Shown: positions 1 through 64,000 of the stretch, one piece after another | How the letters are laid out: every line of letters begins with the position of its first letter | How positions within the stretch are numbered: position 1 is the first letter of the stretch | Assembly: GCF_000012505.1 (NCBI RefSeq) | Contig: NC_007513.1 | Location: 2,170,001-2,234,000, forward strand | From: Synechococcus sp. CC9902 | GTDB taxonomy: Bacteria; Cyanobacteriota; Cyanobacteriia; PCC-6307; Cyanobiaceae | DNA: 64,000 bases | Reading direction: 5' to 3' | The notes under the pieces: model-generated | Database searches by the model: none | The model's input: only the letters and a program-made list of their open reading frames with translations | What the model was told of the DNA's origin: nothing | Made by a program: the position numbers and the translations under genes

Positions 1-209
1 TCGCTGAGGAACGGTTGACGCGCCCGATTGCCATCGAGATCAATAATCGAAAGACGGGCATGGCAAAAACCAACACCACTACCCTCAAGCGATTCAATCC
101 CAAAGCCATCCGGACCACGATGAGCCTGAATTGCTGCCATGTTCACCAGCAATTGCTGGTCGACACGATGTTCTGAATGCGTACGAAAGACGCCGCCGAT
201 ACCGCACAT
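1..209 (-). CDS. Class II glutamine amidotransferase, asparagine synthase type (N-terminal part only)
   Basis: The reading frame runs off the left edge of the window, leaving about 70 residues. The protein begins MCGIGGVF, so after Met removal Cys2 is the N-terminal nucleophile of Ntn-type glutaminase domains. The stretch HRGPDGFG followed by HARLSIIDL is the glutamine-binding core of asparagine synthase (AsnB) and related amidotransferases. The family transfers glutamine nitrogen to an adenylated carboxylate; the synthetase domain that would fix the substrate is outside the window. The ATG lies 8 bases after the stop of the carbamoyltransferase-like gene on the same strand, so the two are probably one transcript. 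It could be ordinary AsnB or a secondary-metabolism relative. Confidence 0.88.
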   Translation of the reverse strand, partial: MCGIGGVFRTHSEHRVDQQLLVNMAAIQAHRGPDGFGIESLEGSGVGFCHARLSIIDLDGNRARQPFLS

Positions 210-217
210 GATTCTGC

Positions 218-1360
218 TCAGACCACATCCATCACACGATCGGCTCGATCCACCATGCAGGTGAGCAGAGCCATTCGAAGAAACACAGCGCCTCGGGCCT
301 GGCTGAAATACCAATTGTGAGGAGTGTCATCGAGGCAGGTGCTCAATTCAGGCCCCCGCGCCAGCGGATGCAACACAATCGCCTCGGGCTTAAACGGCAG
401 ATCCCGCGTAAGACGAAACCCTCCACCATGCACCTCATAACTATCACCAACCCAAGCAATAGCGTTGATGTAAACCACATCAAGCTCAGGCAACTCCGCG
501 CGTAAATCAGTCGCACAACGCAGAGACAAACCAGCCTTCAGCAACTCTTCTCGCTGACCGGGATCGAAGAGTGAAACATCATTTTCGATACCCGGCGCGT
601 GAATCACTACCACCTCCTCTACCATCCCAGGGAATTTGGCGAGAATCCTTAGAAGAGACCGAACTGTTCGCATTCTCGATGGAATGCCAATAATTCCAAT
701 ACGAATTCGATCCGACTCTGCAACGTTCGGAGCAGCAAGACTGGGTCTCCACTTCAAAATTGTGTAGAGATCAGCCATCGCCTGGGTGGGATGTTCATCA
801 ATCCCATTTCCTGCATTAATGATCGGAATACGAAGCGTGGAACTCATCGCCACGACGGCTTCAGGATTGCTATCTCGGAGTACGACGCAATCTCCATAGT
901 TATTAAACATATGGGCAACATCCTCGAGCGATTCACCCTTCGCGATTCCAGTTGTGCTTCGATCCGTGATGTTGATTGAATCGCCCCCTAAGCGGTGCCA
1001 AGCACTATCGAACGACAGACGTGTTCTTGTACTGGGCTCATAAAAGGCATTAATGAGGATTTTTCCAGTTAGAGGCGTGTTGTGTCGGATGTAGCGATCA
1101 GGATTGCTCTCGTACTTAGCCGCGAGACGGAACAGCTGTAAGAGGGTCTGTGCGGAGAAACTTTGAATCGAAACCACATGCTGGTTGGTCAAATCAATCA
1201 AGGGCTCAACAGCCTCATCGATCGAAGCCAACAAACACTGGGGCTGCGTCCTACCAAACACATCTGGGCCCAACGGTTGAAACCGAATCGGCTCTATACA
1301 CACATCAGCAGAAACAGACTGGACGATGGCCATGGCATAGGTGCATCGACATTCGATCAT
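218..1360 (-). CDS. Aspartate carbamoyltransferase-like protein with altered aspartate pocket
   Basis: Member of the ATCase/OTCase superfamily. FYEPSTRTRLSF (STRTR at residues 110-114), Arg162, HPTQ (190-193) and Arg231 match the carbamoyl-phosphate site of E. coli PyrB, and Lys141 matches the 80s-loop lysine. By eye alignment the E. coli aspartate ligands Arg229 and Gln231 fall on Ala300 and Ala302 (YINAIAW), and the HPLPR loop is HPLARG. The N terminus is about 55 residues longer than in E. coli. ATG codons at 1360 or 1333 could both start it. It is followed at once by an asparagine-synthase-type gene. Retained residues suggest a working carbamoyltransferase; the acceptor is probably not simply aspartate. 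A diverged or dead pyrB paralogue is the alternative. Confidence 0.8.
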   Translation of the reverse strand: MIECRCTYAMAIVQSVSADVCIEPIRFQPLGPDVFGRTQPQCLLASIDEAVEPLIDLTNQHVVSIQSFSAQTLLQLFRLAAKYESNPDRYIRHNTPLTGKILINAFYEPSTRTRLSFDSAWHRLGGDSINITDRSTTGIAKGESLEDVAHMFNNYGDCVVLRDSNPEAVVAMSSTLRIPIINAGNGIDEHPTQAMADLYTILKWRPSLAAPNVAESDRIRIGIIGIPSRMRTVRSLLRILAKFPGMVEEVVVIHAPGIENDVSLFDPGQREELLKAGLSLRCATDLRAELPELDVVYINAIAWVGDSYEVHGGGFRLTRDLPFKPEAIVLHPLARGPELSTCLDDTPHNWYFSQARGAVFLRMALLTCMVDRADRVMDVV

Positions 1361-1502
1361 TCAGACCGAACAAAATGCGGCAATACCAATCCCTAACAAG
1401 GCCTGGAATGACTGTCCACAAAACAGCCACTTCTTCATCAAATTAATCGACATTTGGTATCACAGTATATCATTTTTCCTCAAAAGTGTTCGCCGCAAAC
1501 AT

Positions 1503-1655
1503 TTACCAGATTCGTTTCTTGCGCCATTCGAAACACCAGATAGCCAGCAACATGAGCACGGCCAAAACAAGGGCTACCTGGCTCACAGCAATCACAGCCC
1601 CGAACCAAGACGCGTCGACATACCAGGCGAGAAAAACAAAGGGAATGCAACTCAT
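1503..1655 (-). CDS. Small single-helix membrane protein coupled to the upstream symporter (50 aa)
   Basis: A 50-residue frame whose ATG overlaps the TGA of the symporter gene (ATGA), with a GGAGG-type Shine-Dalgarno just upstream inside the symporter's last codons. It begins MSCIPFVFLAWYVDASWFG, continues with a strongly hydrophobic run of about 20 residues (roughly 19-41) and ends in a basic tail (EWRKKRIW), predicting one transmembrane helix with the C terminus in the cytoplasm. Small accessory proteins accompany several SSS-family symporters, but I do not recognise this one by name. Coupling and topology support a symporter subunit or assembly factor. It is too short for ordinary gene callers. 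Confidence 0.7.
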   Translation of the reverse strand: MSCIPFVFLAWYVDASWFGAVIAVSQVALVLAVLMLLAIWCFEWRKKRIW

Positions 1656-3076
1656 AGAGCCTCCTTCAGCAGAGACCACTGAAAGCGTTCAGGCCATCGA
1701 ACACTCCCCACCACCATCACCAAAGCCGACACCGCTGTTGAGAAAACTGCAGCGCAGTACGGCGCAATCCAGACATAGGCCGACAAGCCAACAACACTCC
1801 CCGACACCATCGCCACGATCGCAGCATTGCGATTGGCGTGAGGCCAGTACAGCCCGCAGGCCACAGGCCAGACGGTTGAAGCCACTAGGGCACCCGTAAA
1901 GAACAACACCGAAGCCAAGGAATCCAACCGTGGCCATGACAACAACAACGTCAAAACAGCTAACCCAACCACCGTGACCCGAGCGGCCTGCTTGAGCTGA
2001 GCATCGCTCGCCTGGGGACGCAGCAACCTGAAATAAATATCCTCTGCCACAAGATCCGCGGTGGAGGCCAATAAAGAATCGAGTGTTGAGGTGAGCGAGG
2101 CAAAAACAACAACAAAAACCAATGCGGCTCCACCGACCCCCAGGAGATCAGCAGCCATGACGGGAAACACCATGTTCACTTGAGGAAATTCAAGGCCTCG
2201 AGCCAACGCCACCAATCCGATCGAGCCCGTCACAATCGGAACACTCATCCATGCCAGGCCACCGAGCACAAACGAGGTCATCACAACTGAACGGCGGCTC
2301 GCAAACACGCGTGACCACCAGATGTTGTTGTGAAACACCTCTCCCATTGAAAATAAAGCTGAATTCCATGCAATCAGCAGCCCTGCGGGGAGTAAAAGAT
2401 TCAGATGATCAGCATGAGAGTTGATCAAACGAGCATGAACAGCGGGTGCAGGGAATTGACGAAAAGCCAGCACAGCCACAACAGCTAATAACACCATGAT
2501 CAACACTGACTGAATAAAGTCAGTGCCAATCACCGCACGCATTCCTCCATACAGCGTGTACAACATTGCGACACCAATCACCACAATCATCCCAACGTGA
2601 TAATCAAATCCTGAAAGAGATTGAAGGAGAATGCCTGCTCCCATTGCTTGGGTCATCAGAAATCCAAGCGTATAAATGGCAGTAATCACCATGAACACCC
2701 ACCAAGCCAAACGCCCATAACGCAACCGGATGAAATCACCACTCGTGCGTCCATTGGGCATTAACTGCTTAATTCGTAGTGCTAATGGCGCGAACAGAAT
2801 TAAACCAAGACCTGCCAATGCATAACTAAACATTCCCCAAAGACCCGTTTTGTAGCCAAATTCAGGTGCAAGAAGGGTTGTATTTCCGGTCACCCAAGAC
2901 GCCATCAATGTGGCAGTACTCAACGCCAGACCAATATTCCGACCAGCGAGCATATATTCATCTGCATCGCTCTTACCTTTCCTCCCCCAAGCAACACCGA
3001 GTGCAATCCAAAGCACTGAGAAGAGAACAACCAGAGCCCACGCCAGGCCCGGAGCTAGAAACGGTTCAACCTTCAT
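1652..3076 (-). CDS. Sodium:solute symporter (SSS) family transporter, DUR3-like
   Basis: About 474 residues with some 13 hydrophobic segments. The N-terminal signature DADEYMLAGRNIG followed by SWVTGNT, and the LYGGMRAVIGTDFIQS segment, are typical of SSS (LeuT-fold) Na+-coupled symporters. The MPNGRTSGDFIRLRYG loop recalls the DUR3 urea/polyamine branch, but substrate cannot be assigned. I take the ATG at 3076 rather than the upstream one at 3124, because a small coupled gene occupies the upstream region and ends 11 bases inside this start. Its TGA overlaps the ATG of a second miniprotein. Downstream lie the carbamoyltransferase-like and amidotransferase genes, suggesting uptake of a nitrogenous compound. 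Confidence 0.85.
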   Translation of the reverse strand: MKVEPFLAPGLAWALVVLFSVLWIALGVAWGRKGKSDADEYMLAGRNIGLALSTATLMASWVTGNTTLLAPEFGYKTGLWGMFSYALAGLGLILFAPLALRIKQLMPNGRTSGDFIRLRYGRLAWWVFMVITAIYTLGFLMTQAMGAGILLQSLSGFDYHVGMIVVIGVAMLYTLYGGMRAVIGTDFIQSVLIMVLLAVVAVLAFRQFPAPAVHARLINSHADHLNLLLPAGLLIAWNSALFSMGEVFHNNIWWSRVFASRRSVVMTSFVLGGLAWMSVPIVTGSIGLVALARGLEFPQVNMVFPVMAADLLGVGGAALVFVVVFASLTSTLDSLLASTADLVAEDIYFRLLRPQASDAQLKQAARVTVVGLAVLTLLLSWPRLDSLASVLFFTGALVASTVWPVACGLYWPHANRNAAIVAMVSGSVVGLSAYVWIAPYCAAVFSTAVSALVMVVGSVRWPERFQWSLLKEAL

Positions 3077-3191
3077 CGAACGGTTCCCGTCCAAGCCAAC
3101 TGAAATGGCCTTGAAGCACCACAAAAATTGTGGCAGCAGTCACCAAGGCCCCGAGGGAAAAGATCAAGCGAGACCACAGAACATCATCCAA
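3066..3191 (-). CDS. Small single-helix membrane protein upstream of symporter (41 aa, TTG start)
   Basis: A 41-residue frame starting at TTG (3191), six bases after a GGAG Shine-Dalgarno (3198-3201), and ending with TGA at 3066-3068, inside the first codons of the symporter. The product has a charged start, a hydrophobic run RLIFSLGALVTAATIFVVL (residues 8-26) and an acidic tail ending in EPFDEG, so one transmembrane helix is predicted. The overlap with the symporter ATG at 3076 implies translational coupling. No family recognised. Start codon, ribosome site, helix and coupling agree, but the frame is short and its reality needs comparative support. Confidence 0.55.
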   Translation of the reverse strand: MDDVLWSRLIFSLGALVTAATIFVVLQGHFSWLGREPFDEG

Positions 3192-3400
3192 ACCAAGCTC
3201 CAGAAGCTTTTGGCAACATACAACTCGACAAATACGTTCTTACTCATACTGCGAACGATCACTAATCCAGTAAGGGTATTAACCGAGACCAAAAACCCTA
3301 TCCCTGCAACCAGCTAATTGCCCGATCAAGCGATCGGTAACAAACAACACCTAGTTCAACAGACAGACGGATCTTTGATGAGTTGCCCATTGGTGAGCCA

Positions 3401-4909
3401 ATGTTCACTGAGTATCGGCCAACCCATGGTTACGACGAATATTTTTGTCGGGAACAATCTGCTCCCAGAGCAGACCTGGAGCCACTGCTGTCGTCGCTTG
3501 GACAGATAGGACTCACAGAACTCAACCGCAATCACGCTTCCGCCGGGAACCTTTTAAGACGACTCGGGGCCACCTTCCGACTCAACGACGCTGGACTGCA
3601 TGGAGGCGAAAGGATCCTGCCCTTCGATCCCCTTCCACGACTCATTCACCAACATGAATGGTCCAACCTCGAACGTGGTCTCCTGCAGCGCCTAGAAGCA
3701 ATTGATCGGTTCTTAGCAGACATCTATGGACCACAGAAAATCCTCAAGGATGGCGTGATTCCACGGGAAGACGTGGAAAGTTCGCAAGGCTGGAGGCCAC
3801 AGATGCAAGACATCAAGCTGCCCCTAAATCGCTGGTGTCATATTTCAGGACTGGATCTAATCCGCGATGAGGCAGGCACTTGGCGCGTACTCGAAGACAA
3901 CCTGCGCTGTCCATCCGGTGTGGCCTACTTCCTCGAGAACCGACAGGTCATGAAGCGATTGTTTCCCAGCCTGTTTGCTGGACGAACCGTTCAACCCATC
4001 GACGACTATCCCTCCAGGTTGTTACAGACACTGCAAGACTTAGCTCCTTGGGCAGATAAGCCACGCGTTGTATTGCTCACACCAGGAGTATTCAATAGTG
4101 CCTACTTCGAACACAGTTATCTCGCACAACAGATGGGCATCGCTCTGGTGGAAGGGCGTGACTTGATCTGCGAAGAAGGCCGCGTTTGGATGCGCAGCAC
4201 AACTGGTCGTGAAGTGGTGGATGTGATCTACCGACGAATCGATGACGATTTTCTCGATCCAAAGGTGTTCCGTCGCGATTCAGCGCTGGGCGTACCTGGA
4301 TTGATCGATGTTTTGCAGAGTGGCAGGGTCGCCATTGCCAATGCACCCGGCACCGGGATCGCCGACGACAAGTTGATCTACGCCTACATCCCGAAAATAA
4401 TTCGGTATTACCTCAATGAAGAACCGATTATCGAAAATGTTCCCACCTATCTCTGCTCCCGCCCAGATGATCAACAGTACGTTCTAGAAAACCTTGAAAA
4501 GCTTGTGGTTAAGTCTGTAGCTGAAGCAGGAGGCTATGGAATGCTGATCGGCCCACAATCAAGCCGAAGTGAGATCTTAGAATTTGACACAAAGATTAGA
4601 TCTAATCCACGCAATTACATAGCCCAGCCCACGCTTCAACTCTCCACCATTCCTGCACTGAGCCAGGGAGAACTATTTCCCTGTCATGTGGATTTACGGC
4701 CCTATATTTTACGCGGAAAGTCCAACTGGGTCAGCCCAGGTGGGCTGACCCGCGTCGCCTTAAAGCGTGGCTCTTTGGTGGTGAACTCATCCCAAGGTGG
4801 TGGCTGTAAAGACACATGGGTTGTGGGTGACAGCCAGGTTGTGGGTGACAGCCAGGTTGTAAACGACGGTGACGTTGAACCAACACTTCAGGAGGCAATG
4901 CCGTGCTGA
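3401..4909 (+). CDS. Circularly permuted ATP-grasp type 2 protein
   Basis: A 502-residue protein of the circularly permuted ATP-grasp family (CP_ATPgrasp). Hallmarks visible: VLEDNLRCPSGVAYFLENR in the N-terminal half, KSVAEAGGYGMLIGP in the middle, RPYILRG, and PGGLTRVAL followed by VVNSSQGGGCKDTWVV near the end. The family is predicted to form peptide-like or amide bonds and nearly always sits with alpha-E and transglutaminase genes, as here. ATG 3401 is chosen over the in-frame TTG 3383. The C terminus carries an in-frame 18-base duplication giving VVGDSQ twice. The next gene overlaps by 7 bases. Substrate unknown. Confidence 0.93.
   Translation: MFTEYRPTHGYDEYFCREQSAPRADLEPLLSSLGQIGLTELNRNHASAGNLLRRLGATFRLNDAGLHGGERILPFDPLPRLIHQHEWSNLERGLLQRLEAIDRFLADIYGPQKILKDGVIPREDVESSQGWRPQMQDIKLPLNRWCHISGLDLIRDEAGTWRVLEDNLRCPSGVAYFLENRQVMKRLFPSLFAGRTVQPIDDYPSRLLQTLQDLAPWADKPRVVLLTPGVFNSAYFEHSYLAQQMGIALVEGRDLICEEGRVWMRSTTGREVVDVIYRRIDDDFLDPKVFRRDSALGVPGLIDVLQSGRVAIANAPGTGIADDKLIYAYIPKIIRYYLNEEPIIENVPTYLCSRPDDQQYVLENLEKLVVKSVAEAGGYGMLIGPQSSRSEILEFDTKIRSNPRNYIAQPTLQLSTIPALSQGELFPCHVDLRPYILRGKSNWVSPGGLTRVALKRGSLVVNSSQGGGCKDTWVVGDSQVVGDSQVVNDGDVEPTLQEAMPC
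4820..4860 (+). repeat. 18-base tandem repeat at the 3' end of the ATP-grasp gene
   Basis: Two perfect copies of an 18-base unit (4820-4837 and 4838-4855) followed by a partial third (GTTGT). It is in frame and encodes VVGDSQ-VVGDSQ-VV after the conserved KDTWVV ending, so it lengthens a variable tail without touching the conserved fold. Looks like a recent slippage duplication. Confidence 0.9.
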
Positions 4910-5886
4910 GCCGGGTTGCCGACTCCCTCTACTGGATTAATCGATATGTAGAACGCGCTGAAAATATTTCTCGCTTTCTGGAAGTAAGTGAAGCCATGGC
5001 TTTGGATTGCCCACCCGGCAGTGCAGAACCATGGATCCCACTCATTGATGCCAGTGGAGACAGGCAGAGTTTCGATCAGGGCTACCCACTGCGATCTCCG
5101 CGAGATGTCGTGGGGTTTTTATTGCTAGACCGCGATAACCCCAACAGCATCCTCAGCTGCATTGCCACTGCCAGGGAAAATGCACGCCAAATCCGCGATG
5201 TTATTACCACAGAAATGTGGGAGCAATTGAACGACCTCTACTGGAATGTTCAAGATGGAGAAGCCATCTGGCAGGAACCAGATCAAGAGCAACTCCGCAG
5301 CATCCGAAGAGGTTGCCAACTGTTTTATGGCATTACGGATGTCACCCTGAGCCGCGATCAAGCCTGGCTCTTCAGTCAACTAGGCCGTTGGATTGAACGC
5401 GCCGACAAAACATCCAGAATCCTTGATGTGAAGTATTTTCTTCTTCTGCCAACCCCAAAAGAAATTGGTGGCGTTCTTGATGAACTTCAATGGATATCTC
5501 TACTTCGTACAGCTGGGGCTTACCAGATGTACCGCCAAAGTGTTCAACAGGCGATCACTCCATCCTCTGTGGCCAGGTTCCTTTTACTGGATCCAATTTT
5601 TCCAAGGTCAGTGCGCTTCTGTTTGCAACAAATCAACGACACATTGCAACTCATCCAACGGCAACCACAACTGGGCCCTCCTGACGATCTCGAATGCCTA
5701 CGCGGGCAATTGCTGGCCAAGTGGAGCTATGTGCGGATTGACGCCCTAATTGAACGGGGGCTACACGAAGCCATTGACGAATTACAGGGAGATCTCAATC
5801 AACTGCATCAACTCATCCACGCCCGATATTTCGTCACCACCGACCTTGGCTCCATTCCCACTGACCCGTCATGCGCGCTGAGCTAA
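4903..5886 (+). CDS. Alpha-E domain protein
   Basis: 327 residues, all predicted helical, beginning MLSRVADSLYWINRYVERAEN, the start signature of the alpha-E family (once DUF403). Starts at GTG 4903 with GGAGG at about 4891, overlapping the end of the ATP-grasp gene by 7 bases; its own end overlaps the transglutaminase gene by 16. The family has no established biochemistry, but it is a constant partner of circularly permuted ATP-grasp and transglutaminase-like proteins, sometimes fused to the former, so it is inferred to be a subunit or substrate-handling partner of that peptide-modifying system. Confidence 0.93.
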   Translation: MLSRVADSLYWINRYVERAENISRFLEVSEAMALDCPPGSAEPWIPLIDASGDRQSFDQGYPLRSPRDVVGFLLLDRDNPNSILSCIATARENARQIRDVITTEMWEQLNDLYWNVQDGEAIWQEPDQEQLRSIRRGCQLFYGITDVTLSRDQAWLFSQLGRWIERADKTSRILDVKYFLLLPTPKEIGGVLDELQWISLLRTAGAYQMYRQSVQQAITPSSVARFLLLDPIFPRSVRFCLQQINDTLQLIQRQPQLGPPDDLECLRGQLLAKWSYVRIDALIERGLHEAIDELQGDLNQLHQLIHARYFVTTDLGSIPTDPSCALS

Positions 5887-6773
5887 CCCACTGCATCACC
5901 TACCACTACGACGCTCCGGTCAGCTTGAGCGAGCACAGGCTCTGCATGCGACCTCGGGGTCATGGTCATCAGCGCCTGCTGAATTACCAACTCAATATTT
6001 CGCCAAAGCCTTGCCACAGCCATGAACTCGTAGCAGCCAGTGGCGATGCCATTCAACGCGTGCGGTTTCAAAACGCCACCGATGAACTCCGCTTTGAAGC
6101 TTGCAGTCGCCTCGAAACCACAACTGCAGCACCCCTACTGAATTGTCTAGATGGCCGCGAACCACTTCTCCCTTATCCACGGGGTCGTCTGAATCCAGAT
6201 CTTCAAGGTGCACTGGAGGGCTGGCTGCCAAACGGCCAACACGATCCCTCAGCTGTTGCTTTGGCTCAAGACGCCTTAATGGGAACCAACCAACAAGCAC
6301 TGTCGTTTCTCAATCAGCTCATCGAGATGATCCAAGACAGGGTGAAATACACCCAGCGTCATCAAGGAGCCGCCTGGCCGGCGGGACGAACACTGCGGGA
6401 ACGAGTTGGTTCCTGTCGCGACCTCGCAATGTTGATGGTCGAGTGCTGCAGAAGCATTGGGCTACCGGCACGATTTGTAAGCGGATATCACTTAGCGAAC
6501 CCAGCGCCCGAGTCGTACGACCTACACGCCTGGGCAGAGGTTTACTTACCAGGTGCCGGATGGCGTGGATTTGACCCGAGCGCCGGAGGAGAAACAACCG
6601 ATCGCTACATCGTGCTGGCAAGCTCCTCAAGTCCAGAGCTCACGGCAGCGATTACTGGCAGCTTCAGCGGACTGGCATCAACGCAAAGCCAACTGAGTTG
6701 GACGATCCAAGCGACCGTTGACGACAACACCAATCAACCTGGGGAAAAGAAGACCCTGATTCAGGCAGCTTGA
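5871..6773 (+). CDS. Transglutaminase-like cysteine protease with bacterial N-terminal domain
   Basis: 300 residues. The N terminus (ELTHCITYHYDAPVSLSEHR) is the bacterial transglutaminase-like N-terminal region; the core has GSCRDLA with Cys182, LHAWAEVYLPG with His219 and FDPSAG with Asp235, a complete Cys-His-Asp triad. The protein is predicted cytoplasmic (no signal peptide). ATG 5871 lies inside the alpha-E gene, so the three genes form one coupled operon. In such operons the enzyme probably cleaves or transfers amide bonds made by the ATP-grasp ligase. The last 13 bases overlap the convergent cupin-like gene. Confidence 0.93.
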   Translation: MRAELTHCITYHYDAPVSLSEHRLCMRPRGHGHQRLLNYQLNISPKPCHSHELVAASGDAIQRVRFQNATDELRFEACSRLETTTAAPLLNCLDGREPLLPYPRGRLNPDLQGALEGWLPNGQHDPSAVALAQDALMGTNQQALSFLNQLIEMIQDRVKYTQRHQGAAWPAGRTLRERVGSCRDLAMLMVECCRSIGLPARFVSGYHLANPAPESYDLHAWAEVYLPGAGWRGFDPSAGGETTDRYIVLASSSSPELTAAITGSFSGLASTQSQLSWTIQATVDDNTNQPGEKKTLIQAA

Positions 6774-7252
6774 AGAAGAGGCTCAACACCATGCAACACA
6801 GGACGGCTAGCGCCCAGAGACGTCGCAAATTTCAAAGCGGGGATGCAACCACTGTTGTAGACGCGGAATTCACGGGTCAACGATGCTCCCTGGTCACGAA
6901 CCGCTTGATTGAGCACGACAGATCCATCTAGATCAGAAATAGATCGATGAAATGTTCCAGGAGGGATACGGAGGATGTCGCCTCCAGCCGCCAGACGAAC
7001 AATATGAAAAGGCTGATCCCAAGAAAGATTAACGAGATAAAATGTACGTCCTCCACTTGCAGCAAGGAGATTATCTTCTTGGTGGGGATGTAAATAAAAT
7101 TGCCAGTCTCCAGTTTTCAGATCATTTGGAGGGCTGATTGCAGGCCCACTGTGGATGACGAGATCACGAGCATTCGACGTACCTATCGTGACATCAAAAA
7201 AGCGCACGGCTGGTGTATCCCTAAATCGTTCATACGGAATTAACTCAAACAT
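6761..7252 (-). CDS. Cupin-like conserved hypothetical protein
   Basis: 163 residues, no signal peptide or membrane segment. The central region (DWQFYLHPHQEDNLLAASG, then ILRIPPGTFHRSISD) has the His-x-His...Glu and PPGTxHR spacing of a small-molecule-binding cupin barrel, although I do not recognise the exact family. It converges on the transglutaminase gene with a 13-base overlap of coding ends. A metal-binding or sugar/acid-sensing role would be guesswork. Weak homology only; the cupin call rests on motif pattern. Confidence 0.6.
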   Translation of the reverse strand: MFELIPYERFRDTPAVRFFDVTIGTSNARDLVIHSGPAISPPNDLKTGDWQFYLHPHQEDNLLAASGGRTFYLVNLSWDQPFHIVRLAAGGDILRIPPGTFHRSISDLDGSVVLNQAVRDQGASLTREFRVYNSGCIPALKFATSLGASRPVLHGVEPLLQAA

Positions 7253-7633
7253 GCAGCAATGGGATTTTTAAATTCATAACCATTGTTTTTACAGAGAAAC
7301 CAATGGATTTTTAGTGACAACAGCCACGCTTTAAGCAATACAGTTCAATCCAAGCCAAAGCGATGAACATCACTCGTGCTCTAGAGAGCATCCCCTAGGG
7401 CAATTTGAAGCATCAAGAAAAGCCGCGGGAGGGAACAGAAGCTGATGAACACAAACAGGCACTGATTTCATAAGAAATCCTAAAGATGTATCGAGACGAA
7501 CTCCGACTTTGTTTTTGGTTAGTGAAAATCTTGCTGTAGCAACAGCTACACAACGTTCACTTCGCTACGGCGCGAAGCGCATCACACCTCAGGCCATGGA
7601 ACGGGGACCTGGGAGCTTGCTTGAACAATCATC
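7253..7633. other. Non-coding stretch of about 380 bases, no gene recognised
   Basis: No convincing reading frame on either strand; the longest candidates are about 30 codons without a ribosome site. It contains a short inverted repeat TGTAGC-AACA-GCTACA (7535-7550) and the divergent promoters of the cupin-like gene (minus) and the DUF4278 gene (plus) must lie here. A small RNA is possible but nothing specific supports one. Confidence 0.5.
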
Positions 7634-7810
7634 ATGACTTCCCTTCTATACAGAGGACATCAGTACCAACAACCTCACGTGACTGGACAGCCCTCAAGCG
7701 TTCAGCTCACCTATCGACGCAACATCTACAAAACGCTCCAACAACAAGCAAAGAGTGAGCACTCAGTTGTGCTGACTTACCGCGGCTTGCAATACGTGCG
7801 CTGCAGCTGA
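7634..7810 (+). CDS. DUF4278-type small protein (58 aa)
   Basis: Short frame starting ATG at 7634. The product begins MTSLLYRGHQY and repeats the pattern as LTYRRNIY (25-32) and LTYRGLQYVRCS (47-58): an L-x-YRG-x-x-Y motif at both ends is the mark of DUF4278, a family of tiny, often stress-linked cyanobacterial proteins of unknown function. No signal peptide or helix. A hairpin follows 8 bases after the stop. The motif repeats make this real coding sequence more likely than chance despite its length. Confidence 0.7.
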   Translation: MTSLLYRGHQYQQPHVTGQPSSVQLTYRRNIYKTLQQQAKSEHSVVLTYRGLQYVRCS

Positions 7811-7818
7811 GCATCACC

Positions 7819-7860
7819 CTTCTGCCTGCCAAGGTTCTTGTGAGCCTGAGCAGGCAGAAG
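7819..7860 (+). terminator. Hairpin after the DUF4278 gene
   Basis: Perfect 11-base inverted repeat (7819-7829 with 7850-7860) around a 20-base loop, 8 bases after the stop codon. No T-run follows, so it may be a 3' stabilising hairpin or a weak terminator. Confidence 0.5.
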
Positions 7861-7971
7861 CGGCTCCCCTAGCAAGCCTCAAAGATGGGCAAACTCGCAT
7901 CCTCCACGTTTTTACAGGAGTGATCCCGAGTTTTTTCCGAAGTTTCTGAACAACTGGTCGCCATCAGAGCC

Positions 7972-8190
7972 ATGGTGCAAGGGTTAGGTCCCACCATGTT
8001 CACAATCGAGAGAAAGTCAGGCACTCACTGGCAGCCTGAAATCCAACGCAAAACGGAATTTAAAGCTTTCGTGGATGCCCGAACGAAATGCATGGCCACT
8101 GGTCAGACCTATCGCGTGGTGAATCGAGACCAAGGCGTTGAGTGCGTGATCACTCTTGATGACTGCAGGAAGCACTTTCACGCGCTTTAG
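7972..8190 (+). CDS. Small conserved hypothetical protein (up to 72 aa)
   Basis: Not recognised by name. From ATG 7972, or more likely ATG 7996 (MFTIERKSG), it gives a 64-72 residue soluble, mildly basic protein with a helix-like centre (EFKAFVDARTKCMATGQTYRVV) and a DDCRKHFHAL end. The composition resembles a real small protein and there is no competing frame. It stands alone between the DUF4278 gene and convergent moaA. No function proposed. Confidence 0.55.
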   Translation: MVQGLGPTMFTIERKSGTHWQPEIQRKTEFKAFVDARTKCMATGQTYRVVNRDQGVECVITLDDCRKHFHAL

Positions 8191-8260
8191 GGCAACCAAA
8201 GGAAAAGGTTTCTAAAACTAAAAACGATTTCATTGACAGCCAATAAACAGCATCAGGCAG

Positions 8261-9298
8261 TCATCCCCCCAGATAAGCCATTTCGGCATGGGATTTCTCT
8301 TTATCAATCTGCAGACTTCGCTCTTCACTAAAACGATCAGAGCGCCGAGTCCACAATTCAGACAAACATTCACGAAGTTGAGTCTCTGATTCGTCAGTTC
8401 TTAAATAAGGCCGAAGATCTACGCCCTGCGATGCAAATAAACAAGTAAATACTTGACCATCTGCAGTAACCCTAATCCGATTGCAATCTCCACAAAACGG
8501 CGCGCTAATTGAACTAATCACACCGATATAGCCAGCGCCATCGCGATACCGCCACCGCGATGTCGTGGAGTTTGATGAACGGCCAACCGGATCTAGGGGC
8601 CAGTGCGATGACACGCACTGCACCATCTCCATGGCAGGCATCACCTGAGCAAGCGACCAACCGTTACGGCTTCCCACATCCATATATTCGATCAGACGCA
8701 ACTCCAACCCGCGATCACGGGCCAGCCGGGCCAACGGAATCAACTGATCATCATTCCGGCCTTTCTGAATCACCGCATTGAGCTTCAAAGCACCGTGAGA
8801 CGAATTGAAGCCAGCCGATCGAGCCGCCTCTAGTCCCACCAACACCTGATCCAACAAGGATTGGCCAGCTGGAGTCCCACCTTGCAAACCAGCCATGCGA
8901 GCAACACTGGCTGCATCCGCACCATCCAGGCTGATCGTTATACGGTCCAAACCAGCACACTTGAGCCTCAAAGCCCGCTCAGGCGACAGCAGAACCCCAT
9001 TCGTCGTCAGAGCTAATTCCTTCAAACCAGCGGGTCGATCCAAGGCAATCGCAGCCAGCAACGGCTCAAGGCGATCACTGAGCAATGGCTCCCCGCCGGT
9101 CAGCCTGACGGTATGAACTCCCAAAGAACAAGCGACACGAATTAAACGCAACTGATCCTGCAAATCGAGCATTCCCTCTGGATCGCGAGAATCAGGGCAG
9201 CAGTAGGGGCACGCCAAATTGCAGCGGGCCGTCAGCGACAAACGCAACACACCCAGTGGGCGCCCATGCGAATCCAAATTGGATGTCGCATCAGTCAT
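8261..9298 (-). CDS. moaA: GTP 3',8-cyclase, molybdenum cofactor biosynthesis
   Basis: Radical SAM enzyme that rearranges GTP in the first step of molybdopterin synthesis (MoaC completes it). RLSLTARCNLACPYC holds the SAM-cluster CxxxCxxC; CGDCNRIRVTADGQVFTC holds the three Cys of the C-terminal cluster; the chain ends in the conserved Gly-Gly (YLGG). About 345 residues, normal for the family. The start is ATG 9298, which overlaps the mobA stop (ATGA), rather than the longer frame to 9346. It forms an operon with mobA, divergent from the nitrate permease, serving nitrate reductase NarB. Confidence 0.96.
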   Translation of the reverse strand: MTDATSNLDSHGRPLGVLRLSLTARCNLACPYCCPDSRDPEGMLDLQDQLRLIRVACSLGVHTVRLTGGEPLLSDRLEPLLAAIALDRPAGLKELALTTNGVLLSPERALRLKCAGLDRITISLDGADAASVARMAGLQGGTPAGQSLLDQVLVGLEAARSAGFNSSHGALKLNAVIQKGRNDDQLIPLARLARDRGLELRLIEYMDVGSRNGWSLAQVMPAMEMVQCVSSHWPLDPVGRSSNSTTSRWRYRDGAGYIGVISSISAPFCGDCNRIRVTADGQVFTCLFASQGVDLRPYLRTDESETQLRECLSELWTRRSDRFSEERSLQIDKEKSHAEMAYLGG

Positions 9299-9888
9299 TC
9301 CGACAACACCAACAGATCCTTCGGCTTGTTGGCATTCAGCAAACACCCCGACGGCAGCACCACTGACTCATAGGGCACCCGGTCCAACCAGTCCAACCAG
9401 CGATAGCAACCTCGGGACAGCTGCTCTGACAAACACGTTTGGAAGGGAGTTCCCGAAGGAATAATGGCCAAAAGCGGCTGAAGCTGCTCACCGTCATGGG
9501 CCACAGCCACCTTGTTGGGGTGTCGTCGCCAAGCCTCAATCAATTGGCGAAAAACCGCGGTCGTGAGCTTGGGCATATCGACCGGCAGCACAAGCCAAGC
9601 ACCATCTGATCCCGATGACAAAACACAGTCGAGAGCTTGCAATGGGCCATTCCAGGGAGGTGGCTCCAACACAAATTTCAGCCCAGATTGATGCGCCAAG
9701 ACGTCCGCATGAGCCTGATGCCGGCTGACCACAACAACCGGCAAGCCCAATGGCATCAACTGTTTAATCATTGCCGTTAGCCACACACCACCCTTCTGAT
9801 GCGGCAGCAATGCTTTATCGCGCCCCATCCGCCGGCTCGTCCCACCACTCAGAAGACAAACCCGGAGTGATCTAACCAAACAATTCAT
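9295..9888 (-). CDS. mobA: Molybdenum cofactor guanylyltransferase
   Basis: Attaches GMP to Mo-molybdopterin to make the bis-MGD-type cofactor used by NarB. The nucleotide-binding loop LLSGGTSRRMGRDKALL and the metal-binding LVLPVDMP are both present. ATG 9888 (MNCLVRSLRVCLLSGG) is favoured, giving about 197 residues; an upstream ATG at 9939 would add an unconserved stretch. It is translationally coupled to moaA. The promoter must lie in the 260-base space shared with nrtP, where an NtcA-type box is seen. Confidence 0.94.
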   Translation of the reverse strand: MNCLVRSLRVCLLSGGTSRRMGRDKALLPHQKGGVWLTAMIKQLMPLGLPVVVVSRHQAHADVLAHQSGLKFVLEPPPWNGPLQALDCVLSSGSDGAWLVLPVDMPKLTTAVFRQLIEAWRRHPNKVAVAHDGEQLQPLLAIIPSGTPFQTCLSEQLSRGCYRWLDWLDRVPYESVVLPSGCLLNANKPKDLLVLSE

Positions 9889-9993
9889 CCTTCTGAAAGA
9901 AATCTCGAACCAAGGCAGCACCAAAAACTGTCGCAACAACTACTTAATCAAAGCTATGCGGAATGACTGATGAATCCCATCAGCAAGGTAGAT

Positions 9994-10007
9994 GTAACAC
10001 AGGATAC
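9994..10007 (+). promoter_or_regulatory. Candidate NtcA-binding site upstream of nrtP
   Basis: Exact GTA-N8-TAC palindrome (GTAACACAGGATAC), the consensus of the nitrogen regulator NtcA, 143 bases before nrtP and about 105 before mobA. AT-rich TAN3T candidates follow (10013 and 10044), though neither lies at the textbook 20-24 base spacing. A match this long arises by chance every few kilobases, so context carries the call: this is where NtcA sites are expected. Confidence 0.5.
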
Positions 10008-10150
10008 AAAAATAAATTTATTGGTAGCTATTTGCACCAAAAATATCATCCGTTATTGATTAAATAGTCCCATAAGCGGATGTTTTTAGACCGTTTCATC
10101 ATCCTCGGGCACTTTTTTTTGAAGCCTGCGGCGTAACTAACCACTCCCTA

Positions 10151-11692
10151 ATGCTTCGCGACCTTTGGTCGTTCCAAGGTAGGTATCGGACTCTCCACCT
10201 CACCTGGTTCGCCTTTTTCCTGACCTTCGTGGTCTGGTTCAATCTGGCCCCTTTAGCCACCACCGTCAAAGCGGATCTTGGACTCACGCTTGGTCAGATC
10301 CGCACCGTAGCCATTTGCAACGTGGCCCTCACCATCCCAGCGCGCGTGCTCATCGGCATGTTGCTGGATAAATATGGGCCTCGGCTTACTTACTCAGGGA
10401 TCCTGGTCTTTTCAGCCATCCCCTGCCTGCTATTTGCGTCCGCCCAGGATTTCAACCAACTTGTGGTGGCCCGTCTTCTGCTCTCCATCGTCGGCGCCGG
10501 CTTCGTAATCGGGATCCGCATGGTGGCCGAATGGTTCCCACCGAAAGAAATAGGTTTAGCCGAAGGCATCTACGGCGGCTGGGGCAACTTCGGCTCCGCC
10601 TTCTCCGCCCTCACCATGGTGGCCCTCGCCGGATTCCTCTCATTCTCAGGTGGGTTTGAACTGCCCTCCGGTGCTGTTTTGAACTGGCGTGGGGCCATTG
10701 CACTCACCGGAATTATTTCCGCTGTGTACGGCGTTTTCTACTTCTTCAACGTCACCGATACGCCTCCAGGCAAGACCTACCAAAGACCCTCAAAAACCGC
10801 AGGCTTAGAAGTCACGTCGATGCGCGATTTCTGGGGTTTGCTGGGAATGAATGTGCCCTTCGCTGCAATCCTGTGCGTCCTTTGCTGGCGTCTTCAAAAG
10901 GTGGGCTTCCTCAATGCCGGCACCTACCCACTGGCCATTGGAGCGGTGGCAATTTGGTTTGCTTTCCAAACCTGGGGAATCGTCCGGACTAACAGAGAAC
11001 TCATCCTTGGCACCAAGGTTTATCCCAAAGAAGATCGCTACGAGTTCCGCCAAGTGGCGATTCTGGAGCTCACTTACATCGTGAACTTCGGCTCCGAACT
11101 CGCAGTGGTTTCAATGCTGCCAACATTCTTTGAAACCACCTTCGACCTTCCGAAGGCCACGGCAGGCATCCTGGCGTCCTGTTTCGCCTTCGTGAACCTG
11201 GTCGCTCGTCCCGCTGGAGGCCTGATCTCCGACAAGGTTGGTAGCCGGAAAAACACGATGGGCTTCCTCACTGCTGGATTGGGAGTTGGCTACTTGGTGA
11301 TGAGCATGATCAAACCCGGTACCTTCACCGGTACTACCGGAATCGTCATAGCCGTGGCGATCACGATGCTCGCGTCCTTCTTCGTGCAATCTGGCGAGGG
11401 GGCAACCTTCGCATTAGTTCCTCTTGTTAAACGTCGCGTCACTGGACAGGTGGCCGGACTCGTCGGTGCATACGGCAACGTTGGTGCGGTGACTTACCTC
11501 ACGATTTTCAGCCTTCTACCGATGTGGATGGGCGGTGGCGGAGAACCAACTCCCGAGGTGATCGCTGCCTCCAACAGCGCCTTCTTCCAGATCCTTGGTG
11601 TAGCTGGTCTAATCGTCGCTTTTTTCTGCTTTTTCTTCCTTAAGGAACCAAAAGGCTCCTTCGATGAATTGCATGAAGGCGAAGTCGCCTAA
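10151..11692 (+). CDS. nrtP: Nitrate/nitrite permease, MFS type (NrtP/NapA)
   Basis: 513 residues, 12 predicted membrane helices, of the nitrate/nitrite porter family of the MFS used by marine cyanobacteria instead of the NrtABCD ABC system. Visible family features: RTVAICNVALTIPARVLIGM with DKYGPR in loop 2-3, GWGNFGSAFS (nitrate signature-like glycine-rich helix 5) and NLVARPAGGLISDKVGSRK in the second half. It brings nitrate (probably also nitrite) across the inner membrane. Precedes narB in the same direction, separated by a strong hairpin. An NtcA-type box lies upstream. Confidence 0.95.
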   Translation: MLRDLWSFQGRYRTLHLTWFAFFLTFVVWFNLAPLATTVKADLGLTLGQIRTVAICNVALTIPARVLIGMLLDKYGPRLTYSGILVFSAIPCLLFASAQDFNQLVVARLLLSIVGAGFVIGIRMVAEWFPPKEIGLAEGIYGGWGNFGSAFSALTMVALAGFLSFSGGFELPSGAVLNWRGAIALTGIISAVYGVFYFFNVTDTPPGKTYQRPSKTAGLEVTSMRDFWGLLGMNVPFAAILCVLCWRLQKVGFLNAGTYPLAIGAVAIWFAFQTWGIVRTNRELILGTKVYPKEDRYEFRQVAILELTYIVNFGSELAVVSMLPTFFETTFDLPKATAGILASCFAFVNLVARPAGGLISDKVGSRKNTMGFLTAGLGVGYLVMSMIKPGTFTGTTGIVIAVAITMLASFFVQSGEGATFALVPLVKRRVTGQVAGLVGAYGNVGAVTYLTIFSLLPMWMGGGGEPTPEVIAASNSAFFQILGVAGLIVAFFCFFFLKEPKGSFDELHEGEVA

Positions 11693-11729
11693 TCAGTTCA
11701 AATCTGCAGTGGTCTGACATTGCAGCTGT

Positions 11730-11755
11730 GCCCGGGGCATCGACCCCGGGCTTTT
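11730..11755 (+). terminator. Rho-independent terminator between nrtP and narB
   Basis: Perfect 8-base GC stem (GCCCGGGG, loop CATCGA, CCCCGGGC; 11730-11751) followed by TTTTG. It ends only about 20 bases before the narB ATG, so narB must be reached by read-through, by a processed transcript, or by a promoter inside nrtP. Confidence 0.85.
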
Positions 11756-11774
11756 GTTCTTCTTTTGTTTCCAT

Positions 11775-14006
11775 ATGACCCAAAGCCCCCGCAGCGTGCG
11801 CAGCCAATGCCCCTACTGCGGAGTGGGCTGCGGCCTTGAACTCCTACCCCCTGCTGAGAAAGGTCGACCTGTCCGTAGGGATGCGGAAGGCAACCCAATG
11901 TGGACAGCCCGTGGCGACCGGCAACATCCCTCCAGCCTCGGTCAGGTGTGCATCAAAGGTGCCACCGTCGGCGAAACCCTCGCCAGTGGTCGGCTCCGCC
12001 AACCACTGTTCCGCAGCAACTTCAGTGACGACTTTGAACCCATTGGTTGGGATGACGCGCTTGAGCGAATCACCAAGCAAATGACTTGCAGCTTGGAACG
12101 TCGAGGCCATGCCAATGGCATTGCGATGTATGGCTCTGGTCAGTTCCACACAGAGGACTACTACGTCGCCCAAAAGCTGATGAAGGGTGCCCTTGGCACC
12201 AACAACTTTGATGCCAACTCACGTCTATGTATGAGCTCAGCCGTGGCTGGGTACACCCGAAGTCTCGGATCTGACGGCCCTCCCTGCTGCTACGACGACC
12301 TCGATCACTGCAGCGTTGCATTCCTCATTGGCACCAACACAGCCGAATGCCATCCAGTGTTGTTCCAGCGTCTGCTGAAACGCAAAAAACGCAATCCCGG
12401 AAGCGTAACGATCGTTGTGGTCGATCCCCGCCGAACCGATACCGCTAAAGCAGCAGACATTCACCTACCAATCGCACCAGGAAGTGATCTCGCCTTGCTT
12501 CATGGCATTGCTCACCTGATTCTTCGAGAAAATGGACAAGATCCAGCATTCATTGATGACCACACCGAAAACTACGAAGCCTTTTTCGACGTCGTAGCCC
12601 GCTGGACGCCAAGACGCGTAGCGCGCTTCTGCAACCTCCCCGAAAAGCGATTACGGGAGGTCGCGCAATTGTTCCACCGGCGTGAAGACGTCCTCAGTCT
12701 TTGGTCGATGGGGGTGAACCAGCGGCAAGAAGGCACCGCTGTGGTGTGCGGCCTAATCAACCTGCACTTACTCACCGGACAAATTGGCAAAGAGGGAGCT
12801 GGCCCCTTCTCTCTAACGGGACAACCCAACGCCATGGGCGGCCGTGAAGCAGGTGGTTTATCCCACCTGCTTCCGGGTTATCGATTCGTCGCTAACGGGC
12901 AACATCGACAGGACGTTGAGCAAGCTTGGGATTTTCCAGCCGGCAGCATCGCAGCAACACCAGGGCTAGCGGCTTGGCAACAGATTGAAGCGATGGAGAG
13001 GGGCGAGCTCGACCTCTGGTGGGTGGCCGCAACCAATCCCCTCGTCAGCATGCCTGATCTGGACAGGGTGAAAGCTGCCATGAGCAAATGTCCTCTGGTC
13101 GTGGTGAGTGAGGCCTACGCCGATTCCGAAACCTCCCATTACGCACATTTGCTGCTTCCCGCGGCCCAATGGAGCGAGAAGGCGGGAGCCATGACGAACT
13201 CGGAACGCAGAATCACTTATTGCCCCGCTTACCGCCGCCGGTTTGGCGAGAGCCGACCGGATTGGGAGGTGTTTGCAGAGGTGGGGCAACGGCTTGGCTT
13301 TGAGAAGCAGTTCCACTTCAACTCAGCCGCGGACGTCTATGCCGAATTTGCTGAGCTCACCCGAGGTCGGCTCTGCGACATGTCTGGCCTAAGCCATGCC
13401 TTGCTTTCAGAGGAGGGGCCGCAGCAATGGCCCTATCCAAGTGAAAGCACCACCCCCTGCGAATCCAAACGGCTCTACACCGACCATCATTTTGCAACGC
13501 CTTCCGGGCGGGCGCGCTTCAGCATCGACCAACCGCTGGGCCTCGCTGAACCCCCATGCGACACCTTTCCACTCGTGCTGACAGTGGGTCGCTACCTCGG
13601 ACAGTGGCACACGATGACGCGAACCGGAAAAGTGGAACGTCTTCACACCATGCACCCCGAACCACTCCTAGAGATTCACCCCGGCGATGCCCAAGAGCTC
13701 AAAGTTGTGAACGGTGAGTTGGCAGCGATCAGCTCTCGCCGTGGACACATCACCGCAACAGTGAAGGTGACCGACAGGATCCGACGCGGCTCAGTGTTCT
13801 TGCCGATGCACTGGGGCTTTACCCAAGAGAACGCCTGCGAAGCCAACACATTGATGCATGATCAAGCCTGTCCTATTTCCAAGCAGCCGGAATTGAAAGC
13901 CTGTGCGGTGATCGTGGCGCCAGCGGTGTCGATGGTGAAACCCATCGAACAAGAAAAAGGCCGACTGGAGGCACTACGACGCCTGCTCACCCCAACACTT
14001 CGCTGA
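11775..14006 (+). CDS. narB: Assimilatory nitrate reductase
   Basis: Ferredoxin-dependent molybdopterin enzyme reducing nitrate to nitrite. MTQSPRSVRSQCPYCGVGCG opens with the CxxCxxxC of the 4Fe-4S cluster, the fourth Cys follows in GQVCIKG. GSGQFHTEDYY, GTNTAECHPV and the C-terminal molydopterin-dinucleotide domain (LTVGRYLGQWHTMTRTGK) match the NarB/NasA/formate dehydrogenase family. About 743 residues, usual length; cytoplasmic, no signal. ATG 11775 preferred to the longer frame at 11754. The 3' end overlaps convergent narM by 20 bases. Confidence 0.96.
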   Translation: MTQSPRSVRSQCPYCGVGCGLELLPPAEKGRPVRRDAEGNPMWTARGDRQHPSSLGQVCIKGATVGETLASGRLRQPLFRSNFSDDFEPIGWDDALERITKQMTCSLERRGHANGIAMYGSGQFHTEDYYVAQKLMKGALGTNNFDANSRLCMSSAVAGYTRSLGSDGPPCCYDDLDHCSVAFLIGTNTAECHPVLFQRLLKRKKRNPGSVTIVVVDPRRTDTAKAADIHLPIAPGSDLALLHGIAHLILRENGQDPAFIDDHTENYEAFFDVVARWTPRRVARFCNLPEKRLREVAQLFHRREDVLSLWSMGVNQRQEGTAVVCGLINLHLLTGQIGKEGAGPFSLTGQPNAMGGREAGGLSHLLPGYRFVANGQHRQDVEQAWDFPAGSIAATPGLAAWQQIEAMERGELDLWWVAATNPLVSMPDLDRVKAAMSKCPLVVVSEAYADSETSHYAHLLLPAAQWSEKAGAMTNSERRITYCPAYRRRFGESRPDWEVFAEVGQRLGFEKQFHFNSAADVYAEFAELTRGRLCDMSGLSHALLSEEGPQQWPYPSESTTPCESKRLYTDHHFATPSGRARFSIDQPLGLAEPPCDTFPLVLTVGRYLGQWHTMTRTGKVERLHTMHPEPLLEIHPGDAQELKVVNGELAAISSRRGHITATVKVTDRIRRGSVFLPMHWGFTQENACEANTLMHDQACPISKQPELKACAVIVAPAVSMVKPIEQEKGRLEALRRLLTPTLR

Positions 14007-14454
14007 AGGCTGCTGCCAGGTTGTGGTGATCATGCCCCGGTCGGACCAGCTTGCAAAGACAAAATCGATCCAGCTCAGACAAATCTGCCCACTGCGCTGC
14101 GGTCAGCCGCACCCCGCGCGCTTGAGCAGCATCAGTCACCTCAACCGGCATGGAATCAGCTTGCTGCCATGGAGCATCCACGGCCGGAGAAAGATCCTTC
14201 GCCATGCCATCAGCCATCGATCGAGTCAGCAATCGCAAGTGCTCACGACACTGCTCCAGGTCATCTGGAGCATCCGACCAATTGACTAACTCTTGGCGCT
14301 GATCCTGAGACAACTCCAACCAGTGACTCAACTTCAGCTTGAGCCCCATTAAATCCAATTTGCGCCGCACACAAAGTGGAATGCAACGCCAAGTTCCCAC
14401 AAAATCCCGCTCGAAAGCGAAGCAGTGATCGGCAGAGATAGACGAGCGTTTCAT
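13987..14454 (-). CDS. narM: Nitrate reductase-associated protein NarM
   Basis: Small cytoplasmic protein needed for nitrate reductase activity in cyanobacteria, of the Nitr_red_assoc family. The block FAFERDFVGTWRCIPLCVRRKLDLMGLKLKLSHW (given here by its ends: FAFERDF, RCIPLCVR, KLKLSHW) is the family core. ATG 14454 puts this block about ten residues from the start, as in known NarM; the frame could instead begin at 14526, giving a 179-residue protein. It converges on narB with overlapping ends. Exact role unknown; probably cofactor insertion or reductase maturation. Confidence 0.88.
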   Translation of the reverse strand: MKRSSISADHCFAFERDFVGTWRCIPLCVRRKLDLMGLKLKLSHWLELSQDQRQELVNWSDAPDDLEQCREHLRLLTRSMADGMAKDLSPAVDAPWQQADSMPVEVTDAAQARGVRLTAAQWADLSELDRFCLCKLVRPGHDHHNLAAAFSEVLG

Positions 14455-14698
14455 CACACCAGCATCAGCCATAAAGCGATCAATTTCACCAATGGTGTGA
14501 ATGGTGACAACAGCTTTGGTTTGCATCAGCGATGTTCACCTTGTTACATAAATTGCATTGTGCGTCTCGCGATTTGTTTAGGAATGTTCCTCGGTATGTC
14601 CCACGGCTGGGTCATGGCAGAAACACGCTCAACTCAACATTCGAGCGAGTGGAATATTTTAAAAACCGTTAATTCTGATACCAGTTTTTTCCCAAACC

Positions 14699-14712
14699 GT
14701 AGCCATTCATAC
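14699..14712. promoter_or_regulatory. Weak candidate NtcA site before the repeat protein gene
   Basis: GTA-N8-TAC match (GTAGCCATTCATAC) 42 bases before the GTG of the 104-residue gene and well upstream of narM. Being palindromic it could serve either side. Spacing to a -10 box is not convincing, and one such match is expected every few kilobases by chance. Confidence 0.25.
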
Positions 14713-14753
14713 CCTTCATTCGCATACTGAAGCTCTGACAACAGAGTTCAGGC

Positions 14754-15068
14754 GTGACAAGCAGCATCTCTTCCTCCAGCCGCAGTGCGGTTTCCATCGC
14801 AGCTGGATTCCTTGGGGCCTTCATCGTTGGCTCCCTGGCTGTGCAACTTGTGCACACTCAATCTCGCCCACTGAACAACGGCCAAGCTGATGTTGACCCT
14901 GTGATTGCCAGCCCTGCAACGCTATGGGCAGCATTGGGCGAACGCGATGCCGTGATGGAACCCAACGTGGCAGCAAGCAACGTCGTGGCATCACCGACTC
15001 CTGCCATCAATGTCGAACCTGTAGTGGGCTCCGAAGCAACGCTTTGGTCCACTCTGGGCGAACGCTAA
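14754..15068 (+). CDS. Membrane-anchored small protein with two TLW-LGER repeats (104 aa)
   Basis: Starts at GTG 14754. A Ser-rich N terminus is followed by a single hydrophobic helix (SAVSIAAGFLGAFIVGSLAV, about residues 11-30), then a polar tail outside the membrane. The tail contains a direct duplication: VDPVIASPATLWAALGER and VEPVVGSEATLWSTLGER, joined by a linker. The second repeat ends the protein. I do not recognise a family. It lies between narM and a Tat-exported carbonic anhydrase, in the midst of nitrate genes, so a role at the cell envelope in nitrate metabolism is possible but unproven. Confidence 0.7.
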   Translation: MTSSISSSSRSAVSIAAGFLGAFIVGSLAVQLVHTQSRPLNNGQADVDPVIASPATLWAALGERDAVMEPNVAASNVVASPTPAINVEPVVGSEATLWSTLGER

Positions 15069-15108
15069 AGAACACTTAAAAACAGACTCGATTTAATAGT
15101 CTGTTGGC

Positions 15109-15804
15109 ATGCTCTTGCATCGCCGAAAACTGCTCGAAACCTCTGCAGGTTTGGCCTTCACAGCCTTCATCGGCGGGCAATCTGCAGCGGCTTCAACCGA
15201 GGAATCCTGTCAACCGCGAGATCCCTTAAAGAATTTGATGGAGGGCAACCACCGCTTCTCAAATGCTTGGCAAGAGGCAGGTCGCAACCCCTCCACCAAT
15301 CTCGGAAGCGAACTCCAAAACAACCGCTGCTTCAACGCTCCACAAACGCTGATCAACGAGCAACATCCCTGGGCCACTCTGCTCACTTGTGCTGACTCAC
15401 GCGTCTCTCCTAGCTGGATCTTCGACACCACACCTGGAGAACTTTTTGTAATTCGAAGCGCGGGCAACACTGCTTTTGATGCAGCAATCGCTTCGATCGA
15501 ATACAGCGTGAGCATTCTTCAAACACCCCTCGTAATGGTGATGGGGCATAGCGGTTGTGGCGCCATATCAACGGCCATGGGAGAGGCTGCGTTAACCCCC
15601 TCTTTGGAACGCCTGATCACCCCAATCCGCTCTCAAATCGCGGATAGCACTGACTTAGCAGCAGCCGTGCGTAGCAATGCTCTGGGAACAGCCACAACCT
15701 TGAGAGACAACAGCCCTTTGCTGCGTAAAGCGGAAGCCACAGGCGCCTTGAAGCTGGTCGTGAGCTACTTCGATCTCCAAACAGGTGCAGTGACCTTGAT
15801 CTAA
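15109..15804 (+). CDS. Beta-class carbonic anhydrase with Tat-like signal peptide
   Basis: 231 residues. CADSRVSP supplies the first zinc cysteine and the Asp-Arg dyad; GHSGCGAI supplies the zinc His and second Cys, a complete beta-CA active site. The N terminus [10 protein letters not shown] followed by a hydrophobic run ending GGQSAAAS looks like a twin-arginine signal peptide, so the enzyme is predicted periplasmic, unlike the carboxysomal or cytosolic forms. Its TAA overlaps the moaC ATG (TAATG), tying it to the molybdopterin operon. It may balance CO2/HCO3- for uptake; a link to cyanase, which uses bicarbonate, is speculative as that enzyme is cytoplasmic. Confidence 0.9.
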
Positions 15805-16286
15805 TGCAAAGCGACCGCAATCTGAGCCACCTCAACAGCAAAGGCGACGTGCACATGGTGGATGTCGGAGATCGACCCTCCACCTTTCGGGAAGCACATG
15901 CCCAAGGCAGCATCCAAATGGATAGAGAAACCTTTGACTTAATTCTCCGCGGAGAAACGCCAAAAGGTGATGTATTAGCTGTGGCTCGAATTGCAGCAAT
16001 CCAAGCCGCCAAACGCACCTGGGAACTCATTCCCTTATGCCATCCAATTTCCTTGAGCGGAATGGACGTCGACATCCAACCCGCCGAACACCTACCTGGA
16101 CTAAGGCTGAATTGCCGATGTCGGACCACTGGGCCGACCGGCGTAGAAATGGAAGCCATGGTTGCGGTGTCCGTCGGACTACTCACCCTCTACGACATGC
16201 TTAAAGCGGTCGATCCAGCCATGACGATTGGTTCGATTCAACTCATCCACAAGTCAGGGGGACGCAACGGTGTCTGGAACCGCTGA
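15804..16286 (+). CDS. moaC: Cyclic pyranopterin monophosphate synthase
   Basis: Converts the MoaA product to cyclic pyranopterin monophosphate. 160 residues, normal length. [16 protein letters not shown] at the start, LIPLCHPI (active-site His region), [12 protein letters not shown] and LYDMLKAVD are the family blocks; Lys and Asp of KAVD are catalytic in the family. ATG overlaps the carbonic anhydrase stop; the end overlaps moeA by 17 bases. Confidence 0.97.
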
Positions 16287-17520
16287 GCCCTACGGCATCG
16301 AAGGTATGCCGCTCTTGGAGGCGCAAAAAAAAATCCTCTCAGCCATCACGCCAACCCATAACACCGAAACCGTTGCACTGAACCAAGCGCTGGGTCGCGT
16401 CAATGCCGAACCTGTTGTTGCTCTGGAGGCTGTGCCTGGATTTAGAGCCTCAGTGATGGATGGCTACGCACTTGGTCAGCACACGCAACCGCAACAAGGT
16501 GACCAATGGACACTTCAAGGGCGATCCGCACCAGGTGCTCCTTTCCAAGGTTCTTTAAGCCGCGGAGAAGCGATCCGAATTCTCACAGGGGCCCCATTAC
16601 CCCCCGGGGCCGGATGGGTACTGCCGCAGGAACTTGTGAGCACAAGAGATACGGAACTCACCCTTAAAGGCAACGCATCTGACAACCCATGGATCCGTGC
16701 AGCCGATGAGGAATGCAAAGCCAAAGATTGCCTTTTAAATCCAGGCCAACGCCTCACCCCAGCACTCCTCGGGCGTCTGGCTAGTTGCGGCGTTGCCCAA
16801 CTCTTGGTGTATCAACAACCCCGGATCGGCCTCATCATTAGTGGTGACGAACTGGTGCCAGCTGGAACCACAAGACCACCAGGAGCCATTTGGGAGAGCA
16901 ATGGAACGCTGCTCATCGCACTATTTCAACTGCTTGGCCAAGACGTAGTGCAGAAATCCGTTGTCGCTGATGAACCCCAAGCACTCCGCCAAACGCTTCA
17001 AGATCTAAGCAAGCAATGCGATGTGGTCGTCAGCACAGGTGGCGTCTCAGCAGGAGACAGCGACTGGATTCGACCGCTAGTGGCCGAACTTGGTGTCGTC
17101 GAGTTCTGGAAGCTATTCCTCAAGCCAGGGCGTCCCTTTGCCTTCGGCAGCCTCGGGGACGGCGTCCCGTTCTTCGGTCTCCCGGGAAATCCGGTCGCCG
17201 CAGCCATAACCGCCATCCAGCTGCTCTGGCCTGCGTTACAAACCATCGAAGGCCAAGCCACGCCCGAACTGTTCCCACGCGTGCGTGTCGAACTCGCAGA
17301 TCAGCTCCAGCGTCGCCCCGGTCGCCCCGAACTGGCACGGGCTCAGTTGGACGTCGGCTCTTCAGGCCAGTTGCTGGCACGACTGAATGGATCGCAGGCT
17401 TCCTCACGGATCGGATCCCTTGAGGGCGCGGATCTACTCCTCGAACTGCCAGCAGAAGCTGAACACCTCAAGCCCGGGGAGCAGCTATGGGCACAATTGA
17501 TCCGACGAACCGTGTTCTGA
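16270..17520 (+). CDS. moeA: Molybdopterin molybdenumtransferase
   Basis: Inserts molybdate into adenylated molybdopterin. [49 protein letters not shown] and [11 protein letters not shown] are the classic MoeA blocks, in order. I take GTG 16270 as start (about 416 residues), inside moaC; an ATG at 16306 (MPLLEAQKK) is the alternative. Part of the carbonic anhydrase-moaC-moeA coupled unit serving nitrate reductase. Confidence 0.96.
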
Positions 17521-17581
17521 AGTCGTCCACCACCTCAAGCCTGTTACCAGGCCTAACCTGAGCGATAAGAACGTTGCCGGC

Positions 17582-18421
17582 ATGCATCTCACGATCGTCG
17601 GTTGTGGCTTTGTCGGTCTCGCCCTGGCGCGCCAACTTCAAGCTGAGCGATCGCAACTCACCCTCACTCTCACCACAACAAGGGAAGAGCGATACGCGGA
17701 ATTACAACCTCTTGCTGATCAAGTGAAGATCTGCGATGCCGCTGATCCAATCTCCCTCAAACAAGCCTTATCCGACGCAGAGATCGCTGTGTTCTGCCTT
17801 GGGCCTAAGGGGGATCGTCAAGTGGATGAAGATGGCTATCGAAACACCTTTATCGACAGCTTCCAATGCCTAACGAGCTTGCTCCCGCAACTCCCACAAC
17901 TGCGTCAAATCATTTATACGAGTAGCTGTTCGGTCTATGGCGACGCACAGGGAGAGTGGGTCAGTGAATCAACGCCGACTAACCCCGGCAATGGTCATGG
18001 CGCTGTGTTGGTAGACAGTGAATCTCTGCTCCAAGCGATCCATCAACCATCTCGTCTGGTCTGCATTCTTCGCCTTGGCGCTCTGCACGGTCCAGGTCGT
18101 GAATTCAAAGACCGCTTTCAAAACCTCGCCGGACAGACACGGCCTGGACGTGGGCAACAATTCACCAATTGGGTCCACGTCGATGATGTAGCAGGTGCCA
18201 TCAAGGCTGCAATGACCGAGATGTGGAGTGGTGTCATCAATGTCGTCAACGATCAACCGATCCGCATAGCGGATCTAATCGACAGAACCCTCTCAAGCGA
18301 AGGACTCGAACCGATTCGATGGGGTGATGATCCCAAAACCGCAAGCAGTGGTCGTCGCGTTCGAAATACTCGTCTCCATGCACTCGGCTACGTCCTCAAG
18401 CATCCAAAAGCGACGTTTTAA
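17582..18421 (+). CDS. NAD(P)-dependent epimerase/dehydratase family protein
   Basis: 279 residues, short-chain dehydrogenase (extended SDR) fold. N-terminal dinucleotide motif IVGCGFVGLALA, then YTSSCSVYGD, and NWVHVDDVAGAI. It resembles YeeZ/SDR-a5-like proteins. The usual YxxxK catalytic pair is not obvious: where Tyr is expected the sequence reads GHGAVLVDSESLL, so catalysis may be altered or absent. It follows moeA by 61 bases and overlaps the end of convergent moaE by 4. Substrate unknown; no evident link to molybdopterin. Confidence 0.8.
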   Translation: MHLTIVGCGFVGLALARQLQAERSQLTLTLTTTREERYAELQPLADQVKICDAADPISLKQALSDAEIAVFCLGPKGDRQVDEDGYRNTFIDSFQCLTSLLPQLPQLRQIIYTSSCSVYGDAQGEWVSESTPTNPGNGHGAVLVDSESLLQAIHQPSRLVCILRLGALHGPGREFKDRFQNLAGQTRPGRGQQFTNWVHVDDVAGAIKAAMTEMWSGVINVVNDQPIRIADLIDRTLSSEGLEPIRWGDDPKTASSGRRVRNTRLHALGYVLKHPKATF

Positions 18422-18864
18422 AGCGGCGTATTCCCACTCAACCAAGTGCCTTGATCTGAAAACCACTCCCTCTTCCAAAAGGGTGCCTGATGCTTCAACG
18501 CTTCTAAAAGGTCACTACAACAACGCTGAGCACAACCACGGCGGTCTGCCTCAACGGCCACTAGAACAATGAGCTCACCGGGTAGCAAAGTTCCAACGCG
18601 ATGGACGACAAACGCGCGCATCGCTCCGTGGTGCTGCAGCTGTTCTCGAGCCAACTGCAAAAGCTGACGCTCACAAAAACCCGGGTAATGCTGCAACTCC
18701 AACGCCTGTAGAGGCTCACCATCAAGCGTCTGCGGACGCACCCGTCCAAGAAAAACTGCACTTGCAGCCGCAGCTCCAGCCCAACCCTCCAACGCCTCAA
18801 AAGCGGAAAAGGGATCAGGCTGAATTTGCACCTGAATGGAATCATCCTGGCCGATTTCAACCAC
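18418..18864 (-). CDS. moaE: Molybdopterin synthase large subunit
   Basis: Catalytic subunit that, with MoaD, adds dithiolene sulfur to the pterin. Blocks present: GAAAASAVFLGRVRP, LELQHYPGF, HRVGTLLPGELIVLVAV, and C-terminal KHQAPFWKREWF with the catalytic lysine region. GTG 18864 overlaps the 3' end of moaD by 8 bases and gives about 148 residues; the longer open frame upstream covers moaD in another frame and is not coding. It converges with the epimerase gene. Confidence 0.94.
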   Translation of the reverse strand: MVEIGQDDSIQVQIQPDPFSAFEALEGWAGAAAASAVFLGRVRPQTLDGEPLQALELQHYPGFCERQLLQLAREQLQHHGAMRAFVVHRVGTLLPGELIVLVAVEADRRGCAQRCCSDLLEALKHQAPFWKREWFSDQGTWLSGNTPL

Positions 18865-19084
18865 CGGTAAAGGGTGGAAGAAAGGCCAATTCGTCACCAG
18901 CTCGGAGGGGCTGATCTGATCGAACCAACTCCTGGTTAACAGCCACACAGACAGACTCCAGAGGACCGAGCTCCAACTGATCCCACACCTGGGCTGCTGT
19001 GATTCCGGCTTCTGAGACCGGGATGCTTCGCTCCTCCCAACCAGCACGATCTCGCAATGACGCGAACAACAGCACCCGAAGCAC
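18857..19084 (-). CDS. moaD: Molybdopterin synthase sulfur carrier subunit
   Basis: Ubiquitin-like carrier. VLLFASLRDRAG at the start, VAVNQELVRSDQPLRAGDELAFLPP and the obligatory C-terminal Gly-Gly (PPFTGG) that is adenylated and thiocarboxylated. GTG 19084 gives a 75-residue protein of normal size; a longer frame to 19168 would overlap moaB and add unconserved residues. Coupled to moaE. Confidence 0.93.
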   Translation of the reverse strand: MLRVLLFASLRDRAGWEERSIPVSEAGITAAQVWDQLELGPLESVCVAVNQELVRSDQPLRAGDELAFLPPFTGG

Positions 19085-19139
19085 AGAGGCCAAAACCGAC
19101 TGATGCGGTTCTAGCGTCCAAATCACTTGCTGCCAGCGC

Positions 19140-19673
19140 GTGAGTTTGGCCATCGCACTTTTAACCATCTCCGATAGCAGAACCCTCGCGGATGATCCCA
19201 GTGGGGATTTGCTGCAGCAGCGGTTGGAGACGGCGGGCCATCGTCTCAGTGAACGCTGCCTCTGCCCCGATGACCGCTACATCATTCGAGCGGAACTCAG
19301 CCGTTGGATTGCAGACCCTGCCGTGGATGTCGTGATCACTTGTGGTGGTACTGGCCTAACGGGACGAGATGGTTCTCCCGAAGCAATTACACCCCTTTTA
19401 GACAAAACGATCGATGGTTTCGGGGAGCTCTTCCGTGTGTTGTCGTTCGAGACGATTGGCACCAGCACGTTGCAAAGCCGATGTCTTGCTGGTGTTGCCA
19501 ATGGCACTTTTGTATTCGTACTTCCCGGCTCCCTTGATGCGGTCGAAACCGCCTGGACGAAACTGATTCGCTCTCAGCTCGATGAGACCACAAGGCCTTG
19601 CAATCTGGCCCAACTTCGATCTCGACTCCGGGAACCCGCAACAATGCGAGTCAAAAAGGAATCGGCATCGTGA
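19140..19673 (+). CDS. moaB: Molybdenum cofactor biosynthesis protein B (molybdopterin adenylyltransferase type)
   Basis: 177 residues, MoaB/Mog family, which adenylates molybdopterin before MoeA adds the metal. ALLTISDSRTLADDPSGDLL and VITCGGTGLTGRDGSPEAI are the signature blocks; VLPGSLDAVETAW follows. GTG 19140 is the start, divergent from moaD with about 55 bases between. The 3' end overlaps convergent cobA by 23 bases. Confidence 0.94.
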   Translation: MSLAIALLTISDSRTLADDPSGDLLQQRLETAGHRLSERCLCPDDRYIIRAELSRWIADPAVDVVITCGGTGLTGRDGSPEAITPLLDKTIDGFGELFRVLSFETIGTSTLQSRCLAGVANGTFVFVLPGSLDAVETAWTKLIRSQLDETTRPCNLAQLRSRLREPATMRVKKESAS

Positions 19674-20445
19674 CCGCAGCAGGCTGGGGCCGACAGGCCT
19701 CAACCTGCTGATCAATCACGTCTCCCACCACCACGATCGAAGGAGACTTGAACTTCTGCTCTCGCGTCGCAACAGCCACCTCCGACAACGCAGCCTTGAG
19801 ACACCGCTGGCCCTCCACGGTGCCTTGCTGAATCACGGCAACCGGAGTTGTTGGCGCAAGGCCACCCGCAATTAATTCTTCAGCGATTTTGGGCAAGTTG
19901 TGAAGCCCCATGTAAATCACAAGTCCATCACTGGCCTTCGCCAGGGCACGCCAGTCAACAGAGGGCCTGCGTTTGTCAATCTCTTCATGGCCGGTGACAA
20001 AGGTCACCGACGACCCTGATCTGCGATGGGTGACAGGAATTCCGGCATAGGCCGGGGCCGCAATCCCAGCCGTAACTCCTGGAACGACTTCAACAGGAAT
20101 ATTGCGTGCTGCCAAATATGCAGCCTCTTCACCGCCACGACCAAACAGAAACGGATCACCACCCTTCAAGCGCACAACGCATTCGTGTCGTTTTGCCATG
20201 TCCACAAGCACTGCATTGGTGCTGGGTTGTGGCACGGAATGATGTCCGCGTCGTTTTCCAACGAATTGGCGTTCGCAATGCGGAGGAACGAGATCAAGCA
20301 CTTCCTTGGGCACTAGGGAGTCGTAAACCAAGGCATCACATCGCGTCAGCAAGCGATGGGCCTTCAGCGTGAGCAGTTCAGGATCACCAGGGCCAGCACC
20401 CACTAAATACACAGTTCCTGGCTTGGATTCGGTCACGGCAAGCAT
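19651..20445 (-). CDS. cobA: Uroporphyrinogen-III C-methyltransferase
   Basis: SAM-dependent enzyme making precorrin-2, the branch to siroheme (for NirA) and cobalamin. VYLVGAGPGDPELLTLKA, VRLKGGDPFLFGRGGEE and VPGVTAGIAAPAYAGIPVTHR are textbook SUMT motifs. 264 residues, a stand-alone SUMT without the CysG dehydrogenase/ferrochelatase domain. Overlaps the end of the chelatase gene upstream by 13 bases, so the two siroheme genes are coupled. The neighbouring nirA needs the product. Confidence 0.96.
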   Translation of the reverse strand: MLAVTESKPGTVYLVGAGPGDPELLTLKAHRLLTRCDALVYDSLVPKEVLDLVPPHCERQFVGKRRGHHSVPQPSTNAVLVDMAKRHECVVRLKGGDPFLFGRGGEEAAYLAARNIPVEVVPGVTAGIAAPAYAGIPVTHRRSGSSVTFVTGHEEIDKRRPSVDWRALAKASDGLVIYMGLHNLPKIAEELIAGGLAPTTPVAVIQQGTVEGQRCLKAALSEVAVATREQKFKSPSIVVVGDVIDQQVEACRPQPAAVTMPIPF

Positions 20446-21095
20446 GCAAGCAAATCGAGAAGGCCCTCACGAATCGAGGAGTGTTCCAGCAGCGGTGGTG
20501 GGGCACCTACCTGACGCAACGACTCCGTCATCCGATTGGGCGCAAGTGCAAGAGGAATTGGTCGAGCATCAGCGTGCTGAGTCTGATACTCAGGCCAGCG
20601 ATCGAACGAAACCAACGGAAGCGTCAAAGAGACCGACAACATCGTTAAAAAACGATCAGCGACCCCTTCTCGCAGGGGGTGGTGCACCAAAACAGAACCT
20701 GGCTCCAGTTGACGCTGAACAGAAGACGCCACCAGGCCCCACCAAAGAGGCCATGCACCAAGAAAGGGCAACATCGTGACCCTCGCGCCGTCGGTACACA
20801 AGCGCTGACGAATCGCCGGCACATCAGCTCTCGCATGGGCCCCAGGCCAAAGAAGCAACGGAAGCAAAAGAAGTGGATAATCCGGAGCCAGTGGGCACTC
20901 TTCTGCCGTGAGTGCTTGCAGTTGAACGGGTGCTGAGCGCTTGCCCTGCAGCTCGTCGACAAAAGACGACAAACACGACGGCACCACTCCACCCGCACGA
21001 CCATGCACAACCATCCGAATCGCAAACTGCTGCGAAGCAGAAGAACGATTCCGTAACAACGGCCACGGATCAACTACCAGGTCCCCTGGTGTCAT
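20433..21095 (-). CDS. Sirohydrochlorin chelatase, CbiX/SirB type
   Basis: About 220 residues from ATG 21095. MVVHGRAGG near the start and LLLLPLLLWPGAHARADVP in the middle carry the two metal-chelating histidines (HGR and PGAH) of CbiX/SirB chelatases. In this setting, between cobA and nirA, iron insertion into sirohydrochlorin is the likely reaction. A C-terminal half of about 100 residues has no motif I know. The open frame extends to 21380, but that part looks like non-coding overlap with a plus-strand small gene. No precorrin-2 dehydrogenase is seen nearby. Confidence 0.75.
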   Translation of the reverse strand: MTPGDLVVDPWPLLRNRSSASQQFAIRMVVHGRAGGVVPSCLSSFVDELQGKRSAPVQLQALTAEECPLAPDYPLLLLPLLLWPGAHARADVPAIRQRLCTDGARVTMLPFLGAWPLWWGLVASSVQRQLEPGSVLVHHPLREGVADRFLTMLSVSLTLPLVSFDRWPEYQTQHADARPIPLALAPNRMTESLRQVGAPPPLLEHSSIREGLLDLLACLP

Positions 21096-21122
21096 CAGCC
21101 TGGTATCTCCGCTGTCGAATCC

Positions 21123-21338
21123 ATGACGCGCCGTCGCTACACCGATCGTGCTCCATTGACGAGCCAGTCGTATCGGAGCCATTCCGATAGGGACTTCGTC
21201 CAACGCAGGCGCTACCCCTCCGACGAGCCTCGAGTTCCCAGTGAGCTGGATCGAGACATTGCCGCCATGAAACGCGTCTGGCAGATGGTCCGAGCCGGAG
21301 CGATTCGGATGGTTGGCGAAATAGGACGCCAATACTGA
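21123..21338 (+). CDS. Small basic hypothetical protein (71 aa)
   Basis: Begins MTRRRYTDRAPL; Arg-rich, disordered-looking first half, then a probable amphipathic helix (ELDRDIAAMKRVWQMVRAGAI) to the end. Divergent from the chelatase (28 bases apart) and followed by the nirA promoter region. The well-formed helix argues for coding, but the same DNA is open on the minus strand as an upstream extension of the chelatase, so one of the two is false; the plus frame reads more like protein. Confidence 0.5.
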   Translation: MTRRRYTDRAPLTSQSYRSHSDRDFVQRRRYPSDEPRVPSELDRDIAAMKRVWQMVRAGAIRMVGEIGRQY

Positions 21339-21484
21339 ACCAACGACAAGCTGCCTTCTACGTCTCCACGCCAGCCACAAGATGTAGCCAAAGCAACCAA
21401 AATCATGGGCAATGAAGCAAGTTGAAGGCGAAAGTCAAACGGTCTAATTCGCTACCGACTGAAAGGGATACGCACGGTTAATTG

Positions 21485-21499
21485 TGTGAGTCCGGCACA
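21485..21499 (+). promoter_or_regulatory. Weak candidate NtcA-type site upstream of nirA
   Basis: TGT-N9-ACA match (TGTGAGTCCGGCACA) about 94 bases before nirA. This is the looser NtcA consensus; no exact GTA-N8-TAC was found in the 250 bases before nirA. Location is right, strength is poor. Confidence 0.25.
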
Positions 21500-21592
21500 A
21501 CAACTGATCTAGATGCTTTGCCAAATACGTAAATGAGCTTCCCGATAAGCATTCCTAATTCAAGCAATTAATCCCTCTATACGACAGATCAC

Positions 21593-23134
21593 ATGACAGC
21601 CAGCTCCCCATCCAAGCCCTATCTAGATGGCAAGAAACTGAACAAGATTGAGCAAAAAAAAGCCGATAAGGACGGCCTACTCATCGGAACCGAAATTGAT
21701 CAGTTTGCTGAGCTGGGTTGGGAGAAAGTAGACGAGACAGATTTACAACTCCGACTGAAGTGGTACGGCATGTTTTGGCGCCCCAAAACGCCGGGCAAGT
21801 TCATGCTTCGACTCAGAGTTCCAAACGGTGTGTTGTCGTCTCAACAGCTAAGGGTCGTTGCATCAATTGTTGAGCGTTACGGAGAGAATGGAAGCTGCGA
21901 TATCACAACACGCCAGAATCTTCAGCTCCGTGGTGTCTTGCTTGGAGATTTTCCTGAAATTCTCAAACGCTTAAAAGAAGTAGGCTTGAGTTCGATCCAG
22001 TCGGGGTTCGACAACCCTCGCAATGTCACTGGCAATCCACTAGCGGGAATCGATCCACAAGAAATTGTCGATACACGCCCATACACAACTGAACTTCAAA
22101 ACTTCCTCACAAACAATTGCGCAGGAAACCCAGAATTCTCCAACCTTCCACGCAAATGGAACACCGCAGTTGCAGGCTCAAAAGATAATTTTTTACTCCA
22201 TAACGACATTATTTTTCACCCCGTAGAACATAACGGCGTAATGGGATTTGGAGTTTGGATTGCTGGAATCCTCTCCTCACAACTGAATGCTTATGCACTT
22301 CCACTGAATGCTTGGGTAAAACCCGACCAGATTTGTGACATGACTGCAGCAGTCATCAAGATCTGGCGTGACAACGGTGAGCGTGACAAACGACCAAAAG
22401 GCCGATTCCGCTTGTATCTCGATGAAGTCGGACTCGATGCCTTCAGGGCAATGGTGGAAGAACGCTTTGGGCCACTGATCCCTGATCCAGGTTCTGTATT
22501 TAATACCGAGCCCCGTTCTCATTATGGAATTCATCCACAAAAACAAGAAGGTCTTTCCTTTGCAGGCTTGCACATTCCCGTTGGACGCTTAACAGCACAA
22601 GATCTACATGATTTCGCCACCGTTAGCCTGCAATATGGCAGCGGTGAAATCCGTCTTACTGAAGACCAAAATGTCATTCTTGTGGGCCTCACAAATGACA
22701 CCATTGATGGCCTAAAAGAAGATCCTCTACTTCTACGCTTCCCATTAGAACCTGGCAGCATTGCAGCAGGCACGGTGTCGTGCACAGGCAGTACCTATTG
22801 CAGCTTTGCACTTACCAACACCAAGGATCAGGCTCTCAAAGCAGCCAAGGAGTTGGATGCGGAATTAAATCTTCCGGAAGAACTGAAAATTCATTGGACA
22901 GGTTGCCCAAATACATGTGGCCAGGCCTACATGGGTGCAATCGGCCTCACTGGAACCAAAGCAAAAAATAGCAATGGTGTAATGGGTGAGGGGTACACCA
23001 TCACCATTGGCGGCTCACAAGGAGCCAACCCAACGCTTGGTGAGCTCCATCAAAAAGCTGTACCAGCTGAAGAAATCAAATCGGTCTTGAAAAACGTATT
23101 AATCGAACAATTCGGTGCCACCGCAAAAACTTAG
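21593..23134 (+). CDS. nirA: Ferredoxin-nitrite reductase
   Basis: Reduces nitrite to ammonium with six electrons from ferredoxin, using siroheme and a 4Fe-4S cluster. The cluster/siroheme ligands are in TVSCTGSTYCSFA and HWTGCPNTCGQAYMG (CxxxxxC and CxxxC). ITTRQNLQLRGV in the first half is the siroheme-binding half-repeat. 513 residues, normal size, without the C-terminal ferredoxin extension some cyanobacteria carry. A 250-base leader precedes it and a hairpin follows. Cofactor genes cobA and the chelatase lie just upstream on the other strand. Confidence 0.97.
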   Translation: MTASSPSKPYLDGKKLNKIEQKKADKDGLLIGTEIDQFAELGWEKVDETDLQLRLKWYGMFWRPKTPGKFMLRLRVPNGVLSSQQLRVVASIVERYGENGSCDITTRQNLQLRGVLLGDFPEILKRLKEVGLSSIQSGFDNPRNVTGNPLAGIDPQEIVDTRPYTTELQNFLTNNCAGNPEFSNLPRKWNTAVAGSKDNFLLHNDIIFHPVEHNGVMGFGVWIAGILSSQLNAYALPLNAWVKPDQICDMTAAVIKIWRDNGERDKRPKGRFRLYLDEVGLDAFRAMVEERFGPLIPDPGSVFNTEPRSHYGIHPQKQEGLSFAGLHIPVGRLTAQDLHDFATVSLQYGSGEIRLTEDQNVILVGLTNDTIDGLKEDPLLLRFPLEPGSIAAGTVSCTGSTYCSFALTNTKDQALKAAKELDAELNLPEELKIHWTGCPNTCGQAYMGAIGLTGTKAKNSNGVMGEGYTITIGGSQGANPTLGELHQKAVPAEEIKSVLKNVLIEQFGATAKT

Positions 23135-23163
23135 GCACCAATCCAACATCCTCCGGTCTTGAT

Positions 23164-23188
23164 CGTGGCGCTTTCTTATGAAGCCACG
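23164..23188 (+). terminator. Hairpin after nirA
   Basis: CGTGGC (23164-23169) pairs with GCCACG (23183-23188) around a T-rich 13-base loop, 30 bases after the nirA stop. No T-run follows, so it may be a pausing or mRNA-stabilising structure between nirA and the small downstream gene. Confidence 0.4.
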
Positions 23189-23234
23189 GCTCCACCCAAG
23201 GACTCTTCATTTTCCATCTCTTTCAACCATCAAT

Positions 23235-23369
23235 ATGGCTTTCCAAAACGATCTCTTCTCGCGTTTCGTTAACTGGCTGAGCTCCAGCGGACCAGACAAG
23301 AGCGCCATATCTCGCGGAGGCGGAAACTCAGATCTTTTTTCACGCTTTATGAACCGCATTAGCGGTTAA
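23235..23369 (+). CDS. 44-residue peptide with duplicated DLFSRF motif
   Basis: ATG 23235 to TAA 23369. The peptide opens MAFQNDLFSRFVNWLSSSG and closes SDLFSRFMNRISG, so the block N/S-DLFSRF-x-N is present twice around a Gly/Ser-rich, charged linker. Both copies would form short amphipathic helices, suggesting peripheral membrane or protein binding. It lies between nirA and the FNT channel on the same strand, 38 bases from the channel. No family recognised. The internal symmetry makes chance unlikely. Confidence 0.6.
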   Translation: MAFQNDLFSRFVNWLSSSGPDKSAISRGGGNSDLFSRFMNRISG

Positions 23370-23407
23370 TTAACGCGACCTTACTCAATTAATATCACCA
23401 CAAATCT

Positions 23408-24295
23408 ATGGATTACGTTCTTCCAAATGAACTTGTCGACGGCATGATTACTGCCGGCGGCAAAAAAGCAACAGTCAGCATTAAAAATTTGCTGATTCGT
23501 GGCTTCTACTCCGGCGCGATTCTTGGACTCGCTGTGATTCTTGCGCTCACAGTTGGAATCCTCACTAAATTGCCGTTTGTTGGCTCTTTACTCTTTCCTT
23601 TCGGTTTCGCCAGCATCGTGCTTTTTGGCATGGAGCTCGTCACCGGAAACTTTGCTCTACTTCCGATGGCAACTTGGGCGGGCAAGAGCACCTGGGGCGC
23701 TACTTTCCGCAATTGGACTTGGGTGTGGATTGGTAATTTTATTGGCACCGCTGTTGTGGCGCTGATCATGGCGATCAGCCTCACCAGCGGTTCGATGGAT
23801 GCGGCAGCAGACAACATTGGACCTCCAATTTGGGACCTGGTTGCTCAAAAAATCGTTGCTCTCAATCAAATTAACGTTGAGAAAAAGTACGAAGCGCTGG
23901 GCAGCATGGGTTTCTTCCTCGCATTCCTCCGCGGTGTTGTTGCGAACTGGTTGGTGTGTCTTGGCGTCACCATGGCTTTGGTTAGCAAAAGCGTTCCAGG
24001 CAAACTTCTTGCCTGCTGGCTGCCGATCACGGCTTTCCAAACAATGGGAATGGAGCACATTGTGGTGAATCAGTTTTTACATACAGCTGGTCCAATTCTT
24101 GGATCTGGAGTGCCTTTTACGAAAGTAATTTTCTGGAACTTCCTTCCTGTTACCCTCGGCAATATCATTGGTGGAATGGTGTTTATTGGAATGCTCTTCT
24201 ACAGCACCCATCGCACCACCATGGAAAACGTGCTTCCCACCGAGCACGATGACAAACTAGAGCGTGAACTGGCAGCCGAGCTTGGTGCCCGCTGA
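23408..24295 (+). CDS. Formate/nitrite transporter (FNT) family channel
   Basis: 295 residues with six membrane helices. FGFASIVLFGMELVTGNFALLP (shown by its core, GMELVTGNFA) and NWLVCLGVTMA are FNT family signatures of the half-helices lining the pore; FWNFLPVTLGNIIGG is the C-terminal half-repeat. Placed just after nirA in a nitrate island, it is most likely a nitrite permease (NirC-like) rather than a formate channel, although purU and purT elsewhere in the window show formate metabolism too. The HEAT gene begins 6 bases after its stop. Confidence 0.9.
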   Translation: MDYVLPNELVDGMITAGGKKATVSIKNLLIRGFYSGAILGLAVILALTVGILTKLPFVGSLLFPFGFASIVLFGMELVTGNFALLPMATWAGKSTWGATFRNWTWVWIGNFIGTAVVALIMAISLTSGSMDAAADNIGPPIWDLVAQKIVALNQINVEKKYEALGSMGFFLAFLRGVVANWLVCLGVTMALVSKSVPGKLLACWLPITAFQTMGMEHIVVNQFLHTAGPILGSGVPFTKVIFWNFLPVTLGNIIGGMVFIGMLFYSTHRTTMENVLPTEHDDKLERELAAELGAR

Positions 24296-24301
24296 CGAAC
24301 C

Positions 24302-25024
24302 ATGCACAGTGACGAGTCGATTCTTTGGGAACGACTCGCGCAATCAAGACGGGCTCCTGTAGAGCCTTCCTGGCTGGGGGAGATTTACTCCCCCAGCCTT
24401 TCGATTGATCTGCGTCGAGCGGTCTGCGAAAAACTAGGGATGTTCGCTGAACGAGGCTGGCCCATCATCCAACTGTTGTTGGATCAGCATGGCCTAACGC
24501 CAGATTTAGTCATGGCTGCAGGGCTCTGCCACCAACCTGAATCTCGCGATTGGCTGGTTCAACAACTCCATAACGATGAACAGCACAACGATGCTCTTCA
24601 GCTCAGTCTTGTGGAAGCACTGTCGTGCTGGGGTGCCGATGTGCCCCAGAACATTGTGGTGGATTGCCTTAATCATCCAGCGCAGCAACAACGGCTTGCT
24701 GGATTGCAACTTTTGATCTTTCGCGCCTACACGTTGAGTGATCAGGACCTTCTCCATCTTTGCGAGCCAGCCCTGCAGGACTTTCGTGATCCCGTGGTGA
24801 TTGCTGCGATTCGTTTACTTCAACGCCGCGATGGTGTCGTCATTGCTGAACGACTCTCCCAGCTATCTGAAACTGATTCTGAATCCATTGCCGAAGCAGC
24901 AATACGCGCTCTTGGCTGCATTGGAACATCAACCAGTCAACGCTGCTTGCTGGAGATCAGCCAATCACTGAAGAATGAACATCGTCGAACAATGGCCTGC
25001 CAACAGCTCGCCCAACAATTCTGA
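24302..25024 (+). CDS. HEAT-repeat protein in the nitrite operon
   Basis: 240 residues, entirely alpha-helical, with repeated helix pairs carrying the HEAT/PBS-lyase pattern (LRRAVCEKLGMF, LVEALSCWGADVP, VIAAIRLLQRRDG, IAEAAIRALGCIG). No membrane segment or catalytic motif. It starts 6 bases after the FNT channel gene, so it is cotranscribed. HEAT proteins usually hold partners together; regulation or maturation of the channel or of NirA is a reasonable inference only. Confidence 0.8.
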   Translation: MHSDESILWERLAQSRRAPVEPSWLGEIYSPSLSIDLRRAVCEKLGMFAERGWPIIQLLLDQHGLTPDLVMAAGLCHQPESRDWLVQQLHNDEQHNDALQLSLVEALSCWGADVPQNIVVDCLNHPAQQQRLAGLQLLIFRAYTLSDQDLLHLCEPALQDFRDPVVIAAIRLLQRRDGVVIAERLSQLSETDSESIAEAAIRALGCIGTSTSQRCLLEISQSLKNEHRRTMACQQLAQQF

Positions 25025-25027
25025 AAG

Positions 25028-25053
25028 AAAAAGCCCGGCATTTGCCAGGCTTT
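25028..25053. terminator. Bidirectional terminator between the HEAT gene and cynS
   Basis: AAAGCC-C-GGC, loop ATTT, GCC-A-GGCTTT (25030-25053), a 9-base stem with one mismatch, between two convergent genes. The minus-strand side ends in a T/C-rich tract (from the A-run at 25025-25032), ideal for cynS; the plus side is weaker. Confidence 0.75.
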
Positions 25054-25089
25054 GAAAATAAGATATAAAGTACTCTTATCTTAAACAAT

Positions 25090-25530
25090 TTACCACTTTT
25101 TATAGGGAAGAAATTTTCCGCACATTGTAATTTTTACGCGATCACCCTTGGGGTCTTCAACTTTATCAACATCAAGGGTAAAGTCGATTGCGCTCATAAT
25201 ACCATCACCAAAATGCTCTTGAATTACATCTTTTAGGGGCATTCCATACACCTGCATGATCTCGTAGAAACGATAAATCAAAGGATCAGTGGGAATAACA
25301 GGATCCAAGCTCCCTTTCACAGGAAACTCCTGCATTGCAGCAGTTGTGGCAGCATCGAGTGACAAAAGACCAGCCAACTTCTCTGCTTCTTCTTTGGACG
25401 CTGTGGCCTGGCCATAAAACAATGAAGCGATCCATACTTCATCCAGTCCCATCGCAGACTCAAGGTCAGCAAAACTGAGGCCTTTGGCTTTTTTGGCCGC
25501 CATCAACGATGCAGTCATGGAAACAGTCAT
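25090..25530 (-). CDS. cynS: Cyanate hydratase (cyanase)
   Basis: Decomposes cyanate with bicarbonate to ammonium and CO2, giving an extra nitrogen source. 146 residues, normal. The catalytic triad Arg-Glu-Ser is seen in [11 protein letters not shown] (Arg and Glu) and GIMSAIDF (Ser), and the N-terminal helix-turn-helix-like domain ([20 protein letters not shown]) is intact. Convergent with the HEAT gene; no cyanate ABC transporter is present alongside. Confidence 0.97.
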
Positions 25531-25730
25531 GAAAAATACAAAGGAACATCACACTGCACTAAAAATTGCATCCCTTTCAAGGAACGTCTGAGCAGTTGAG
25601 TAACTGTTGCGTCCTTCTAAGCCAAGATATGCAACCGCTGCTACAAAAATAGAGACGTTTTTTGCAGCTTTGATCACAACGTGGCTGAACCATTTCAGTA
25701 GAGAATATAGATATAGATCGAAGACAGAAC

Positions 25731-25895
25731 ATGAGCCAACTACTGCGGTCGCTTTCTTCCTTGCTGGGCAGCCAGAAATCCGACAATGCAACGTTGACGA
25801 GCTTGGTGCTCGAACGCCTGTACTACGCCGATGGACGTCACCACCCTGAACATCCAAACCATGGAAGTTTTCAAGGCTTAACAACCTTTAGCTAA
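25731..25895 (+). CDS. Small hypothetical protein beside cynS (54 aa)
   Basis: ATG 25731 to TAA 25895, divergent from cynS. The peptide starts with an amphipathic helix (MSQLLRSLSSLLGSQKSD), then TLTSLVLERLYYADGRHHPE and a His-rich tail ending GLTTFS. An AT-rich TATAGATATAGAT tract about 15-25 bases upstream could be the -10 region. A longer overlapping frame in another register reads as non-protein. No family recognised; composition and promoter-like sequence favour a gene, the weak ribosome site does not. Confidence 0.5.
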   Translation: MSQLLRSLSSLLGSQKSDNATLTSLVLERLYYADGRHHPEHPNHGSFQGLTTFS

Positions 25896-25973
25896 GAGTG
25901 GCCAATCAGTAACAACGGCAACATCTTGGTGGGTCATTGCTGCAGAACACTCTGATCATCTGGAGAACCCCGT

Positions 25974-27044
25974 TTGACGATCGCAGAGGGTTCCGGCAAA
26001 GAACGGTTCAAAAACCACCTGCGCAAGGTGGGCAGCGGTGAACACACCAGCAAAGGTCTGAGTCGTGAAGAAGCTGCAGAAGCTCTCGATCTGATGCTTC
26101 AGCAGGAAGCAACCCCCGCTCAAATCGGCGCTTTTCTGATTGCCCATCGCATCCGTCGCCCTGAGCCGCAGGAGCTCACGGGAATGCTGGACACGTATCG
26201 ACACCTTGGGCCGAAACTCCAATCCAAAGCTGGCCAGACTCCGCCGGTGTGCTTCTGCATGCCCTTCGATGGACGCACCCGGACCGCCCCCATCTATCCC
26301 CTCACAACGTTGGTGCTTCTGGCGTTAGGTCAACCCGTGGTGCTCCAAGGCGGGAATCGCATGCCAATCAAATATGGCGTGACCGCCATCGATCTGTTTC
26401 GAGAATTAGGCGTGGAGCTGAGCGGACTCCCCCTTGAAACAGTGCAAGACGGGCTGCAAACCAACGGCTTCGCGTTGGTGCATCAACCCGATCACTTCGC
26501 TATCGCCGAGAGCTTGATCACCTATCGCGAAGAATTGGGCAAACGACCCCCCGTCGCCAGCCTTGAGCTGCTCTGGACCCCTCATCAAGGCGCACACCTC
26601 TTGATCAGCGGTTTTGTTCACCCTCCAACCGAAAGTCGAGCATGGGAAGCACTCCGCCTTGCGGAAGAAGCCCAGGTGGTCACCGTCAAAGGCTTAGAAG
26701 GCGGAACCGACCTGCCAATTGGGCGCGCCTGCATCACCGCAAAGGTTGATGGCGGTCACGCACAACGTTTAATTCTTCACCCGCGAGACCACGACTGCTA
26801 TGAAGCAGATCTGGAATGGACCGATCCTGCAACCTGGGCCCAACAGGCCCTTGAAGCGCTCAACAACAGTGGTCCCCTGCTCAGTGCCTTGCGTTGGAAT
26901 GCTGGGGTCTATCTCTGGTTTGCTGGTCAGAGTGCAACCCTCGAGGCTGGTCTTGAACGTGCGCAAGAAGCCCTCGAAGGCGGCACAGCGCTAACGGCCT
27001 TGCATCAACTTCAGGCGTGGAGCAAGGCCTTGGCCATGCGATAG
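25974..27044 (+). CDS. Anthranilate phosphoribosyltransferase-family protein (TrpD2/YbiB-like)
   Basis: 356 residues from a TTG start. N-terminal helical domain (GLSREEAAEALDLMLQQEATPAQIGAFLIAHR) and the central LQGGNRMPIKYGVTAIDLFRELG correspond to the glycosyltransferase family 3 fold. In true TrpD the PRPP loop is GTGGD and KHGNR-SSKSGSAD; here these read FDGRTRTAP and GGNRMPIKYG, so the tryptophan reaction is unlikely. YbiB/TrpD2 proteins are DNA/RNA binders of uncertain role. The last 34 bases overlap the convergent GNAT gene. Confidence 0.75.
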   Translation: MTIAEGSGKERFKNHLRKVGSGEHTSKGLSREEAAEALDLMLQQEATPAQIGAFLIAHRIRRPEPQELTGMLDTYRHLGPKLQSKAGQTPPVCFCMPFDGRTRTAPIYPLTTLVLLALGQPVVLQGGNRMPIKYGVTAIDLFRELGVELSGLPLETVQDGLQTNGFALVHQPDHFAIAESLITYREELGKRPPVASLELLWTPHQGAHLLISGFVHPPTESRAWEALRLAEEAQVVTVKGLEGGTDLPIGRACITAKVDGGHAQRLILHPRDHDCYEADLEWTDPATWAQQALEALNNSGPLLSALRWNAGVYLWFAGQSATLEAGLERAQEALEGGTALTALHQLQAWSKALAMR

Positions 27045-27472
27045 CGCTCAAATTCCACACCGCCAATCGCAATGGTTTCTGGTGCCACCACCCACCAGCC
27101 ACGGCGTTCAAGCAAGGGCCGACTGAATTGGCTGGCTTCCGTGGTGAGCCAATCGATGCCATGGCCACGCGCGTCCTCTTCCACCTGCGCCAAAAGTTGA
27201 GAGGCATGGCCTTGGCGCGCCGCTGACCCTCGGCAATACAACAGCGCCAATCGCGTTGATGGGTAGCGGATCGCAAACGCAGCGTCCTCACCACTGATCC
27301 AACCAGACCCCTCTTGAAAGGTGCGATCCAGAATCCCCGGCAACCACGCCAGCGCCGCCCAAGCCTGAATCTGCTGCTCCGAATAGAGCAGCCCAGCCTG
27401 TGACTCAATCGAATCGGCGTAGATGTCGCGCAAGAGAGAATGATCGCCTGGAACGATCCGGCGCAGGGCCAT
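27011..27472 (-). CDS. GNAT-family N-acetyltransferase
   Basis: About 153 residues from ATG 27472 (MALRRIVPGDH). The GNAT fold is indicated by LRDIYADSIES in helix 1, LALLYCRGSAARQGHASQLLAQVE as the acetyl-CoA loop (Q/R-x-x-G-x-A equivalent: RQGHAS) and LLERRGWWVV near the end. Substrate unknown. The frame could extend to 27592 but that part overlaps the MFS gene start. Convergent with the TrpD2-like gene, 34-base overlap. Confidence 0.82.
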   Translation of the reverse strand: MALRRIVPGDHSLLRDIYADSIESQAGLLYSEQQIQAWAALAWLPGILDRTFQEGSGWISGEDAAFAIRYPSTRLALLYCRGSAARQGHASQLLAQVEEDARGHGIDWLTTEASQFSRPLLERRGWWVVAPETIAIGGVEFERYRMAKALLHA

Positions 27473-27491
27473 AGGACGGGCCTGTGGGAAT

Positions 27492-28751
27492 GTGAGTCTC
27501 CTCCGACCACTGGTCGACTTGCAGCGTCCTCGCATACCAACTCTGCTGAGCGCATTTTTAACGCTGCTCAACGATCGGCTGAGCGAAAGCATCGTCTTTC
27601 CTCTGCTTCCTTTTCTACTGGCGCAGTTCGCGCCGAATGGGCGAACGCTGGGGCTCTTAGCGGGCAGCTACGCATTATCCCAATTTCTCGTCACTCCACT
27701 CATCGGTGCCTTGAGTGATCGCTATGGCCGACGACCGGTGATTGCCATTTGCGTGGGGGGATCCGTCGTTGGACTTGGACTCTTTGCACTAACCCTGAGC
27801 CTGCCCTGGCCAGAAGCGAGTTTGTGGCCCTTGATCTTGTTATTCAGCGCACGCGTCATCGACGGGATCAGCGGAGGGACAGCAGCAACCGCCTCAGCGG
27901 TTCTGGCCGATATCAGCTCCCCGGAACAACGGGCCCGCACCTTTGGCCTCATCGGAGTGGCCTTCGGCCTCGGCTTCATTTTGGGACCCTTCCTCGGAGG
28001 ACAACTGGCACAAATCGCCGTTCCACTCCCCCTGTGGGTTGCCACCGGCTTCGCTTGTCTCAACTTGGGTGTCGTTCTCACGTTGCTCCCCGAAACCCAC
28101 CCGGTTGAGCAAAGACAAAATCTGCCAAAACGCCGAGACCTCAATCCATTTCGTCGCATTGGTCAGGTTCTGATCAACCCGAGTGTTGGACGACTCTGTG
28201 GCGCATTTTTTCTGTTCTTCCTTGCCTTCAACGGCTTCACAGCGATCCTGGTGCTGTACTTCAAGCAACGCTTCGATTGGGGGCCAGAGCTCGCCACAAC
28301 AGCCTTTCTCGTTGTTGGTGTCGTAGCGACAGTCGTCCAGGGAGGCTTGATCGGTCCATTGGTCCAACGCTTTGGTGAATGGAAACTCACCCTGTTCGGA
28401 CTTGGCCTCGTGATCGCGGGTTGCCTGTTAATTCCAGCCGTCGGAGCAGCCGATCGAGCGCCCGCCATTTTCTGCTCAGTCGGGATCCTGGCCCTTGGAA
28501 CCGGCCTCGTCACCCCAAGCTTACGAAGCCTGGTTTCACGACGACTCAGCAGTGAAGGACAAGGAACGGCACTCGGCAGCTTGCAAGCACTGCAAAGTTT
28601 GGGAAGTTTTTTAGGCCCACCGATTGCAGGAATCAGCTACGACCTTCTTGGCCCGACCAGCCCTTTCGTACTCGCCGCATCACTCCTCGTCATCGTCATC
28701 GCACTAGTGGCCAGAAGTCCACTCACCAAAAACCTTCAACTGAGCACTTGA
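27492..28751 (+). CDS. MFS transporter, drug/metabolite exporter type
   Basis: 419 residues, 12 predicted helices. ALSDRYGRRPVIAI in loop 2-3 is the MFS signature and the VLADISSPEQRARTFGLIGVAFGLGFILGP block is typical of the TetA-like DHA1 exporters. GTG start at 27492. Divergent from the GNAT gene with only 19 bases between starts, so promoters must overlap the coding ends. Substrate unknown. Confidence 0.88.
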   Translation: MSLLRPLVDLQRPRIPTLLSAFLTLLNDRLSESIVFPLLPFLLAQFAPNGRTLGLLAGSYALSQFLVTPLIGALSDRYGRRPVIAICVGGSVVGLGLFALTLSLPWPEASLWPLILLFSARVIDGISGGTAATASAVLADISSPEQRARTFGLIGVAFGLGFILGPFLGGQLAQIAVPLPLWVATGFACLNLGVVLTLLPETHPVEQRQNLPKRRDLNPFRRIGQVLINPSVGRLCGAFFLFFLAFNGFTAILVLYFKQRFDWGPELATTAFLVVGVVATVVQGGLIGPLVQRFGEWKLTLFGLGLVIAGCLLIPAVGAADRAPAIFCSVGILALGTGLVTPSLRSLVSRRLSSEGQGTALGSLQALQSLGSFLGPPIAGISYDLLGPTSPFVLAASLLVIVIALVARSPLTKNLQLST

Positions 28752-28797
28752 TTGCTACCTTTCAACACTCAGCGTTGGCTCTTCATCCTTTCGCCCC

Positions 28798-30939
28798 ATG
28801 TGCGCAGCTGCCCTAAGCCAAGATCAATACATCAATAGGGAGCTGAGTTGGATTGCCTTTAATCAGCGCGTCTTAGCCCAAGCGATCGATCAGCGCACTC
28901 CATTACTAGACCAAGCCAAATTCAGTGCAATTTTTAGCAATAACCTCGATGAATTCTTCATGGTGCGCGTTGCATCTCTGAAGTCACAAGTAGAAGCTGG
29001 GATCAGCACACCAAGCGAAGATGGCAAAACACCTTTTGAACAACTTCAAACGATTCGCGAGCATTTATTACCACTTTTAAAGCAACAGCAAGAACACTAC
29101 CGATACCAACTAAAGCAGCAATTAAAAGATAACAACGTTCAACTGCTTGATTACGCGCAACTCAATCAACCCCAATGCGCCTGGGTTGATGACTATTTCC
29201 AAACCTCGATCTTTCCGGTTCTCACCCCCCTGGCTGTCGATCCCGCCCATCCATTTCCATTCGTTAGCAACCTCAGCCTGAACGTGGCAGCGGTAGTGAG
29301 AGATCCCGAAACTGACCAACGGCAACTGGCAAGGATCAAAGTTCCGAAAAAAAATCTCCCACGCTTTGTGGCCATTCCATCGCAACTCAGCAATGACAAT
29401 CCGCAACCAATCCACACGGCAATTCCTGTAGAACAGGCGATCGCCTTCAATCTCGAATTGCTGTTTCCTGGCATGACCATTGAAGGACATTATTTTTATC
29501 GAGTCACCCGTGATGCCGACCTTGAACTTAGGGATTTAGAAGCAGACGATTTAATGCTTGCCCTTGAACAAGGTCTTCGAAAACGTCGAATGGGTGGCGA
29601 GGTTGTGCGCTTAGAAGTTGCCAATGAAATGCCAGATGATGTGATCGATATGCTGATGACAGGACTCAATGTTGAAGAGGACGATCTCTACAAAATTGAT
29701 GGTCCTTTAGGACTCGATGATCTCTTTGGCCTAACAGGTCTGCCGATTTCAAAACTAAAAAGCAAGTCTCACACTGGACAAACACCAAGCACCCTTGCAA
29801 GAACTCAGCAAAATTTGATTGACGAAGGTGCGATTAAACCAGAAGAATTTGAAACTATTTTTTCTGTGATGCGTCAACAGGACATCCTGTTGCATCACCC
29901 CTACGACCTCTTCTCAACAACAGTTGAAGAGTTCATCAACCAAGCGGCCGACGACCCAAAAGTGATGGGGATCAAAATGACCCTCTATCGCACCTCAACC
30001 GATTCACCAATCATTGCGGCCCTTATTCGCGCTGCAGAAAATGGAAAACAAGTGATGGCTCTGGTGGAGTTGAAAGCCAGATTTGATGAAGACAACAATA
30101 TTCAATGGGCGAGGCATCTAGAGCGATCTGGAGTGCACGTTGTCTATGGAGTTTTAGGACTCAAAACACATACCAAGATCGTGCTTGTTGTTCGCAAAGA
30201 AAAGGATAAACTCCAGAGCTACGTTCATATCGGAACTGGAAACTACAACTCAAAAACATCAAAGCTATACACAGATCTTGGGCTTTTATCGACACGTCCG
30301 GAGCTAGGAAAAGACCTAGTGGAGTTATTCAACTACCTCACGGGCTTCTCCAAACAACAAAGTTTTCGGCGGCTCCTGGTGGCCCCAGTCACCCTACGAA
30401 AGGGCATGGAATCTCTCATCCGCCGCGAAATCGATCACGCCAAGGCAGGTCGACAAGGAGTGATTCGAGCAAAAATGAATTCCTTAGTCGATCCAGATAT
30501 CATTTCCTTGCTCTATGAGGCATCACAAGTTGGAGTTCGAATTGAACTCATTATTCGCGGCATGTGCAGTCTTGTTCCTGGCCGCACAGGGCTTAGCGAC
30601 AACATCCAAGTGATCAGTATTGTGGGCCAGTTCTTGGAACATTCACGCATCTTCTGGTTTGCCAATGGTGATGAGCCAGAGGCTTATATCGGAAGCGCCG
30701 ACTGGATGACACGCAACATGGATCGGCGCGTCGAAGCCATTACACCGATTGAAGAACCTGCTTTACGTCGCAAGCTTGAACGCTTGCTCGACCTCTATAT
30801 GCAAGACAATCGAGGTGCTTGGGATATGCACGCTGATGGAAGCTTCACGCAACGCATGCCAGGAGATGATCAGCCCGAATGCAATTCCCAAATTCAACTC
30901 ACAAGCCTGTGGAGCCGAGGACTTCACCCAGGGCAGTAA
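28798..30939 (+). CDS. ppk1: Polyphosphate kinase 1
   Basis: Polymerises ATP gamma-phosphate into polyphosphate, a phosphorus store. 713 residues. YINRELSWIAFNQRVL and SNNLDEFFMVRV in the N domain, MALVELKARFDEDNNIQWA and the phospho-histidine segment GVLGLKTHTKIVLVVR, then HIGTGNYNSKTSKLYTD and GSADWMTRNMDRRVE in the C domains: all family landmarks are present. Monocistronic in appearance, 46 bases after the MFS gene, followed by a hairpin with T-run. Confidence 0.97.
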   Translation: MCAAALSQDQYINRELSWIAFNQRVLAQAIDQRTPLLDQAKFSAIFSNNLDEFFMVRVASLKSQVEAGISTPSEDGKTPFEQLQTIREHLLPLLKQQQEHYRYQLKQQLKDNNVQLLDYAQLNQPQCAWVDDYFQTSIFPVLTPLAVDPAHPFPFVSNLSLNVAAVVRDPETDQRQLARIKVPKKNLPRFVAIPSQLSNDNPQPIHTAIPVEQAIAFNLELLFPGMTIEGHYFYRVTRDADLELRDLEADDLMLALEQGLRKRRMGGEVVRLEVANEMPDDVIDMLMTGLNVEEDDLYKIDGPLGLDDLFGLTGLPISKLKSKSHTGQTPSTLARTQQNLIDEGAIKPEEFETIFSVMRQQDILLHHPYDLFSTTVEEFINQAADDPKVMGIKMTLYRTSTDSPIIAALIRAAENGKQVMALVELKARFDEDNNIQWARHLERSGVHVVYGVLGLKTHTKIVLVVRKEKDKLQSYVHIGTGNYNSKTSKLYTDLGLLSTRPELGKDLVELFNYLTGFSKQQSFRRLLVAPVTLRKGMESLIRREIDHAKAGRQGVIRAKMNSLVDPDIISLLYEASQVGVRIELIIRGMCSLVPGRTGLSDNIQVISIVGQFLEHSRIFWFANGDEPEAYIGSADWMTRNMDRRVEAITPIEEPALRRKLERLLDLYMQDNRGAWDMHADGSFTQRMPGDDQPECNSQIQLTSLWSRGLHPGQ

Positions 30940-30961
30940 AACGCAAGGAAACAATAAGTAA

Positions 30962-30990
30962 TCTGTGATTTTAGCTACAGACTATTTTTT
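30962..30990 (+). terminator. Weak terminator after ppk1
   Basis: TCTGT (30962-30966) pairs with ACAGA (30977-30981), followed three bases later by a run of six T. Short stem, right place, so a plausible but weak intrinsic terminator. Confidence 0.45.
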
Positions 30991-31128
30991 GCTCTAGTGA
31001 AATCCAGCTTTTCAAAGCCTTGAATAAGGGCAAGTCGTGAAATATTGATTCCGGAAATTCTTCCAATTCAATTCAGTTACCGTTCAAACGTAGTGCTAAA
31101 TTCTGAGCAAATTTAATAGGAGACCAGG

Positions 31129-32118
31129 GTGATGGGGATCCCTCTGGAGACTTCCAAGTCGACAACTCAGTCGACCCGGAAGCAACCTGCTTTGCCGTCC
31201 ACCGGACGTCGCTCAGCTTCACGTCAAAGTGGACGCTTGGCAACAGACTCCATTGGCTTTTATCTGAGCAGTATTGGACGCGTTCCACTGCTCACCGCAG
31301 CCGAAGAAATTGAGCTCGCCCATCATGTCCAAGACATGAAACAGCTCAAAGAGTTGCCCCAAGAGGAACTCACCTCGCGACAAAAGCACAAGATCCGGAT
31401 GGGAAAACGTGCCCGCGATCGAATGATGGCAGCCAACCTGCGACTGGTTGTGAGCGTGGCCAAGAAGTATCAAAACCAAGGTTTGGAATTGCTCGACCTC
31501 GTTCAAGAGGGAGCGATTGGCCTCGAGCGTGCTGTCGATAAATTTGATCCGGCCATGGGATACAAGTTTTCAACTTATGCCTACTGGTGGATACGCCAAG
31601 GCATGACGCGCGCCATTGATAACAGCGCAAGAACGATTCGACTACCGATTCATATCAGCGAGAAATTATCAAAAATGCGCCGGATCTCTCGGGAGCTGTC
31701 GCATCGCTTTGGCCGTCAACCCAACCGGCTTGAGCTGGCCAGTGCCATGGGTATTGAACCTCGTGAACTGGAAGATCTGATCACCCAAAGTGCACCATGC
31801 GCATCCCTCGATGCCCATGCCCGAGGTGAAGAAGACCGCAGCACTCTTGGTGAACTCATTCCTGATCCCAACGGGGAAGAGCCGATGGAAGGCATGGATC
31901 GCAGCATCCAGAAGGAACATCTTGGTGGCTGGCTCTCTCAACTCAATGAGCGCGAACAAAAAATTCTTCGACTGCGTTTTGGTCTCGGAGGAGAAGAGCC
32001 GTTAACCCTTGCGGAAATCGGTCGACAGATCAACGTGTCCCGCGAACGCGTGCGTCAGTTGGAAGCGAAAGCAATTTTGAAACTCCGCACAATGACGAAC
32101 CATCAGCAAGCCGCCTGA
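31129..32118 (+). CDS. Group-2 RNA polymerase sigma-70 factor
   Basis: 329 residues with regions 1.2 (DSIGFYLSSIGRVPLLT), 2 (RLVVSVAKKYQNQGLELLDLVQEG, STYAYWWIRQGM), 3 and 4 (LTLAEIGRQINVSRERVRQLEAKA), but without the long acidic region 1.1 of the primary SigA. Cyanobacteria have several such non-essential sigma factors (SigB-E); which one this is cannot be told. Starts GTG 31129 or ATG 31132 after AGGAGA. Its 190-base leader is AT-rich. Confidence 0.93.
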   Translation: MMGIPLETSKSTTQSTRKQPALPSTGRRSASRQSGRLATDSIGFYLSSIGRVPLLTAAEEIELAHHVQDMKQLKELPQEELTSRQKHKIRMGKRARDRMMAANLRLVVSVAKKYQNQGLELLDLVQEGAIGLERAVDKFDPAMGYKFSTYAYWWIRQGMTRAIDNSARTIRLPIHISEKLSKMRRISRELSHRFGRQPNRLELASAMGIEPRELEDLITQSAPCASLDAHARGEEDRSTLGELIPDPNGEEPMEGMDRSIQKEHLGGWLSQLNEREQKILRLRFGLGGEEPLTLAEIGRQINVSRERVRQLEAKAILKLRTMTNHQQAA

Positions 32119-32123
32119 TTGCT

Positions 32124-32774
32124 TTGTCAGCATTCGGCGGGCCTCTCATCATTGTGATCTGGTTGGTCTTTGTGGTGGGATTAGCGCTGACATCACGTCA
32201 GCTCTGGCCCCATCAACAAGAACTCAGCCGGAAGGTCATCCACATCGGTACGGGGGCAGTTGTGCCCCTGGCCTGGCTTTTTGCAATTCCTGCAGTCGTT
32301 GCAATTCCTTGTGCGGCAGTCATCACCTTGATCACTGCCATGAATCATCAATGGCGATTCATCGCTGCCATTGAAGAGGTTGATCGGAACAGTTACGGCA
32401 CGATTGCCTATGGCTTTGCCATCACAGTTTTATTGGTGCTGTTTTGGCCACATCGCCCCGATGCCGTCACCGCCGGAGTGTTGGTGATGGCCCTGGGGGA
32501 CGGACTCGCAGGACTCATCGGACGGCAACTCAAGACACCTCAATGGATCATCTTTAAGCAAACGAAATCGATTGGTGGCACCGCAACCATGGCCATGGTT
32601 TCAATACTGGTGCTCATGATCCTGTCTAATGTCACGAGCAACATAATCTCGCTGCCGATTGCGATTGCCATTGGATTAGGGGCAACAGGCCTAGAGCAAA
32701 TCAGCATGCGAGGACTGGACAATCTCACCGTCCCCTTAGGGGTAGGCCTTGCATGGTCAGCGTTAATTCCATAG
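32124..32774 (+). CDS. Polyprenol/phytol kinase-like membrane protein (dolichol kinase/CDP-archaeol family)
   Basis: 216 residues, six or seven membrane helices. ELSRKVIHIGTGAVVPL near the N terminus, VMALGDGLAGLIGRQL and KSIGGTATMA carry the conserved charged residues of the SEC59/VTE5 group, which phosphorylates phytol or related alcohols with CTP. In cyanobacteria the homologue recycles phytol from chlorophyll into tocopherol. Starts TTG 32124, five bases after the sigma factor stop, so cotranscribed. Confidence 0.8.
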   Translation: MSAFGGPLIIVIWLVFVVGLALTSRQLWPHQQELSRKVIHIGTGAVVPLAWLFAIPAVVAIPCAAVITLITAMNHQWRFIAAIEEVDRNSYGTIAYGFAITVLLVLFWPHRPDAVTAGVLVMALGDGLAGLIGRQLKTPQWIIFKQTKSIGGTATMAMVSILVLMILSNVTSNIISLPIAIAIGLGATGLEQISMRGLDNLTVPLGVGLAWSALIP

Positions 32775-32839
32775 CTCAATAACACACTAAAAATATCCGC
32801 CTTCAAATCACTCAATCTGCTTCATTCAAAGAATTGAAG

Positions 32840-33895
32840 CTATTTCTGGCAAGCCCCAACAGCATCTGCCAAGTCATTCAAAATCTTTTCTGTCGTCTCA
32901 AGGCTAATGCAAGCATCCGTAATGCTTTGCCCGTAGGTGAGTTGCGACAAATCTGCCGGTATTTTCTGATTTCCCTCAACCAAATGACTCTCAATCATCA
33001 CTCCCATCAAATGCTTTGAGCCGGAGCGCAATTGATCAGCAATCGAGGCCAATACATCCGACTGACGACGGAAATCCTTATTGGAATTAGCATGGCTGCA
33101 GTCAACCATTAAGCGGTCTTCTAGACCATATTTCTTGAGTTCAGCCGCGGCCTCAGTGACAGCATCAACGTGATAATTACTACCTCGGTTACCACCACGC
33201 AACACAAGATGTCCATCAGGGTTACCAGTTGTACTCACAATTGAAGCCTGTCCATCTCGATTAATACCAAGAAAGTGATGGGGCTTAGACGCTGATTGCA
33301 TCGCGTTAATAGCAATCGTGGCACTGCCATCTGTGCTGTTTTTGTATCCAATCGGCATCGACAATCCAGAGGCCATCTCCCGATGGGTTTGGCTTTCAGT
33401 GGTCCGAGCGCCAATCGCGGTCCAACTGATCAAATCAGCGATGTATTGAGGGACAACAGGATCTAGCAACTCTGTTGCGGCAGGCATGCCCTCATGGGCC
33501 AAATCCAACAGGAGTGCACGAGCGCGACGAAGACCTGTATTGATGTCGTAGGAACTATCAAGGTGAGGATCGTTAATCAGACCTTTCCAACCAACAGTTG
33601 TTCTCGGCTTCTCGAAGTACACCCGCATCACAACTTCCAATCGATCCTTGAGACGCTCTCGGATCGGAGCCAGGCGTTCCGCGTACTCCCGCGCCGCTGC
33701 AACATCGTGAACGGAACACGGCCCCACCACCGCCAGCAATCGTTGATCATCCCCACGAAGGATCGCTTGAATGCGCTTCCGCGCTGATGTCACGGTGTTC
33801 AGAGCGCTCGCATCAGGCGCCAGGTCTTGATGCAGTAAAGCGGGTGCGACCAAAGGACGGGTCTCCACCACATGCAGATCTGAAGTGGTGGCCAT
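32840..33895 (-). CDS. 3-deoxy-7-phosphoheptulonate synthase (DAHP synthase, class I)
   Basis: First step of the shikimate pathway. [58 protein letters not shown] and [13 protein letters not shown] are classic AroF/G/H blocks with phosphoenolpyruvate and metal ligands intact. ATG 33895 (MATTSDLHV) chosen; the open frame reaches 33994 but the extra residues overlap the acnB promoter region. About 351 residues. Feedback amino acid not predictable. Confidence 0.95.
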
Positions 33896-33992
33896 AACCA
33901 AAAAGCCAGATGAAACCAAGGTTACGCATCGGCATTCGATCAACCGACCCGTGTCCATGAAGAATGGACATCTGCCACGCACTTTGATCACC

Positions 33993-36575
33993 ATGCTGAA
34001 CGCCTACAGCAAGCTGGCCGCAGAACGAGAAGCCCAGGGCGTTCCGGCGTTGCCGCTGACTGCTGAGCAAACCAAAGACCTCACTCAACTGCTCGAAAAT
34101 CCGCCGACAGATCAAAAGCAGATCCTGCTGGAGCTGCTCAGTGATCGCATTCCACCTGGGGTTGATGAAGCGGCCTACGTAAAAGCAACCTGGCTTAGCG
34201 CTGTGGCCCAGGGCAATGCGAGCAGTCCTTTCGTTACGCCCCTTGAAGCAACACGGCTCCTGGGAACGATGGTTGGCGGCTACAACGTGGCTGCCCTGAT
34301 CGAACTGCTGAACAACAGTGATGAGGAACTGGCCAAATGTGCAGCCCAAGGACTAAGCCGCACGCTGCTGGTTTACGACGCCTTCAATGAAGTGATGGAC
34401 CTGGCCACCAGCAATCGCTTCGCCAAGCAGGTGGTCGACAGTTGGGCAGCTGCTGAGTGGTTCACAACAAAAGCCGAGCTAGCCGAATCGATCACCGTGA
34501 CCGTGTTCAAGGTGGACGGAGAAACCAACACCGACGACCTCTCCCCAGCCACCCATGCCACAACACGGCCTGACATCCCCCTGCATGCTCTGGCGATGCT
34601 GGAGACGAGAGACCCCAACGGGCTCAACACCATTGCGAAGCTGAAAGAGAACGGCCATCCAGTGGCCTACGTCGGCGATGTGGTGGGTACAGGCAGCTCA
34701 CGAAAAAGTGCGATCAACTCCGTTCTTTGGCATACGGGTAATGACATTCCCCACGTGCCAAACAAACGCGCTGGAGGCGTAATTCTCGGCGGCAAAATCG
34801 CCCCAATCTTTTTCAACACCGCGGAAGATTCCGGCGCGCTTCCGATCGAATGTGATGTCAGCCAACTGAACACAGGTGATGTGATCACGATCCGTCCCCA
34901 TGCCGGCACGGTCGAACGCGATGGAACGGTGATCAGCCACTTTGATTTGAAACCCAGCACGATCAGCGATGAGGTGCGGGCTGGCGGCCGAATTCCTCTC
35001 ATGATCGGCAGGGCCCTCACCGACAAAGTTCGCAACCAGCTGGGACTTCCTCCCTCAGAGGTATTTATTCGCCCGAGCACCCCTCAGGACAACGGCAAAG
35101 GATTCACCTTGGCCCAAAAAATGGTTGGCAAAGCGTGTGGACTCCCCGGTGTACAGCCCGGAACGAGCTGCGAACCCCTCATGGCCACGGTCGGCTCTCA
35201 AGACACCACAGGTCCGATGACCCGTGACGAGATGAAGGAACTGGCTTGTCTGGGCTTCTCCTCCGACTTAGTGATGCAGAGCTTTTGCCATACAGCGGCC
35301 TATCCGAAGCCTGTCGACCTCCAAACCCAACAAGACCTTCCCGATTTCTTTGCTCAGCGCGGCGGAGTTGCCCTGCGACCAGGAGACGGGATTATCCACA
35401 GCTGGCTGAATCGCATGCTTCTGCCAGACACCGTGGGTACGGGGGGGGACAGTCACACCCGATTCCCCCTCGGTATTTCGTTCCCGGCAGGTTCAGGCTT
35501 GGTGGCATTTGCCGCGGCCATCGGCGCCATGCCTTTGGATATGCCGGAATCTGTTTTAGTGCGATTCAGCGGCGCACTGCAGCCGGGCGTGACCTTACGA
35601 GATGTGGTGAATGCCATCCCGTGGGTGGCCATTCAACGGGGCCTGCTCACGGTGGAAAAAGCCAACAAAAAAAATATTTTCAATGGCCGAATCATGGAAA
35701 TCGAAGGTCTTCCTGATTTGAAACTCGAACAGGCCTTTGAACTCACCGACGCCACAGCAGAGCGATCGTGCGCGGGCTGCACCATCAAACTCTCCGAAGC
35801 AACGGTGAGTGAATACTTACGCAGCAATGTGGCTTTGCTGAAGAACATGATCGCGCGGGGCTACAGCGATGCGCGAACCCTCGCGCGACGGGTGAAAGCG
35901 ATGGAGGACTGGCTGGCGAATCCCCAGCTTCTTCAGGCAGATGCCGATGCGGAATACGCCGAGATCCTTGAGATCAATCTCGATGAACTCACCGAACCGG
36001 TTCTGGCCTGCCCCAACGATCCCGACAATGTGAAGCTGCTGAGCGAGGTGGCTGGAAACGCCGTTCAGGAGGTCTTCATTGGTTCGTGCATGACCAACAT
36101 CGGCCATTACCGCGCCGCCGCGAAAGTGCTGGAAGGTTCCGGCAGCAACAAAGCTCGACTCTGGGTTTGTCCACCCACAAGGATGGACGAACAAATGCTG
36201 AAGCAAGAGGGGTACTACGCCACCTTCGAAGCAGCTGGTAGTCGAATGGAAATGCCTGGATGCTCCCTTTGCATGGGAAATCAGGCCCGTGTGGACGACG
36301 ACACCACCGTGTTCTCCACCAGCACACGCAACTTCAACAATCGTTTGGGGAAAGGCGCCCAGGTGTATCTAGGTAGTGCAGAGCTAGCAGCCGTTTGTGC
36401 ACTTTTAGGCCGCATTCCCAACCCCGAGGAGTACCAACGCATCGCCGCAGAAAAAATCAATCCTCTGTCGGATGAGCTTTACCGCTACCTGAACTTCGAC
36501 CAAATTGCTGGATTCGAGGACCAAGGGCGTGTGATGAGCGCCGACGACGAAGCCGCAGTTTTGGCACAAGCCTGA
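33993..36575 (+). CDS. acnB: Bifunctional aconitate hydratase 2 / 2-methylisocitrate dehydratase
   Basis: TCA-cycle enzyme, citrate to isocitrate. 860 residues, AcnB layout: N-terminal HEAT-like domain ([19 protein letters not shown]), swivelling domain ([17 protein letters not shown]), then the core. The cluster cysteines are in [16 protein letters not shown] and [11 protein letters not shown]. Start ATG 33993 ([13 protein letters not shown]); an upstream in-frame extension overlaps aroF-type promoter DNA. Divergent from the DAHP synthase gene, about 97 bases apart. Confidence 0.97.
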
Positions 36576-36583
36576 AACCAACT

Positions 36584-37966
36584 TTGCAAGGCAACAACGA
36601 CCAAAACCCAAAAAACGATCCTCTGATCTCAAGTCGCAGTATTCGACGGCTGCTCGAACGCCGCTGGTTTGTTGTGGTTCTGGCCCTGTCTTTAACAGGA
36701 CTTGGAGCCACGATCACCGGTTTGTTATTTCAAAGCGGTATTCATGTTTTAAGTGATTGGCGGCGTGATCTCCTTCACGAGGTTCCTGCCTGGATTGTTC
36801 TACCCGTCTTAGGCACATTCGGAGGCTTCGTGTCCGGGTGGCTGATTAGCAACTTTGCGCCAGCTGCCGCAGGCGCAGGGGTCACCCACATCATGGGTTT
36901 TCTGCGTCACAAGTCGGTTCCCATGGGCTTGCGCGTGGGTCTTGTGAAGTTGGTGGCGGGAATCATTGCTATCGGCTGCGGCTTCCCCCTTGGCCCAGAG
37001 GGTCCAGCCGTTCAGATGGGTGGATCCGTCGCCTGGCAAATGTCGCGATGGCTGAAAGCACCCATCGCATTTCGGCGCGTCATCGTTGCGGCCGGCGGCG
37101 GTGCTGGCATCGCTGCCGTGTTCAGCGCACCGCTCGGTGGCTTCATCTATGCGATCGAAGAGTTACTGCACTCGGCAAGACCGGTGGTGCTGTTACTGGT
37201 TTTAATCACCACCTTTTCTGCAGACACATGGGCAGATGTGTTGGGTGTATTCGGACTGGGTTCTGGTGCGAAGGGATTCCAACCCAATCTGGGATTTTTA
37301 CTCGAACGCAAATTTCCAATTGATGTGGAATTTTTTCCCATCGATGTGATTTATCTAATCAGCCTTGGCGCCTTAATTGGTGTCTTAGCGGAGCTTTACA
37401 CCCGCTATGTGCTGATGATGCAACGCCAAGGACAGCATTGGTTTGGCAACAGACTGATTTTGCGCATGAGTCTGAGCGGACTCGTTTTAGGCAGCGTCTA
37501 TGCCGCCTTGCCATCGAGCTTCCACAACCTCGATGAACTGTTCCACATGATTGGCTCAAGCGAAACGGGGGTGTCGCAAGCGTTGGCAGGATTCGTAGTG
37601 CTGTTTTTCAGCACTGGTCTGGCAGCGGCTTCCGGCGCACCGGGAGGGCTTTTTATGCCCATGCTCACCCTTGGCGGAGCCATGGGCTTGGCCTGTGGCG
37701 ATTGGGTCCAATCCCTCACCGGCCATCTTCCCAATACCTACGTTTTCGCAGGTATGGGCGCTTTCGTCGCGGGCTGTTCACGCACACCCATCACCGCAAT
37801 GTTCCTGGCCTTTGCGTTGGTGAAAGACCTACTGATCCTGAAACCAATCCTGGTGGCCTGTCTCACTAGTTTTCTGATCGCCCGACTCTTCAACCCTCAT
37901 TCCATATATGAACGCCAAATGAGCATGGAGAGTGCAGACGAAAAGCGAATTAAGCACAGCAAATAA
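36584..37966 (+). CDS. ClC-family chloride channel/antiporter
   Basis: 460 residues, about ten membrane helices. The gating glutamate motif is present (GFPLGPEGPAVQMGG) as is the GxFxP loop (GAPGGLFMPML) and the inner-gate region YAIEELL with the proton glutamate. The first anion loop, usually GSGIP, is GAGVT, a common variant in environmental homologues that may change selectivity. TTG start 36584, eight bases after acnB, so probably cotranscribed. Ion specificity is unknown. Confidence 0.9.
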   Translation: MQGNNDQNPKNDPLISSRSIRRLLERRWFVVVLALSLTGLGATITGLLFQSGIHVLSDWRRDLLHEVPAWIVLPVLGTFGGFVSGWLISNFAPAAAGAGVTHIMGFLRHKSVPMGLRVGLVKLVAGIIAIGCGFPLGPEGPAVQMGGSVAWQMSRWLKAPIAFRRVIVAAGGGAGIAAVFSAPLGGFIYAIEELLHSARPVVLLLVLITTFSADTWADVLGVFGLGSGAKGFQPNLGFLLERKFPIDVEFFPIDVIYLISLGALIGVLAELYTRYVLMMQRQGQHWFGNRLILRMSLSGLVLGSVYAALPSSFHNLDELFHMIGSSETGVSQALAGFVVLFFSTGLAAASGAPGGLFMPMLTLGGAMGLACGDWVQSLTGHLPNTYVFAGMGAFVAGCSRTPITAMFLAFALVKDLLILKPILVACLTSFLIARLFNPHSIYERQMSMESADEKRIKHSK

Positions 37967-38136
37967 TTAACCCAAAAGTATCAAGCTAAATCTCATTAGT
38001 ACCATTAAAATTACCTATTGGCGCAAGATGTATCAGTTAAATATTGCAAAATTTCCACCATTTATTGGCTTTGATTAATTTGTTGACTTCAAACCAACAA
38101 AACCATGCGTCCTCAACGTCACGCTGACCAGCAAAG

Positions 38137-39798
38137 CTGCAGGATGAGAAGACAGCCAATCTTGATCTCCTGAATCAGGAAACCCTCCTATTTGATCCAG
38201 CACCGCCGGATCCTGATGCACTGCGGGCCGTACTGGCCTTCCCAAGCACGTATTCCGTTGGGATCACAAGCCTTGGGTACCAAATCGTCTGGGCCACCCT
38301 CGCCCAACGGCATGACGTCGACGTTCGCCGCCTGTTTACCGACCAAGGCGATCCACTACCGCGACACTGCGACCTCTTCGGTCTGTCCCTGAGTTGGGAA
38401 TTGGATGGGCCGGTGCTTCCTGAGCTCTTACGCAACCAACGCATTCCGATCTGGGCCGCCGAGCGCAGTGACGATGACCCCATCGTGTTCGGCGGGGGCC
38501 CAGTGCTGACCGCCAACCCAGAACCACTCGCTCCCTTTTTCGATGCCGTGCTCCTTGGAGACGGTGAATTACTGCTGCCCGCCTTCATCGATGCACTGCA
38601 GCAGTGCCGCCACAGTCCACGCAACGAACGCTTGCGGCACCTAGCCCAAGTGCCCGGGGTGTATGTGCCTTCACTCTATGCGCCCCGCTACGACACAGAC
38701 GGGACCTTGATTGCTGTGGAACCGATTGATTCAGCTATCCCTGCGCTGGTTGAAAAACAAACCTGGCGTGGAAACACGCTCAGCCACTCCACAGTCGTGA
38801 CACCAGAAGCAGCTTGGCCCGACATCCACATGGTGGAAGTTGTACGCAGTTGCCCGGAGCTCTGCAGATTTTGCTTAGCCAGTTATCTGACCCTGCCCTT
38901 CCGCACTCCATCGCTTGATGACGGCCTCATCCCCGCCGTTGAAAAAGGATTAACCGCCACCAAGCGCCTGGGGCTTCTAGGGGCATCCGTCACCCAACAT
39001 CCCCAGTTCTCAGACCTTCTGCAGTGGCTGGATCAGGATCGCTTTGATGGAACCCGCATCAGTGTGAGCTCCGTACGGGCCGCCACCGTGACCCCCGAAC
39101 TCACAAGGATCTTGTCGAAACGCGGCAGCCGCTCGCTCACGATTGCCATCGAAAGTGGCAGCGAACGCATGCGAGAGGTCGTCAACAAAAAACTCACCAC
39201 CGAAGCCATCCATGCAGCTGCGCGCCACGCCAAAGAAGGCGGTCTGACCGGACTCAAGTTGTACGGAATGGCCGGGCTACCCACCGAAACCGATGACGAC
39301 ATCGAAGCCACTGCAGAACTCCTTTTGGCACTGAAACGTGACACCAAAGGGCTGCGGTTCACCCTCGGGGTGAGCACGTTTGTTCCAAAAGCCCAAACAC
39401 CGTTCCAATGGCAAGGCGTCCGACCAGAAGCGGAGAAACGGCTGAAACGTCTGGCGAAACGGCTGAAACCCAAAGGGATTGAATTCCGTCCGGAAAGTTA
39501 TGGCTGGAGCGTGATTCAGGCCTTGCTCTCCAGAAGTGATCGCCGCTTGGCGCCCGTGATCGCTGCCGTGGGAGACGGTCGGGAAAGCATGGGCGGATGG
39601 AAAAAGACTTACCGCGCTGCGTTGAACGGTGAACTGAAACCAATGCCCGGACCGACACAGCCGCTCCCACCTCCATGGGCAGACGTGGTGCATGACCCAT
39701 GGGACTCCCAGCGCACCTTGCCTTGGACGCATCTCAGAGGTCCGCTGGCTCCCCAGAAATTGCGAGAGCATCACGATCAAGCTTTGACGGTTGACTGA
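38137..39798 (+). CDS. B12-binding domain radical SAM protein (non-ATG start)
   Basis: About 550 residues. N-terminal cobalamin-binding-like half (LAFPSTYSVGITSLGYQIVW, FGLSLSWE, VFGGGPVLTANPEPL, LLGDGELLLPAFI), then the radical SAM cluster motif RSCPELCRFCLASYL (CxxxCxxC) and GLKLYGMAGLPTETDDDIE. The protein clearly starts before the first in-frame TTG at 38401, since LLFDPAPPDPDALRAVLAFP upstream is coding; but between the in-frame TGA at 38125 and 38401 there is no ATG, GTG or TTG. CTG 38137 is the best start; a one-base frameshift from an ATG at 38105 or 38144 is the alternative. Function unknown. Confidence 0.78.
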   Translation: MQDEKTANLDLLNQETLLFDPAPPDPDALRAVLAFPSTYSVGITSLGYQIVWATLAQRHDVDVRRLFTDQGDPLPRHCDLFGLSLSWELDGPVLPELLRNQRIPIWAAERSDDDPIVFGGGPVLTANPEPLAPFFDAVLLGDGELLLPAFIDALQQCRHSPRNERLRHLAQVPGVYVPSLYAPRYDTDGTLIAVEPIDSAIPALVEKQTWRGNTLSHSTVVTPEAAWPDIHMVEVVRSCPELCRFCLASYLTLPFRTPSLDDGLIPAVEKGLTATKRLGLLGASVTQHPQFSDLLQWLDQDRFDGTRISVSSVRAATVTPELTRILSKRGSRSLTIAIESGSERMREVVNKKLTTEAIHAAARHAKEGGLTGLKLYGMAGLPTETDDDIEATAELLLALKRDTKGLRFTLGVSTFVPKAQTPFQWQGVRPEAEKRLKRLAKRLKPKGIEFRPESYGWSVIQALLSRSDRRLAPVIAAVGDGRESMGGWKKTYRAALNGELKPMPGPTQPLPPPWADVVHDPWDSQRTLPWTHLRGPLAPQKLREHHDQALTVD

Positions 39799-41008
39799 CT
39801 GACGGTTGACTGACGTTCGCCAATCCAGCGAGCAACACCCAGCCAAGAATGTTCATCCTGCTGTCAAACAGTGGCAGATCGGTGGCATGCATCATCACCA
39901 TCACGAGCGCGGCCGCCCACCAAGCCCGCTCGAGCGGGTCTCGCCGCAATATTCCACGTTTCAGCGCAACGACCAACAGGAGAAACACCGTGCCAACAAT
40001 CAGAACAGCTACCGGCAACCCATGACTGATCGCCAACTCCAGCGGCAAATTATGGGAATGGCCATGCCACCGTTTCGCCGCATAGATGGGGTACAGCACG
40101 CTGAACGCAGCCGCACCCCATCCGAACCAAGGGCGGGCCGCCACCAGTTCGATGCCATAAACCCACTGGCCTAGGCGGGTGTGCTTCCAAGCCGTCGGCG
40201 TTCCTTGATCCAACAGGCGCTCTGCAATGCGATCAGGCAAGAGGGCAACGGACCAACTTTTTAAACCGATCGGAATGCCCGGCAACACCGCCAAAGCCAA
40301 GGGCACGGTTAACACCGCCAAAAGCGGCAGCAGCCAAGTCCACTGCAATGGCCCGACCACCAATGGCAACGCAAGGGCAAGAGCGCCCATGGCATTTCTG
40401 GACTGGGTAAACAACACCGCAACAGCCGTCGACAGGGCTAAGGCCAATGCACCACTACGCCGCCACCAACCATCTGGTCGGAGCACACACGCCAACATCA
40501 GAGGCCACACCACCCCTAACCAAGCCCCAGCAATGTTGGCGTAATCAAATAAGCCAGAAAGACGGCCACTGGGTTCTCCTCCAGGAGCAACAAACCAAAC
40601 AATCGCGCCACCCCCGAGTTGCCAAGGACCAGACCAACCCAACAGCATCTGCCCGAACCCTGTGACCACGACAGGCACCGTGCCGGCCACGAGCATCCAA
40701 GCCGCCTGACGACGTTGTTTCACCGTCTCGAGGTGAGGTCGACAAGCCCAGTAAGCCCAAAAGAAGGGCAGCCAATTGGCCAGGCCCGCCCAGGCCAAAG
40801 CTCCTGACTGGGCAAAACAAGCCCCCCCCAACATCAGCAAACCAGCCAACAACAAAGGCTGCGTCCATGGATCGCGCCAGATCGGCTGCTCACGGCCTTG
40901 GCTGCCGCTGATGCAAGCCACCAGAAAGCAGAGCCCCCCCAACAGAGCACTGGAGGGAAGCAAAAACATGCCCAATCGAAATGTCTGGCCTCCAGAGAGC
41001 TTTCTCAC
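39734..41008 (-). CDS. O-antigen ligase family membrane protein
   Basis: 424 residues, about 12 helices. The WaaL/O-antigen ligase family region is visible: GRLSGLFDYANIAG, FTQSRNAMG, and the large loop ending RPWFGWGAAAFSVLYP then HGHSHNLPLELAISHG, with the catalytic-type His. It probably links sugar polymers to a lipid or protein anchor in the outer envelope. C-terminal tail VSQPSVSQPS is encoded by a 15-base tandem repeat overlapping the end of the radical SAM gene (65-base convergent overlap). Confidence 0.83.
   Translation of the reverse strand: MRKLSGGQTFRLGMFLLPSSALLGGLCFLVACISGSQGREQPIWRDPWTQPLLLAGLLMLGGACFAQSGALAWAGLANWLPFFWAYWACRPHLETVKQRRQAAWMLVAGTVPVVVTGFGQMLLGWSGPWQLGGGAIVWFVAPGGEPSGRLSGLFDYANIAGAWLGVVWPLMLACVLRPDGWWRRSGALALALSTAVAVLFTQSRNAMGALALALPLVVGPLQWTWLLPLLAVLTVPLALAVLPGIPIGLKSWSVALLPDRIAERLLDQGTPTAWKHTRLGQWVYGIELVAARPWFGWGAAAFSVLYPIYAAKRWHGHSHNLPLELAISHGLPVAVLIVGTVFLLLVVALKRGILRRDPLERAWWAAALVMVMMHATDLPLFDSRMNILGWVLLAGLANVSQPSVSQPSKLDRDALAISGEPADL
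39785..39814. repeat. 15-base tandem repeat across two converging gene ends
   Basis: Two perfect copies of TGACGGTTGACTGAC (39785-39799, 39800-39814). On the minus strand it encodes VSQPS twice in the ligase tail; on the plus strand it contains the TGA stop of the radical SAM gene. Confidence 0.9.
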
Positions 41009-41021
41009 ACCACCAACCCCA

Positions 41022-41882
41022 TCACGCGAACACTGCTGTACGGCCGCGATACACCATCACCTGGCGTCGCAAATGCAAACGAAGGGCCCTCGCAAGTGCC
41101 AGCCGTTCGGTGTCGCGGCCCTTCCGAATCAGGTCACTCACTTCATCCCGATGACTGACGTGAACAGTCGTCTGCTCAATAATCGGTCCGTCATCAAGAT
41201 CTTCAGTGACGTAATGCGCTGTGGCACCAATTAATTTGACGCCTCGTTCCCAAGCACGGTGATAGGGCTGAGCACCCTTAAAAGCCGGGAGGAAGGAGTG
41301 ATGGATATTGATCACATTGGGAAAGCGCTCTAGGAATCCAGAGCTGAGCACCTGCATGTACTTGGCAAGAACAACAAGTTCAATCCCGTGTTCTTCAAGC
41401 AAACGAAGGATCGTGAGCTCTGCCTCGGACTTTGATGCCGGGGTCACTGGAACACAAAAGAAAGGGACGCCAAAACCCTTGCATAGCTCTTCTAAATCAG
41501 GGTGATTGGCAATTACCAAAGGCACTTGCATCGCCAATTCACCGCTCTGCACGCGCCAGAGCAGGTCAAACAAACAGTGGCTCTGCTTACTGGCAAAAAT
41601 TGCAACTTTTGGCAGATCATCAGAAAAATGAAGCTGGACCTGACCCTTGAGCCGATCTGCAAGGGCACAGGCCGCTTCCGGCAGAGCCTGTCGAGGAATT
41701 CCAAACCCGTCGAGCGTCCATTCAATCCGACTCAGGAACAAGCCAGCACCCACGTCGGTGTGATGGTCGGCATGGCGGATGTTTCCACCATTTGCTGCCA
41801 CCCACCCCGCAAGATCACTCACAAGACCAGAACGATCGGGACAGATCATCTGAAGGATGACCGTGGCCTCACTCACCATCAC
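41022..41882 (-). CDS. purU: Formyltetrahydrofolate deformylase
   Basis: Hydrolyses 10-formyl-THF to THF and formate. N-terminal ACT domain (ILQMICPDRSGLVSDLAGWVA), then the formyltransferase fold: VVLAKYMQVLS, NIHHSFLPAFKGAQPYHRA with the catalytic His, and HYVTEDLDDGPIIEQ with the catalytic Asp. 286 residues. The formate made could feed PurT, also encoded here. Divergent from psbQ, and 13 bases before the O-antigen ligase gene on its own strand. Confidence 0.95.
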   Translation of the reverse strand: MMVSEATVILQMICPDRSGLVSDLAGWVAANGGNIRHADHHTDVGAGLFLSRIEWTLDGFGIPRQALPEAACALADRLKGQVQLHFSDDLPKVAIFASKQSHCLFDLLWRVQSGELAMQVPLVIANHPDLEELCKGFGVPFFCVPVTPASKSEAELTILRLLEEHGIELVVLAKYMQVLSSGFLERFPNVINIHHSFLPAFKGAQPYHRAWERGVKLIGATAHYVTEDLDDGPIIEQTTVHVSHRDEVSDLIRKGRDTERLALARALRLHLRRQVMVYRGRTAVFA

Positions 41883-41948
41883 ACTTTTAAAAACAAATTC
41901 TCCCGCAACAAAGCCTCTGGTTAAAGTCGCAGAAATTATTTTCTAATC

Positions 41949-42398
41949 ATGCTGAAGGCCATACGCCGCCTCGCCGCGTTCTGCCTCTGCATCGGCCTTT
42001 GTTGGGGTTTGATGATTCCGGCCAGCAGTGAAGCCGCATCCAGCAAACCCGACGATCTGAGCGTTCTGAAGCGTCAAGCCGAAGCATTCACGAATACGAA
42101 AGCACGTTTGCCTGAACTCGCTCGTCTTGTGAGTAATGAAGATTGGACCTTCACCCGCAACCTGATTCATGGCCCCATGCAGGAAGTGGGTCGCGAAATG
42201 TTGTTCATCAACAAATCCCTCGATCGCACTGAGCGCAAAAACGCCGACAAGCTGTCACGCTCCTTGAAAGATGCCTTGGCAGGCCTTGATGAAGCAGCAC
42301 GCCTGCAGGATGCCGGTCAAATGCAGAAGGCCTACGGCAATCTTGCTGCAAGCTTTGATGCCTATTCCGACGTCATTCCAGCTGAGGCATTGAGCTGA
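41949..42398 (+). CDS. psbQ: Photosystem II protein PsbQ (CyanoQ)
   Basis: 149 residues. An N-terminal export signal (RRLAAFCLCIGLCWGLMIPASSEAA, in parts) leads to a four-helix lumenal domain: VLKRQAEAFTNTKARLPELA, DWTFTRNLIHGPM, LFINKSLDRTERKNADKLSR. It binds CP47/PsbO side of photosystem II and stabilises water oxidation. In many cyanobacteria PsbQ is a lipoprotein; here the Cys residues of the signal do not form a good lipobox, so the protein may be soluble. Its stop overlaps the start of the FAD oxidoreductase. Confidence 0.9.
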   Translation: MLKAIRRLAAFCLCIGLCWGLMIPASSEAASSKPDDLSVLKRQAEAFTNTKARLPELARLVSNEDWTFTRNLIHGPMQEVGREMLFINKSLDRTERKNADKLSRSLKDALAGLDEAARLQDAGQMQKAYGNLAASFDAYSDVIPAEALS

Positions 42399-43477
42399 CG
42401 CATTCCGTCGCTGTTATTGGTGCTGGAGCCATTGGCCTCAGCACTGCTTGGCAGCTGTCTCAAGGGGGACATCAGGTCGCTCTCTTCGATCCGAGGCTGA
42501 ATCAGCCCAGCGAAACGGGGATTCCTAACAGCAGAGGGAATGGCACCAGTGCGTCCCTGGGTGTGCTGATGGGGCATGTGTTCCGTCGCACCAGTGGTCG
42601 CGGATGGAGACTGCGCCAGCGCAGCATGGCGCTCTGGCCGCAGTGGATTGCGGACCTGCAACGGTTCGAACCAGCGCTCAGCCTGAATCGATCCCTCATT
42701 CAAATCGCAGAGGACGCCTCCGCCTTTGAGCGCATGCGGACGCTCGCATCCGACAGAAGTCATCTGGGTATACAGGCCATCCCGCCTGGCGACATTGAGA
42801 CGATTTGGCCAACCGCTCAGTTCGGAGCACTGCGATCCAAGAACGATGGCCGAATCAACCCAGTGCTGTTGCAAAAAGCTCTTCGCTTAGCCCTTGCATC
42901 AAGTTCCGTCGAGCTTGTCCCAGAGCCCATCAATGCCCTAACTCGCAAAAATCCTGGCTGGCAGCTCAACGGCAGCGGAGGTCACAAAAGCGTTCACGAT
43001 GCTGTTGTGATCTGCGCGGCACTGGCAAGCCCAGCTCTCATCGAACCGCTGGGCCACAGTCGTCCGATCAGCCCAGTCTTAGGACAAGCCCTTGCCCTCC
43101 AATGCGCCGATGGACCCTCCAATTGGCAAGGATGGCCCAGTGTGCTGGTGGACCAGGGATTTAATTTGATCCCGAACGGCCCAAAACGGTTGCTTCTGGG
43201 AGCAACCGTCGAGCCAGGAGATTCAGCGGCGCACAGCCCCTTAGAACTGATGCGATCTCTGAACGACAGAGCACCAACCTGGTTAAAAAACGCCGAACCG
43301 ATTGACCAATGGAGCGGTTTACGCGCACGTCCGGTGGACCGCCCCGCTCCACTGCTCGAAGCACTCGAACCAGGACTCATTTTGGCCTCGGGCCATTACC
43401 GAAACGGCGTTTTACTCGCTCCCGCAACGGCTGAATGGATCGCCAATGGCTTCGCTAATGATGCGAACGGTTTTTGA
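42395..43477 (+). CDS. FAD-dependent oxidoreductase, DAO/glycine-oxidase type (CTG start)
   Basis: About 360 residues of the D-amino acid oxidase/ThiO-like family: dinucleotide motif VAVIGAGAIGLSTAWQL followed by the acidic end of strand 2 (VALFDP), and C-terminal GLRARPVDRPAPLLE and ASGHYRNGVLLAPATAEWIA, the flavin-binding close of the family. The Rossmann motif lies before any ATG/GTG/TTG in frame. CTG 42395 overlaps the psbQ stop (CTGA) and is preceded by GAGG (42384-42387) at seven bases, a good ribosome site. Substrate could be glycine, another amino acid or a related amine. psbQ coupling is unexpected. Confidence 0.8.
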   Translation: MTHSVAVIGAGAIGLSTAWQLSQGGHQVALFDPRLNQPSETGIPNSRGNGTSASLGVLMGHVFRRTSGRGWRLRQRSMALWPQWIADLQRFEPALSLNRSLIQIAEDASAFERMRTLASDRSHLGIQAIPPGDIETIWPTAQFGALRSKNDGRINPVLLQKALRLALASSSVELVPEPINALTRKNPGWQLNGSGGHKSVHDAVVICAALASPALIEPLGHSRPISPVLGQALALQCADGPSNWQGWPSVLVDQGFNLIPNGPKRLLLGATVEPGDSAAHSPLELMRSLNDRAPTWLKNAEPIDQWSGLRARPVDRPAPLLEALEPGLILASGHYRNGVLLAPATAEWIANGFANDANGF

Positions 43478-43486
43478 ACAATCCCA

Positions 43487-43513
43487 ATAAAAAAGGGCCC
43501 TGAATGGGCCCTT
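43487..43513 (-). terminator. Terminator of dnaK (and of the FAD gene)
   Basis: Eight-base stem AAGGGCCC/GGGCCCTT (43493-43500, 43506-43513) with loop TGAAT. On the minus strand it is followed by six T, an excellent rho-independent terminator for dnaK; convergent FAD gene may use it too. Confidence 0.9.
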
Positions 43514-43538
43514 AACTCAAGAAAGTGAGATCGAGAAA

Positions 43539-45458
43539 TTATTTGGTTTCGGTGAATTCCGCATCGATCACGTCGTCAGCGGCGTTTCCGCCACCAGCAG
43601 CAGCATTGGCACCAGCTGCGGCGTCGCCTTCAGGCGCTGCACCGCCGGCTTGGGCGCCGTCTTGTTGGTAGACCGACGCACCCACGGTGTAGAGCTCCTG
43701 CTGCAATTCCTCCAGCAGAGTCTTCATCGCGTCGTAATCCTCTGCTTCGACAGCGTCCTTGAGCTTGATGCGCTTCTCTTCCACCTTTGCCTTGGCATCG
43801 GCATCAACCTTGTCGCCCAGTTCGCCCATCTGCTTTTCAGCCTGATAGACGAGGGTTTCGGCCTGATTCTTCAGGTCGATCTTTTCACGCTTCTCCTTGT
43901 CAGCGCTGGCGTTGGTCTCGGCGTCCTTCACCATCTTGTCGACCTCAGAATCCGACAGGGTCGAAGCACCGGTGATCGAGATGGACTGCTCCTTGCCGCT
44001 GCCCTTGTCCTTGGCAGTAACGCTCAGGATTCCATTGGCATCGATATCGAACGTCACTTCAATTTGAGGAACACCCCGAGGAGCAGGGGGAATGCCATCG
44101 AGCCGGAAGGTTCCGAGAGACTTGTTATCCGATGCCATTTCGCGCTCACCCTGGAGCACGTGAATTTCCACGTTCGTCTGACCGTCTACAGCCGTGGAAT
44201 AGGTCTCCGACTTCTTGGTGGGAACAGTGGTGTTGCGGGTGATCATCTTGGTCATCACACCGCCCAGGGTCTCCACACCCAAGGACAACGGCGTGACATC
44301 CAGGAGAAGAATGTCCTTCACCTCTCCGGCAAGAACGCCCCCCTGAATCGCAGCACCAACAGCCACCACCTCGTCAGGGTTGACCGTTTGGTTCGGATCT
44401 TTACTCGTGGTGCGCTTAACCAGTTCAAGGACGGCTGGGATGCGGGTGGAGCCACCCACCATCACGATCTCGTCGAGTTCACCTGAAGACAATTTCGCGT
44501 CTTTCAGAGCCTGCTCCACGGGAACCCGGCAGCGGTCGATCAGATTCGATGCCAATTCCTCGAATTTGGCCCGCGTCAAAGTGAGATCGAGGTGCTTTGG
44601 CCCCTCAGGGGTCGCCGTAATAAACGGCAAATTGATCTCGCTTTGGGTGGCATTGGAGAGCTCGATCTTGGCTTTTTCAGCGGCTTCAGTCAGTCGCTGC
44701 AGAGCTTGCTTGTCCTGGCGCAGATCGATACCTTCGTTCGATTTGAACGTTGCAGCCAAGTGATCAACGATCACTTTGTCGAAATCATCACCACCGAGGT
44801 GGGTGTCACCGGAGGTGGACAGAACTTCGAAAACACCATCGCCAACCTCCAAAACAGAGACATCGAATGTGCCGCCGCCGAGGTCAAAAACCAGAATTCG
44901 TTCGTTGCTCTTTTTATCGAGGCCGTAGGCCAAAGCCGCCGCTGTGGGCTCGTTGATGATGCGAAGCACCTCAAGGCCAGCGATCTTTCCAGCATCCTTC
45001 GTCGCCTGGCGCTGTGAGTCGTTGAAGTACGCAGGAACTGTGATTACCGCTTGGGTGACGCTCTCTCCCAAATACTTGCCTGCATCTTCCGCCAACTTGC
45101 GCAACACCTGAGCAGACACCTCTTCCGGGGCAAACTGCTTGTCCAACACAGGACATTTCACTTTCACGTTCGAGCCGGATTTTTCGACTCCGTAACTCAC
45201 TTCTTTCTGTTCCTCGCTCACCTCATCAACCCGACGGCCGATGAAGCGCTTGACCGAATAAAACGTGTTAGCCGGATTCATCACCGCCTGGCGTTTGGCG
45301 ATTTGGCCAACCAGTTGGTCTTGGTTCTTGGTGTATGCAACAACGGAGGGCGTTGTGCGGAAGCCCTCGGCGTTGGCGATAACGGTGGGCTTACCACCCT
45401 CCATCACAGAAACGCAGCTGTTCGTGGTGCCAAGGTCAATGCCGACAACTTTGCCCAT
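43539..45458 (-). CDS. dnaK: Molecular chaperone DnaK (Hsp70)
   Basis: 639 residues. ATPase domain [39 protein letters not shown] and [15 protein letters not shown]; substrate domain with [20 protein letters not shown]-terminal lid and a Gly/Ala-rich tail ending [12 protein letters not shown], the usual EEVD-like bacterial end. This is a canonical housekeeping-type cyanobacterial DnaK; marine Synechococcus usually carry several paralogues. No grpE or dnaJ adjoins it. Divergent from aroE. Confidence 0.97.
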
Positions 45459-45571
45459 CGGTGCCCTTCCCTAAAAAGTGATCTGTATGGCGTCATCCTC
45501 ATCAGGAGACCCCATGAGAGGCGAGGTGGGGTTCCCGAACAGGCAGGCTGGAGAAGCGATCCGGCGACCCG

Positions 45572-46441
45572 ATGATCAACGGCGATACAGGCCTAGTAGG
45601 ACTGCTTGGCAACCCTGTGCGGCACTCCCTATCGCCGGCTATGCACAACGCCGCACTCCAGGCCTTGCAACTGAATTGGAGCTACCTCGCCCTCCCCTGC
45701 GCAAGCGAAAATCTCAAGGAAGTCCTTCAAGGTCTGCGGGCCGTGAATTGCCGCGGCCTCAACGTGACCATTCCGCACAAACAAGATGTGGCCGAGCTGT
45801 GCCAGGAGCTCAGCCCCCTCGCAAAACGGCTTGGCGCCGTAAACACCCTGATCCCACTCGACTCCGGCGGCTGGCACGGCACCAACACCGATGTGGAAGG
45901 TTTCCTAACCCCGTTGGGTGAACAATCCAGTTGGCAGAATTGCCATGGGGCGATCATCGGCTGCGGTGGCTCCGCCCGTGCGATTGCAGCAGGACTACAG
46001 AGCCTGAGACTGTCCTCCATCACGGTGATTGGTCGCCGCCAAGAGGCCCTCGATGCATTCATTGCAGATCTTCAACGCAAAGACGCACCACTCACCGCGT
46101 GTCTTCAGTCCTCCCCAGACCTTGCTTCGCTCATGAAGCGGGCAGATTTAGTGGTGAACACCACCCCCGTCGGCATGGCACAACATGGGGATGCCCAAGC
46201 CTTCCCCCTTGGTGAAGCGATCTGGAGCCACTTGCAAGAATCCGCAATGCTCTACGACTTGGTCTACACACCGCGCCCCACTGCTTGGCTTCGTTGGGGA
46301 CAATCCCGAGGCCACCGATGCATCGATGGGCTGGAAATGCTGGTGCAGCAAGGTGCTGCATCACTTCGCCTGTGGAGTGATCGCAACGATGTTCCAGTCG
46401 AGACCATGCGACGTGCTGCCGAAGCTGCCCTGAACCCCTAG
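45572..46441 (+). CDS. aroE: Shikimate dehydrogenase
   Basis: Reduces 3-dehydroshikimate with NADPH. GLLGNPVRHSLSPAMHNAAL, LNVTIPHKQDVA (catalytic Lys in PHK), GAVNTL, GTNTDVEGF (catalytic Asp), GCGGSARAIAAGL and the NADP-clamp NRR equivalent VIGRRQEAL, and DGLEMLVQQGAASLRLW. 289 residues, normal. Followed by tic20 after 29 bases, same strand. Confidence 0.96.
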   Translation: MINGDTGLVGLLGNPVRHSLSPAMHNAALQALQLNWSYLALPCASENLKEVLQGLRAVNCRGLNVTIPHKQDVAELCQELSPLAKRLGAVNTLIPLDSGGWHGTNTDVEGFLTPLGEQSSWQNCHGAIIGCGGSARAIAAGLQSLRLSSITVIGRRQEALDAFIADLQRKDAPLTACLQSSPDLASLMKRADLVVNTTPVGMAQHGDAQAFPLGEAIWSHLQESAMLYDLVYTPRPTAWLRWGQSRGHRCIDGLEMLVQQGAASLRLWSDRNDVPVETMRRAAEAALNP

Positions 46442-46470
46442 CTAGCGTCGGATGAATTCATTGATCGATC

Positions 46471-46947
46471 TTGGAGATACCCCTCTGGCAGCGATGCGTC
46501 GCCCCATTGATCTACCTGCTGCCGTGGGGTGATGCAGTGCCATTCGGCCTTGGCATGGATGGGCTCTTCAACCAAATTCCGCTCTTGCGATTGCTGATCG
46601 TTCCTGCGATTCCGTTTATTCAGTTGCAACGGGTTGTGCCGTTTGGCGGTCTGTTGCTCTTTTTCGTCTTGTTTCTGGGTGTTGTTCGCAATCCCAACGT
46701 GCCTTACTTCCTGCGTTTCAACGCTCTCCAAGCTCTACTCACCGACATCGTGGTGATAGTTCTGAGCTTCGCCTTCAGCATTTTATTAAGGCCCATTGGT
46801 GGAGACACTTTGCTTGTGGGAACCCTCTCCAGCACAGTCGTCATTGCAGTCCTGGCCATCTTGGTGTTCGCGATCGTCGAATGCCTTCGGGGGCGTGAGC
46901 CCGATTTGCCAGGGCTCAGCCAAGCCGTGCGCATGCAGCTCTATTGA
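46471..46947 (+). CDS. Tic20-family membrane protein
   Basis: 158 residues with four hydrophobic segments. The segment VPYFLRFNALQALLTDIVV is the family signature; LPWGDAVPFGLGMDGLFNQIPLL precedes it. Chloroplast Tic20 is a protein import channel; the cyanobacterial ancestor has no firmly shown function. TTG start at 46471. Between aroE and rpsF on the same strand. Confidence 0.85.
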   Translation: MEIPLWQRCVAPLIYLLPWGDAVPFGLGMDGLFNQIPLLRLLIVPAIPFIQLQRVVPFGGLLLFFVLFLGVVRNPNVPYFLRFNALQALLTDIVVIVLSFAFSILLRPIGGDTLLVGTLSSTVVIAVLAILVFAIVECLRGREPDLPGLSQAVRMQLY

Positions 46948-46991
46948 GGAAAGTCCTTGCGCACGCGAGGAGATAAGGTGATGGATTCGTC

Positions 46992-47007
46992 GCTCACTTC
47001 GGTGAGC
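46992..47007 (+). promoter_or_regulatory. UUCG-capped hairpin in the rpsF leader
   Basis: GCTCAC-TTCG-GTGAGC, a perfect six-base stem with the very stable C(UUCG)G loop, ending 25 bases before the rpsF ATG. Ribosomal protein S6 mRNAs are known to carry S6:S18-binding leaders; whether this hairpin is one is open. Confidence 0.5.
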
Positions 47008-47032
47008 CTGAAGTCCCCAGTCGGCACAGCCC

Positions 47033-47413
47033 ATGACGCTCGATCCGTATTACGAGACCATGTACATCCTTCGTCCGGACATCCCGGAGGAGGAAGTTGA
47101 AAGCCACGTCACCAAATACCGCGACATGATCGTGGAAGCGGGTGCCGAGGTTCTCGACAACCAGATGCGAGGCAAGCGACGACTCGCTTATCCGATCGCT
47201 AAGCACAAGGAAGGCATCTACGTCCAACTCAGCCATAACGGCGATGGGCAGCAGGTTGAGGTGCTGGAAAAAGCAATGCGGATTAGCGAAGACGTGATTC
47301 GCTACCTCACCGTGAAGCAAGAGGGTCCTTTACCTGCTCCTCGGGTGGTTCCCGGTACAGAAGCTCCTGAACCAGCCCAGGCAGCAGAAACCCCAGAACC
47401 AGAAGCCTCCTGA
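47033..47413 (+). CDS. rpsF: 30S ribosomal protein S6
   Basis: 126 residues. [16 protein letters not shown] and the [18 protein letters not shown] and [10 protein letters not shown] blocks are S6. The C terminus is an extended acidic Pro/Ala/Glu tail ([20 protein letters not shown]) typical of marine picocyanobacterial S6. It lies after tic20, not beside rpsR or ssb. A UUCG hairpin precedes the start. Confidence 0.97.
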
Positions 47414-47454
47414 GCGCAGTTGTTGAGTCCATGGACGGGCGATAACGTCCGTTC

Positions 47455-47802
47455 ATGGATCCGACCCACTCCGAACCACAGGTACCAGAACAACAGTGGT
47501 TGGAGCCTCCCATTCCAACCAAAAACGACAAGTTTCTGGAGCAACGCATCGAAGAGCTCGAGCAGCAAGTTGCTGCTTACGACGCCTTGCTCAATGAATT
47601 ACCCGACTTGTTTGAACGCAAGTTCCAAGAACGTCTGGCACCCATTTTGGAGCGATACCAGCTGCTCTTAGAACAACAAAAGACGAGCACCCCAGAGGCT
47701 GATACTCCCTTACTGCAATCCACAAAATCCCCAGACAACGTGGTGCGTTTCCCAGGGATCAATCTGATGTCTTTTCTGAAATCCCGTCAGCGCTCAGCGT
47801 GA
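47455..47802 (+). CDS. Conserved hypothetical coiled-coil protein (115 aa)
   Basis: Begins [19 protein letters not shown], with a Pro-rich start, then a long helical coiled coil rich in Gln/Glu/Leu ([27 protein letters not shown], in parts, to [12 protein letters not shown]), and a conserved-looking end [18 protein letters not shown]. No membrane segment. It follows rpsF by 41 bases on the same strand and its last 9 bases overlap convergent argG. Function unknown; structural or ribosome/cell-division-associated roles cannot be told apart. Confidence 0.7.
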
Positions 47803-49008
47803 CGAACGTTTCGATGCTGCCCAAAGACGAATCGGCAATCCCCAGACATAAATGAATCCCTCTGCAGCCCGATGATCAAATTGATCTTCACTGCCGTAGG
47901 AGGCCATTTCAGGCACGTACAAGCTGCTATCGCTGGAACCTCGACCAATCACGGTTGCGTTGCCTTTATGCAGCCTTAAACGCACAACGCCATTGACATG
48001 CTCTTGCGTGCGATCCATGAAGCCATCCAAGGCCTCTTTAAGAGGGCCAAACCAAAGACCCTGATACACCAAATCGGACCACTGCATCTCCAGTTGGCGT
48101 TTGCTGCGAAGAACATCCGCCGCGAGGGTGAGACTCTCGAGTTCTTGGTGCGCCTGGATTAACAACAACAGACCCGGGGTTTCGTAGATCTCCCTTGATT
48201 TAATTCCCACCACACGGTTCTCAATCATGTCGAGACGACCAATCCCGTGGGTCCCGGCCAAACGATTGGCCTCACGAATCATGGCGACAGGATCCAAGCT
48301 CTGGCCATTGATGGCGACGGGATTACCGCTTTCAAACCTGATCTCGATCTCCTCAAATGCATCAGGTGCATCCGTAATCGAGCGGGTCATCGCGAACACC
48401 TCTTCCGGAGGCGCCACCATCGGATCTTCCAGAGGACCCGCCTCAATACTGCGCCCCAACAAATTCAAATCAATCGAGTAAGGCGATTTTTTGCTCACCG
48501 GCGATGGCATGCCAAAACGCTCGCCATAGGCGATCGTTTCTTCTCGGCTCATTCCCCATTCCCTCGCGGGAGTTAACACTTTGAGGTCTGGAGCTAGGGA
48601 GGCGATCGCCACATCGAAACGCACCTGGTCGTTGCCTTTTCCTGTACAGCCATGGGCTACGGCGTCAGCACCCACCTCGCGGGCAACCTCCACCAGTCGT
48701 TTGGCAATCAAAGGGCGAGCCAAAGCAGTGGATAAGGGATAACGACCTTCGTAAAGGGCATTCGCTCGAATCGCTGGGAACGCGAAGTCTTCGATGAAAG
48801 GCTGAATGAGATCTCCGACAAGAGACTGACTAGCCCCAGCGTCAAGAGCCTTCTGACGAATGGGCTCTAATTCATCCCCTTGGCCCAGATCCGCCGCAAA
48901 GGTAATGACCTCTTCCACTCCCCATTCCTGCTTGAGGTAAGGAATGCAGACGCTGGTATCAACCCCACCGGAGTAGGCGAGCACAACCTTTTTCGCGCGG
49001 CCCATCAA
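47794..49008 (-). CDS. argG: Argininosuccinate synthase
   Basis: ATP-dependent joining of citrulline and aspartate in arginine synthesis. [20 protein letters not shown] with the P-loop-like SGGx[34 protein letters not shown] and [15 protein letters not shown] are diagnostic. 404 residues; ATG 49008 or 49005. The small membrane protein gene lies 8 bases upstream on the same strand and is probably in the same transcript. Confidence 0.97.
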
Positions 49009-49016
49009 CGGCTCTC

Positions 49017-49238
49017 CTAATCAAACGTCTTTGATTCTCGCGTCCCGTCGTCCACCCCAGATGCAGTCGCCAACACAATCCATACCCCTAGAAAAATTGA
49101 TGGCAAGAAAACGATCAACAGAACCAGCGCTGACGGCGCCTGCAGGGGGAGGGGCCGAAGCTCTCCCCATAAACGAAGCCCCCCGCTGATCAACAACGCG
49201 ATGCCCCAGACCAACCCGATCAGCATTGGTTTCGGCAT
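49017..49238 (-). CDS. Small two-helix membrane protein upstream of argG (73 aa)
   Basis: Begins [20 protein letters not shown], with a first helix (about 5-22) and a second ([20 protein letters not shown], about 38-57), and a polar tail ending RESKTFD. Two transmembrane segments predicted. No family recognised. It ends 8 bases before argG, and is divergent from the DUF3134 gene. Membrane role unknown. Confidence 0.65.
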
Positions 49239-49298
49239 TGGGGAAGCAAAATTGAAGATGTTCTATGATGATTGATTGGTTTCGAGTTCAGGTCGCGC

Positions 49299-49568
49299 AT
49301 GGGTGCTCTGGTTGATACAAACGCGTTAGACAACGTCAACCCATCCCTCACCCGTTACGGACGGAAAGACCCAGCACCGGTCTTGCCCTTGCGTGAAGAA
49401 CCAGATTTGTTGTCTTGGTTGGAAACCAGTGGACGTCTCGTCGCAGACGAGGAATCTGGCTCGCCTGAAGTAAGCACCGTGGAGGAAGAAGAACTCTCGG
49501 CATTGATGGGAGAAAAAGAGGATTACAACAATGCCGACGAACAAAACGAAGAGCAGTGGGAGTCCTGA
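49299..49568 (+). CDS. DUF3134 protein
   Basis: 89 residues from ATG 49299. The segment SLTRYGRKDPAPVLPLREEP followed by DLLSWLETSGRL is the DUF3134 signature, found in cyanobacteria only; the rest is a very acidic tail (EEEELSALMGEKEDYNNADE). Cytoplasmic, unknown function. It precedes mraY by 71 bases on the same strand. The open frame begins at 49272 with a TTG, but ATG is favoured. Confidence 0.85.
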   Translation: MGALVDTNALDNVNPSLTRYGRKDPAPVLPLREEPDLLSWLETSGRLVADEESGSPEVSTVEEEELSALMGEKEDYNNADEQNEEQWES

Positions 49569-49639
49569 CGCACTACCGAAGCTGCAATTAAGTCAGTTAA
49601 GGCAACTGCTTTAGGGTCCAAGAACCAAGCGATAAACCC

Positions 49640-50746
49640 GTGACAACCACGGAGACGACTGCTCAACCCTGGTGGGGGAAAGGTTCTGTCAGTGCAACCC
49701 TGCTCATCCTGTTTGTCTTCGCTGCAAGTCTTGCTGCGGATAAGTGGGTCAGTAATTCTCAACTCACGCTGCCCCTGCTGCTAGCAGCGGTGGTTTCGAT
49801 GGCCGTAGCTGGGTTGGGGATTCCCCGTCTCAAAGCTCTGAAAATGGGGCAGGTGATTCGAGAAGAGGGGCCCAGCGGGCATCAAAGTAAATCGGGTACG
49901 CCAACAATGGGCGGCCTCTTGGTGGTTCCCGTTGGGGTGATTCTTGGCAGCTGGATCACGCGGGAACCGGAAGCCTCACAACAGCTCCTGGCAGTTTCGG
50001 GTGTAACCCTGGCTTACATGCTGATCGGTGGATTTGACGATTGGCGCAGCCTCACACGAAGAACCAATACCGGTCTCACTCCACGGGGCAAGTTATTACT
50101 GCAAACAACAGCAGCCTTCGTTTTTCTAGCGATCGCCGCCTGGCAAGGATGGATTAACAGCAGTGTGGCGTTGCCATTCGGCCAAAGCCTGCCCCTGGGC
50201 TTGTTGATCTGGCCCCTGGGCTTATTTGTCTTTCTCGCGGAAAGCAACGCCACCAATCTCACCGATGGCCTGGATGGCTTGGCATCTGGCTGCGGGGCAC
50301 TCGTCTTCACTGGGCTAGCGCTTCAACTGATGTTGCGCGGCAACCATGGCGACCCTGCCCTCGCTGGCTATTGCATGACGATGGCCGGCACTTGGCTGGG
50401 GTTTTTGGTGTTTAACCGCCACCCAGCGCGTGTCTTTATGGGCGACACAGGTTCCCTCGCGATGGGTGCTGCCCTCACCGCAATCGCCCTACTGTCCAAC
50501 AGCCTTTGGCCACTACTTGTGATGGGGGGCGTCTTCCTAGCGGAATCGTTGTCCGTCATCATTCAGGTCTGGGTGTTCAAAGCCACCAAAGGAGCGGATG
50601 GGCAAGGACGCCGGGTCTTTCGCATGGCCCCGCTACATCACCACTTCGAACTTGGCGGCACAAGCGAACGCACTCTGGTGCCATGCTTCTGGACGGCCAC
50701 TGCCGCTCTCGTAGTGCTAGGGCTGTTATTGCGACCCTTTGGCTGA
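49640..50746 (+). CDS. mraY: Phospho-N-acetylmuramoyl-pentapeptide-transferase
   Basis: Makes lipid I for peptidoglycan. 368 residues, ten helices. [28 protein letters not shown] and [11 protein letters not shown] are the catalytic loops (Asp of DGLDGL and GDTGS), and [14 protein letters not shown] is the HHH substrate loop. GTG start 49640. Leads an operon with two miniproteins. Confidence 0.97.
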
Positions 50747-50751
50747 ACTGG

Positions 50752-51000
50752 ATGACCTATTTCACCTGGCGGGAATCCGGTCTCACCGCCGAATGCTCCA
50801 GCCTTGAGGCCATGGCGTCACGTTTCGAAGAATCAGCCAGCCTGATGCGCAGGATGGCCAATGAAGGGTTTCAAGTGGAACGCCACGGCAAGCAACAACG
50901 CATTACTCATCCTGACCCCTCCGTTTTTGAAGCATGGGGATTTATCAGTGAAGAATCTCCTGTTCGACAACTCACTCTGATTCCGGATCTCAAAAACTAA
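50752..51000 (+). CDS. Small conserved hypothetical protein after mraY (82 aa)
   Basis: ATG 50752, five bases after the mraY stop. Soluble, charged: MTYFTWRESGLTAECSSLEA, SLMRRMANEGFQVERHGKQQRITHPDPSVFEAWGFISEESP, ending LIPDLKN. A compact alpha/beta pattern of a single small domain, no motif known to me. Its TAA overlaps the ATG of the next miniprotein (TAATG). Coupled expression with mraY suggests an envelope link but proves none. Confidence 0.65.
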   Translation: MTYFTWRESGLTAECSSLEAMASRFEESASLMRRMANEGFQVERHGKQQRITHPDPSVFEAWGFISEESPVRQLTLIPDLKN

Positions 51001-51167
51001 TGGAGAGCTTGCTCACGAAAACGGCCGAGCTGCTCTCCAGTGCAGCGTCAGACCCTGATCGCGTTTTGAAATGGGTGCTGATCTACTTCGGGATCTCATC
51101 CTTAGGGTTCGTTGCTGTTTGGCTAATCGGATCAATCCGTGATGCTCAACGATCAGGATCCAACTGA
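51000..51167 (+). CDS. Single-helix miniprotein in mraY operon (55 aa)
   Basis: ATG 51000 shares its A with the TAA of the 82-residue gene. MESLLTKTAELLSSAASD, then a hydrophobic run VLIYFGISSLGFVAVWLIGS (about residues 26-45) and a short polar tail RDAQRSGSN, so one transmembrane helix. No family recognised. Its position and coupling are clear; whether it is conserved is not known. Confidence 0.6.
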   Translation: MESLLTKTAELLSSAASDPDRVLKWVLIYFGISSLGFVAVWLIGSIRDAQRSGSN

Positions 51168-51234
51168 TTCACTCCATCAACAACGGAGGAGCTGTATTGA
51201 TGAATGATGGGGATGTGTGTTGCTCCAACCCCCG

Positions 51235-52413
51235 ATGACTGCGTTTCCTCGGACCGTAATGCTCCTCGGCAGTGGCGAACTGGGCAAAGAGGTGGCGATC
51301 GCTGCCCAAAGACTTGGCTGCAGAGTTATCGCCTGTGATCGGTACGCCAATGCACCGGCCATGCAGGTTGCCGACACGGCAGAAGTGTTCCAAATGACCG
51401 ATGCCACGGCTCTCAAGGAGGTGGTTCAACGCCATCGGCCCGATGTGGTGATTCCGGAAATTGAGGCCCTCGCTGTTGAAGCACTCGCGGAACTAGAGCA
51501 AGACGGCATCACGGTGATTCCCACAGCGCGTGCCACGGCATTCACGATGAACCGTGATCAAATCCGCGATCTGGCTTCTGGAGAGTTGGGCCTACACACA
51601 GCTCGCTTTGCCTATGCCTCAAATGCCGCAGAACTGAAAAAGGTTGCAGCACCCTTGGGCTGGCCTGTTGTGGTTAAGCCTGTGATGAGCTCCTCTGGCA
51701 AAGGCCAGAGCGTTGTTCAAACCCCAGAGCAGCTGGATCAAGCCTGGGAGGCAGCAATGGCCAATGCCCGTGGCACATCGAACCAAGTGATTGTGGAGGA
51801 ATTTCTTGAATTTGATCTTGAAATCACCCTGCTCACCATTCGGCAACGCAACGGCGAAACGCTCTTTTGTCCGCCGATTGGCCATGAACAAGAACGGGGG
51901 GATTACCAGTGCAGCTGGCAACCAGCACAGATGTCTGATGCCCAGCTCCAACAGGCCCAAACCATGGCCCGCACGGTGACCGACAACCTCGGGGGAGCAG
52001 GATTATTTGGCGTTGAATTCTTCCTCTGCGGCAACGAGGTGATCTTTTCAGAATTGTCACCAAGGCCCCACGACACGGGTTTGGTGACCTTGATCAGCCA
52101 AAACCTCAGCGAATTTGAACTGCACCTCCGGGCAGTGCTCAATTTGCCGATTCCTCAGCTAACGACAGCACCCGCAGCAGCGAGCCGCGTGATCTTGGCC
52201 GACCGTGAACTCAAAACAGTGGCGTACGAAGGCCTGGAACAAGCTTTGCGTGAAGCGGGAACACAGGTGCTGCTTTTTGGTAAACCCAATGCACGTCCAA
52301 ACCGTCGGATGGGGGTTGCACTCGCACGTGGGGAAGATCTCAGCGAAGTACGGGCCAAAGCGGATCGCGCAGCAGCCTGTATTCAGGTTTTAGACGGCTC
52401 AGCGCGTCGATAA
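51235..52413 (+). CDS. purT: Formate-dependent phosphoribosylglycinamide formyltransferase 2
   Basis: ATP-grasp enzyme that formylates GAR with free formate and ATP in purine synthesis. VMLLGSGELGKEVAIAAQRLG, VVVKPVMSSSGKGQSVV, and SELSPRPHDTGLVTLISQNL are signature blocks. 392 residues from ATG 51235 (MTAFPRTVML). Formate could come from PurU, encoded 10 kb upstream. Ends overlap convergent sps by 15 bases. Confidence 0.96.
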   Translation: MTAFPRTVMLLGSGELGKEVAIAAQRLGCRVIACDRYANAPAMQVADTAEVFQMTDATALKEVVQRHRPDVVIPEIEALAVEALAELEQDGITVIPTARATAFTMNRDQIRDLASGELGLHTARFAYASNAAELKKVAAPLGWPVVVKPVMSSSGKGQSVVQTPEQLDQAWEAAMANARGTSNQVIVEEFLEFDLEITLLTIRQRNGETLFCPPIGHEQERGDYQCSWQPAQMSDAQLQQAQTMARTVTDNLGGAGLFGVEFFLCGNEVIFSELSPRPHDTGLVTLISQNLSEFELHLRAVLNLPIPQLTTAPAAASRVILADRELKTVAYEGLEQALREAGTQVLLFGKPNARPNRRMGVALARGEDLSEVRAKADRAAACIQVLDGSARR

Positions 52414-54543
52414 AAAGTGGTAATGACTCAGGCCATCCAGTACGGCAGCCACATTGGAACGGTTCGAGACGTACACCCTGGGTTGATGGTGAGGCACCTG
52501 AAGTGAGCGGTCATGATCCGCTGGAACCACGGTGGCTGGCAATCCATCCATCAACTCAGCATCCCCTTGCTGGCTGGCCACCACCATCACCTGTTCCAAC
52601 GACAATCCCCAGCTCATCGCCAGAAAGCGAATGGCTTCGCTGCGAGATGCTCGCTGAGGCAAAACATCGAGAAACCAGTGACAACGCACATGCGGTTGAG
52701 CTTGTAGCCCATCCCGCCGCAAACGCTGTCGCGCCAAGCTCAGCAGACCTGGATCAGCTTCTTTCAGCAAATAACTAACCTTGTAAGCACCCTGGTGATC
52801 TGAATCCTGGAGGGTGATGTGATCCTGAAGATCCTCCATCGCCTTCAGCACAGCGTGTCGGCTCCAGCACTGGTTAATGCGCTGCGTCCATGCCTGGTCG
52901 AGCTCTAAACCAGGACCGTGATGGAGTTCAGTGCCAGCACGGGTGATCCAAACATCCGGTTCAGGCAGATGCAATTCGGCATAACGCTGCCGTGCCAGCC
53001 CCAAGGAACGACCACTGAGGATGACAAGACCATTGGATTGAGCCAACGCATCCTCACGCAACCGCTCACGTAAATCGTTTAGGGGGCCAACGGCAGGCAA
53101 ATCAAGGCTGCTGTCCAAGTCGAGCACCAACATCCTTGAACGAACCGCTGTCGGTCGAGGTGCTGTAGTTGTCTGCGCAGAAACCAAAGAACGACCCGTC
53201 CTCTGCTGCATTAACGCCAAATAGCGGCACACATGCGCATCCCAACTGAAGTGACGACTCACGGCCTCCACACCGTTATCGCTCCAACGGCGCCAGCGCA
53301 GAAGATCACTTCCAGCCATCTCCAAGGCTTCCTGAAGTGCACCCGGATCCGTCACATCCACCAACAGACCGTTCTCACAACGTGCCTTGATATCGCGAGG
53401 ACCTCCATCATCCGTAGCCACCATCGGCAAACCACAGGCCGCGGCCTCCAGCAACGTGAGACCAAAGGGTTCAGTTAAAGCAGGGTTGACAAACAAGCCG
53501 CCTCGACACGACGCCCACCGATACAAGGCAGGAATCTGAGCGCGGCTGTGCTGCTTCGGGTAAGCAACCTTCCCGTACAGATCAAACCGATCCACGAGGT
53601 CGAACACCTGCTGAAACACATCACGCTGTTGCTTCTCGAGCTGACGCGAATCTTCTCGACATCCCAAGACGAGCACCAAATTATGCCGATTGCGCAGCAC
53701 TGGCGAACGGCCATAGGCCTCCACAAGGGCAGGGATGTTTTTACGTCGCACTGCCCGCGAAATCGCAAGCAAAGGGGAACGATCTGGCTCCCGTAAAAAT
53801 GGCTGAACCATTGGCTGAATCTCAGCCAACTCCTGAGGAGAAGCGTTGGGATAAAAACGTGTCGCATCAACACCAGGGGGAACCACCGCAGCCTGCTCGG
53901 CTTGAAAGTGGCCATAACGGGCGTATTGATGATCAACTTCTTGGTGTGTACTGGTCACCACAAGGTCAGCCTGAGCCAGAGCCCGTTCTTCAGCATCAAT
54001 GCGTCGACTGATCGCATAGGTCTGCTCGATCTGCGACCAATCCAAGCCACTTTCGAGCAAACGTCGCTGTTTCTCGCGGCCCAAGGAATGACCGGTAAAT
54101 ACCAAAGGAATCCCGGTCCTCTGACTCACCAATGCACCAACGAGACCGGCATCGGCGTAATGCGCATGGATCCAATCCACAGCCTCCCCTGGTTGGCTCA
54201 GGCGGGAGACCAGTTGATCGGCCAATTGCTCAAGATGCGGCCAAAGCAATTCTTTTCGGACATAACGCTTGGGTCCAAAGGGAAAGCGGAGGATCCGAGC
54301 CCCTGGGCAAATCTGTTCCTCAGAACGTGCGTAATCCGGCGAAACACGGCGATCAAAAATTTGCCGCGTCACAACATCAACGCGATCAACCTCGGGGCGC
54401 AGAGCCAAACTTCGCGCAAGTTCCAGCACATAGAGGGTTTGACCGCCGGTATCGGAATCGCGGCCAAGCTCTAAATCCTCAGAACGAAATAAGCCATGCA
54501 AGTGCAGATGCAACAAACGAAGACCCATTTCCTCCAGTCCCAA
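52399..54543 (-). CDS. sps: Sucrose-phosphate synthase with C-terminal phosphatase-like domain
   Basis: GT-B glycosyltransferase making sucrose-6-phosphate from UDP-glucose and fructose-6-phosphate. Starts LRLLHLHLHGLF with SDTGGQTLYVLELARSL; KxxNP-type donor region SRAVRRKNIPALVEAYG and NPALTEPFGLTLLEAAA carry the catalytic Glu. The C-terminal 240 residues are a HAD domain: motif I VLDLDSSLD keeps both Asp, motif II LSGRS is kept, but the usual GDS-x-ND motif reads ASQQGDAELM, so phosphatase activity is doubtful. 714 residues. Sucrose is the osmolyte/storage product. Convergent with purT. Confidence 0.93.
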   Translation of the reverse strand: MGLEEMGLRLLHLHLHGLFRSEDLELGRDSDTGGQTLYVLELARSLALRPEVDRVDVVTRQIFDRRVSPDYARSEEQICPGARILRFPFGPKRYVRKELLWPHLEQLADQLVSRLSQPGEAVDWIHAHYADAGLVGALVSQRTGIPLVFTGHSLGREKQRRLLESGLDWSQIEQTYAISRRIDAEERALAQADLVVTSTHQEVDHQYARYGHFQAEQAAVVPPGVDATRFYPNASPQELAEIQPMVQPFLREPDRSPLLAISRAVRRKNIPALVEAYGRSPVLRNRHNLVLVLGCREDSRQLEKQQRDVFQQVFDLVDRFDLYGKVAYPKQHSRAQIPALYRWASCRGGLFVNPALTEPFGLTLLEAAACGLPMVATDDGGPRDIKARCENGLLVDVTDPGALQEALEMAGSDLLRWRRWSDNGVEAVSRHFSWDAHVCRYLALMQQRTGRSLVSAQTTTAPRPTAVRSRMLVLDLDSSLDLPAVGPLNDLRERLREDALAQSNGLVILSGRSLGLARQRYAELHLPEPDVWITRAGTELHHGPGLELDQAWTQRINQCWSRHAVLKAMEDLQDHITLQDSDHQGAYKVSYLLKEADPGLLSLARQRLRRDGLQAQPHVRCHWFLDVLPQRASRSEAIRFLAMSWGLSLEQVMVVASQQGDAELMDGLPATVVPADHDRSLQVPHHQPRVYVSNRSNVAAVLDGLSHYHFLSTR

Positions 54544-54716
54544 ACAAGAAACGAACGCAACCAGCGCCGCTCTTTGTCTTTAAGGGAAGAAAAAGGATTG
54601 AAAAATGAAATAAACGTTAGAAGGTTGAAAACAACAACCAACAAAGTTCCCGAATCACTTGTCAATACTGGGGAGAAGCCCGATTGAGTCGATTCGGCCC
54701 AAACAGTGGTTTGTAA

Positions 54717-54741
54717 AGCAGCTGCCCTCTTAGAGGCTGCT
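54717..54741 (-). terminator. Possible terminator after the DUF1400 hydrolase gene
   Basis: AGCAG-CTGC-CCTCT/AGAGG-CTGCT, an interrupted ten-base inverted repeat at the end of the hydrolase gene, with TTTACA following on the minus strand. The loop is tight, so it may breathe. Weak. Confidence 0.35.
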
Positions 54742-56226
54742 ACTCACGTCAACCAACTGTCCCTGGCTGTCGCCCCATCCACCTGCGGAAAACAAAACAG
54801 AACTCTCCACCCCAAGCTGTTCGTTCAGCCAGGCCAAAATCACAGGCCCGAGCAGTGCTGGACGATCTTCTCCACGAAAACTGCGCAAGCTGAAGTGATC
54901 GGCTCCTTTCACCAACACAAGACGATGACCTGTTCGAACGGCACCGGTATCACGCATCGGTCTGATCGCTTCAGGACCCGAGGGAACCACCCAATCCCTC
55001 GTTCCACTGACCAACAAAACTTTGCCACTCAATGATTTGGAACTGCTGGGATCAAACAGCAACCGCAACGGCGGGCTGACAGCAACCACGGCTTTCACCC
55101 GAGGGTCAGGAGCGGCAGCTTGTTCAATCCCCGAGAGCCAACTGCATTGCAACACCCAACTGATATTGCGTTCAGGGTCTTTTCGATCAACACAACGGGT
55201 CCGCAATTTGTTCTCCGTAGGGCGACCGCCAGCAATTTGGAGCGAAGTGGTCGCGCCCCAGGAGTGGCCAATCATGGCCACAGAATTCGTGTCGATCGAT
55301 TGTCCTGAAAGCAGGCGGCCATTACGCACAGCATCAATAAGAGCAGATACATCCAACGGACGCAGGCGCAATTCTTCAGGGCCTGGCGGTGGGGTATCGC
55401 CCGCCAACATTGATTGCTGCTGGCTTAAATCACTACCTGGATGATCTGGCAAGAGCACGGTGTAGCCGTTGGCAGCCAGAAATTCGGCCCAACCCTCAAA
55501 CGATTCTGGGTCGTCCCACAAACCATGGGAAATCACCGCCAATCGGCCGAGGTCGGTACCGGTGGGTCTCAACACCAGCAGTCGTAACGGCTGTGGCCGG
55601 TGACGCACCGACAGGCGCTGCTCTTCACGGCTCCAACCCCCTCGCAGTGGTTCCCTTAGGGCTGAATTGACAGTTGCAGCCTCCGTTGCCTGCACGAGAG
55701 CAACTCCCTGCTCCAAGTTGGTTTTTAACCGATTGGCTACAACAGCAACCTTGGAAAAATCAATCGATGCTTGCTCGCCAGGCATCGACCTCAAAAAGCC
55801 AAGAACATTCGGCTGACCAATCTCATCAGCCGCAACCAGAGCATCCGTCAACATGCGACCACTTGGATCTGGAGCAGTCCCCTCCAGCTCCACCAGTTGA
55901 GTTGCCGCCCACAAAGCTTGTTCCAGCAGAGGCTGGCCCGTGGACCCTTGCAACAAGGCCTTGGTTTCCACAGGAAGCGGGGTCAGGAACACCTTGTCGA
56001 TCAGCTCAAACACGCGAGTGTCTCCGGCCATCTGAAGGTCGGCCAGATCCGGGCTTTGACGAATCAGTTCAGATGTCGACTGAACATCGCCCAGGTTGAT
56101 CGTGACGCTGGTCTCCAAAAAAGGAAGACGCAACACAAGCCGTTCCAGAGCTCGGGACGGACTGGAAACAAGCGATAGGGCCGCTCCGGTAAGGGCAGCG
56201 ATCAGGAGGTGACGCATCGGTGACAT
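54730..56226 (-). CDS. Exported alpha/beta hydrolase with N-terminal DUF1400
   Basis: About 498 residues. Signal peptide (MRHLLIAALTGAALSLVSS), then the cyanobacterial DUF1400 domain (LERLVLRLPFLETSVTINLG to about residue 165), then an alpha/beta hydrolase with nucleophile elbow MIGHSWGAT, Asp loop GTRDWVVP and His loop GADHFSL, a full triad. Probably periplasmic lipase/esterase or similar; substrate unknown. ATG 56226 overlaps uvrA's TGA (TGATG), so the two are coupled. Two distinct functions in one operon is unusual. Confidence 0.88.
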   Translation of the reverse strand: MSPMRHLLIAALTGAALSLVSSPSRALERLVLRLPFLETSVTINLGDVQSTSELIRQSPDLADLQMAGDTRVFELIDKVFLTPLPVETKALLQGSTGQPLLEQALWAATQLVELEGTAPDPSGRMLTDALVAADEIGQPNVLGFLRSMPGEQASIDFSKVAVVANRLKTNLEQGVALVQATEAATVNSALREPLRGGWSREEQRLSVRHRPQPLRLLVLRPTGTDLGRLAVISHGLWDDPESFEGWAEFLAANGYTVLLPDHPGSDLSQQQSMLAGDTPPPGPEELRLRPLDVSALIDAVRNGRLLSGQSIDTNSVAMIGHSWGATTSLQIAGGRPTENKLRTRCVDRKDPERNISWVLQCSWLSGIEQAAAPDPRVKAVVAVSPPLRLLFDPSSSKSLSGKVLLVSGTRDWVVPSGPEAIRPMRDTGAVRTGHRLVLVKGADHFSLRSFRGEDRPALLGPVILAWLNEQLGVESSVLFSAGGWGDSQGQLVDVSSSL

Positions 56227-59198
56227 CAAGCGGCTACCGCCTGTACTTGAGGAGGGTGCTGCTCGAGCACATGGCTGAGATAGCGGCCAGTGTGACTACT
56301 GCCGTGTTGAGACACCTGCTCTGGCGTTCCAGTCACAAGAATTTCTCCTCCACGATCGCCCCCTTCAGGTCCGAGGTCAATCACCCAATCACTACATCGG
56401 ATCACATCAAGATTGTGCTCAATACAAATAATTGAATTGCCTTTATCAACAAGGCGCTGCATCACGTCCATCAATTTGTGAACGTCATAAAAACTCAAGC
56501 CAGTCGTTGGTTCGTCAATTAAGTAGAGCGTTTTTCCAGTCGCCCGTCGGGACAACTCCGTCGCAAGCTTCACCCTCTGGGCTTCACCTCCAGACAACGT
56601 CGGTGCTGGTTGACCAAGCTTGACGTATCCAAGACCAACGTCGACCAACGTGCGCAAACGATCTGCTGCTTGAGGAATTGCCGAAAACACTTCAGCAGCC
56701 TGCTCAACTGTCATCTGAAGCACATCAGCAATGGTATGTCCTTTGTATTTCACCTGAAGAGTTTCGCGGTTAAAACGAGCTCCTTTACAAACATCGCATT
56801 GAACATAAACATCCGGAAGAAAATTCATTTCAATAACGTTCACTCCCTGTCCTCGACAGGATTCACAACGACCTCCCTTCACGTTAAAACTGAACTGACC
56901 AACCTGATAACCGCGAGCTTTCGCTTCAACAGTTGCAGCAAAAATTTGTCGAATTGGGTCAAAAGCACCCGTATATGTGGCAGGGTTAGACCTTGGGGTT
57001 CTACCAATTGGACTTTGATCAATAATAATAACTTTATCGATCGATTTAATACCACGTAATTCTCCTAATCCCGTCGGAAAGGGAACTTTTAATCCCAGTC
57101 CATTTTCGAGGGCAGGATGCAACAGCTCATTCACAAGTGTGCTCTTCCCACTACCACTAACACCCGTCACAGAAACAAGACGTCCAAGCGGAAAATCAAC
57201 GCTGACGTTTTTAAGGTTGTTGCGATTGCAATCAATCAACTGCAGTCGTCTCGTTCCTTCCTCACGTCGTTCTACGGGCGTGGGTATAGATCGACGACCA
57301 CTGAGGTAAGCCCCTGTTAGCGATTCTTCGCTGTTGAGCAAATCATCGAACGAGCCCTCAGCAACAATGTGGCCCCCATGAACTCCGGCCCCGGGACCAA
57401 TATCAACGACATGATCTGCCGCACGGATGGTGTCTTCGTCGTGTTCGACAACCACCAGTGTGTTTCCGAGGTCTCGTAAACGCCTCAGGGTGGCCAGCAA
57501 ACGGTCATTGTCGCGCTGATGAAGGCCAATGCTCGGCTCATCGAGCACATAAAGAACTCCGGTAAGACCTGCACCAATCTGAGTAGCCAGACGGATTCTT
57601 TGGGCTTCACCGCCGGACAGCGTCATTGCCGGACGATCAAGACTCAAATAATCAAGGCCCACATCCAACAAAAAACGCAGCCGAAGCCGGATTTCTCGAA
57701 GCACCAAATCCCCAATCTGCATCTGACGATCTGTCAGCAACGGGTCGGCACCCTCATGCTCACCAACCCCCATCAGACGTTCAATCCTGTCAAGGGTTTG
57801 ACCAACACTGATAGCGGTCAGTTCCGGAATCCGAAAAGGGCCCACTTTCACAGCGAGAGCTTCAGGACGTAAACGCTGTCCTGCGCAACTGGCACACGGA
57901 ACGAGTTCTAAAAATTTCTCCAACTTTTGGCGGATTGCTTCTCCGCTGGCATCACGAAGTTGACGCTCAAGGATTGGCAGGATGCCTTCAAAGGGACGGG
58001 TATATCCGGCTTTTCCCTTGCGATATCGGCTATCGGCCTGAATCAGAATCGGTTCCTGGCTGCCATAGAGCAGCACATTCCGCTGCTCATCGGTGAGGTC
58101 TTTCCAAGGAGTTTTTATTTCAAAGCCAAAGGCTTCTCCAACGGAATAAAGGAGTGAAAAGTAATAGCTGTTGTCTTTTTCAGCCCAAGGTGCAACGGCT
58201 GCGTACACCGGCTGCGTCGGGTCTGGGACAACGCGGTCGCATGTGAATTTACGGAGATGACCGATGCCATGGCAGTCCTCACAAGCGCCATACGGGCTAT
58301 TAAACGAAAACAACCGCGGAGAGAGTTCCTCCATCACAGCGCCATGAACGGCACAGGCAAAGTTTTCGGAATAGAGGCGTTCCCGATCGACGCCCTCAGG
58401 AAGCTCCTCATCTTTCTTTGGAACGACTTCAACCAAAGCCAAGCCATCACCACGCTTCAAGGCCGTGCGCAAAGAATCGGTGAGACGTTCCTGGATTCCT
58501 TCCCGAGCCACTAATCGGTCCACCACCACCTCAATGTGGTGGCTGTGGTTTTTATCCAACTCAATATTGTCGGCAAGTTCCCGCACTTCACCATCGATGC
58601 GAACACGGGCAAATCCTTCAGCGGCGAGCCCGCTGATCAATTTGGTGTGGGTGCCCTTTTTGCCGCGAACAACGGGGGCCAATAGCTGATAGCGCGTCCC
58701 CTCTGGCAACAGGAGGATTTGATCGACCATTTCATCGATGCTCTGAGGTCGAATCGAGCGGTCGCACTGAGGACAATGAGGCTCACCAGCCCGTCCAAAC
58801 AAAAGTCGGAGGTAATCCTGGATTTCGGTGACGGTGCCAACCGTGGAACGGGGGTTATGGCTTGTTGATTTCTGATCGATCGAAATCGCAGGAGACAACC
58901 CTTCAATGGCATCGACATCGGGCTTGTCCACTTGGCCAAGGAACTGGCGCGCATAAGCCGACAAACTTTCGACATAACGGCGCTGACCTTCGGCAAAAAT
59001 CGTGTCGAACGCCAGGGAGCTCTTACCGCTTCCGCTCACCCCGGTGAACACCACCAGCTTGTTCCGCGGAATGGTGACGTCGACGTTTTTGAGATTGTGC
59101 TGGCGGGCACCCCGCACCCGAATCACATCCTCGAGAGTCCCGCCGGACAGGTTCATCGGACCTGACCCATCAGCACTCTTGGCAGCGGCTCGCACCAT
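56226..59198 (-). CDS. uvrA: Excinuclease ABC subunit A
   Basis: Damage-recognition ATPase of nucleotide excision repair. 990 residues, two ABC modules: Walker A GVSGSGKSSLAFDTIFAEG and GVSGSGKSTLVNEL, signature LSGGEAQRIRLATQIG and LSGGEAQRVKLATEL, zinc-finger modules CASCAGQRLR and CESCRGQGVNVIEM with CDVCKG. Starts with an N-terminal MVRAAAKS leader of marine Synechococcus type. Followed by the coupled hydrolase gene. recN lies 45 bases upstream on the same strand. Confidence 0.98.
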   Translation of the reverse strand: MVRAAAKSADGSGPMNLSGGTLEDVIRVRGARQHNLKNVDVTIPRNKLVVFTGVSGSGKSSLAFDTIFAEGQRRYVESLSAYARQFLGQVDKPDVDAIEGLSPAISIDQKSTSHNPRSTVGTVTEIQDYLRLLFGRAGEPHCPQCDRSIRPQSIDEMVDQILLLPEGTRYQLLAPVVRGKKGTHTKLISGLAAEGFARVRIDGEVRELADNIELDKNHSHHIEVVVDRLVAREGIQERLTDSLRTALKRGDGLALVEVVPKKDEELPEGVDRERLYSENFACAVHGAVMEELSPRLFSFNSPYGACEDCHGIGHLRKFTCDRVVPDPTQPVYAAVAPWAEKDNSYYFSLLYSVGEAFGFEIKTPWKDLTDEQRNVLLYGSQEPILIQADSRYRKGKAGYTRPFEGILPILERQLRDASGEAIRQKLEKFLELVPCASCAGQRLRPEALAVKVGPFRIPELTAISVGQTLDRIERLMGVGEHEGADPLLTDRQMQIGDLVLREIRLRLRFLLDVGLDYLSLDRPAMTLSGGEAQRIRLATQIGAGLTGVLYVLDEPSIGLHQRDNDRLLATLRRLRDLGNTLVVVEHDEDTIRAADHVVDIGPGAGVHGGHIVAEGSFDDLLNSEESLTGAYLSGRRSIPTPVERREEGTRRLQLIDCNRNNLKNVSVDFPLGRLVSVTGVSGSGKSTLVNELLHPALENGLGLKVPFPTGLGELRGIKSIDKVIIIDQSPIGRTPRSNPATYTGAFDPIRQIFAATVEAKARGYQVGQFSFNVKGGRCESCRGQGVNVIEMNFLPDVYVQCDVCKGARFNRETLQVKYKGHTIADVLQMTVEQAAEVFSAIPQAADRLRTLVDVGLGYVKLGQPAPTLSGGEAQRVKLATELSRRATGKTLYLIDEPTTGLSFYDVHKLMDVMQRLVDKGNSIICIEHNLDVIRCSDWVIDLGPEGGDRGGEILVTGTPEQVSQHGSSHTGRYLSHVLEQHPPQVQAVAA

Positions 59199-59230
59199 GA
59201 GGCCCGGGTCTAAAGCACGCGATCCTAAGT

Positions 59231-59251
59231 AAAACCTGCCGGTTCAGGCAG
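59231..59251 (-). terminator. Short terminator at the end of recN
   Basis: CTGCC (59236-59240) and GGCAG (59247-59251) form a five-base stem around the recN stop, followed on the minus strand by GGTTTTAC. The stop codon is inside the loop. Weak but well placed between recN and uvrA. Confidence 0.45.
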
Positions 59252-60938
59252 TTTTTGGGGCCAGCAAGCTGGCTGCATAAGCATCAGCCTGCTCACCGCC
59301 AGCCAAATCGGCTAGCTCCTGTTGGCGCTGTTGGGTGTCCCGCAGTCGGGACACTCGCGAATGAGTGACCCCAGCATCGACGTGTTTAGAGACCCGGAAG
59401 TGATGATCGGCAACGGCTGCCACCAATGGCTGATGGGTGACGCAAAACACCTGACGATGCTGAGCCAAGACGTGAAGCAACTCCGCCATCGCGCCGCTGA
59501 CCCGACCACTGACACCGGCATCAATTTCATCAAAAAGCAAGGTGCTTGATCCATCGACAGTGGCAAGCGTGGTCTTCAAAGCCAGCAAGAAACGCGACAT
59601 CTCACCACCTGAGGCAACGTCCTGCAGAGGAGCTAGCGGCTGGCCTGGATTCGCGGAAAAAAGAAAACGAATGGCATCTGCGCCATGGTCTGTTGCCTCC
59701 GATTCCGATAGCTCTACCTGAAAACGAACATTGGCCAACCCCATCGGAGGCAGTAGCTCAAGCAACGACGCCTGAAGAGAATCAGCCGCCTTGAGCCGGG
59801 CACCATGCAACAGGGCATTGGCCTCATCCCGATCGGCCCGAGCAATTTCTTCGGCCAAGCGCAGCCGATCAAAATCAGCTTCAGCTCCACCGTCTTCGAG
59901 GATGTGGCGCAAGTGATCACGACGTTCAATCAAAGCCGCCAAATCAAGACCATGGCGTCGTTGCAAGCGTTTTAAATCGGCAAGTCGCTCTTGAATCGAG
60001 CCGAGTCGCTCAGGATTGCTGTCCAGAGTGCAGCTGTAGTCGTCGAGAGATTGAAGTAGGTCGTTGATACCAGCCTCAAGGTCCAAGGCCTGATCGCGCA
60101 GCGGCTGCACCGAACCATCCAATTGGCTCATCGCCTGCAACTCCTGGATCACCACTGCGAAGTGCTCCTGCAAGGACGGTGCTTGCTCTGCTCCATCCCG
60201 CAGACGACCGAATAGCAAAACCAACCACTCCTGCAGCCTCACACCATGGACCAAACGGTCCTGTTCTTGTTCGAGCAGACCATCCTCAGCTGGGTCATCA
60301 AGATCAGCTTTCTCAAGTAGATCCAACAAATCCTCTTGTTCCAACCGCTCTTGCTCAAATCGCTCTCGTTCCTGCTCAGCGGTGTTCAAAGCGATGGCCG
60401 CGGCCTTCCACCGATGCCAAGTCGTCCTTGTCGATTCCAGCCGCTCTGCCAAAGCGGTACCGCCCAGTTGATCGAGCCAACGTCTCTGCTGACCAGGACG
60501 GGAGAGCTGCTGCGTTTGTCCTTGAACCGTGAGATCAATCAGCAGGGGCCGCAACTCCAAAAGCTGCTGGCGATTCACTGAAATTCCATTGAGACGGGAA
60601 CGGCTTGAAAATCGGGTTTCGTCCTGACGCTTCCATTCACGGCTCAGGAGCAACTCCTCCTCCTCGCAGTCAAAATCCGCATCCAAAAGCCACTGCCGAA
60701 CTTGCTCGGACGGATTGAAGCTGGCCTCAATCTGTGCACGGTCACAACCATTACGGAGTAATCGAAGCCCATTCGCTCCTTGAGCCCCACCTAAAACCGC
60801 ATCAAGGGCATCCAAAAGAATGGATTTTCCGGCTCCGGTTTCACCCGTAAGCACTGTGAATCCGCCGCAAAAATCCAGCTCCAGGCTGTCGATTAGGGCA
60901 ATGTTGTTGAGTTGAAGACCGGTCAGCACAACCAGCAC
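59244..60938 (-). CDS. recN: DNA repair protein RecN
   Basis: SMC-like ATPase in double-strand break repair. 564 residues. Walker A FTVLTGETGAGKSILLDALD, long coiled coil (about 160-350), then ASGGEMSRFLLALKTTLA and LLFDEIDAGVSGRVSGAMAELL (signature and Walker B). GTG start 60938. Precedes uvrA on the same strand, with a short hairpin between. Divergent from the ABC1 kinase gene. Confidence 0.96.
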   Translation of the reverse strand: MLVVLTGLQLNNIALIDSLELDFCGGFTVLTGETGAGKSILLDALDAVLGGAQGANGLRLLRNGCDRAQIEASFNPSEQVRQWLLDADFDCEEEELLLSREWKRQDETRFSSRSRLNGISVNRQQLLELRPLLIDLTVQGQTQQLSRPGQQRRWLDQLGGTALAERLESTRTTWHRWKAAAIALNTAEQERERFEQERLEQEDLLDLLEKADLDDPAEDGLLEQEQDRLVHGVRLQEWLVLLFGRLRDGAEQAPSLQEHFAVVIQELQAMSQLDGSVQPLRDQALDLEAGINDLLQSLDDYSCTLDSNPERLGSIQERLADLKRLQRRHGLDLAALIERRDHLRHILEDGGAEADFDRLRLAEEIARADRDEANALLHGARLKAADSLQASLLELLPPMGLANVRFQVELSESEATDHGADAIRFLFSANPGQPLAPLQDVASGGEMSRFLLALKTTLATVDGSSTLLFDEIDAGVSGRVSGAMAELLHVLAQHRQVFCVTHQPLVAAVADHHFRVSKHVDAGVTHSRVSRLRDTQQRQQELADLAGGEQADAYAASLLAPKTA

Positions 60939-61005
60939 CGGTGGTGAATTCGAACGTAGCGGCGATGCAGTTCGTTTAGAAGGGGGGCATTACACGCCCA
61001 AAACA

Positions 61006-62868
61006 ATGGCGGAGGAACTTGGGGATTTCATCGAAGCGGCTGGTCTGCTCGAGTACGACCCTGCCGCCATTACGCGGATCTACGCAGGCCATCCTCAACG
61101 CCTCATCAGGCGGCTTTGGCAAACGTTGGTCCCCATCGGCCTCTTGCTCTTTGGCGTGGCCTTCGACTGGCTGTTCCAGCTGCTGAAGGATGAAACGCGG
61201 GCAAGATCACGCGCCAAAGAATGTGCCGAACTGTTGGTAGACCTTGGCCCAGCCTTTATCAAAGCTGGACAAGCCTTATCAACCCGACCGGACATCGTTC
61301 CTCCTCTTCTTTTGGAAGAGTTAGCCCAACTTCAAGATCAACTGCCGGGCTTCGACAGTGAACTGGCGATGGCTTGCATCGAAGAAGACCTAGGCGGGCC
61401 AGTAGAAAATTTTTATGAGCAATTGGATCGTGATCCAATTTCAGCAGCATCCCTTGGCCAAGTTCACAAGGGGATCTTGAAAAATGGTCAAAAAGTAGCG
61501 GTAAAAGTTCAACGTCCTGGACTGCGAGAACAGATCACTCTTGATCTTTATATCGTTAGAAATATTGCCTCATGGCTTAATAAAAACATCGGCCTAATCC
61601 GAAGCGATCTTGTTGCCTTGATCGATGAGCTCGGAAAACGCGTGTTTGAAGAGATGGATTACATCAATGAAGCCGATAATGCTGAAAAATTTGGGGTCTT
61701 ACACCAACACAACGCTCGTATAGCGGTTCCCGCCATCTATCACGAAGCCACCAGCCGCCGTGTCCTAACGATGGAGTGGATCGATGGCGTCAAACTTACC
61801 AACCTTGAAGGGGTTCGTGAGATGGGAATCGATCCGGACGACATGGTGGAGGTTGGTGTGAATTGCAGCCTTCAGCAACTTCTAGAACATGGATTTTTCC
61901 ATGCGGATCCGCATCCAGGCAATCTTCTTGCGATGGAAGATGGAAGGCTTTGCTATCTCGATTTCGGAATGATGAGTGAAGTGAGTCGAGAATCACGCAC
62001 AGGTTTGATCCAAGCTGTTGTTCACCTAGTCAATCGAAATTTTGGCCGCCTTTCGAAGGATTTTGTCACTCTTGGATTTTTAGCAGAAGATGTCAACCTT
62101 GAGCCGATTGTTCCTGCTTTCGAAAAAGTATTTAGTCAGGCACTACAAGCCGGCGTAAACCGCATGGACTTCAAAGCAGTTACAGACGATATGTCTGGTG
62201 TGATGTACAAATTTCCGTTCCGAGTTCCGCCTTACTACGCCCTGATCATTCGCTCACTGGTAACCCTCGAGGGAATTGCTCTGAGTGTGGATCCCGAATT
62301 CAAAATTCTGGGCGCCGCTTATCCATACTTCGCACGACGGCTCATGGAAGATCCAGATCCACAGCTGCGTCAAAGTCTCAAAGAAATGCTCTTTGACGGC
62401 GATGCATTCCGTTGGAGCCGACTTGAAAATTTGGTGTCCAGCGCTGCAAGTCAAGCTCAGCTCGACCTCGACACATTGCTAGATCAACTACTTGATTTCC
62501 TTTTTTCCCAAAAGGCCGGTTTACTACGCAATCAATTAGTCGAGGCAACGGTTGATCGCCTAGATGCGTTGGGCTGGTCGACCATGCAACGTCTTGGACG
62601 CCGACTCCCAAGAGGGCTTCAACCTGCTGGCATGACACCGATGAACCATGGGGGTTCAATCGATCCATTCATGCAAATGGAACCGGTTCGTGAACTCATT
62701 GCTGTTTTGCAATCCTTACCCGGATTCACACCAGATCTCGTTCTCAAACGCATGCCAAGAGTGCTCAAAGAACCCGATGCACGACGGATGGGTTTCCAAG
62801 TCGCCCAAGGTTTGGCCGAACGGGGAGTTGTCCGCTTGGTCCGCGTCGCAGCGGGAGTAGCCACCTAA
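61006..62868 (+). CDS. ABC1/AarF/UbiB-family atypical kinase
   Basis: 620 residues. KxGQ motif (LGPAFIKAGQALSTRPDIVP), Ala-rich nucleotide loop AASLGQVHKG, kinase-like HADPHPGN and DFGMMSEVS; a hydrophobic patch near residues 45-60 may touch the membrane. Family members support ubiquinone/plastoquinone or tocopherol metabolism, chiefly as ATPases. Which quinone-related role applies here is unclear. ATG 61006, 68 bases from divergent recN. Confidence 0.93.
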   Translation: MAEELGDFIEAAGLLEYDPAAITRIYAGHPQRLIRRLWQTLVPIGLLLFGVAFDWLFQLLKDETRARSRAKECAELLVDLGPAFIKAGQALSTRPDIVPPLLLEELAQLQDQLPGFDSELAMACIEEDLGGPVENFYEQLDRDPISAASLGQVHKGILKNGQKVAVKVQRPGLREQITLDLYIVRNIASWLNKNIGLIRSDLVALIDELGKRVFEEMDYINEADNAEKFGVLHQHNARIAVPAIYHEATSRRVLTMEWIDGVKLTNLEGVREMGIDPDDMVEVGVNCSLQQLLEHGFFHADPHPGNLLAMEDGRLCYLDFGMMSEVSRESRTGLIQAVVHLVNRNFGRLSKDFVTLGFLAEDVNLEPIVPAFEKVFSQALQAGVNRMDFKAVTDDMSGVMYKFPFRVPPYYALIIRSLVTLEGIALSVDPEFKILGAAYPYFARRLMEDPDPQLRQSLKEMLFDGDAFRWSRLENLVSSAASQAQLDLDTLLDQLLDFLFSQKAGLLRNQLVEATVDRLDALGWSTMQRLGRRLPRGLQPAGMTPMNHGGSIDPFMQMEPVRELIAVLQSLPGFTPDLVLKRMPRVLKEPDARRMGFQVAQGLAERGVVRLVRVAAGVAT

Positions 62869-62892
62869 GTTCCAGAGAATTCCTAAGGCCGG

Positions 62893-63474
62893 ATGTCCTC
62901 AACCCAAACGCTGCGACGCACATTGCTCGCATGGTCAACTGGGCTGAGCCTCAGCCTTTTCACTATTGGGATACCGAGTCTTGCTGCTACGGATGTTGCA
63001 CTTGTAAGTGGTGGCTTTCGTCGTTCGATCCCCGTGAAGGAATTCGAACATTTGGCCGATACCGGCGAAGCGATCGGACTCCTTGGCAACCTCCTCGAAT
63101 TCTCCAAACAGGATCCAGAAGAGATTTCGAATTTGCTCAATCAAGAATTGTCCATCCCTCTCGTGCTCACCAGCCGTCTAATCAACACACGAATTGGTGA
63201 AGCCATCATTCGCCGTGTCGCTCGGATCATCTATCCGATTTACACCCCACAAGCGGAGGTGAGTGTTCCGGCTATTCGTGCAGGCATCGTCAATGGCCTT
63301 AATCAATCGGACGGCCTAACTGCCGTTGGATTCCTCAAGGCCTATCCAAATCAAGTGATGGCCGTCAATCTTCCTGCGCTGTTTGCAGTGATTGAAAAAA
63401 CAGAATCCATTGCCAGCTTGGTGAAATTCTTCGCCGATTCACCGCTCGACGGACTGAAAGACCCCAACTCATAA
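62893..63474 (+). CDS. Stand-alone DUF1400 exported protein
   Basis: 193 residues. Signal peptide (RTLLAWSTGLSLSLFTIGIPSLAA, cut after Ala-x-Ala region), then a DUF1400 domain: FRRSIPVKEFEHLADTGEAI, VLTSRLINTRIG, VPAIRAGIVNGL, VGFLKAYPNQ. It lacks any hydrolase domain. This is the same domain that begins the hydrolase near 56 kb. Predicted periplasmic or lumenal; function unknown. Follows the ABC1 kinase by 24 bases and precedes threonine synthase. Confidence 0.85.
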   Translation: MSSTQTLRRTLLAWSTGLSLSLFTIGIPSLAATDVALVSGGFRRSIPVKEFEHLADTGEAIGLLGNLLEFSKQDPEEISNLLNQELSIPLVLTSRLINTRIGEAIIRRVARIIYPIYTPQAEVSVPAIRAGIVNGLNQSDGLTAVGFLKAYPNQVMAVNLPALFAVIEKTESIASLVKFFADSPLDGLKDPNS

Positions 63475-63525
63475 CCCCGTGATGACGAGCGCCTCGTAGA
63501 TTTCGAGTCACCTGTCCAACCGTTG

Positions 63526-64000
63526 GTGTCCTTGTTCCAGAACCTTCGTCGGCGTTTCACAGCCAATCCTGTGATGCAGGACTGGCCTGGTTTGATCGAG
63601 GCCTACAGAGATTGGCTGCCCGTTAGCGCCAAAACACCAGTCATCACGCTGCATGAAGGGGCAACGCCCTTAATTCCTGTTCCCACCATTGCTGAGCGCA
63701 TCGGAAAGGGCGTTCGAGTCTTCGTGAAGTACGACGGCCTCAACCCCACCGGATCGTTCAAAGATCGCGGAATGACGATGGCGATCAGCAAAGCCAAAGA
63801 GGCTGGCTGCGAGGCGGTCATTTGTGCCAGTACAGGGAATACCAGTGCTGCAGCCGCGGCCTACGCCCGACGGGCTGGGATGAGGGCCTTCGTGTTGATC
63901 CCTGATGGATACGTTGCCCAAGGGAAGCTGGCACAGGCCCTGGTGTACGGAGCCGAAGTGCTTGCCATCCGAGGCAATTTTGACCGTGCCCTCGACATCG
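63526..64000 (+). CDS. thrC: Threonine synthase (start only)
   Basis: Runs off the right edge. PLP-enzyme converting O-phosphohomoserine to threonine. [36 protein letters not shown] with the PLP lysine in SFKDR, and [16 protein letters not shown] are diagnostic. GTG 63526 ([11 protein letters not shown]) gives a short basic leader; ATG 63574 ([11 protein letters not shown]) is the alternative start. Follows the DUF1400 gene after 51 bases. Confidence 0.95.

Follow-up and report, generated by a model that had tools for sequence, protein, structure and literature searches.

The window analysed here is a stretch of 64,000 nucleotides from the genome of Synechococcus sp. CC9902 (NC_007513.1, positions 2,170,001 to 2,234,000). 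In this genome, genes for an SSS-family symporter, a carbamoyltransferase (CTase), an AsnB-like amidotransferase, an M20 hydrolase and a DUF1028 protein follow one another in that order on one strand, and are followed by urease genes (Table 1). The start codon of the AsnB-like gene lies 9 bp after the CTase stop codon, and no pyrimidine genes adjoin the CTase gene. An earlier note on this DNA, which had set the CTase beside an asparagine-synthase-type gene and away from pyrimidine genes, was right on both points.

Table 1. Features of the carbamoyltransferase locus, in window coordinates
Feature	Position	Strand	Remarks
AsnB-like glutamine-dependent amidotransferase, 5′ part (MCGIGGVF)	1..209	minus	Runs past the window to genome position 2168185 (L004:8185-10209)
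Carbamoyltransferase, separate clade	218..1360	minus	380 aa from first ATG; likely true start Met10 = 218-1333
HPLARGPEL motif (HPLPR in PyrB)	345..370	minus	From PyrB alignment
Trp303 codon, next after Ala302	452-454	minus	Invariant Trp
Ala302 codon (E. coli Gln231 position)	455..457	minus	Coordinate from ORF frame
Ala300 codon (E. coli Arg229 position)	461..463	minus	Coordinate from ORF frame
Na+/solute symporter (SSS family), upstream of CTase	1652..3124	minus	Present in 49/80 loci

The CTase matches the Pfam families OTCace_N (1e-40) and OTCace (5.5e-12). Residues 1-9 are probably untranslated, since the homologous genes of relatives carry an in-frame TGA a short way 5′ of the codon equivalent to Met10. 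The N-terminal extension that the earlier note had described exists; its suggested length of about 55 residues did not hold, since only some 30 residues (roughly 25-57) ahead of the PyrB-homologous part align family-wide and the first nine probably do not belong to the protein.

To assess the active site, we aligned the CTase with PyrB of E. coli K-12 (from NC_000913), to which it is about 31% identical. The carbamoyl-phosphate residues were matched as had been read from the sequence before: S52, T53, R54, T55 and R56 of PyrB correspond to S110-R114 (STRTR), and K84, R105, H134, Q137 and R167 correspond to K141, R162, H190, Q193 and R231. At the acceptor site the alignment is gapless, anchored by a shared D-x-x-Y motif (D294, Y297) three residues earlier. 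Here the aspartate-binding residues R229 and Q231 are replaced by A300 and A302, and further on P268 is replaced by A334, turning HPLPR into HPLARG; both changes had been pointed out previously. Two more replacements were absent from that list, Ser80 to Gly138 and Glu233 to Val304. In E. coli ATCase, Glu233 is the salt-bridge partner that keeps Arg229 in place, and Arg167 contacts PALA (PMC6056424).

The same pattern was observed in an alignment of 43 CTase homologues with 59-83% identity. Positions 300 and 302 are Ala in at least 90% of the sequences, and W204, M230, N299 and W303 are invariant. None of the 43 sequences has Arg or Gln at positions 300 and 302, so that the objection foreseen in the earlier note, a return of these residues to the acceptor pocket, did not materialise. 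One homologue (L060) has Thr and Ser in place of the two Ala residues.

The best-scoring profile on the CTase is TIGR00670 (asp_carb_tr), at 189.8 bits against a cut-off of 236.95. Other carbamoyltransferase models, which have the carbamoyl-phosphate domain in common with the CTase, gave weak scores: 28.7-31.4 bits for YgeW, 64.9 for putrescine and 95-108 for ornithine types. The YgeW insertion and the D-V-W-x-S-M-G motif of ornithine carbamoyltransferases are both absent. An AlphaFold model (mean pLDDT 82.8, pTM 0.84) has the ATCase fold, and its nearest solved structures are ATCases, with a TM of about 0.85 when normalised by target length. A tree that included PyrB and ArgF sequences of the same genomes placed the 26 sampled CTases on one side of a branch with support of 100/99. 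The stem of this clade is long, the PyrB sequences form another group (84/86), and YgeW and ArgF fall outside. CC9902 itself encodes both an ArgF (L003) and a PyrB (L002), the latter with the Arg229 and Gln231 equivalents kept; the earlier note's other refuting condition, a genome with no further pyrB, thus does not apply. The CTase resembles E. coli PyrB and the TIGR00670 family in its fold, in its carbamoyl-phosphate residues (with Gly for S80) and in having equivalents of Arg167 and Lys84, but differs in the replacement of Arg229, Gln231, Glu233 and Ser80, in the invariant W303, in the conserved N-terminal extension, and in its clade and genomic location. The clade-wide loss of aspartate-binding residues, the separate clade and the presence of a normal PyrB in the same genome support the proposal of the earlier note that the enzyme uses another acceptor amine, which that note did not name.

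The AsnB-like protein retains the N-terminal Cys of glutamine-dependent amidotransferases (MCGI). Its best profile is TIGR01536, for which it is the only match in the genome at E 1e-20, and it scores 297.5 bits against a TIGR03104 cut-off of 570.1. In a tree that lacks AsnO itself, the cassette proteins formed their own clade (99/100), which includes neither E. coli AsnB nor the other AsnB-like proteins of Ectothiorhodospira. AsnO was sought for comparison in one Sinorhizobium pSymB stretch and had no match there; the annotated match is another AsnB, encoded next to an acyl carrier protein. Among 98 relatives surveyed, those with the CTase also have a close AsnB (at least 72% identity), and near-complete Synechococcus genomes without the CTase, such as G007 and G014, lack it. 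A role as housekeeping asparagine synthetase is therefore unlikely for the cassette AsnB, which forms its own clade and is missing together with the CTase from near-complete relatives.

These results bear on another reading, a second aspartate carbamoyltransferase or redundant enzyme next to an ordinary asparagine synthetase. The top profiles of the two proteins (TIGR00670 and TIGR01536), the similarity of the fold to ATCases, and the fact that AsnB is the genome's only TIGR01536 match at E 1e-20 all agree with it. We nevertheless regard it as very improbable, as the CTase falls short of the TIGR00670 cut-off, Arg229, Gln231 and Glu233 are lost throughout the clade, a normal PyrB is present, and near-complete relatives do without both the CTase and the cassette AsnB.

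An AsnB of the cassette clade also occurs, without a CTase, in two cyanobacteria from other families (L162:8124-11122 and L163:7975-10005), where it may act on another compound. Next to it in L162 are genes for a DUF1028 protein and a peptide-type ABC transporter, which suggests that AsnB and DUF1028 may form a make-and-break pair for an amide.

The neighbourhoods of 80 homologous loci in public genomes were then compared. The AsnB-like gene lies directly downstream of the CTase gene in 77 of them, with a spacing of -9 to 389 bp, and the remaining three contigs break off inside the CTase gene or a short way past it. The M20 gene is present in 68 loci, the symporter gene in 49, and DUF1028 in 29, all of these last being picocyanobacterial sequences. 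In Ectothiorhodospira and Thioalkalivibrio, a gene for an isochorismatase-family hydrolase lies between M20 and the CTase or symporter gene. A MarR-family gene was found in 18 loci (domain confirmed for two); in Ectothiorhodospira and Thioalkalivibrio it lies upstream of M20, and in Kangiella, among others, close to the cassette. Three loci (L151, L083 and L077) have an intact MscS channel gene immediately after AsnB, and two more contain remnants of one. The best NCBIfam model for the M20 protein of CC9902 is ErtE, N-carbamyl-L-glutamate amidohydrolase, with a score under the cut-off; there and in other genera M20 scores above the cut-off of the hydantoinase/carbamoylase subfamily. Between phyla, the CTase and AsnB retain about 58-68% identity and the INAIAW core is conserved. 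The organisms carrying the cassette are, to judge from their names, mostly marine, halophilic or haloalkaliphilic. Two loci from public MAGs (L008, NYVG01000026.1; L038, JAKQYF010000253.1) are probable binning errors: one contig assigned to Gammaproteobacteria shares 99% identity with the CC9902 cassette, and another, assigned to Trichodesmium, has a Prochlorococcus-type cassette.

A symporter and hydrolases could also accompany a catabolic carbamoyltransferase working in reverse, to produce carbamoyl phosphate from an imported N-carbamoyl compound, a direction known or proposed for putrescine, oxamate and YgeW-type enzymes. This seems hardly credible for the cassette, whose most constant partner is an ATP-consuming, glutamine-dependent amidotransferase. 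The M20 hydrolase would moreover waste the carbamoyl group, and a general neighbour scan noticed no carbamate-kinase gene among the conserved neighbours.

The neighbouring genes suggest that the product is an N-carbamoyl amino-acid amide, most likely carbamoyl-glutamine amide (CGA). In the proposed pathway, carbamoyl phosphate would carbamoylate an amino acid, most likely glutamine, at its α-amino group, and AsnB would then amidate the α-carboxylate, or the two steps could occur in the reverse order, to yield a neutral, doubly capped amino acid. Arg167 of ATCase can hold an α-carboxylate. Its retained equivalent could still hold that of the acceptor, while loss of Arg229, Gln231 and Glu233 would remove the site for a second carboxylate, a combination that suits an acceptor amino acid whose side chain is neutral, as in glutamine. 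The residue changes speak more strongly against aspartate than for glutamine. The M20 N-carbamoyl-amino-acid hydrolase and a second amidase, DUF1028 in picocyanobacteria and the isochorismatase-family protein in Ectothiorhodospira and Thioalkalivibrio, would break the product down, and the Na+ symporter would re-import lost solute or import external solute. We infer the product, the order of substrates, the roles of the hydrolases and symporter, and an osmolyte function in Synechococcus.

A precedent exists in the NAGGN operon (asnO, ngg and an aminopeptidase gene; PA3459-PA3461 with the MarR gene PA3458), in which a glutamine-derived compound is N-capped and amidated by AsnO under a divergent MarR repressor (PMC8070244). 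Both systems combine a capping enzyme, an AsnB-type amidotransferase and a hydrolase, with MarR in some loci, and NAGGN is a glutamine-derived neutral osmolyte like the proposed product. In the cassette, however, capping would be carried out by a carbamoyltransferase and not by an acetyltransferase/ligase, the hydrolase is an M20 carbamoylase, and AsnB, being below the TIGR03104 cut-off, belongs to a different subfamily from the NAGGN amidotransferase. No acetyltransferase was found among the recurrent cassette neighbours scanned, which sets the cassette apart from the NAGGN operon. MarR regulators occur in both NAGGN (PMC8070244) and ectoine (PMC5924519) clusters, and the MscS and MarR neighbours of the cassette count in favour of an osmolyte. 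We put at about 0.6 the probability that the CTase and amidotransferase make CGA or a close analogue which the hydrolases recycle, in parallel to the NAGGN operon.

CGA has been reported from one species, in which it is a minor component (PMC3857566). The cassette CTase was present in all ten genomes searched of Ectothiorhodospira, the salt-loving genus of this sole known producer. Nine of them contain exactly three carbamoyltransferase-family matches at E 1e-10 or better, namely the cassette CTase, PyrB and ArgF. The cassette CTase is therefore the only additional superfamily member detected there that could carbamoylate glutamine. The cassette of one Ectothiorhodospira genome (G108) reads MarR - M20 - isochorismatase-family - CTase - AsnB. 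In the tenth genome (G111, C1:1194650-1195683; L136 and L137) the CTase gene falls into two overlapping reading frames, owing to a frameshift or a sequencing error.

The CGA system (PMC1224877) corresponds to the proposed product of a cassette found in every Ectothiorhodospira genome searched, and differs from it in that no genes had previously been assigned in the literature searched. Open-access literature searches on CGA genes, on DUF1028 with a carbamoyltransferase and on ErtE yielded no gene assignment. A 2020 survey of osmolyte genes in phototrophic bacteria names CGA and, in the portion of the text consulted, gives no genes for it (PMC7824335). The CTase and the asparagine synthase are absent from the main text of Synechococcus osmoregulation and salinity papers (PMC2874817, PMC12834511, PMC9948718), and carbamoyl compounds are absent from a Prochlorococcus metabolite paper (PMC10654061).

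Against CGA as the product, it is a minor solute of one species while the cassette occurs in many genera, and the picocyanobacterial cassette lies beside urease genes, which fits nitrogen metabolism as well. The same chemistry might instead start from another amino acid and yield its N-carbamoyl amide, or yield a compound for nitrogen storage or exchange that is not an osmolyte. Nitrogen recycling would be served by two hydrolases that cleave amides together with a symporter for uptake, and because picocyanobacteria have DUF1028 instead of the isochorismatase-family hydrolase, the product may differ between lineages. On the other hand, the CTase and AsnB identity of about 58-68% across phyla and the conserved INAIAW core suggest one product, and the proteobacterial MscS and MarR neighbours and the match to the CGA-producing genus speak for CGA. 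We judge a nitrogen compound or other amide possible but distinctly the less probable outcome.

For CGA itself, the proposed carbamoyltransferase is linked to an amidating enzyme at 77 of the 80 loci. It appears to us slightly more likely than not that the genes for CGA have been found, and that its producers also include many marine Synechococcus and Prochlorococcus as well as proteobacteria from the sea and from soda lakes, all using a carbamoyltransferase with a previously unassigned acceptor. If so, a compatible solute described in 1991 and known from one purple sulfur bacterium would be linked to genes, and the carbamoyltransferase superfamily would gain an acceptor specificity. Synechococcus and Prochlorococcus would be predicted to contain an unrecognised nitrogen-rich solute that affects nitrogen exchange in the sea, and the annotations of both enzymes, as aspartate carbamoyltransferase and asparagine synthase, would be corrected.

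Other genes were observed around the symporter gene. In marine gammaproteobacteria (L052, L054-L057, L059, L061 and L063), a small protein of about 140-185 aa is encoded just before it. Its N terminus is signal-like and a hydrophobic helix lies at the C terminus; the one member scanned had no Pfam match. In the window, three consecutive genes on the plus strand (3383-6773) diverge from the symporter gene and resemble the circularly permuted ATP-grasp / alpha-E / transglutaminase-like trio. The first of these is found at the same place in several marine Synechococcus loci; in Alteromonas halophila (L076) a homologue with 49% identity lies about 5 kb past the cassette.

Follow-up and report, generated by a model that had tools for sequence, protein, structure and literature searches.

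In Synechococcus sp. CC9902 a carrier gene of the SSS family is bracketed by two genuine genes for single-helix miniproteins, MP1 at its start and MP2 at its stop. Both genes are under purifying selection and occur strictly together with the carrier. On balance we favor a reading in which MP1 and MP2 are dedicated subunits of a Na+-dependent SSS importer for a ureido-type compound, acting in a MAP17-like manner. The analyzed stretch of 64,000 nucleotides (referred to as the window) covers bases 2,170,001–2,234,000 of the 2.23-Mb, single-contig genome. Positions refer to the window unless they carry the contig label G000:C1.

All three genes lie on the minus strand. MP1 (3191–3066) comprises 41 residues and starts with TTG, preceded by a GGAG motif six nucleotides upstream; its stop is located 11 nucleotides inside the carrier gene. 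The carrier (3076–1652, ATG start) consists of 474 residues. MP2 (1655–1503, ATG start, 50 residues) overlaps the carrier stop by the four nucleotides ATGA, with AAGGAGG just 5' of its start. The overlap of both small frames with the start and stop of the carrier, as originally predicted, is thus correct for the window genome. Each miniprotein contains one hydrophobic stretch, predicted to form a single helix. The trio is followed by a carbamoyltransferase paralogue (pseudo-ATCase) at 218–1360 (minus, start at 1360 or 1333), located 3' of MP2, and by the 5' end of an asparagine-synthetase-like gene (1–209, minus), which extends beyond the window to G000:C1:2168185. The cassette genes after the trio, encoding the asparagine-synthetase-like protein, an M20 carbamoylase and a DUF1028 protein, occupy G000:C1:2166133–2170209. 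Between MP2 and the carbamoyltransferase a GTTC-N5-GAAC palindrome was observed in only 10 of 58 loci, e.g. L006 and L007. A divergent block at 3383–6773 (plus strand) contains three large open reading frames, which presumably encode a circularly permuted ATP-grasp, an alpha-E and a transglutaminase-like protein; an in-frame GDSQVV repeat is located near the end of the first.

The carrier matches PF00474 with 106.2 bits (gathering cut-off 22.8) and is a member of the SSS family. It stays below the cut-offs of the TIGR00813 superfamily (150 vs 184) and of the TIGR03648 large subunit (61.2 bits vs 320.75). Its closest solved structure is DUR3 both by sequence profile (9j7c, E = 1.9e-36) and by fold, where a Foldseek search with an AlphaFold model of the carrier alone (mean pLDDT 69.9) yielded 9j7d with a TMq of 0.74. 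By profile and model the protein resembles DUR3 urea symporters, urea transport itself being only putative. The model further suggests about 13 transmembrane helices, basic loops lying where they would be expected, and an N-out/C-in orientation.

The locus set comprised 58 carriers from 57 genomes (24 relatives and 33 further genomes, one of them with two copies). The duplicates L101, L107 and L111 (identical to L149, L160 and L141) were left out of the counts. One genome, G013, is spread over two contigs, with L026 providing MP2 and L049 providing MP1, and L152, whose contig begins within the carrier, is outside the MP1 count. MP1 was present at all 57 carriers having upstream sequence, MP2 at 58 of 58. 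For the core codons of 23 loci of the genus (L003–L025, no duplicate rows among them) the in-frame dN/dS was 0.22 for MP1 and 0.19 for MP2, compared to values of 1.1–2.4 in the other two frames. Both small open reading frames are therefore real genes, beyond chance. Broken frames in close relatives had been named at the outset as the observation that would speak against them; on inspection the frames were conserved, with dN/dS about 0.2. At 55 of 57 loci, column 1 of MP1 is a start codon (ATG, GTG or TTG). None of the MP1 or MP2 members reaches the cut-off of any Pfam or NCBIfam family.

MP1 overlaps the carrier gene in 42 of 57 loci and MP2 begins at position −4 in 32 of 58, so that overlap is frequent but not obligatory. 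The overlaps suggest translational coupling of the trio, although they are not universal. At locus L153 (69% carrier identity) MP1 lies 237 nucleotides upstream of the carrier without overlap; an initial assignment of MP1 as absent from this locus was rejected when the gene was located farther upstream. In other genera, too, both miniproteins flank the carrier, even where its identity has dropped to 68%. Genome G229 contains two cassettes of trio plus carbamoyltransferase (L116 and L142), with carriers 87% and 82% identical to that of the window.

The conserved positions are found in the helix and in the tail. In MP1 the fixed helix positions are F, G, VT, T and G, mostly followed by GH after the helix. 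MP2 has an invariant L, IW, E and final W, together with a nearly always conserved R, and its tail takes the form IWxxEWRxxxxW. At 53 of 57 loci the first nine residues of MP1 carry a net negative charge, which fits an N-out arrangement. In several other genera MP2 carries a longer, signal-peptide-like N-terminus, with a hydrophobic stretch ending in AKA or ARA, and this points to N-out/C-in. Judged from these sequence features, both miniproteins are probably oriented N-out/C-in. An opposite tail charge, acidic in MP1 and basic in MP2, was part of the original prediction and did not survive the comparison. The tail of MP1 has a charge of −2 in the window, but only 6 of 57 loci have a negative MP1 tail, compared to 13 with a charge of zero and 38 with a positive one; the tail of MP2 is positive in 54 of 58. 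With 57 MP1 and 58 MP2 loci at hand, a charge contrast as a design feature was ruled out.

Both peptides track the carrier in every genome set tested, which answers a question raised together with the prediction. The near relatives that have names are marine Synechococcus and Cyanobium. Among 59 relatives the close carrier, MP1, MP2 and the carbamoyltransferase were found in the identical 24 genomes. The other 35 gave no strong match to the carrier, MP1 or MP2; this count ignores weaker SSS paralogues and small-protein matches above E = 0.07. Out of 386 genomes of the phylum, 16 were selected by the carrier profile at E = 1e-40 and the identical 16 by the MP2 profile at E = 0.01; the MP1 profile selected those 16 and four marginal matches (E = 0.002–0.009). 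In the family, 52 of 300 genomes contain the carrier, spread over 9 of 59 genera. The hosts of the trio are ocean and freshwater picocyanobacteria. Two carrier queries against viral contigs retrieved no relatives. A contig labelled as a gammaproteobacterial MAG (L093, NYVG01000026.1) encodes a carrier 97% identical to that of the window and is probably a misbinned Synechococcus contig. The perfect co-occurrence could instead reflect a single inherited operon; in that case, however, functionless frames would be expected to decay. Selection on both frames, together with their presence at 57/57 and 58/58 carriers, bears out the claim that the miniproteins on either side of the carrier, each with a single helix, are genuine.

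Each of the 58 distinct carriers has the carbamoyltransferase 3' of MP2 on the same strand (61 rows including the three duplicates; a 62nd row, L049, is without downstream sequence). It scores 189.8 bits against TIGR00670, the aspartate carbamoyltransferase equivalog, and thus falls short of the cut-off of 236.95, and the window genome has a separate PyrB with 294 bits. A separate PyrB (277–296 bits) was present in 10 of 10 genomes checked, as was a further carbamoyltransferase with 124–151 bits, which we take to be the ornithine enzyme. The cassette paralogue (189–196 bits) was found only in the six of these ten genomes that contain the carrier. Its sub-cut-off score, the separate PyrB and the carrier-only occurrence rule out an assignment as housekeeping pyrB. 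It is a third, cassette-only carbamoyltransferase that would be annotated as pyrB. The carbamoyl-phosphate motifs are intact, whereas NAIA replaces the aspartate motif RXQ of ATCase and HPLA replaces HPLP; all four pseudo-ATCase motifs (STRT, HPTQ, HPLA and AIA) are present in the window protein.

Together with the carbamoyltransferase, genes for the asparagine-synthetase-like protein, the M20 carbamoylase and DUF1028 were found in 10 of 10 larger loci, in a partly changed order. The carrier is inside the retrieved stretch in nine of these ten; L210, from the genome of the window, stops short of it. Of the 24 carrier genomes, 22 contain DUF1028 and the remaining two are incomplete (83% and 75%). 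It also occurs in two genomes that lack the carrier, one being 53% complete. The gene upstream of the trio varies between clades. On plasmids, the matches listed for the carbamoyltransferase query (25 of 77 records) contained only ordinary-looking pyrB, and those listed for the asparagine-synthetase-like query only asnB relatives. In the window genome, the cassette is adjoined on its DUF1028 side by genes in the opposite direction (L210:2010–4043, plus strand); these are presumably the urease genes UreC and UreB.

Without the miniproteins, the block is partly in print already. Barba et al. (2013, PMC4016543) described a pseudo-ATCase block of marine bacteria consisting of a Na+ symporter, the pseudo-ATCase, an 'asparaginase' and HyuC, and named Synechococcus WH 8102. 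In Table 1 of that paper the HPLA and AIA motifs stand in the row labelled 1, yet WH 8102 is placed in group 3. The available portion of that text makes no mention of the miniproteins, of DUF1028 or of an asparagine-synthetase identity. A search of the literature on small subunits of SSS carriers and on the cassette, covering mostly titles and abstracts and few subscription journals, gave no description of miniproteins at this carrier.

Based on these results we propose the following scheme. MP1, the carrier and MP2 would be made together from their overlapping genes. The two helices would pack against the exterior of the carrier and stabilize, fold or tune it, much like MAP17 in the case of SGLT2. 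The complex would take in a small nitrogen compound of the ureido or amide type coupled to Na+, a substrate class suggested by the gene neighbors. Inside the cell, the carbamoyltransferase paralogue, the M20 carbamoylase, the asparagine-synthetase-like enzyme and the DUF1028 protein may process the imported compound. From the original reading as accessory subunits, the part concerning genuine, conserved miniproteins that track the carrier now stands; their physical association with the carrier and their stabilizing role, like the membrane topology and the substrate class, are inferred.

Other explanations have to be weighed against this scheme. MP1 and MP2 could be regulators of the carrier, i.e. 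inhibitors, proteolysis tags or switches comparable to MgtS and AcrZ, which act on other transporters, rather than constitutive subunits. In favor of this reading, a review (PMC10710835, as far as its available part goes) covers small membrane proteins whose binding to a transporter changes its activity or turnover. Here, however, the small frames overlap the carrier gene in many loci instead of being encoded apart, and, marginal matches aside, none of the 386 genomes has them in the absence of the carrier, so we regard regulation as unlikely. A split transporter, with the miniproteins as detached terminal helices of the carrier, would explain their positions at both ends of the gene and why none of the tested genome sets has them separately from it. 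We nevertheless consider it very unlikely, because carrier ends in the N-out/C-in arrangement would need an orientation opposite to that suggested by the signal-peptide-like forms of MP2 and by the charge pattern, and because a fused form was not found. The start and stop overlaps at many loci might also mean that the frames serve mainly for translational coupling or leader control while the peptides matter little. This is hardly credible in view of the purifying selection on the amino acids, the invariant residues in helix and tail, and the conservation even without overlap, as at L153 with its 237-nucleotide gap.

Going beyond the subunit reading, the cytoplasmic tail of MP2, with its invariant IW, E and final W, might dock the carbamoyltransferase, so that an imported ureido compound would undergo phosphorolysis or some other conversion at the membrane. 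Such docking is compatible with the finding that the enzyme and all three members of the trio share one set of 24 among 59 genomes. Comparable basic tails at carriers that lack the enzyme speak against it, and we think it quite improbable. If true, it would amount to a transporter–enzyme metabolon held together by a miniprotein.

To see what is special about the subunit candidates, the surroundings of other SSS carriers have to be considered. In plasmid controls, a one-helix frame was located just downstream of 7 out of 10 other SSS carriers, and three of these frames belong to NF038354 (64–75 bits, cut-off 40). A convincing upstream one-helix frame was found at none of the ten; upstream matches of 34 and 28 residues at L182 were judged spurious. 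The carrier limits were assigned by hand for L190 (an unannotated record) and L184 (two annotated pieces). A second SSS carrier of the window genome (L001, G000:C1:620125–624384) likewise shows an ATGA overlap with a 49-residue one-helix frame, the tail of which reads SARIWLPGDMLAPAPVG. This downstream frame is conserved at 14 of 14 loci, including genomes without the cassette. An apparent fusion of this carrier to its own miniprotein was ruled out, the tblastn alignment having run through a stop. With such frames at seven of ten controls and at the second carrier, having a miniprotein downstream is common among SSS carriers, and the constant upstream partner is the unusual part of the trio.

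Work on prokaryotic SSS carriers usually treats them as single chains. In the present case, at least nine picocyanobacterial genera have kept a pair of one-helix genes with the same carrier. Its position between these genes and next to a dedicated carbamoyl-handling enzyme suggests that a nitrogen-rich compound is imported by a system of three parts, of which the small ones have escaped notice. The cassette is likely to serve the use of dissolved organic nitrogen, and its pyrB-like gene can be mistaken for one of pyrimidine synthesis.

Several known systems share features with the trio. The large subunit described by TIGR03648 is paired with a DUF4212 small subunit of two helices and about 80 residues, which resembles the trio in combining an SSS carrier with a small partner. 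Another is NF038354 (trnsprt_adja_43, putative transporter small subunit), a one-helix frame of about 43 residues with a basic C-terminal tail, located directly 3' of an SSS carrier. In contrast to that family, 13 MP2 members gave no match to the model at E up to 10, and the NF038354 loci show no convincing upstream partner. One-helix frames on both sides were observed on plasmid NZ_CP119993.1 of the haloarchaeon Halomarina sp. PSR21 (L164), around a carrier 34% identical to ours. There, the upstream frame ends 2 nucleotides before the carrier, and the downstream frame (44 residues, ending in RELRNDTMW) overlaps it by ATGA. DUF1028 follows downstream as in the cassette, and a C-N hydrolase takes the place of the carbamoyltransferase. 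Homology of these miniproteins to MP1 and MP2 was not supported by profile comparison (probabilities of 8% and 2%).

A close functional analogy is provided by human SGLT2 and MAP17, also a carrier of the SSS fold with a separate single-helix partner. According to the available part of the report (PMC10803289), MAP17 is bound with its single helix at TM13 of SGLT2, acts as scaffold and stabilizer and is needed for robust function. The comparison concerns the way of working only, since MP1 and MP2 reach no Pfam cut-off and no sequence relationship to the MAP17 family was detected. SGLT2 has one such subunit, compared to two candidates here, and the MAP17 system is not an operon. The trio would thus represent a natural, genetically simple counterpart of SGLT2–MAP17 with two candidate subunits.

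Follow-up and report, generated by a model that had tools for sequence, protein, structure and literature searches.

The window analysed here is a 64,000-nucleotide stretch of Synechococcus sp. CC9902 (contig NC_007513.1), and coordinates refer to it unless another locus is named. The nirA gene (21593..23134, + strand) encodes a ferredoxin-nitrite reductase of 513 aa (NCBIfam PRK09566, E 1.5e-263) with a short C-terminus, ending QFGATAKT, that does not carry the helix module described below. It is followed by a small open reading frame on the + strand, from the ATG at 23235 to the TAA at 23369, with a 44-residue product, MAFQNDLFSRFVNWLSSSGPDKSAISRGGGNSDLFSRFMNRISG. This frame ends 38 bases upstream of a gene for an FNT-family nitrite channel (nitM/focA; 23408..24295, +; 295 aa; Pfam PF01226, E 3.7e-62). 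The last 21 channel residues (24230..24292, +) form a charged segment ending VLPTEHDDKLERELAAELGAR, as in nearly all of the relatives fetched. The segment matches one that is inhibitory in other strains (PMC4390861), a feature that the window FNT shares with the self-inhibited alpha-cyanobacterial NitM channels. A HEAT-repeat protein gene (24302..25024, +; Pfam HEAT_2, E 1.5e-8) lies downstream and is found 3' of FNT in most relatives.

The peptide contains an internal duplication. The motif DLFSRFVNWLS (residues 6-16; 23250..23282, +) is identical at 8 of 11 positions to DLFSRFMNRIS (residues 33-43; 23331..23363, +), and none of 20,000 peptide shuffles reached eight, so the DLFSRF repeat described in the earlier note is real. 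AlphaFold predicted two helices, at residues 3-17 and 32-43, with a pLDDT of 67 and a pTM of 0.29; this low overall confidence is what two helices on a loose linker would be expected to give. The intervening linker (residues 17-32; 23283..23330, +), which the earlier note had called a Gly/Ser linker, deserves that description by half, as it is partly conserved in alignments A1 and A3 and includes conserved positions other than Gly and Ser (approximately D-K-P-x-I-N-R-x-G-G-S in the family alignments). The symmetry proposed for the helices was not borne out. Helix 2 is near-invariant, with a mean column identity of 0.87 and a net charge of +1 in 51 of 52 sequences, whereas helix 1 is variable (0.73) and usually neutral, apart from an invariant Trp. 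Both are amphipathic, with hydrophobic moments of 0.67 and 0.77 that were equalled by 0.8% and 1.9% of shuffles, respectively. Polar Asp, Ser and Asn positions are also conserved on the helices, most of all on helix 2. No Pfam family was matched at E<=0.01 by the 52 peptide members, and NCBIfam gave no match to the window peptide. A PDB search with the family profile gave a best E of 0.026, mostly to influenza haemagglutinin chains, and was taken as chance.

A conserved 27-nt hairpin of 10 base pairs with a 2-nt bulge is located between nirA and the peptide gene (23163..23189, +). Across 24 sequences, 99.6% of 240 cells were paired, and the surrounding DNA was unalignable. One pair was altered on both sides in 11 of the 24 sequences; resting on a single pair, this covariation may reflect few events. 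Among 69 genomes searched, a strong match occurred once per genome, at the nirA-peptide position, in 20 of 34 same-genus genomes, many of which had a weaker second match elsewhere. The hairpin is retained in two genomes with a dead peptide gene (G013 and G029). Among the 44 Prochlorococcus loci to which the hairpin model was applied, none had a strong match adjoining nirA. PMC9430850 inferred that the transcript is processed between nirA and the peptide, and the hairpin is a candidate for an element of such processing or of RNA stability. Rfam models found nothing over 21000-26500, and the NtcA consensus GTA-N8-TAC had no match near nirA.

A first search of 118 genomes returned 53 with a match at E<=1, including 40 solid matches, all in the picocyanobacterial family (two of the loci, L017 and L041, come from a single genome). 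Each of the 40 is flanked by nirA and FNT, one of them (G015) with a broken frame. The motif search in picocyanobacteria that the earlier note had suggested thus came out in favour of a gene. The earlier note had also named a frame broken in near relatives with the same gene order as a refutation of its proposal, and this was partly observed: among 23 same-genus genomes with FNT, the free frame is intact in 17 and broken in four (G013, G029, G015 and G030), G018 has lost the peptide, and G022 is without a free copy but bears a helix 2 module on NirA. The nearest relative, G014, has an intact frame with 89% identity. In listed pairs of 13 same-genus peptide sequences, which are not independent, dN/dS was 0-0.35. 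By these sequence comparisons, the frame is a conserved gene and not a chance frame, and is under purifying selection at the amino-acid level. As a separate observation, the FNT gene of G014 (L002, L059; a one-contig genome) has a frameshift near codon 26, which may be real or a sequencing error.

The co-occurrence of the peptide and the channel was analysed in 400 genomes sampled from the picocyanobacterial family, with the peptide called at E<1e-3. FNT was present in 154 genomes and the peptide in 134; both were found in 133, the peptide only in one, FNT only in 21 and neither in 245 (Fisher p 4e-82, ignoring relatedness). Two carriers, G022 and G129, were scored only through a helix 2 copy on NirA, and G015 was scored despite its broken frame. 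The sole genome with a peptide and no FNT (G199) carries a second-locus paralog. The FNT-only genomes include two that are partial or at a contig edge (G043, G308), two with a peptide pseudogene (G013, G029), one with a decayed remnant (G030) and one with a clean deletion (G018). In a further two FNT lies away from nirA (G055, G155), and in two nirA adjoins FNT with no peptide (G134, G366). Ten belong to one genus, g8, forming its whole sample, with nirA and FNT side by side. In the remaining FNT-only genome, G364 (L189), FNT is accompanied by the HEAT-repeat gene, and upstream there is an unrelated gene rather than nirA or a peptide.

In 59 of 60 named loci from species genomes, FNT lies beside the peptide or a fused copy, and the sixtieth (L114) holds a second-locus paralog. 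The peptide is directly upstream of FNT even where nirA is not adjacent (L121, L124 of Synechococcus SynAce01, L195 and L196), and both are present in the high-light Prochlorococcus loci L198 and L199. Weak family matches in other high-light Prochlorococcus (E 0.03-0.05) were put down to chance; in three genomes, they fell in a single long protein whose start resembles DNA polymerase I, as read from its sequence.

The NirA C-terminus of several lineages bears either one of the two helices or the pair of them, in every case with an FNT gene alongside. A tree was built from 89 distinct NirA cores, excluding the tail, and tail states were assigned by text patterns: helix 1 in nine rows, helix 2 in four, both in 13, another long tail in 20 and none in 43. 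The tree requires at least two origins of helix 2, at least two of helix 1 and at least one of the double form. By eye, several of the 20 other tails hold a Trp-containing stretch resembling a worn helix 1. The module was absent from the NirA tail in 18 of 18 loci fetched from FNT-less high-light Prochlorococcus (28 NirA matches), and in the FNT-less genomes G006, G032, G020, G023 and G057. In the last of these, a single 1296-aa frame (L053:4495-8385, - strand) reads from a NarB-like nitrate reductase into NirA; it is possibly a natural nitrate-to-ammonium fusion, the alternative being a stop lost in assembly.

The free peptide is missing in two of four helix 2 loci (L047 and L191; it is kept in L079 and L081) and in four of 15 loci with both helices, and in none of the nine helix 1-only rows. 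That the free peptide can be missing where NirA carries helix 2 or both helices, and was present in every helix 1-only row, suggests that delivery of helix 2 is what is required and that helix 1 makes the connection to NirA. Together with the near-invariance of helix 2 against a variable helix 1, this pattern leaves the reading of two like sites unsupported; the broader idea of two sites stands in part. A natural NirA-peptide fusion (L105) was modelled with AlphaFold using an alignment of 47 NirA sequences. NirA was well folded (pLDDT 82, pTM 0.83) and the module was undocked on it, at pLDDT 26-39. This would fit a tether to a third party, and is weak evidence.

In the clade whose NirA bears both helices, the start of the free peptide resembles the FNT N-terminus, and the DNA upstream of it is almost identical to the leader of FNT. 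From the sequence, a tandem duplication of ~203 bp appears to have placed the FNT start in front of the module and so to have made new free peptide genes (L101:3990-4382; G165:C1:1300678-1301278). G165 has three module copies, L101 two and L105 one. The one-copy cases may represent an older state, or the 203-bp repeat may have collapsed in assembly, as could apply to the one-copy loci L086, L087, L092 and L105. Paralogs of the form MDxFSAF... occur at a second locus, away from nirA and FNT (L192:5661-5813; L193:5187-5315, - strand; L114:3548-3829; L042:4685-4795); that of L042 is broken, and two lie near a similar small exported-looking protein.

A cyanophage copy of 48 aa was also found (L127:10001-10144, the same gene as L065:5980-6123). 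It lies downstream of a phage psbA, from which two ORFs separate it, and a phage DNA polymerase is nearby. The two IMG/VR contigs are identical over the 20,144 bases fetched and were taken as one virus; FNT was sought on both records and none was found. Another viral contig (L129) carries FNT and NirA and no peptide. In phage GenBank records, the phage peptide had no match and the window peptide matched only at E 8-9.

Our preferred reading, held at a probability of about 0.45 from genetic association and by analogy, is that the peptide is a bivalent docking element coupling NirA to the FNT nitrite channel. Helix 2 would bind an unchanging partner, for which the cytoplasmic face of FNT is the likeliest candidate, and helix 1 would bind NirA or pair with a module copy on NirA. 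Together, they would hold NirA at the channel mouth, perhaps opening FNT, so that toxic nitrite would enter where NirA consumes it. Where part or all of the module lies on the NirA C-terminus, it would do the same job in cis. We infer both binding events, the assignment of helices to partners and the effect on nitrite flux. The docking reading is favoured because the FNT linkage and the NirA fusions point to both partners, and because FocA-PflB is a precedent for the gating of an FNT channel by a soluble enzyme. The earlier note had proposed a bridge on the FNT pentamer or between channel and NirA; the genetic link to both partners (133 of 134 carriers with FNT, and the NirA fusions) agrees with the latter, and the symmetric like sites are not supported. 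Adjacent genes are readily fused and lost together. Linkage and fusion may therefore reflect position, and genetics alone is no proof of docking. Counting against docking are the 21 of 154 FNT genomes without a peptide at E<1e-3, with G018, G030 and G015 having lost it or losing it, the survival in L079 and L081 of a free peptide although NirA there carries helix 2, and the undocked module in the model of the natural fusion.

One alternative is that the peptide acts chiefly on FNT, gating it by lifting the inhibition that the C-terminal tail imposes, with no holding of NirA, and is the activator acting on this tail that was inferred by Maeda et al. (PMC4390861, 2015). According to the accessible part of that paper, the last 21 channel residues are inhibitory in S. 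elongatus, a host without this operon, as shown for the channels of CC9311 and MIT9313, and the CC9605 channel, which is without the 21 residues, is active. The company that the peptide keeps with FNT is consistent with this, as are G029, in which FNT has 275 residues with the tail gone and the peptide is a pseudogene, and G013, which is likewise tail-less with a pseudogene. However, these joint losses represent one lineage. An intact tail is found in three genomes that have lost the peptide or are losing it (G018, G030 and G015) and in four deeper lineages without the peptide (G055, G134, G155 and G366), and a rule that tail loss goes with peptide loss was dropped on these grounds. Gating through the C-tail is possible, with the tail-positive, peptide-negative lineages counting against it, and the NirA fusions would be left unexplained; we consider this alternative unlikely.

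The fusions would be accounted for if the peptide were instead a regulator or assembly factor of NirA, binding the enzyme and altering its activity or stability, with the FNT link a matter of operon position. NirP1 is a precedent for a small nitrite reductase-binding protein, and its authors did not find it in Prochlorococcus (PMC10907346, accessible part). Against this, FNT-less genomes keep NirA without the peptide or a NirA tail, the peptide remains beside FNT even at loci where nirA is not a neighbour, and the modelled fusion gave no confident docking on NirA, which makes a NirA regulator quite unlikely. Amphipathic helices with moments such as these might also bind the membrane and draw NirA near without specific contact with FNT, but a plain anchor would not need such strict company with FNT, and the conserved Asp, Ser and Asn, above all on helix 2, suggest a specific protein partner; we judge this slightly less likely still. 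That the ORF serves as a leader or spacer, its translation or RNA mattering and the peptide not, would suit the 38 bases before FNT and the conserved hairpin upstream. It is hardly credible given the selection at the amino-acid level, the fusion of the module to NirA, and the second-locus paralogs and phage copy away from FNT.

The docking reading can be carried further, into more speculative and doubtful ground: the peptide would be the missing reversible activator of the self-inhibited picocyanobacterial nitrite channel and would make it an enzyme-locked one, FNT opening only with NirA docked through the module, in trans or in cis, and the cyanophage would carry the module to open the host channel during infection. 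Nitrite would then enter only where a reductase waits. If docking itself is true, a module that can be encoded on its own or within the enzyme ties a channel for a toxic substrate to that enzyme. Uptake and release of nitrite by Prochlorococcus and Synechococcus are relevant to the ocean nitrite maximum and to nitrite cross-feeding, and the 44-residue peptide is a testable candidate for an active partner of a self-inhibited channel, with natural fusions, knock-outs and a phage copy at hand.

The gene, its induction and its resemblance to NirA are already in print. PMC9430850 describes SynWH7803_RS12335 (also printed RSS12335), a short ORF of Synechococcus WH7803 that lies between nirA and nitM and is reported to be co-transcribed with both. 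It is reported as induced upon ammonium withdrawal, and as up 194x under nitrogen starvation and 239x in nanomolar nitrate. It has two predicted helices and resembles part of the CB0101 and NATL2A nitrite reductases; its function was left open, and descent from existing nitrogen genes was suggested. The window peptide belongs with it (L106) in one orthologue group of 44-aa-class ORFs between nirA and nitM that align at full length: both have the same position and 44 aa, and residues 1-43 align with 51% identity. The FNT distribution, the different NirA fusions, the copy in a phage and the proposed docking role go beyond that account, and the accessible part of PMC9430850 contained no fusion analysis, FNT linkage, phage copy or pseudogene link. 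Further literature searches yielded no other paper recognised as describing the peptide. As far as searched, four observations are new: the module on NirA beside FNT and its absence from the FNT-less NirA tails read, the lineages with helix 2 on NirA that can be without the free peptide, the cyanophage copy near psbA, and the one lineage with both a dead peptide and a missing inhibitory channel C-tail.

Other small cyanobacterial nitrogen-control proteins were compared, each from the accessible part of its report. PirN and PirC of Synechocystis (PMC13205821) are DUF1830 proteins, and PirN is described there as absent from Prochlorococcus and most marine Synechococcus; an identity with PirN was rejected, since neither DUF1830 nor any other Pfam family was found in the 52 peptide members. 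NirP1 of Synechocystis (PMC10907346) is likewise a small protein tied to ferredoxin-nitrite reductase. It has a conserved Cys, three conserved Trp and predicted beta strands, whereas the peptide lacks Cys, contains a single Trp and is predicted to form two helices with no strand, and this identity was also rejected. A parallel proposed for NirA and NitM is FocA-PflB of E. coli (PMC11841067), in which a soluble enzyme that acts on the transported anion touches the FNT pentamer from the cytoplasm and gates it. PflB binds the N-terminal helix of FocA directly, whereas here the proposed link would be a two-helix module, either separate or fused to the enzyme.
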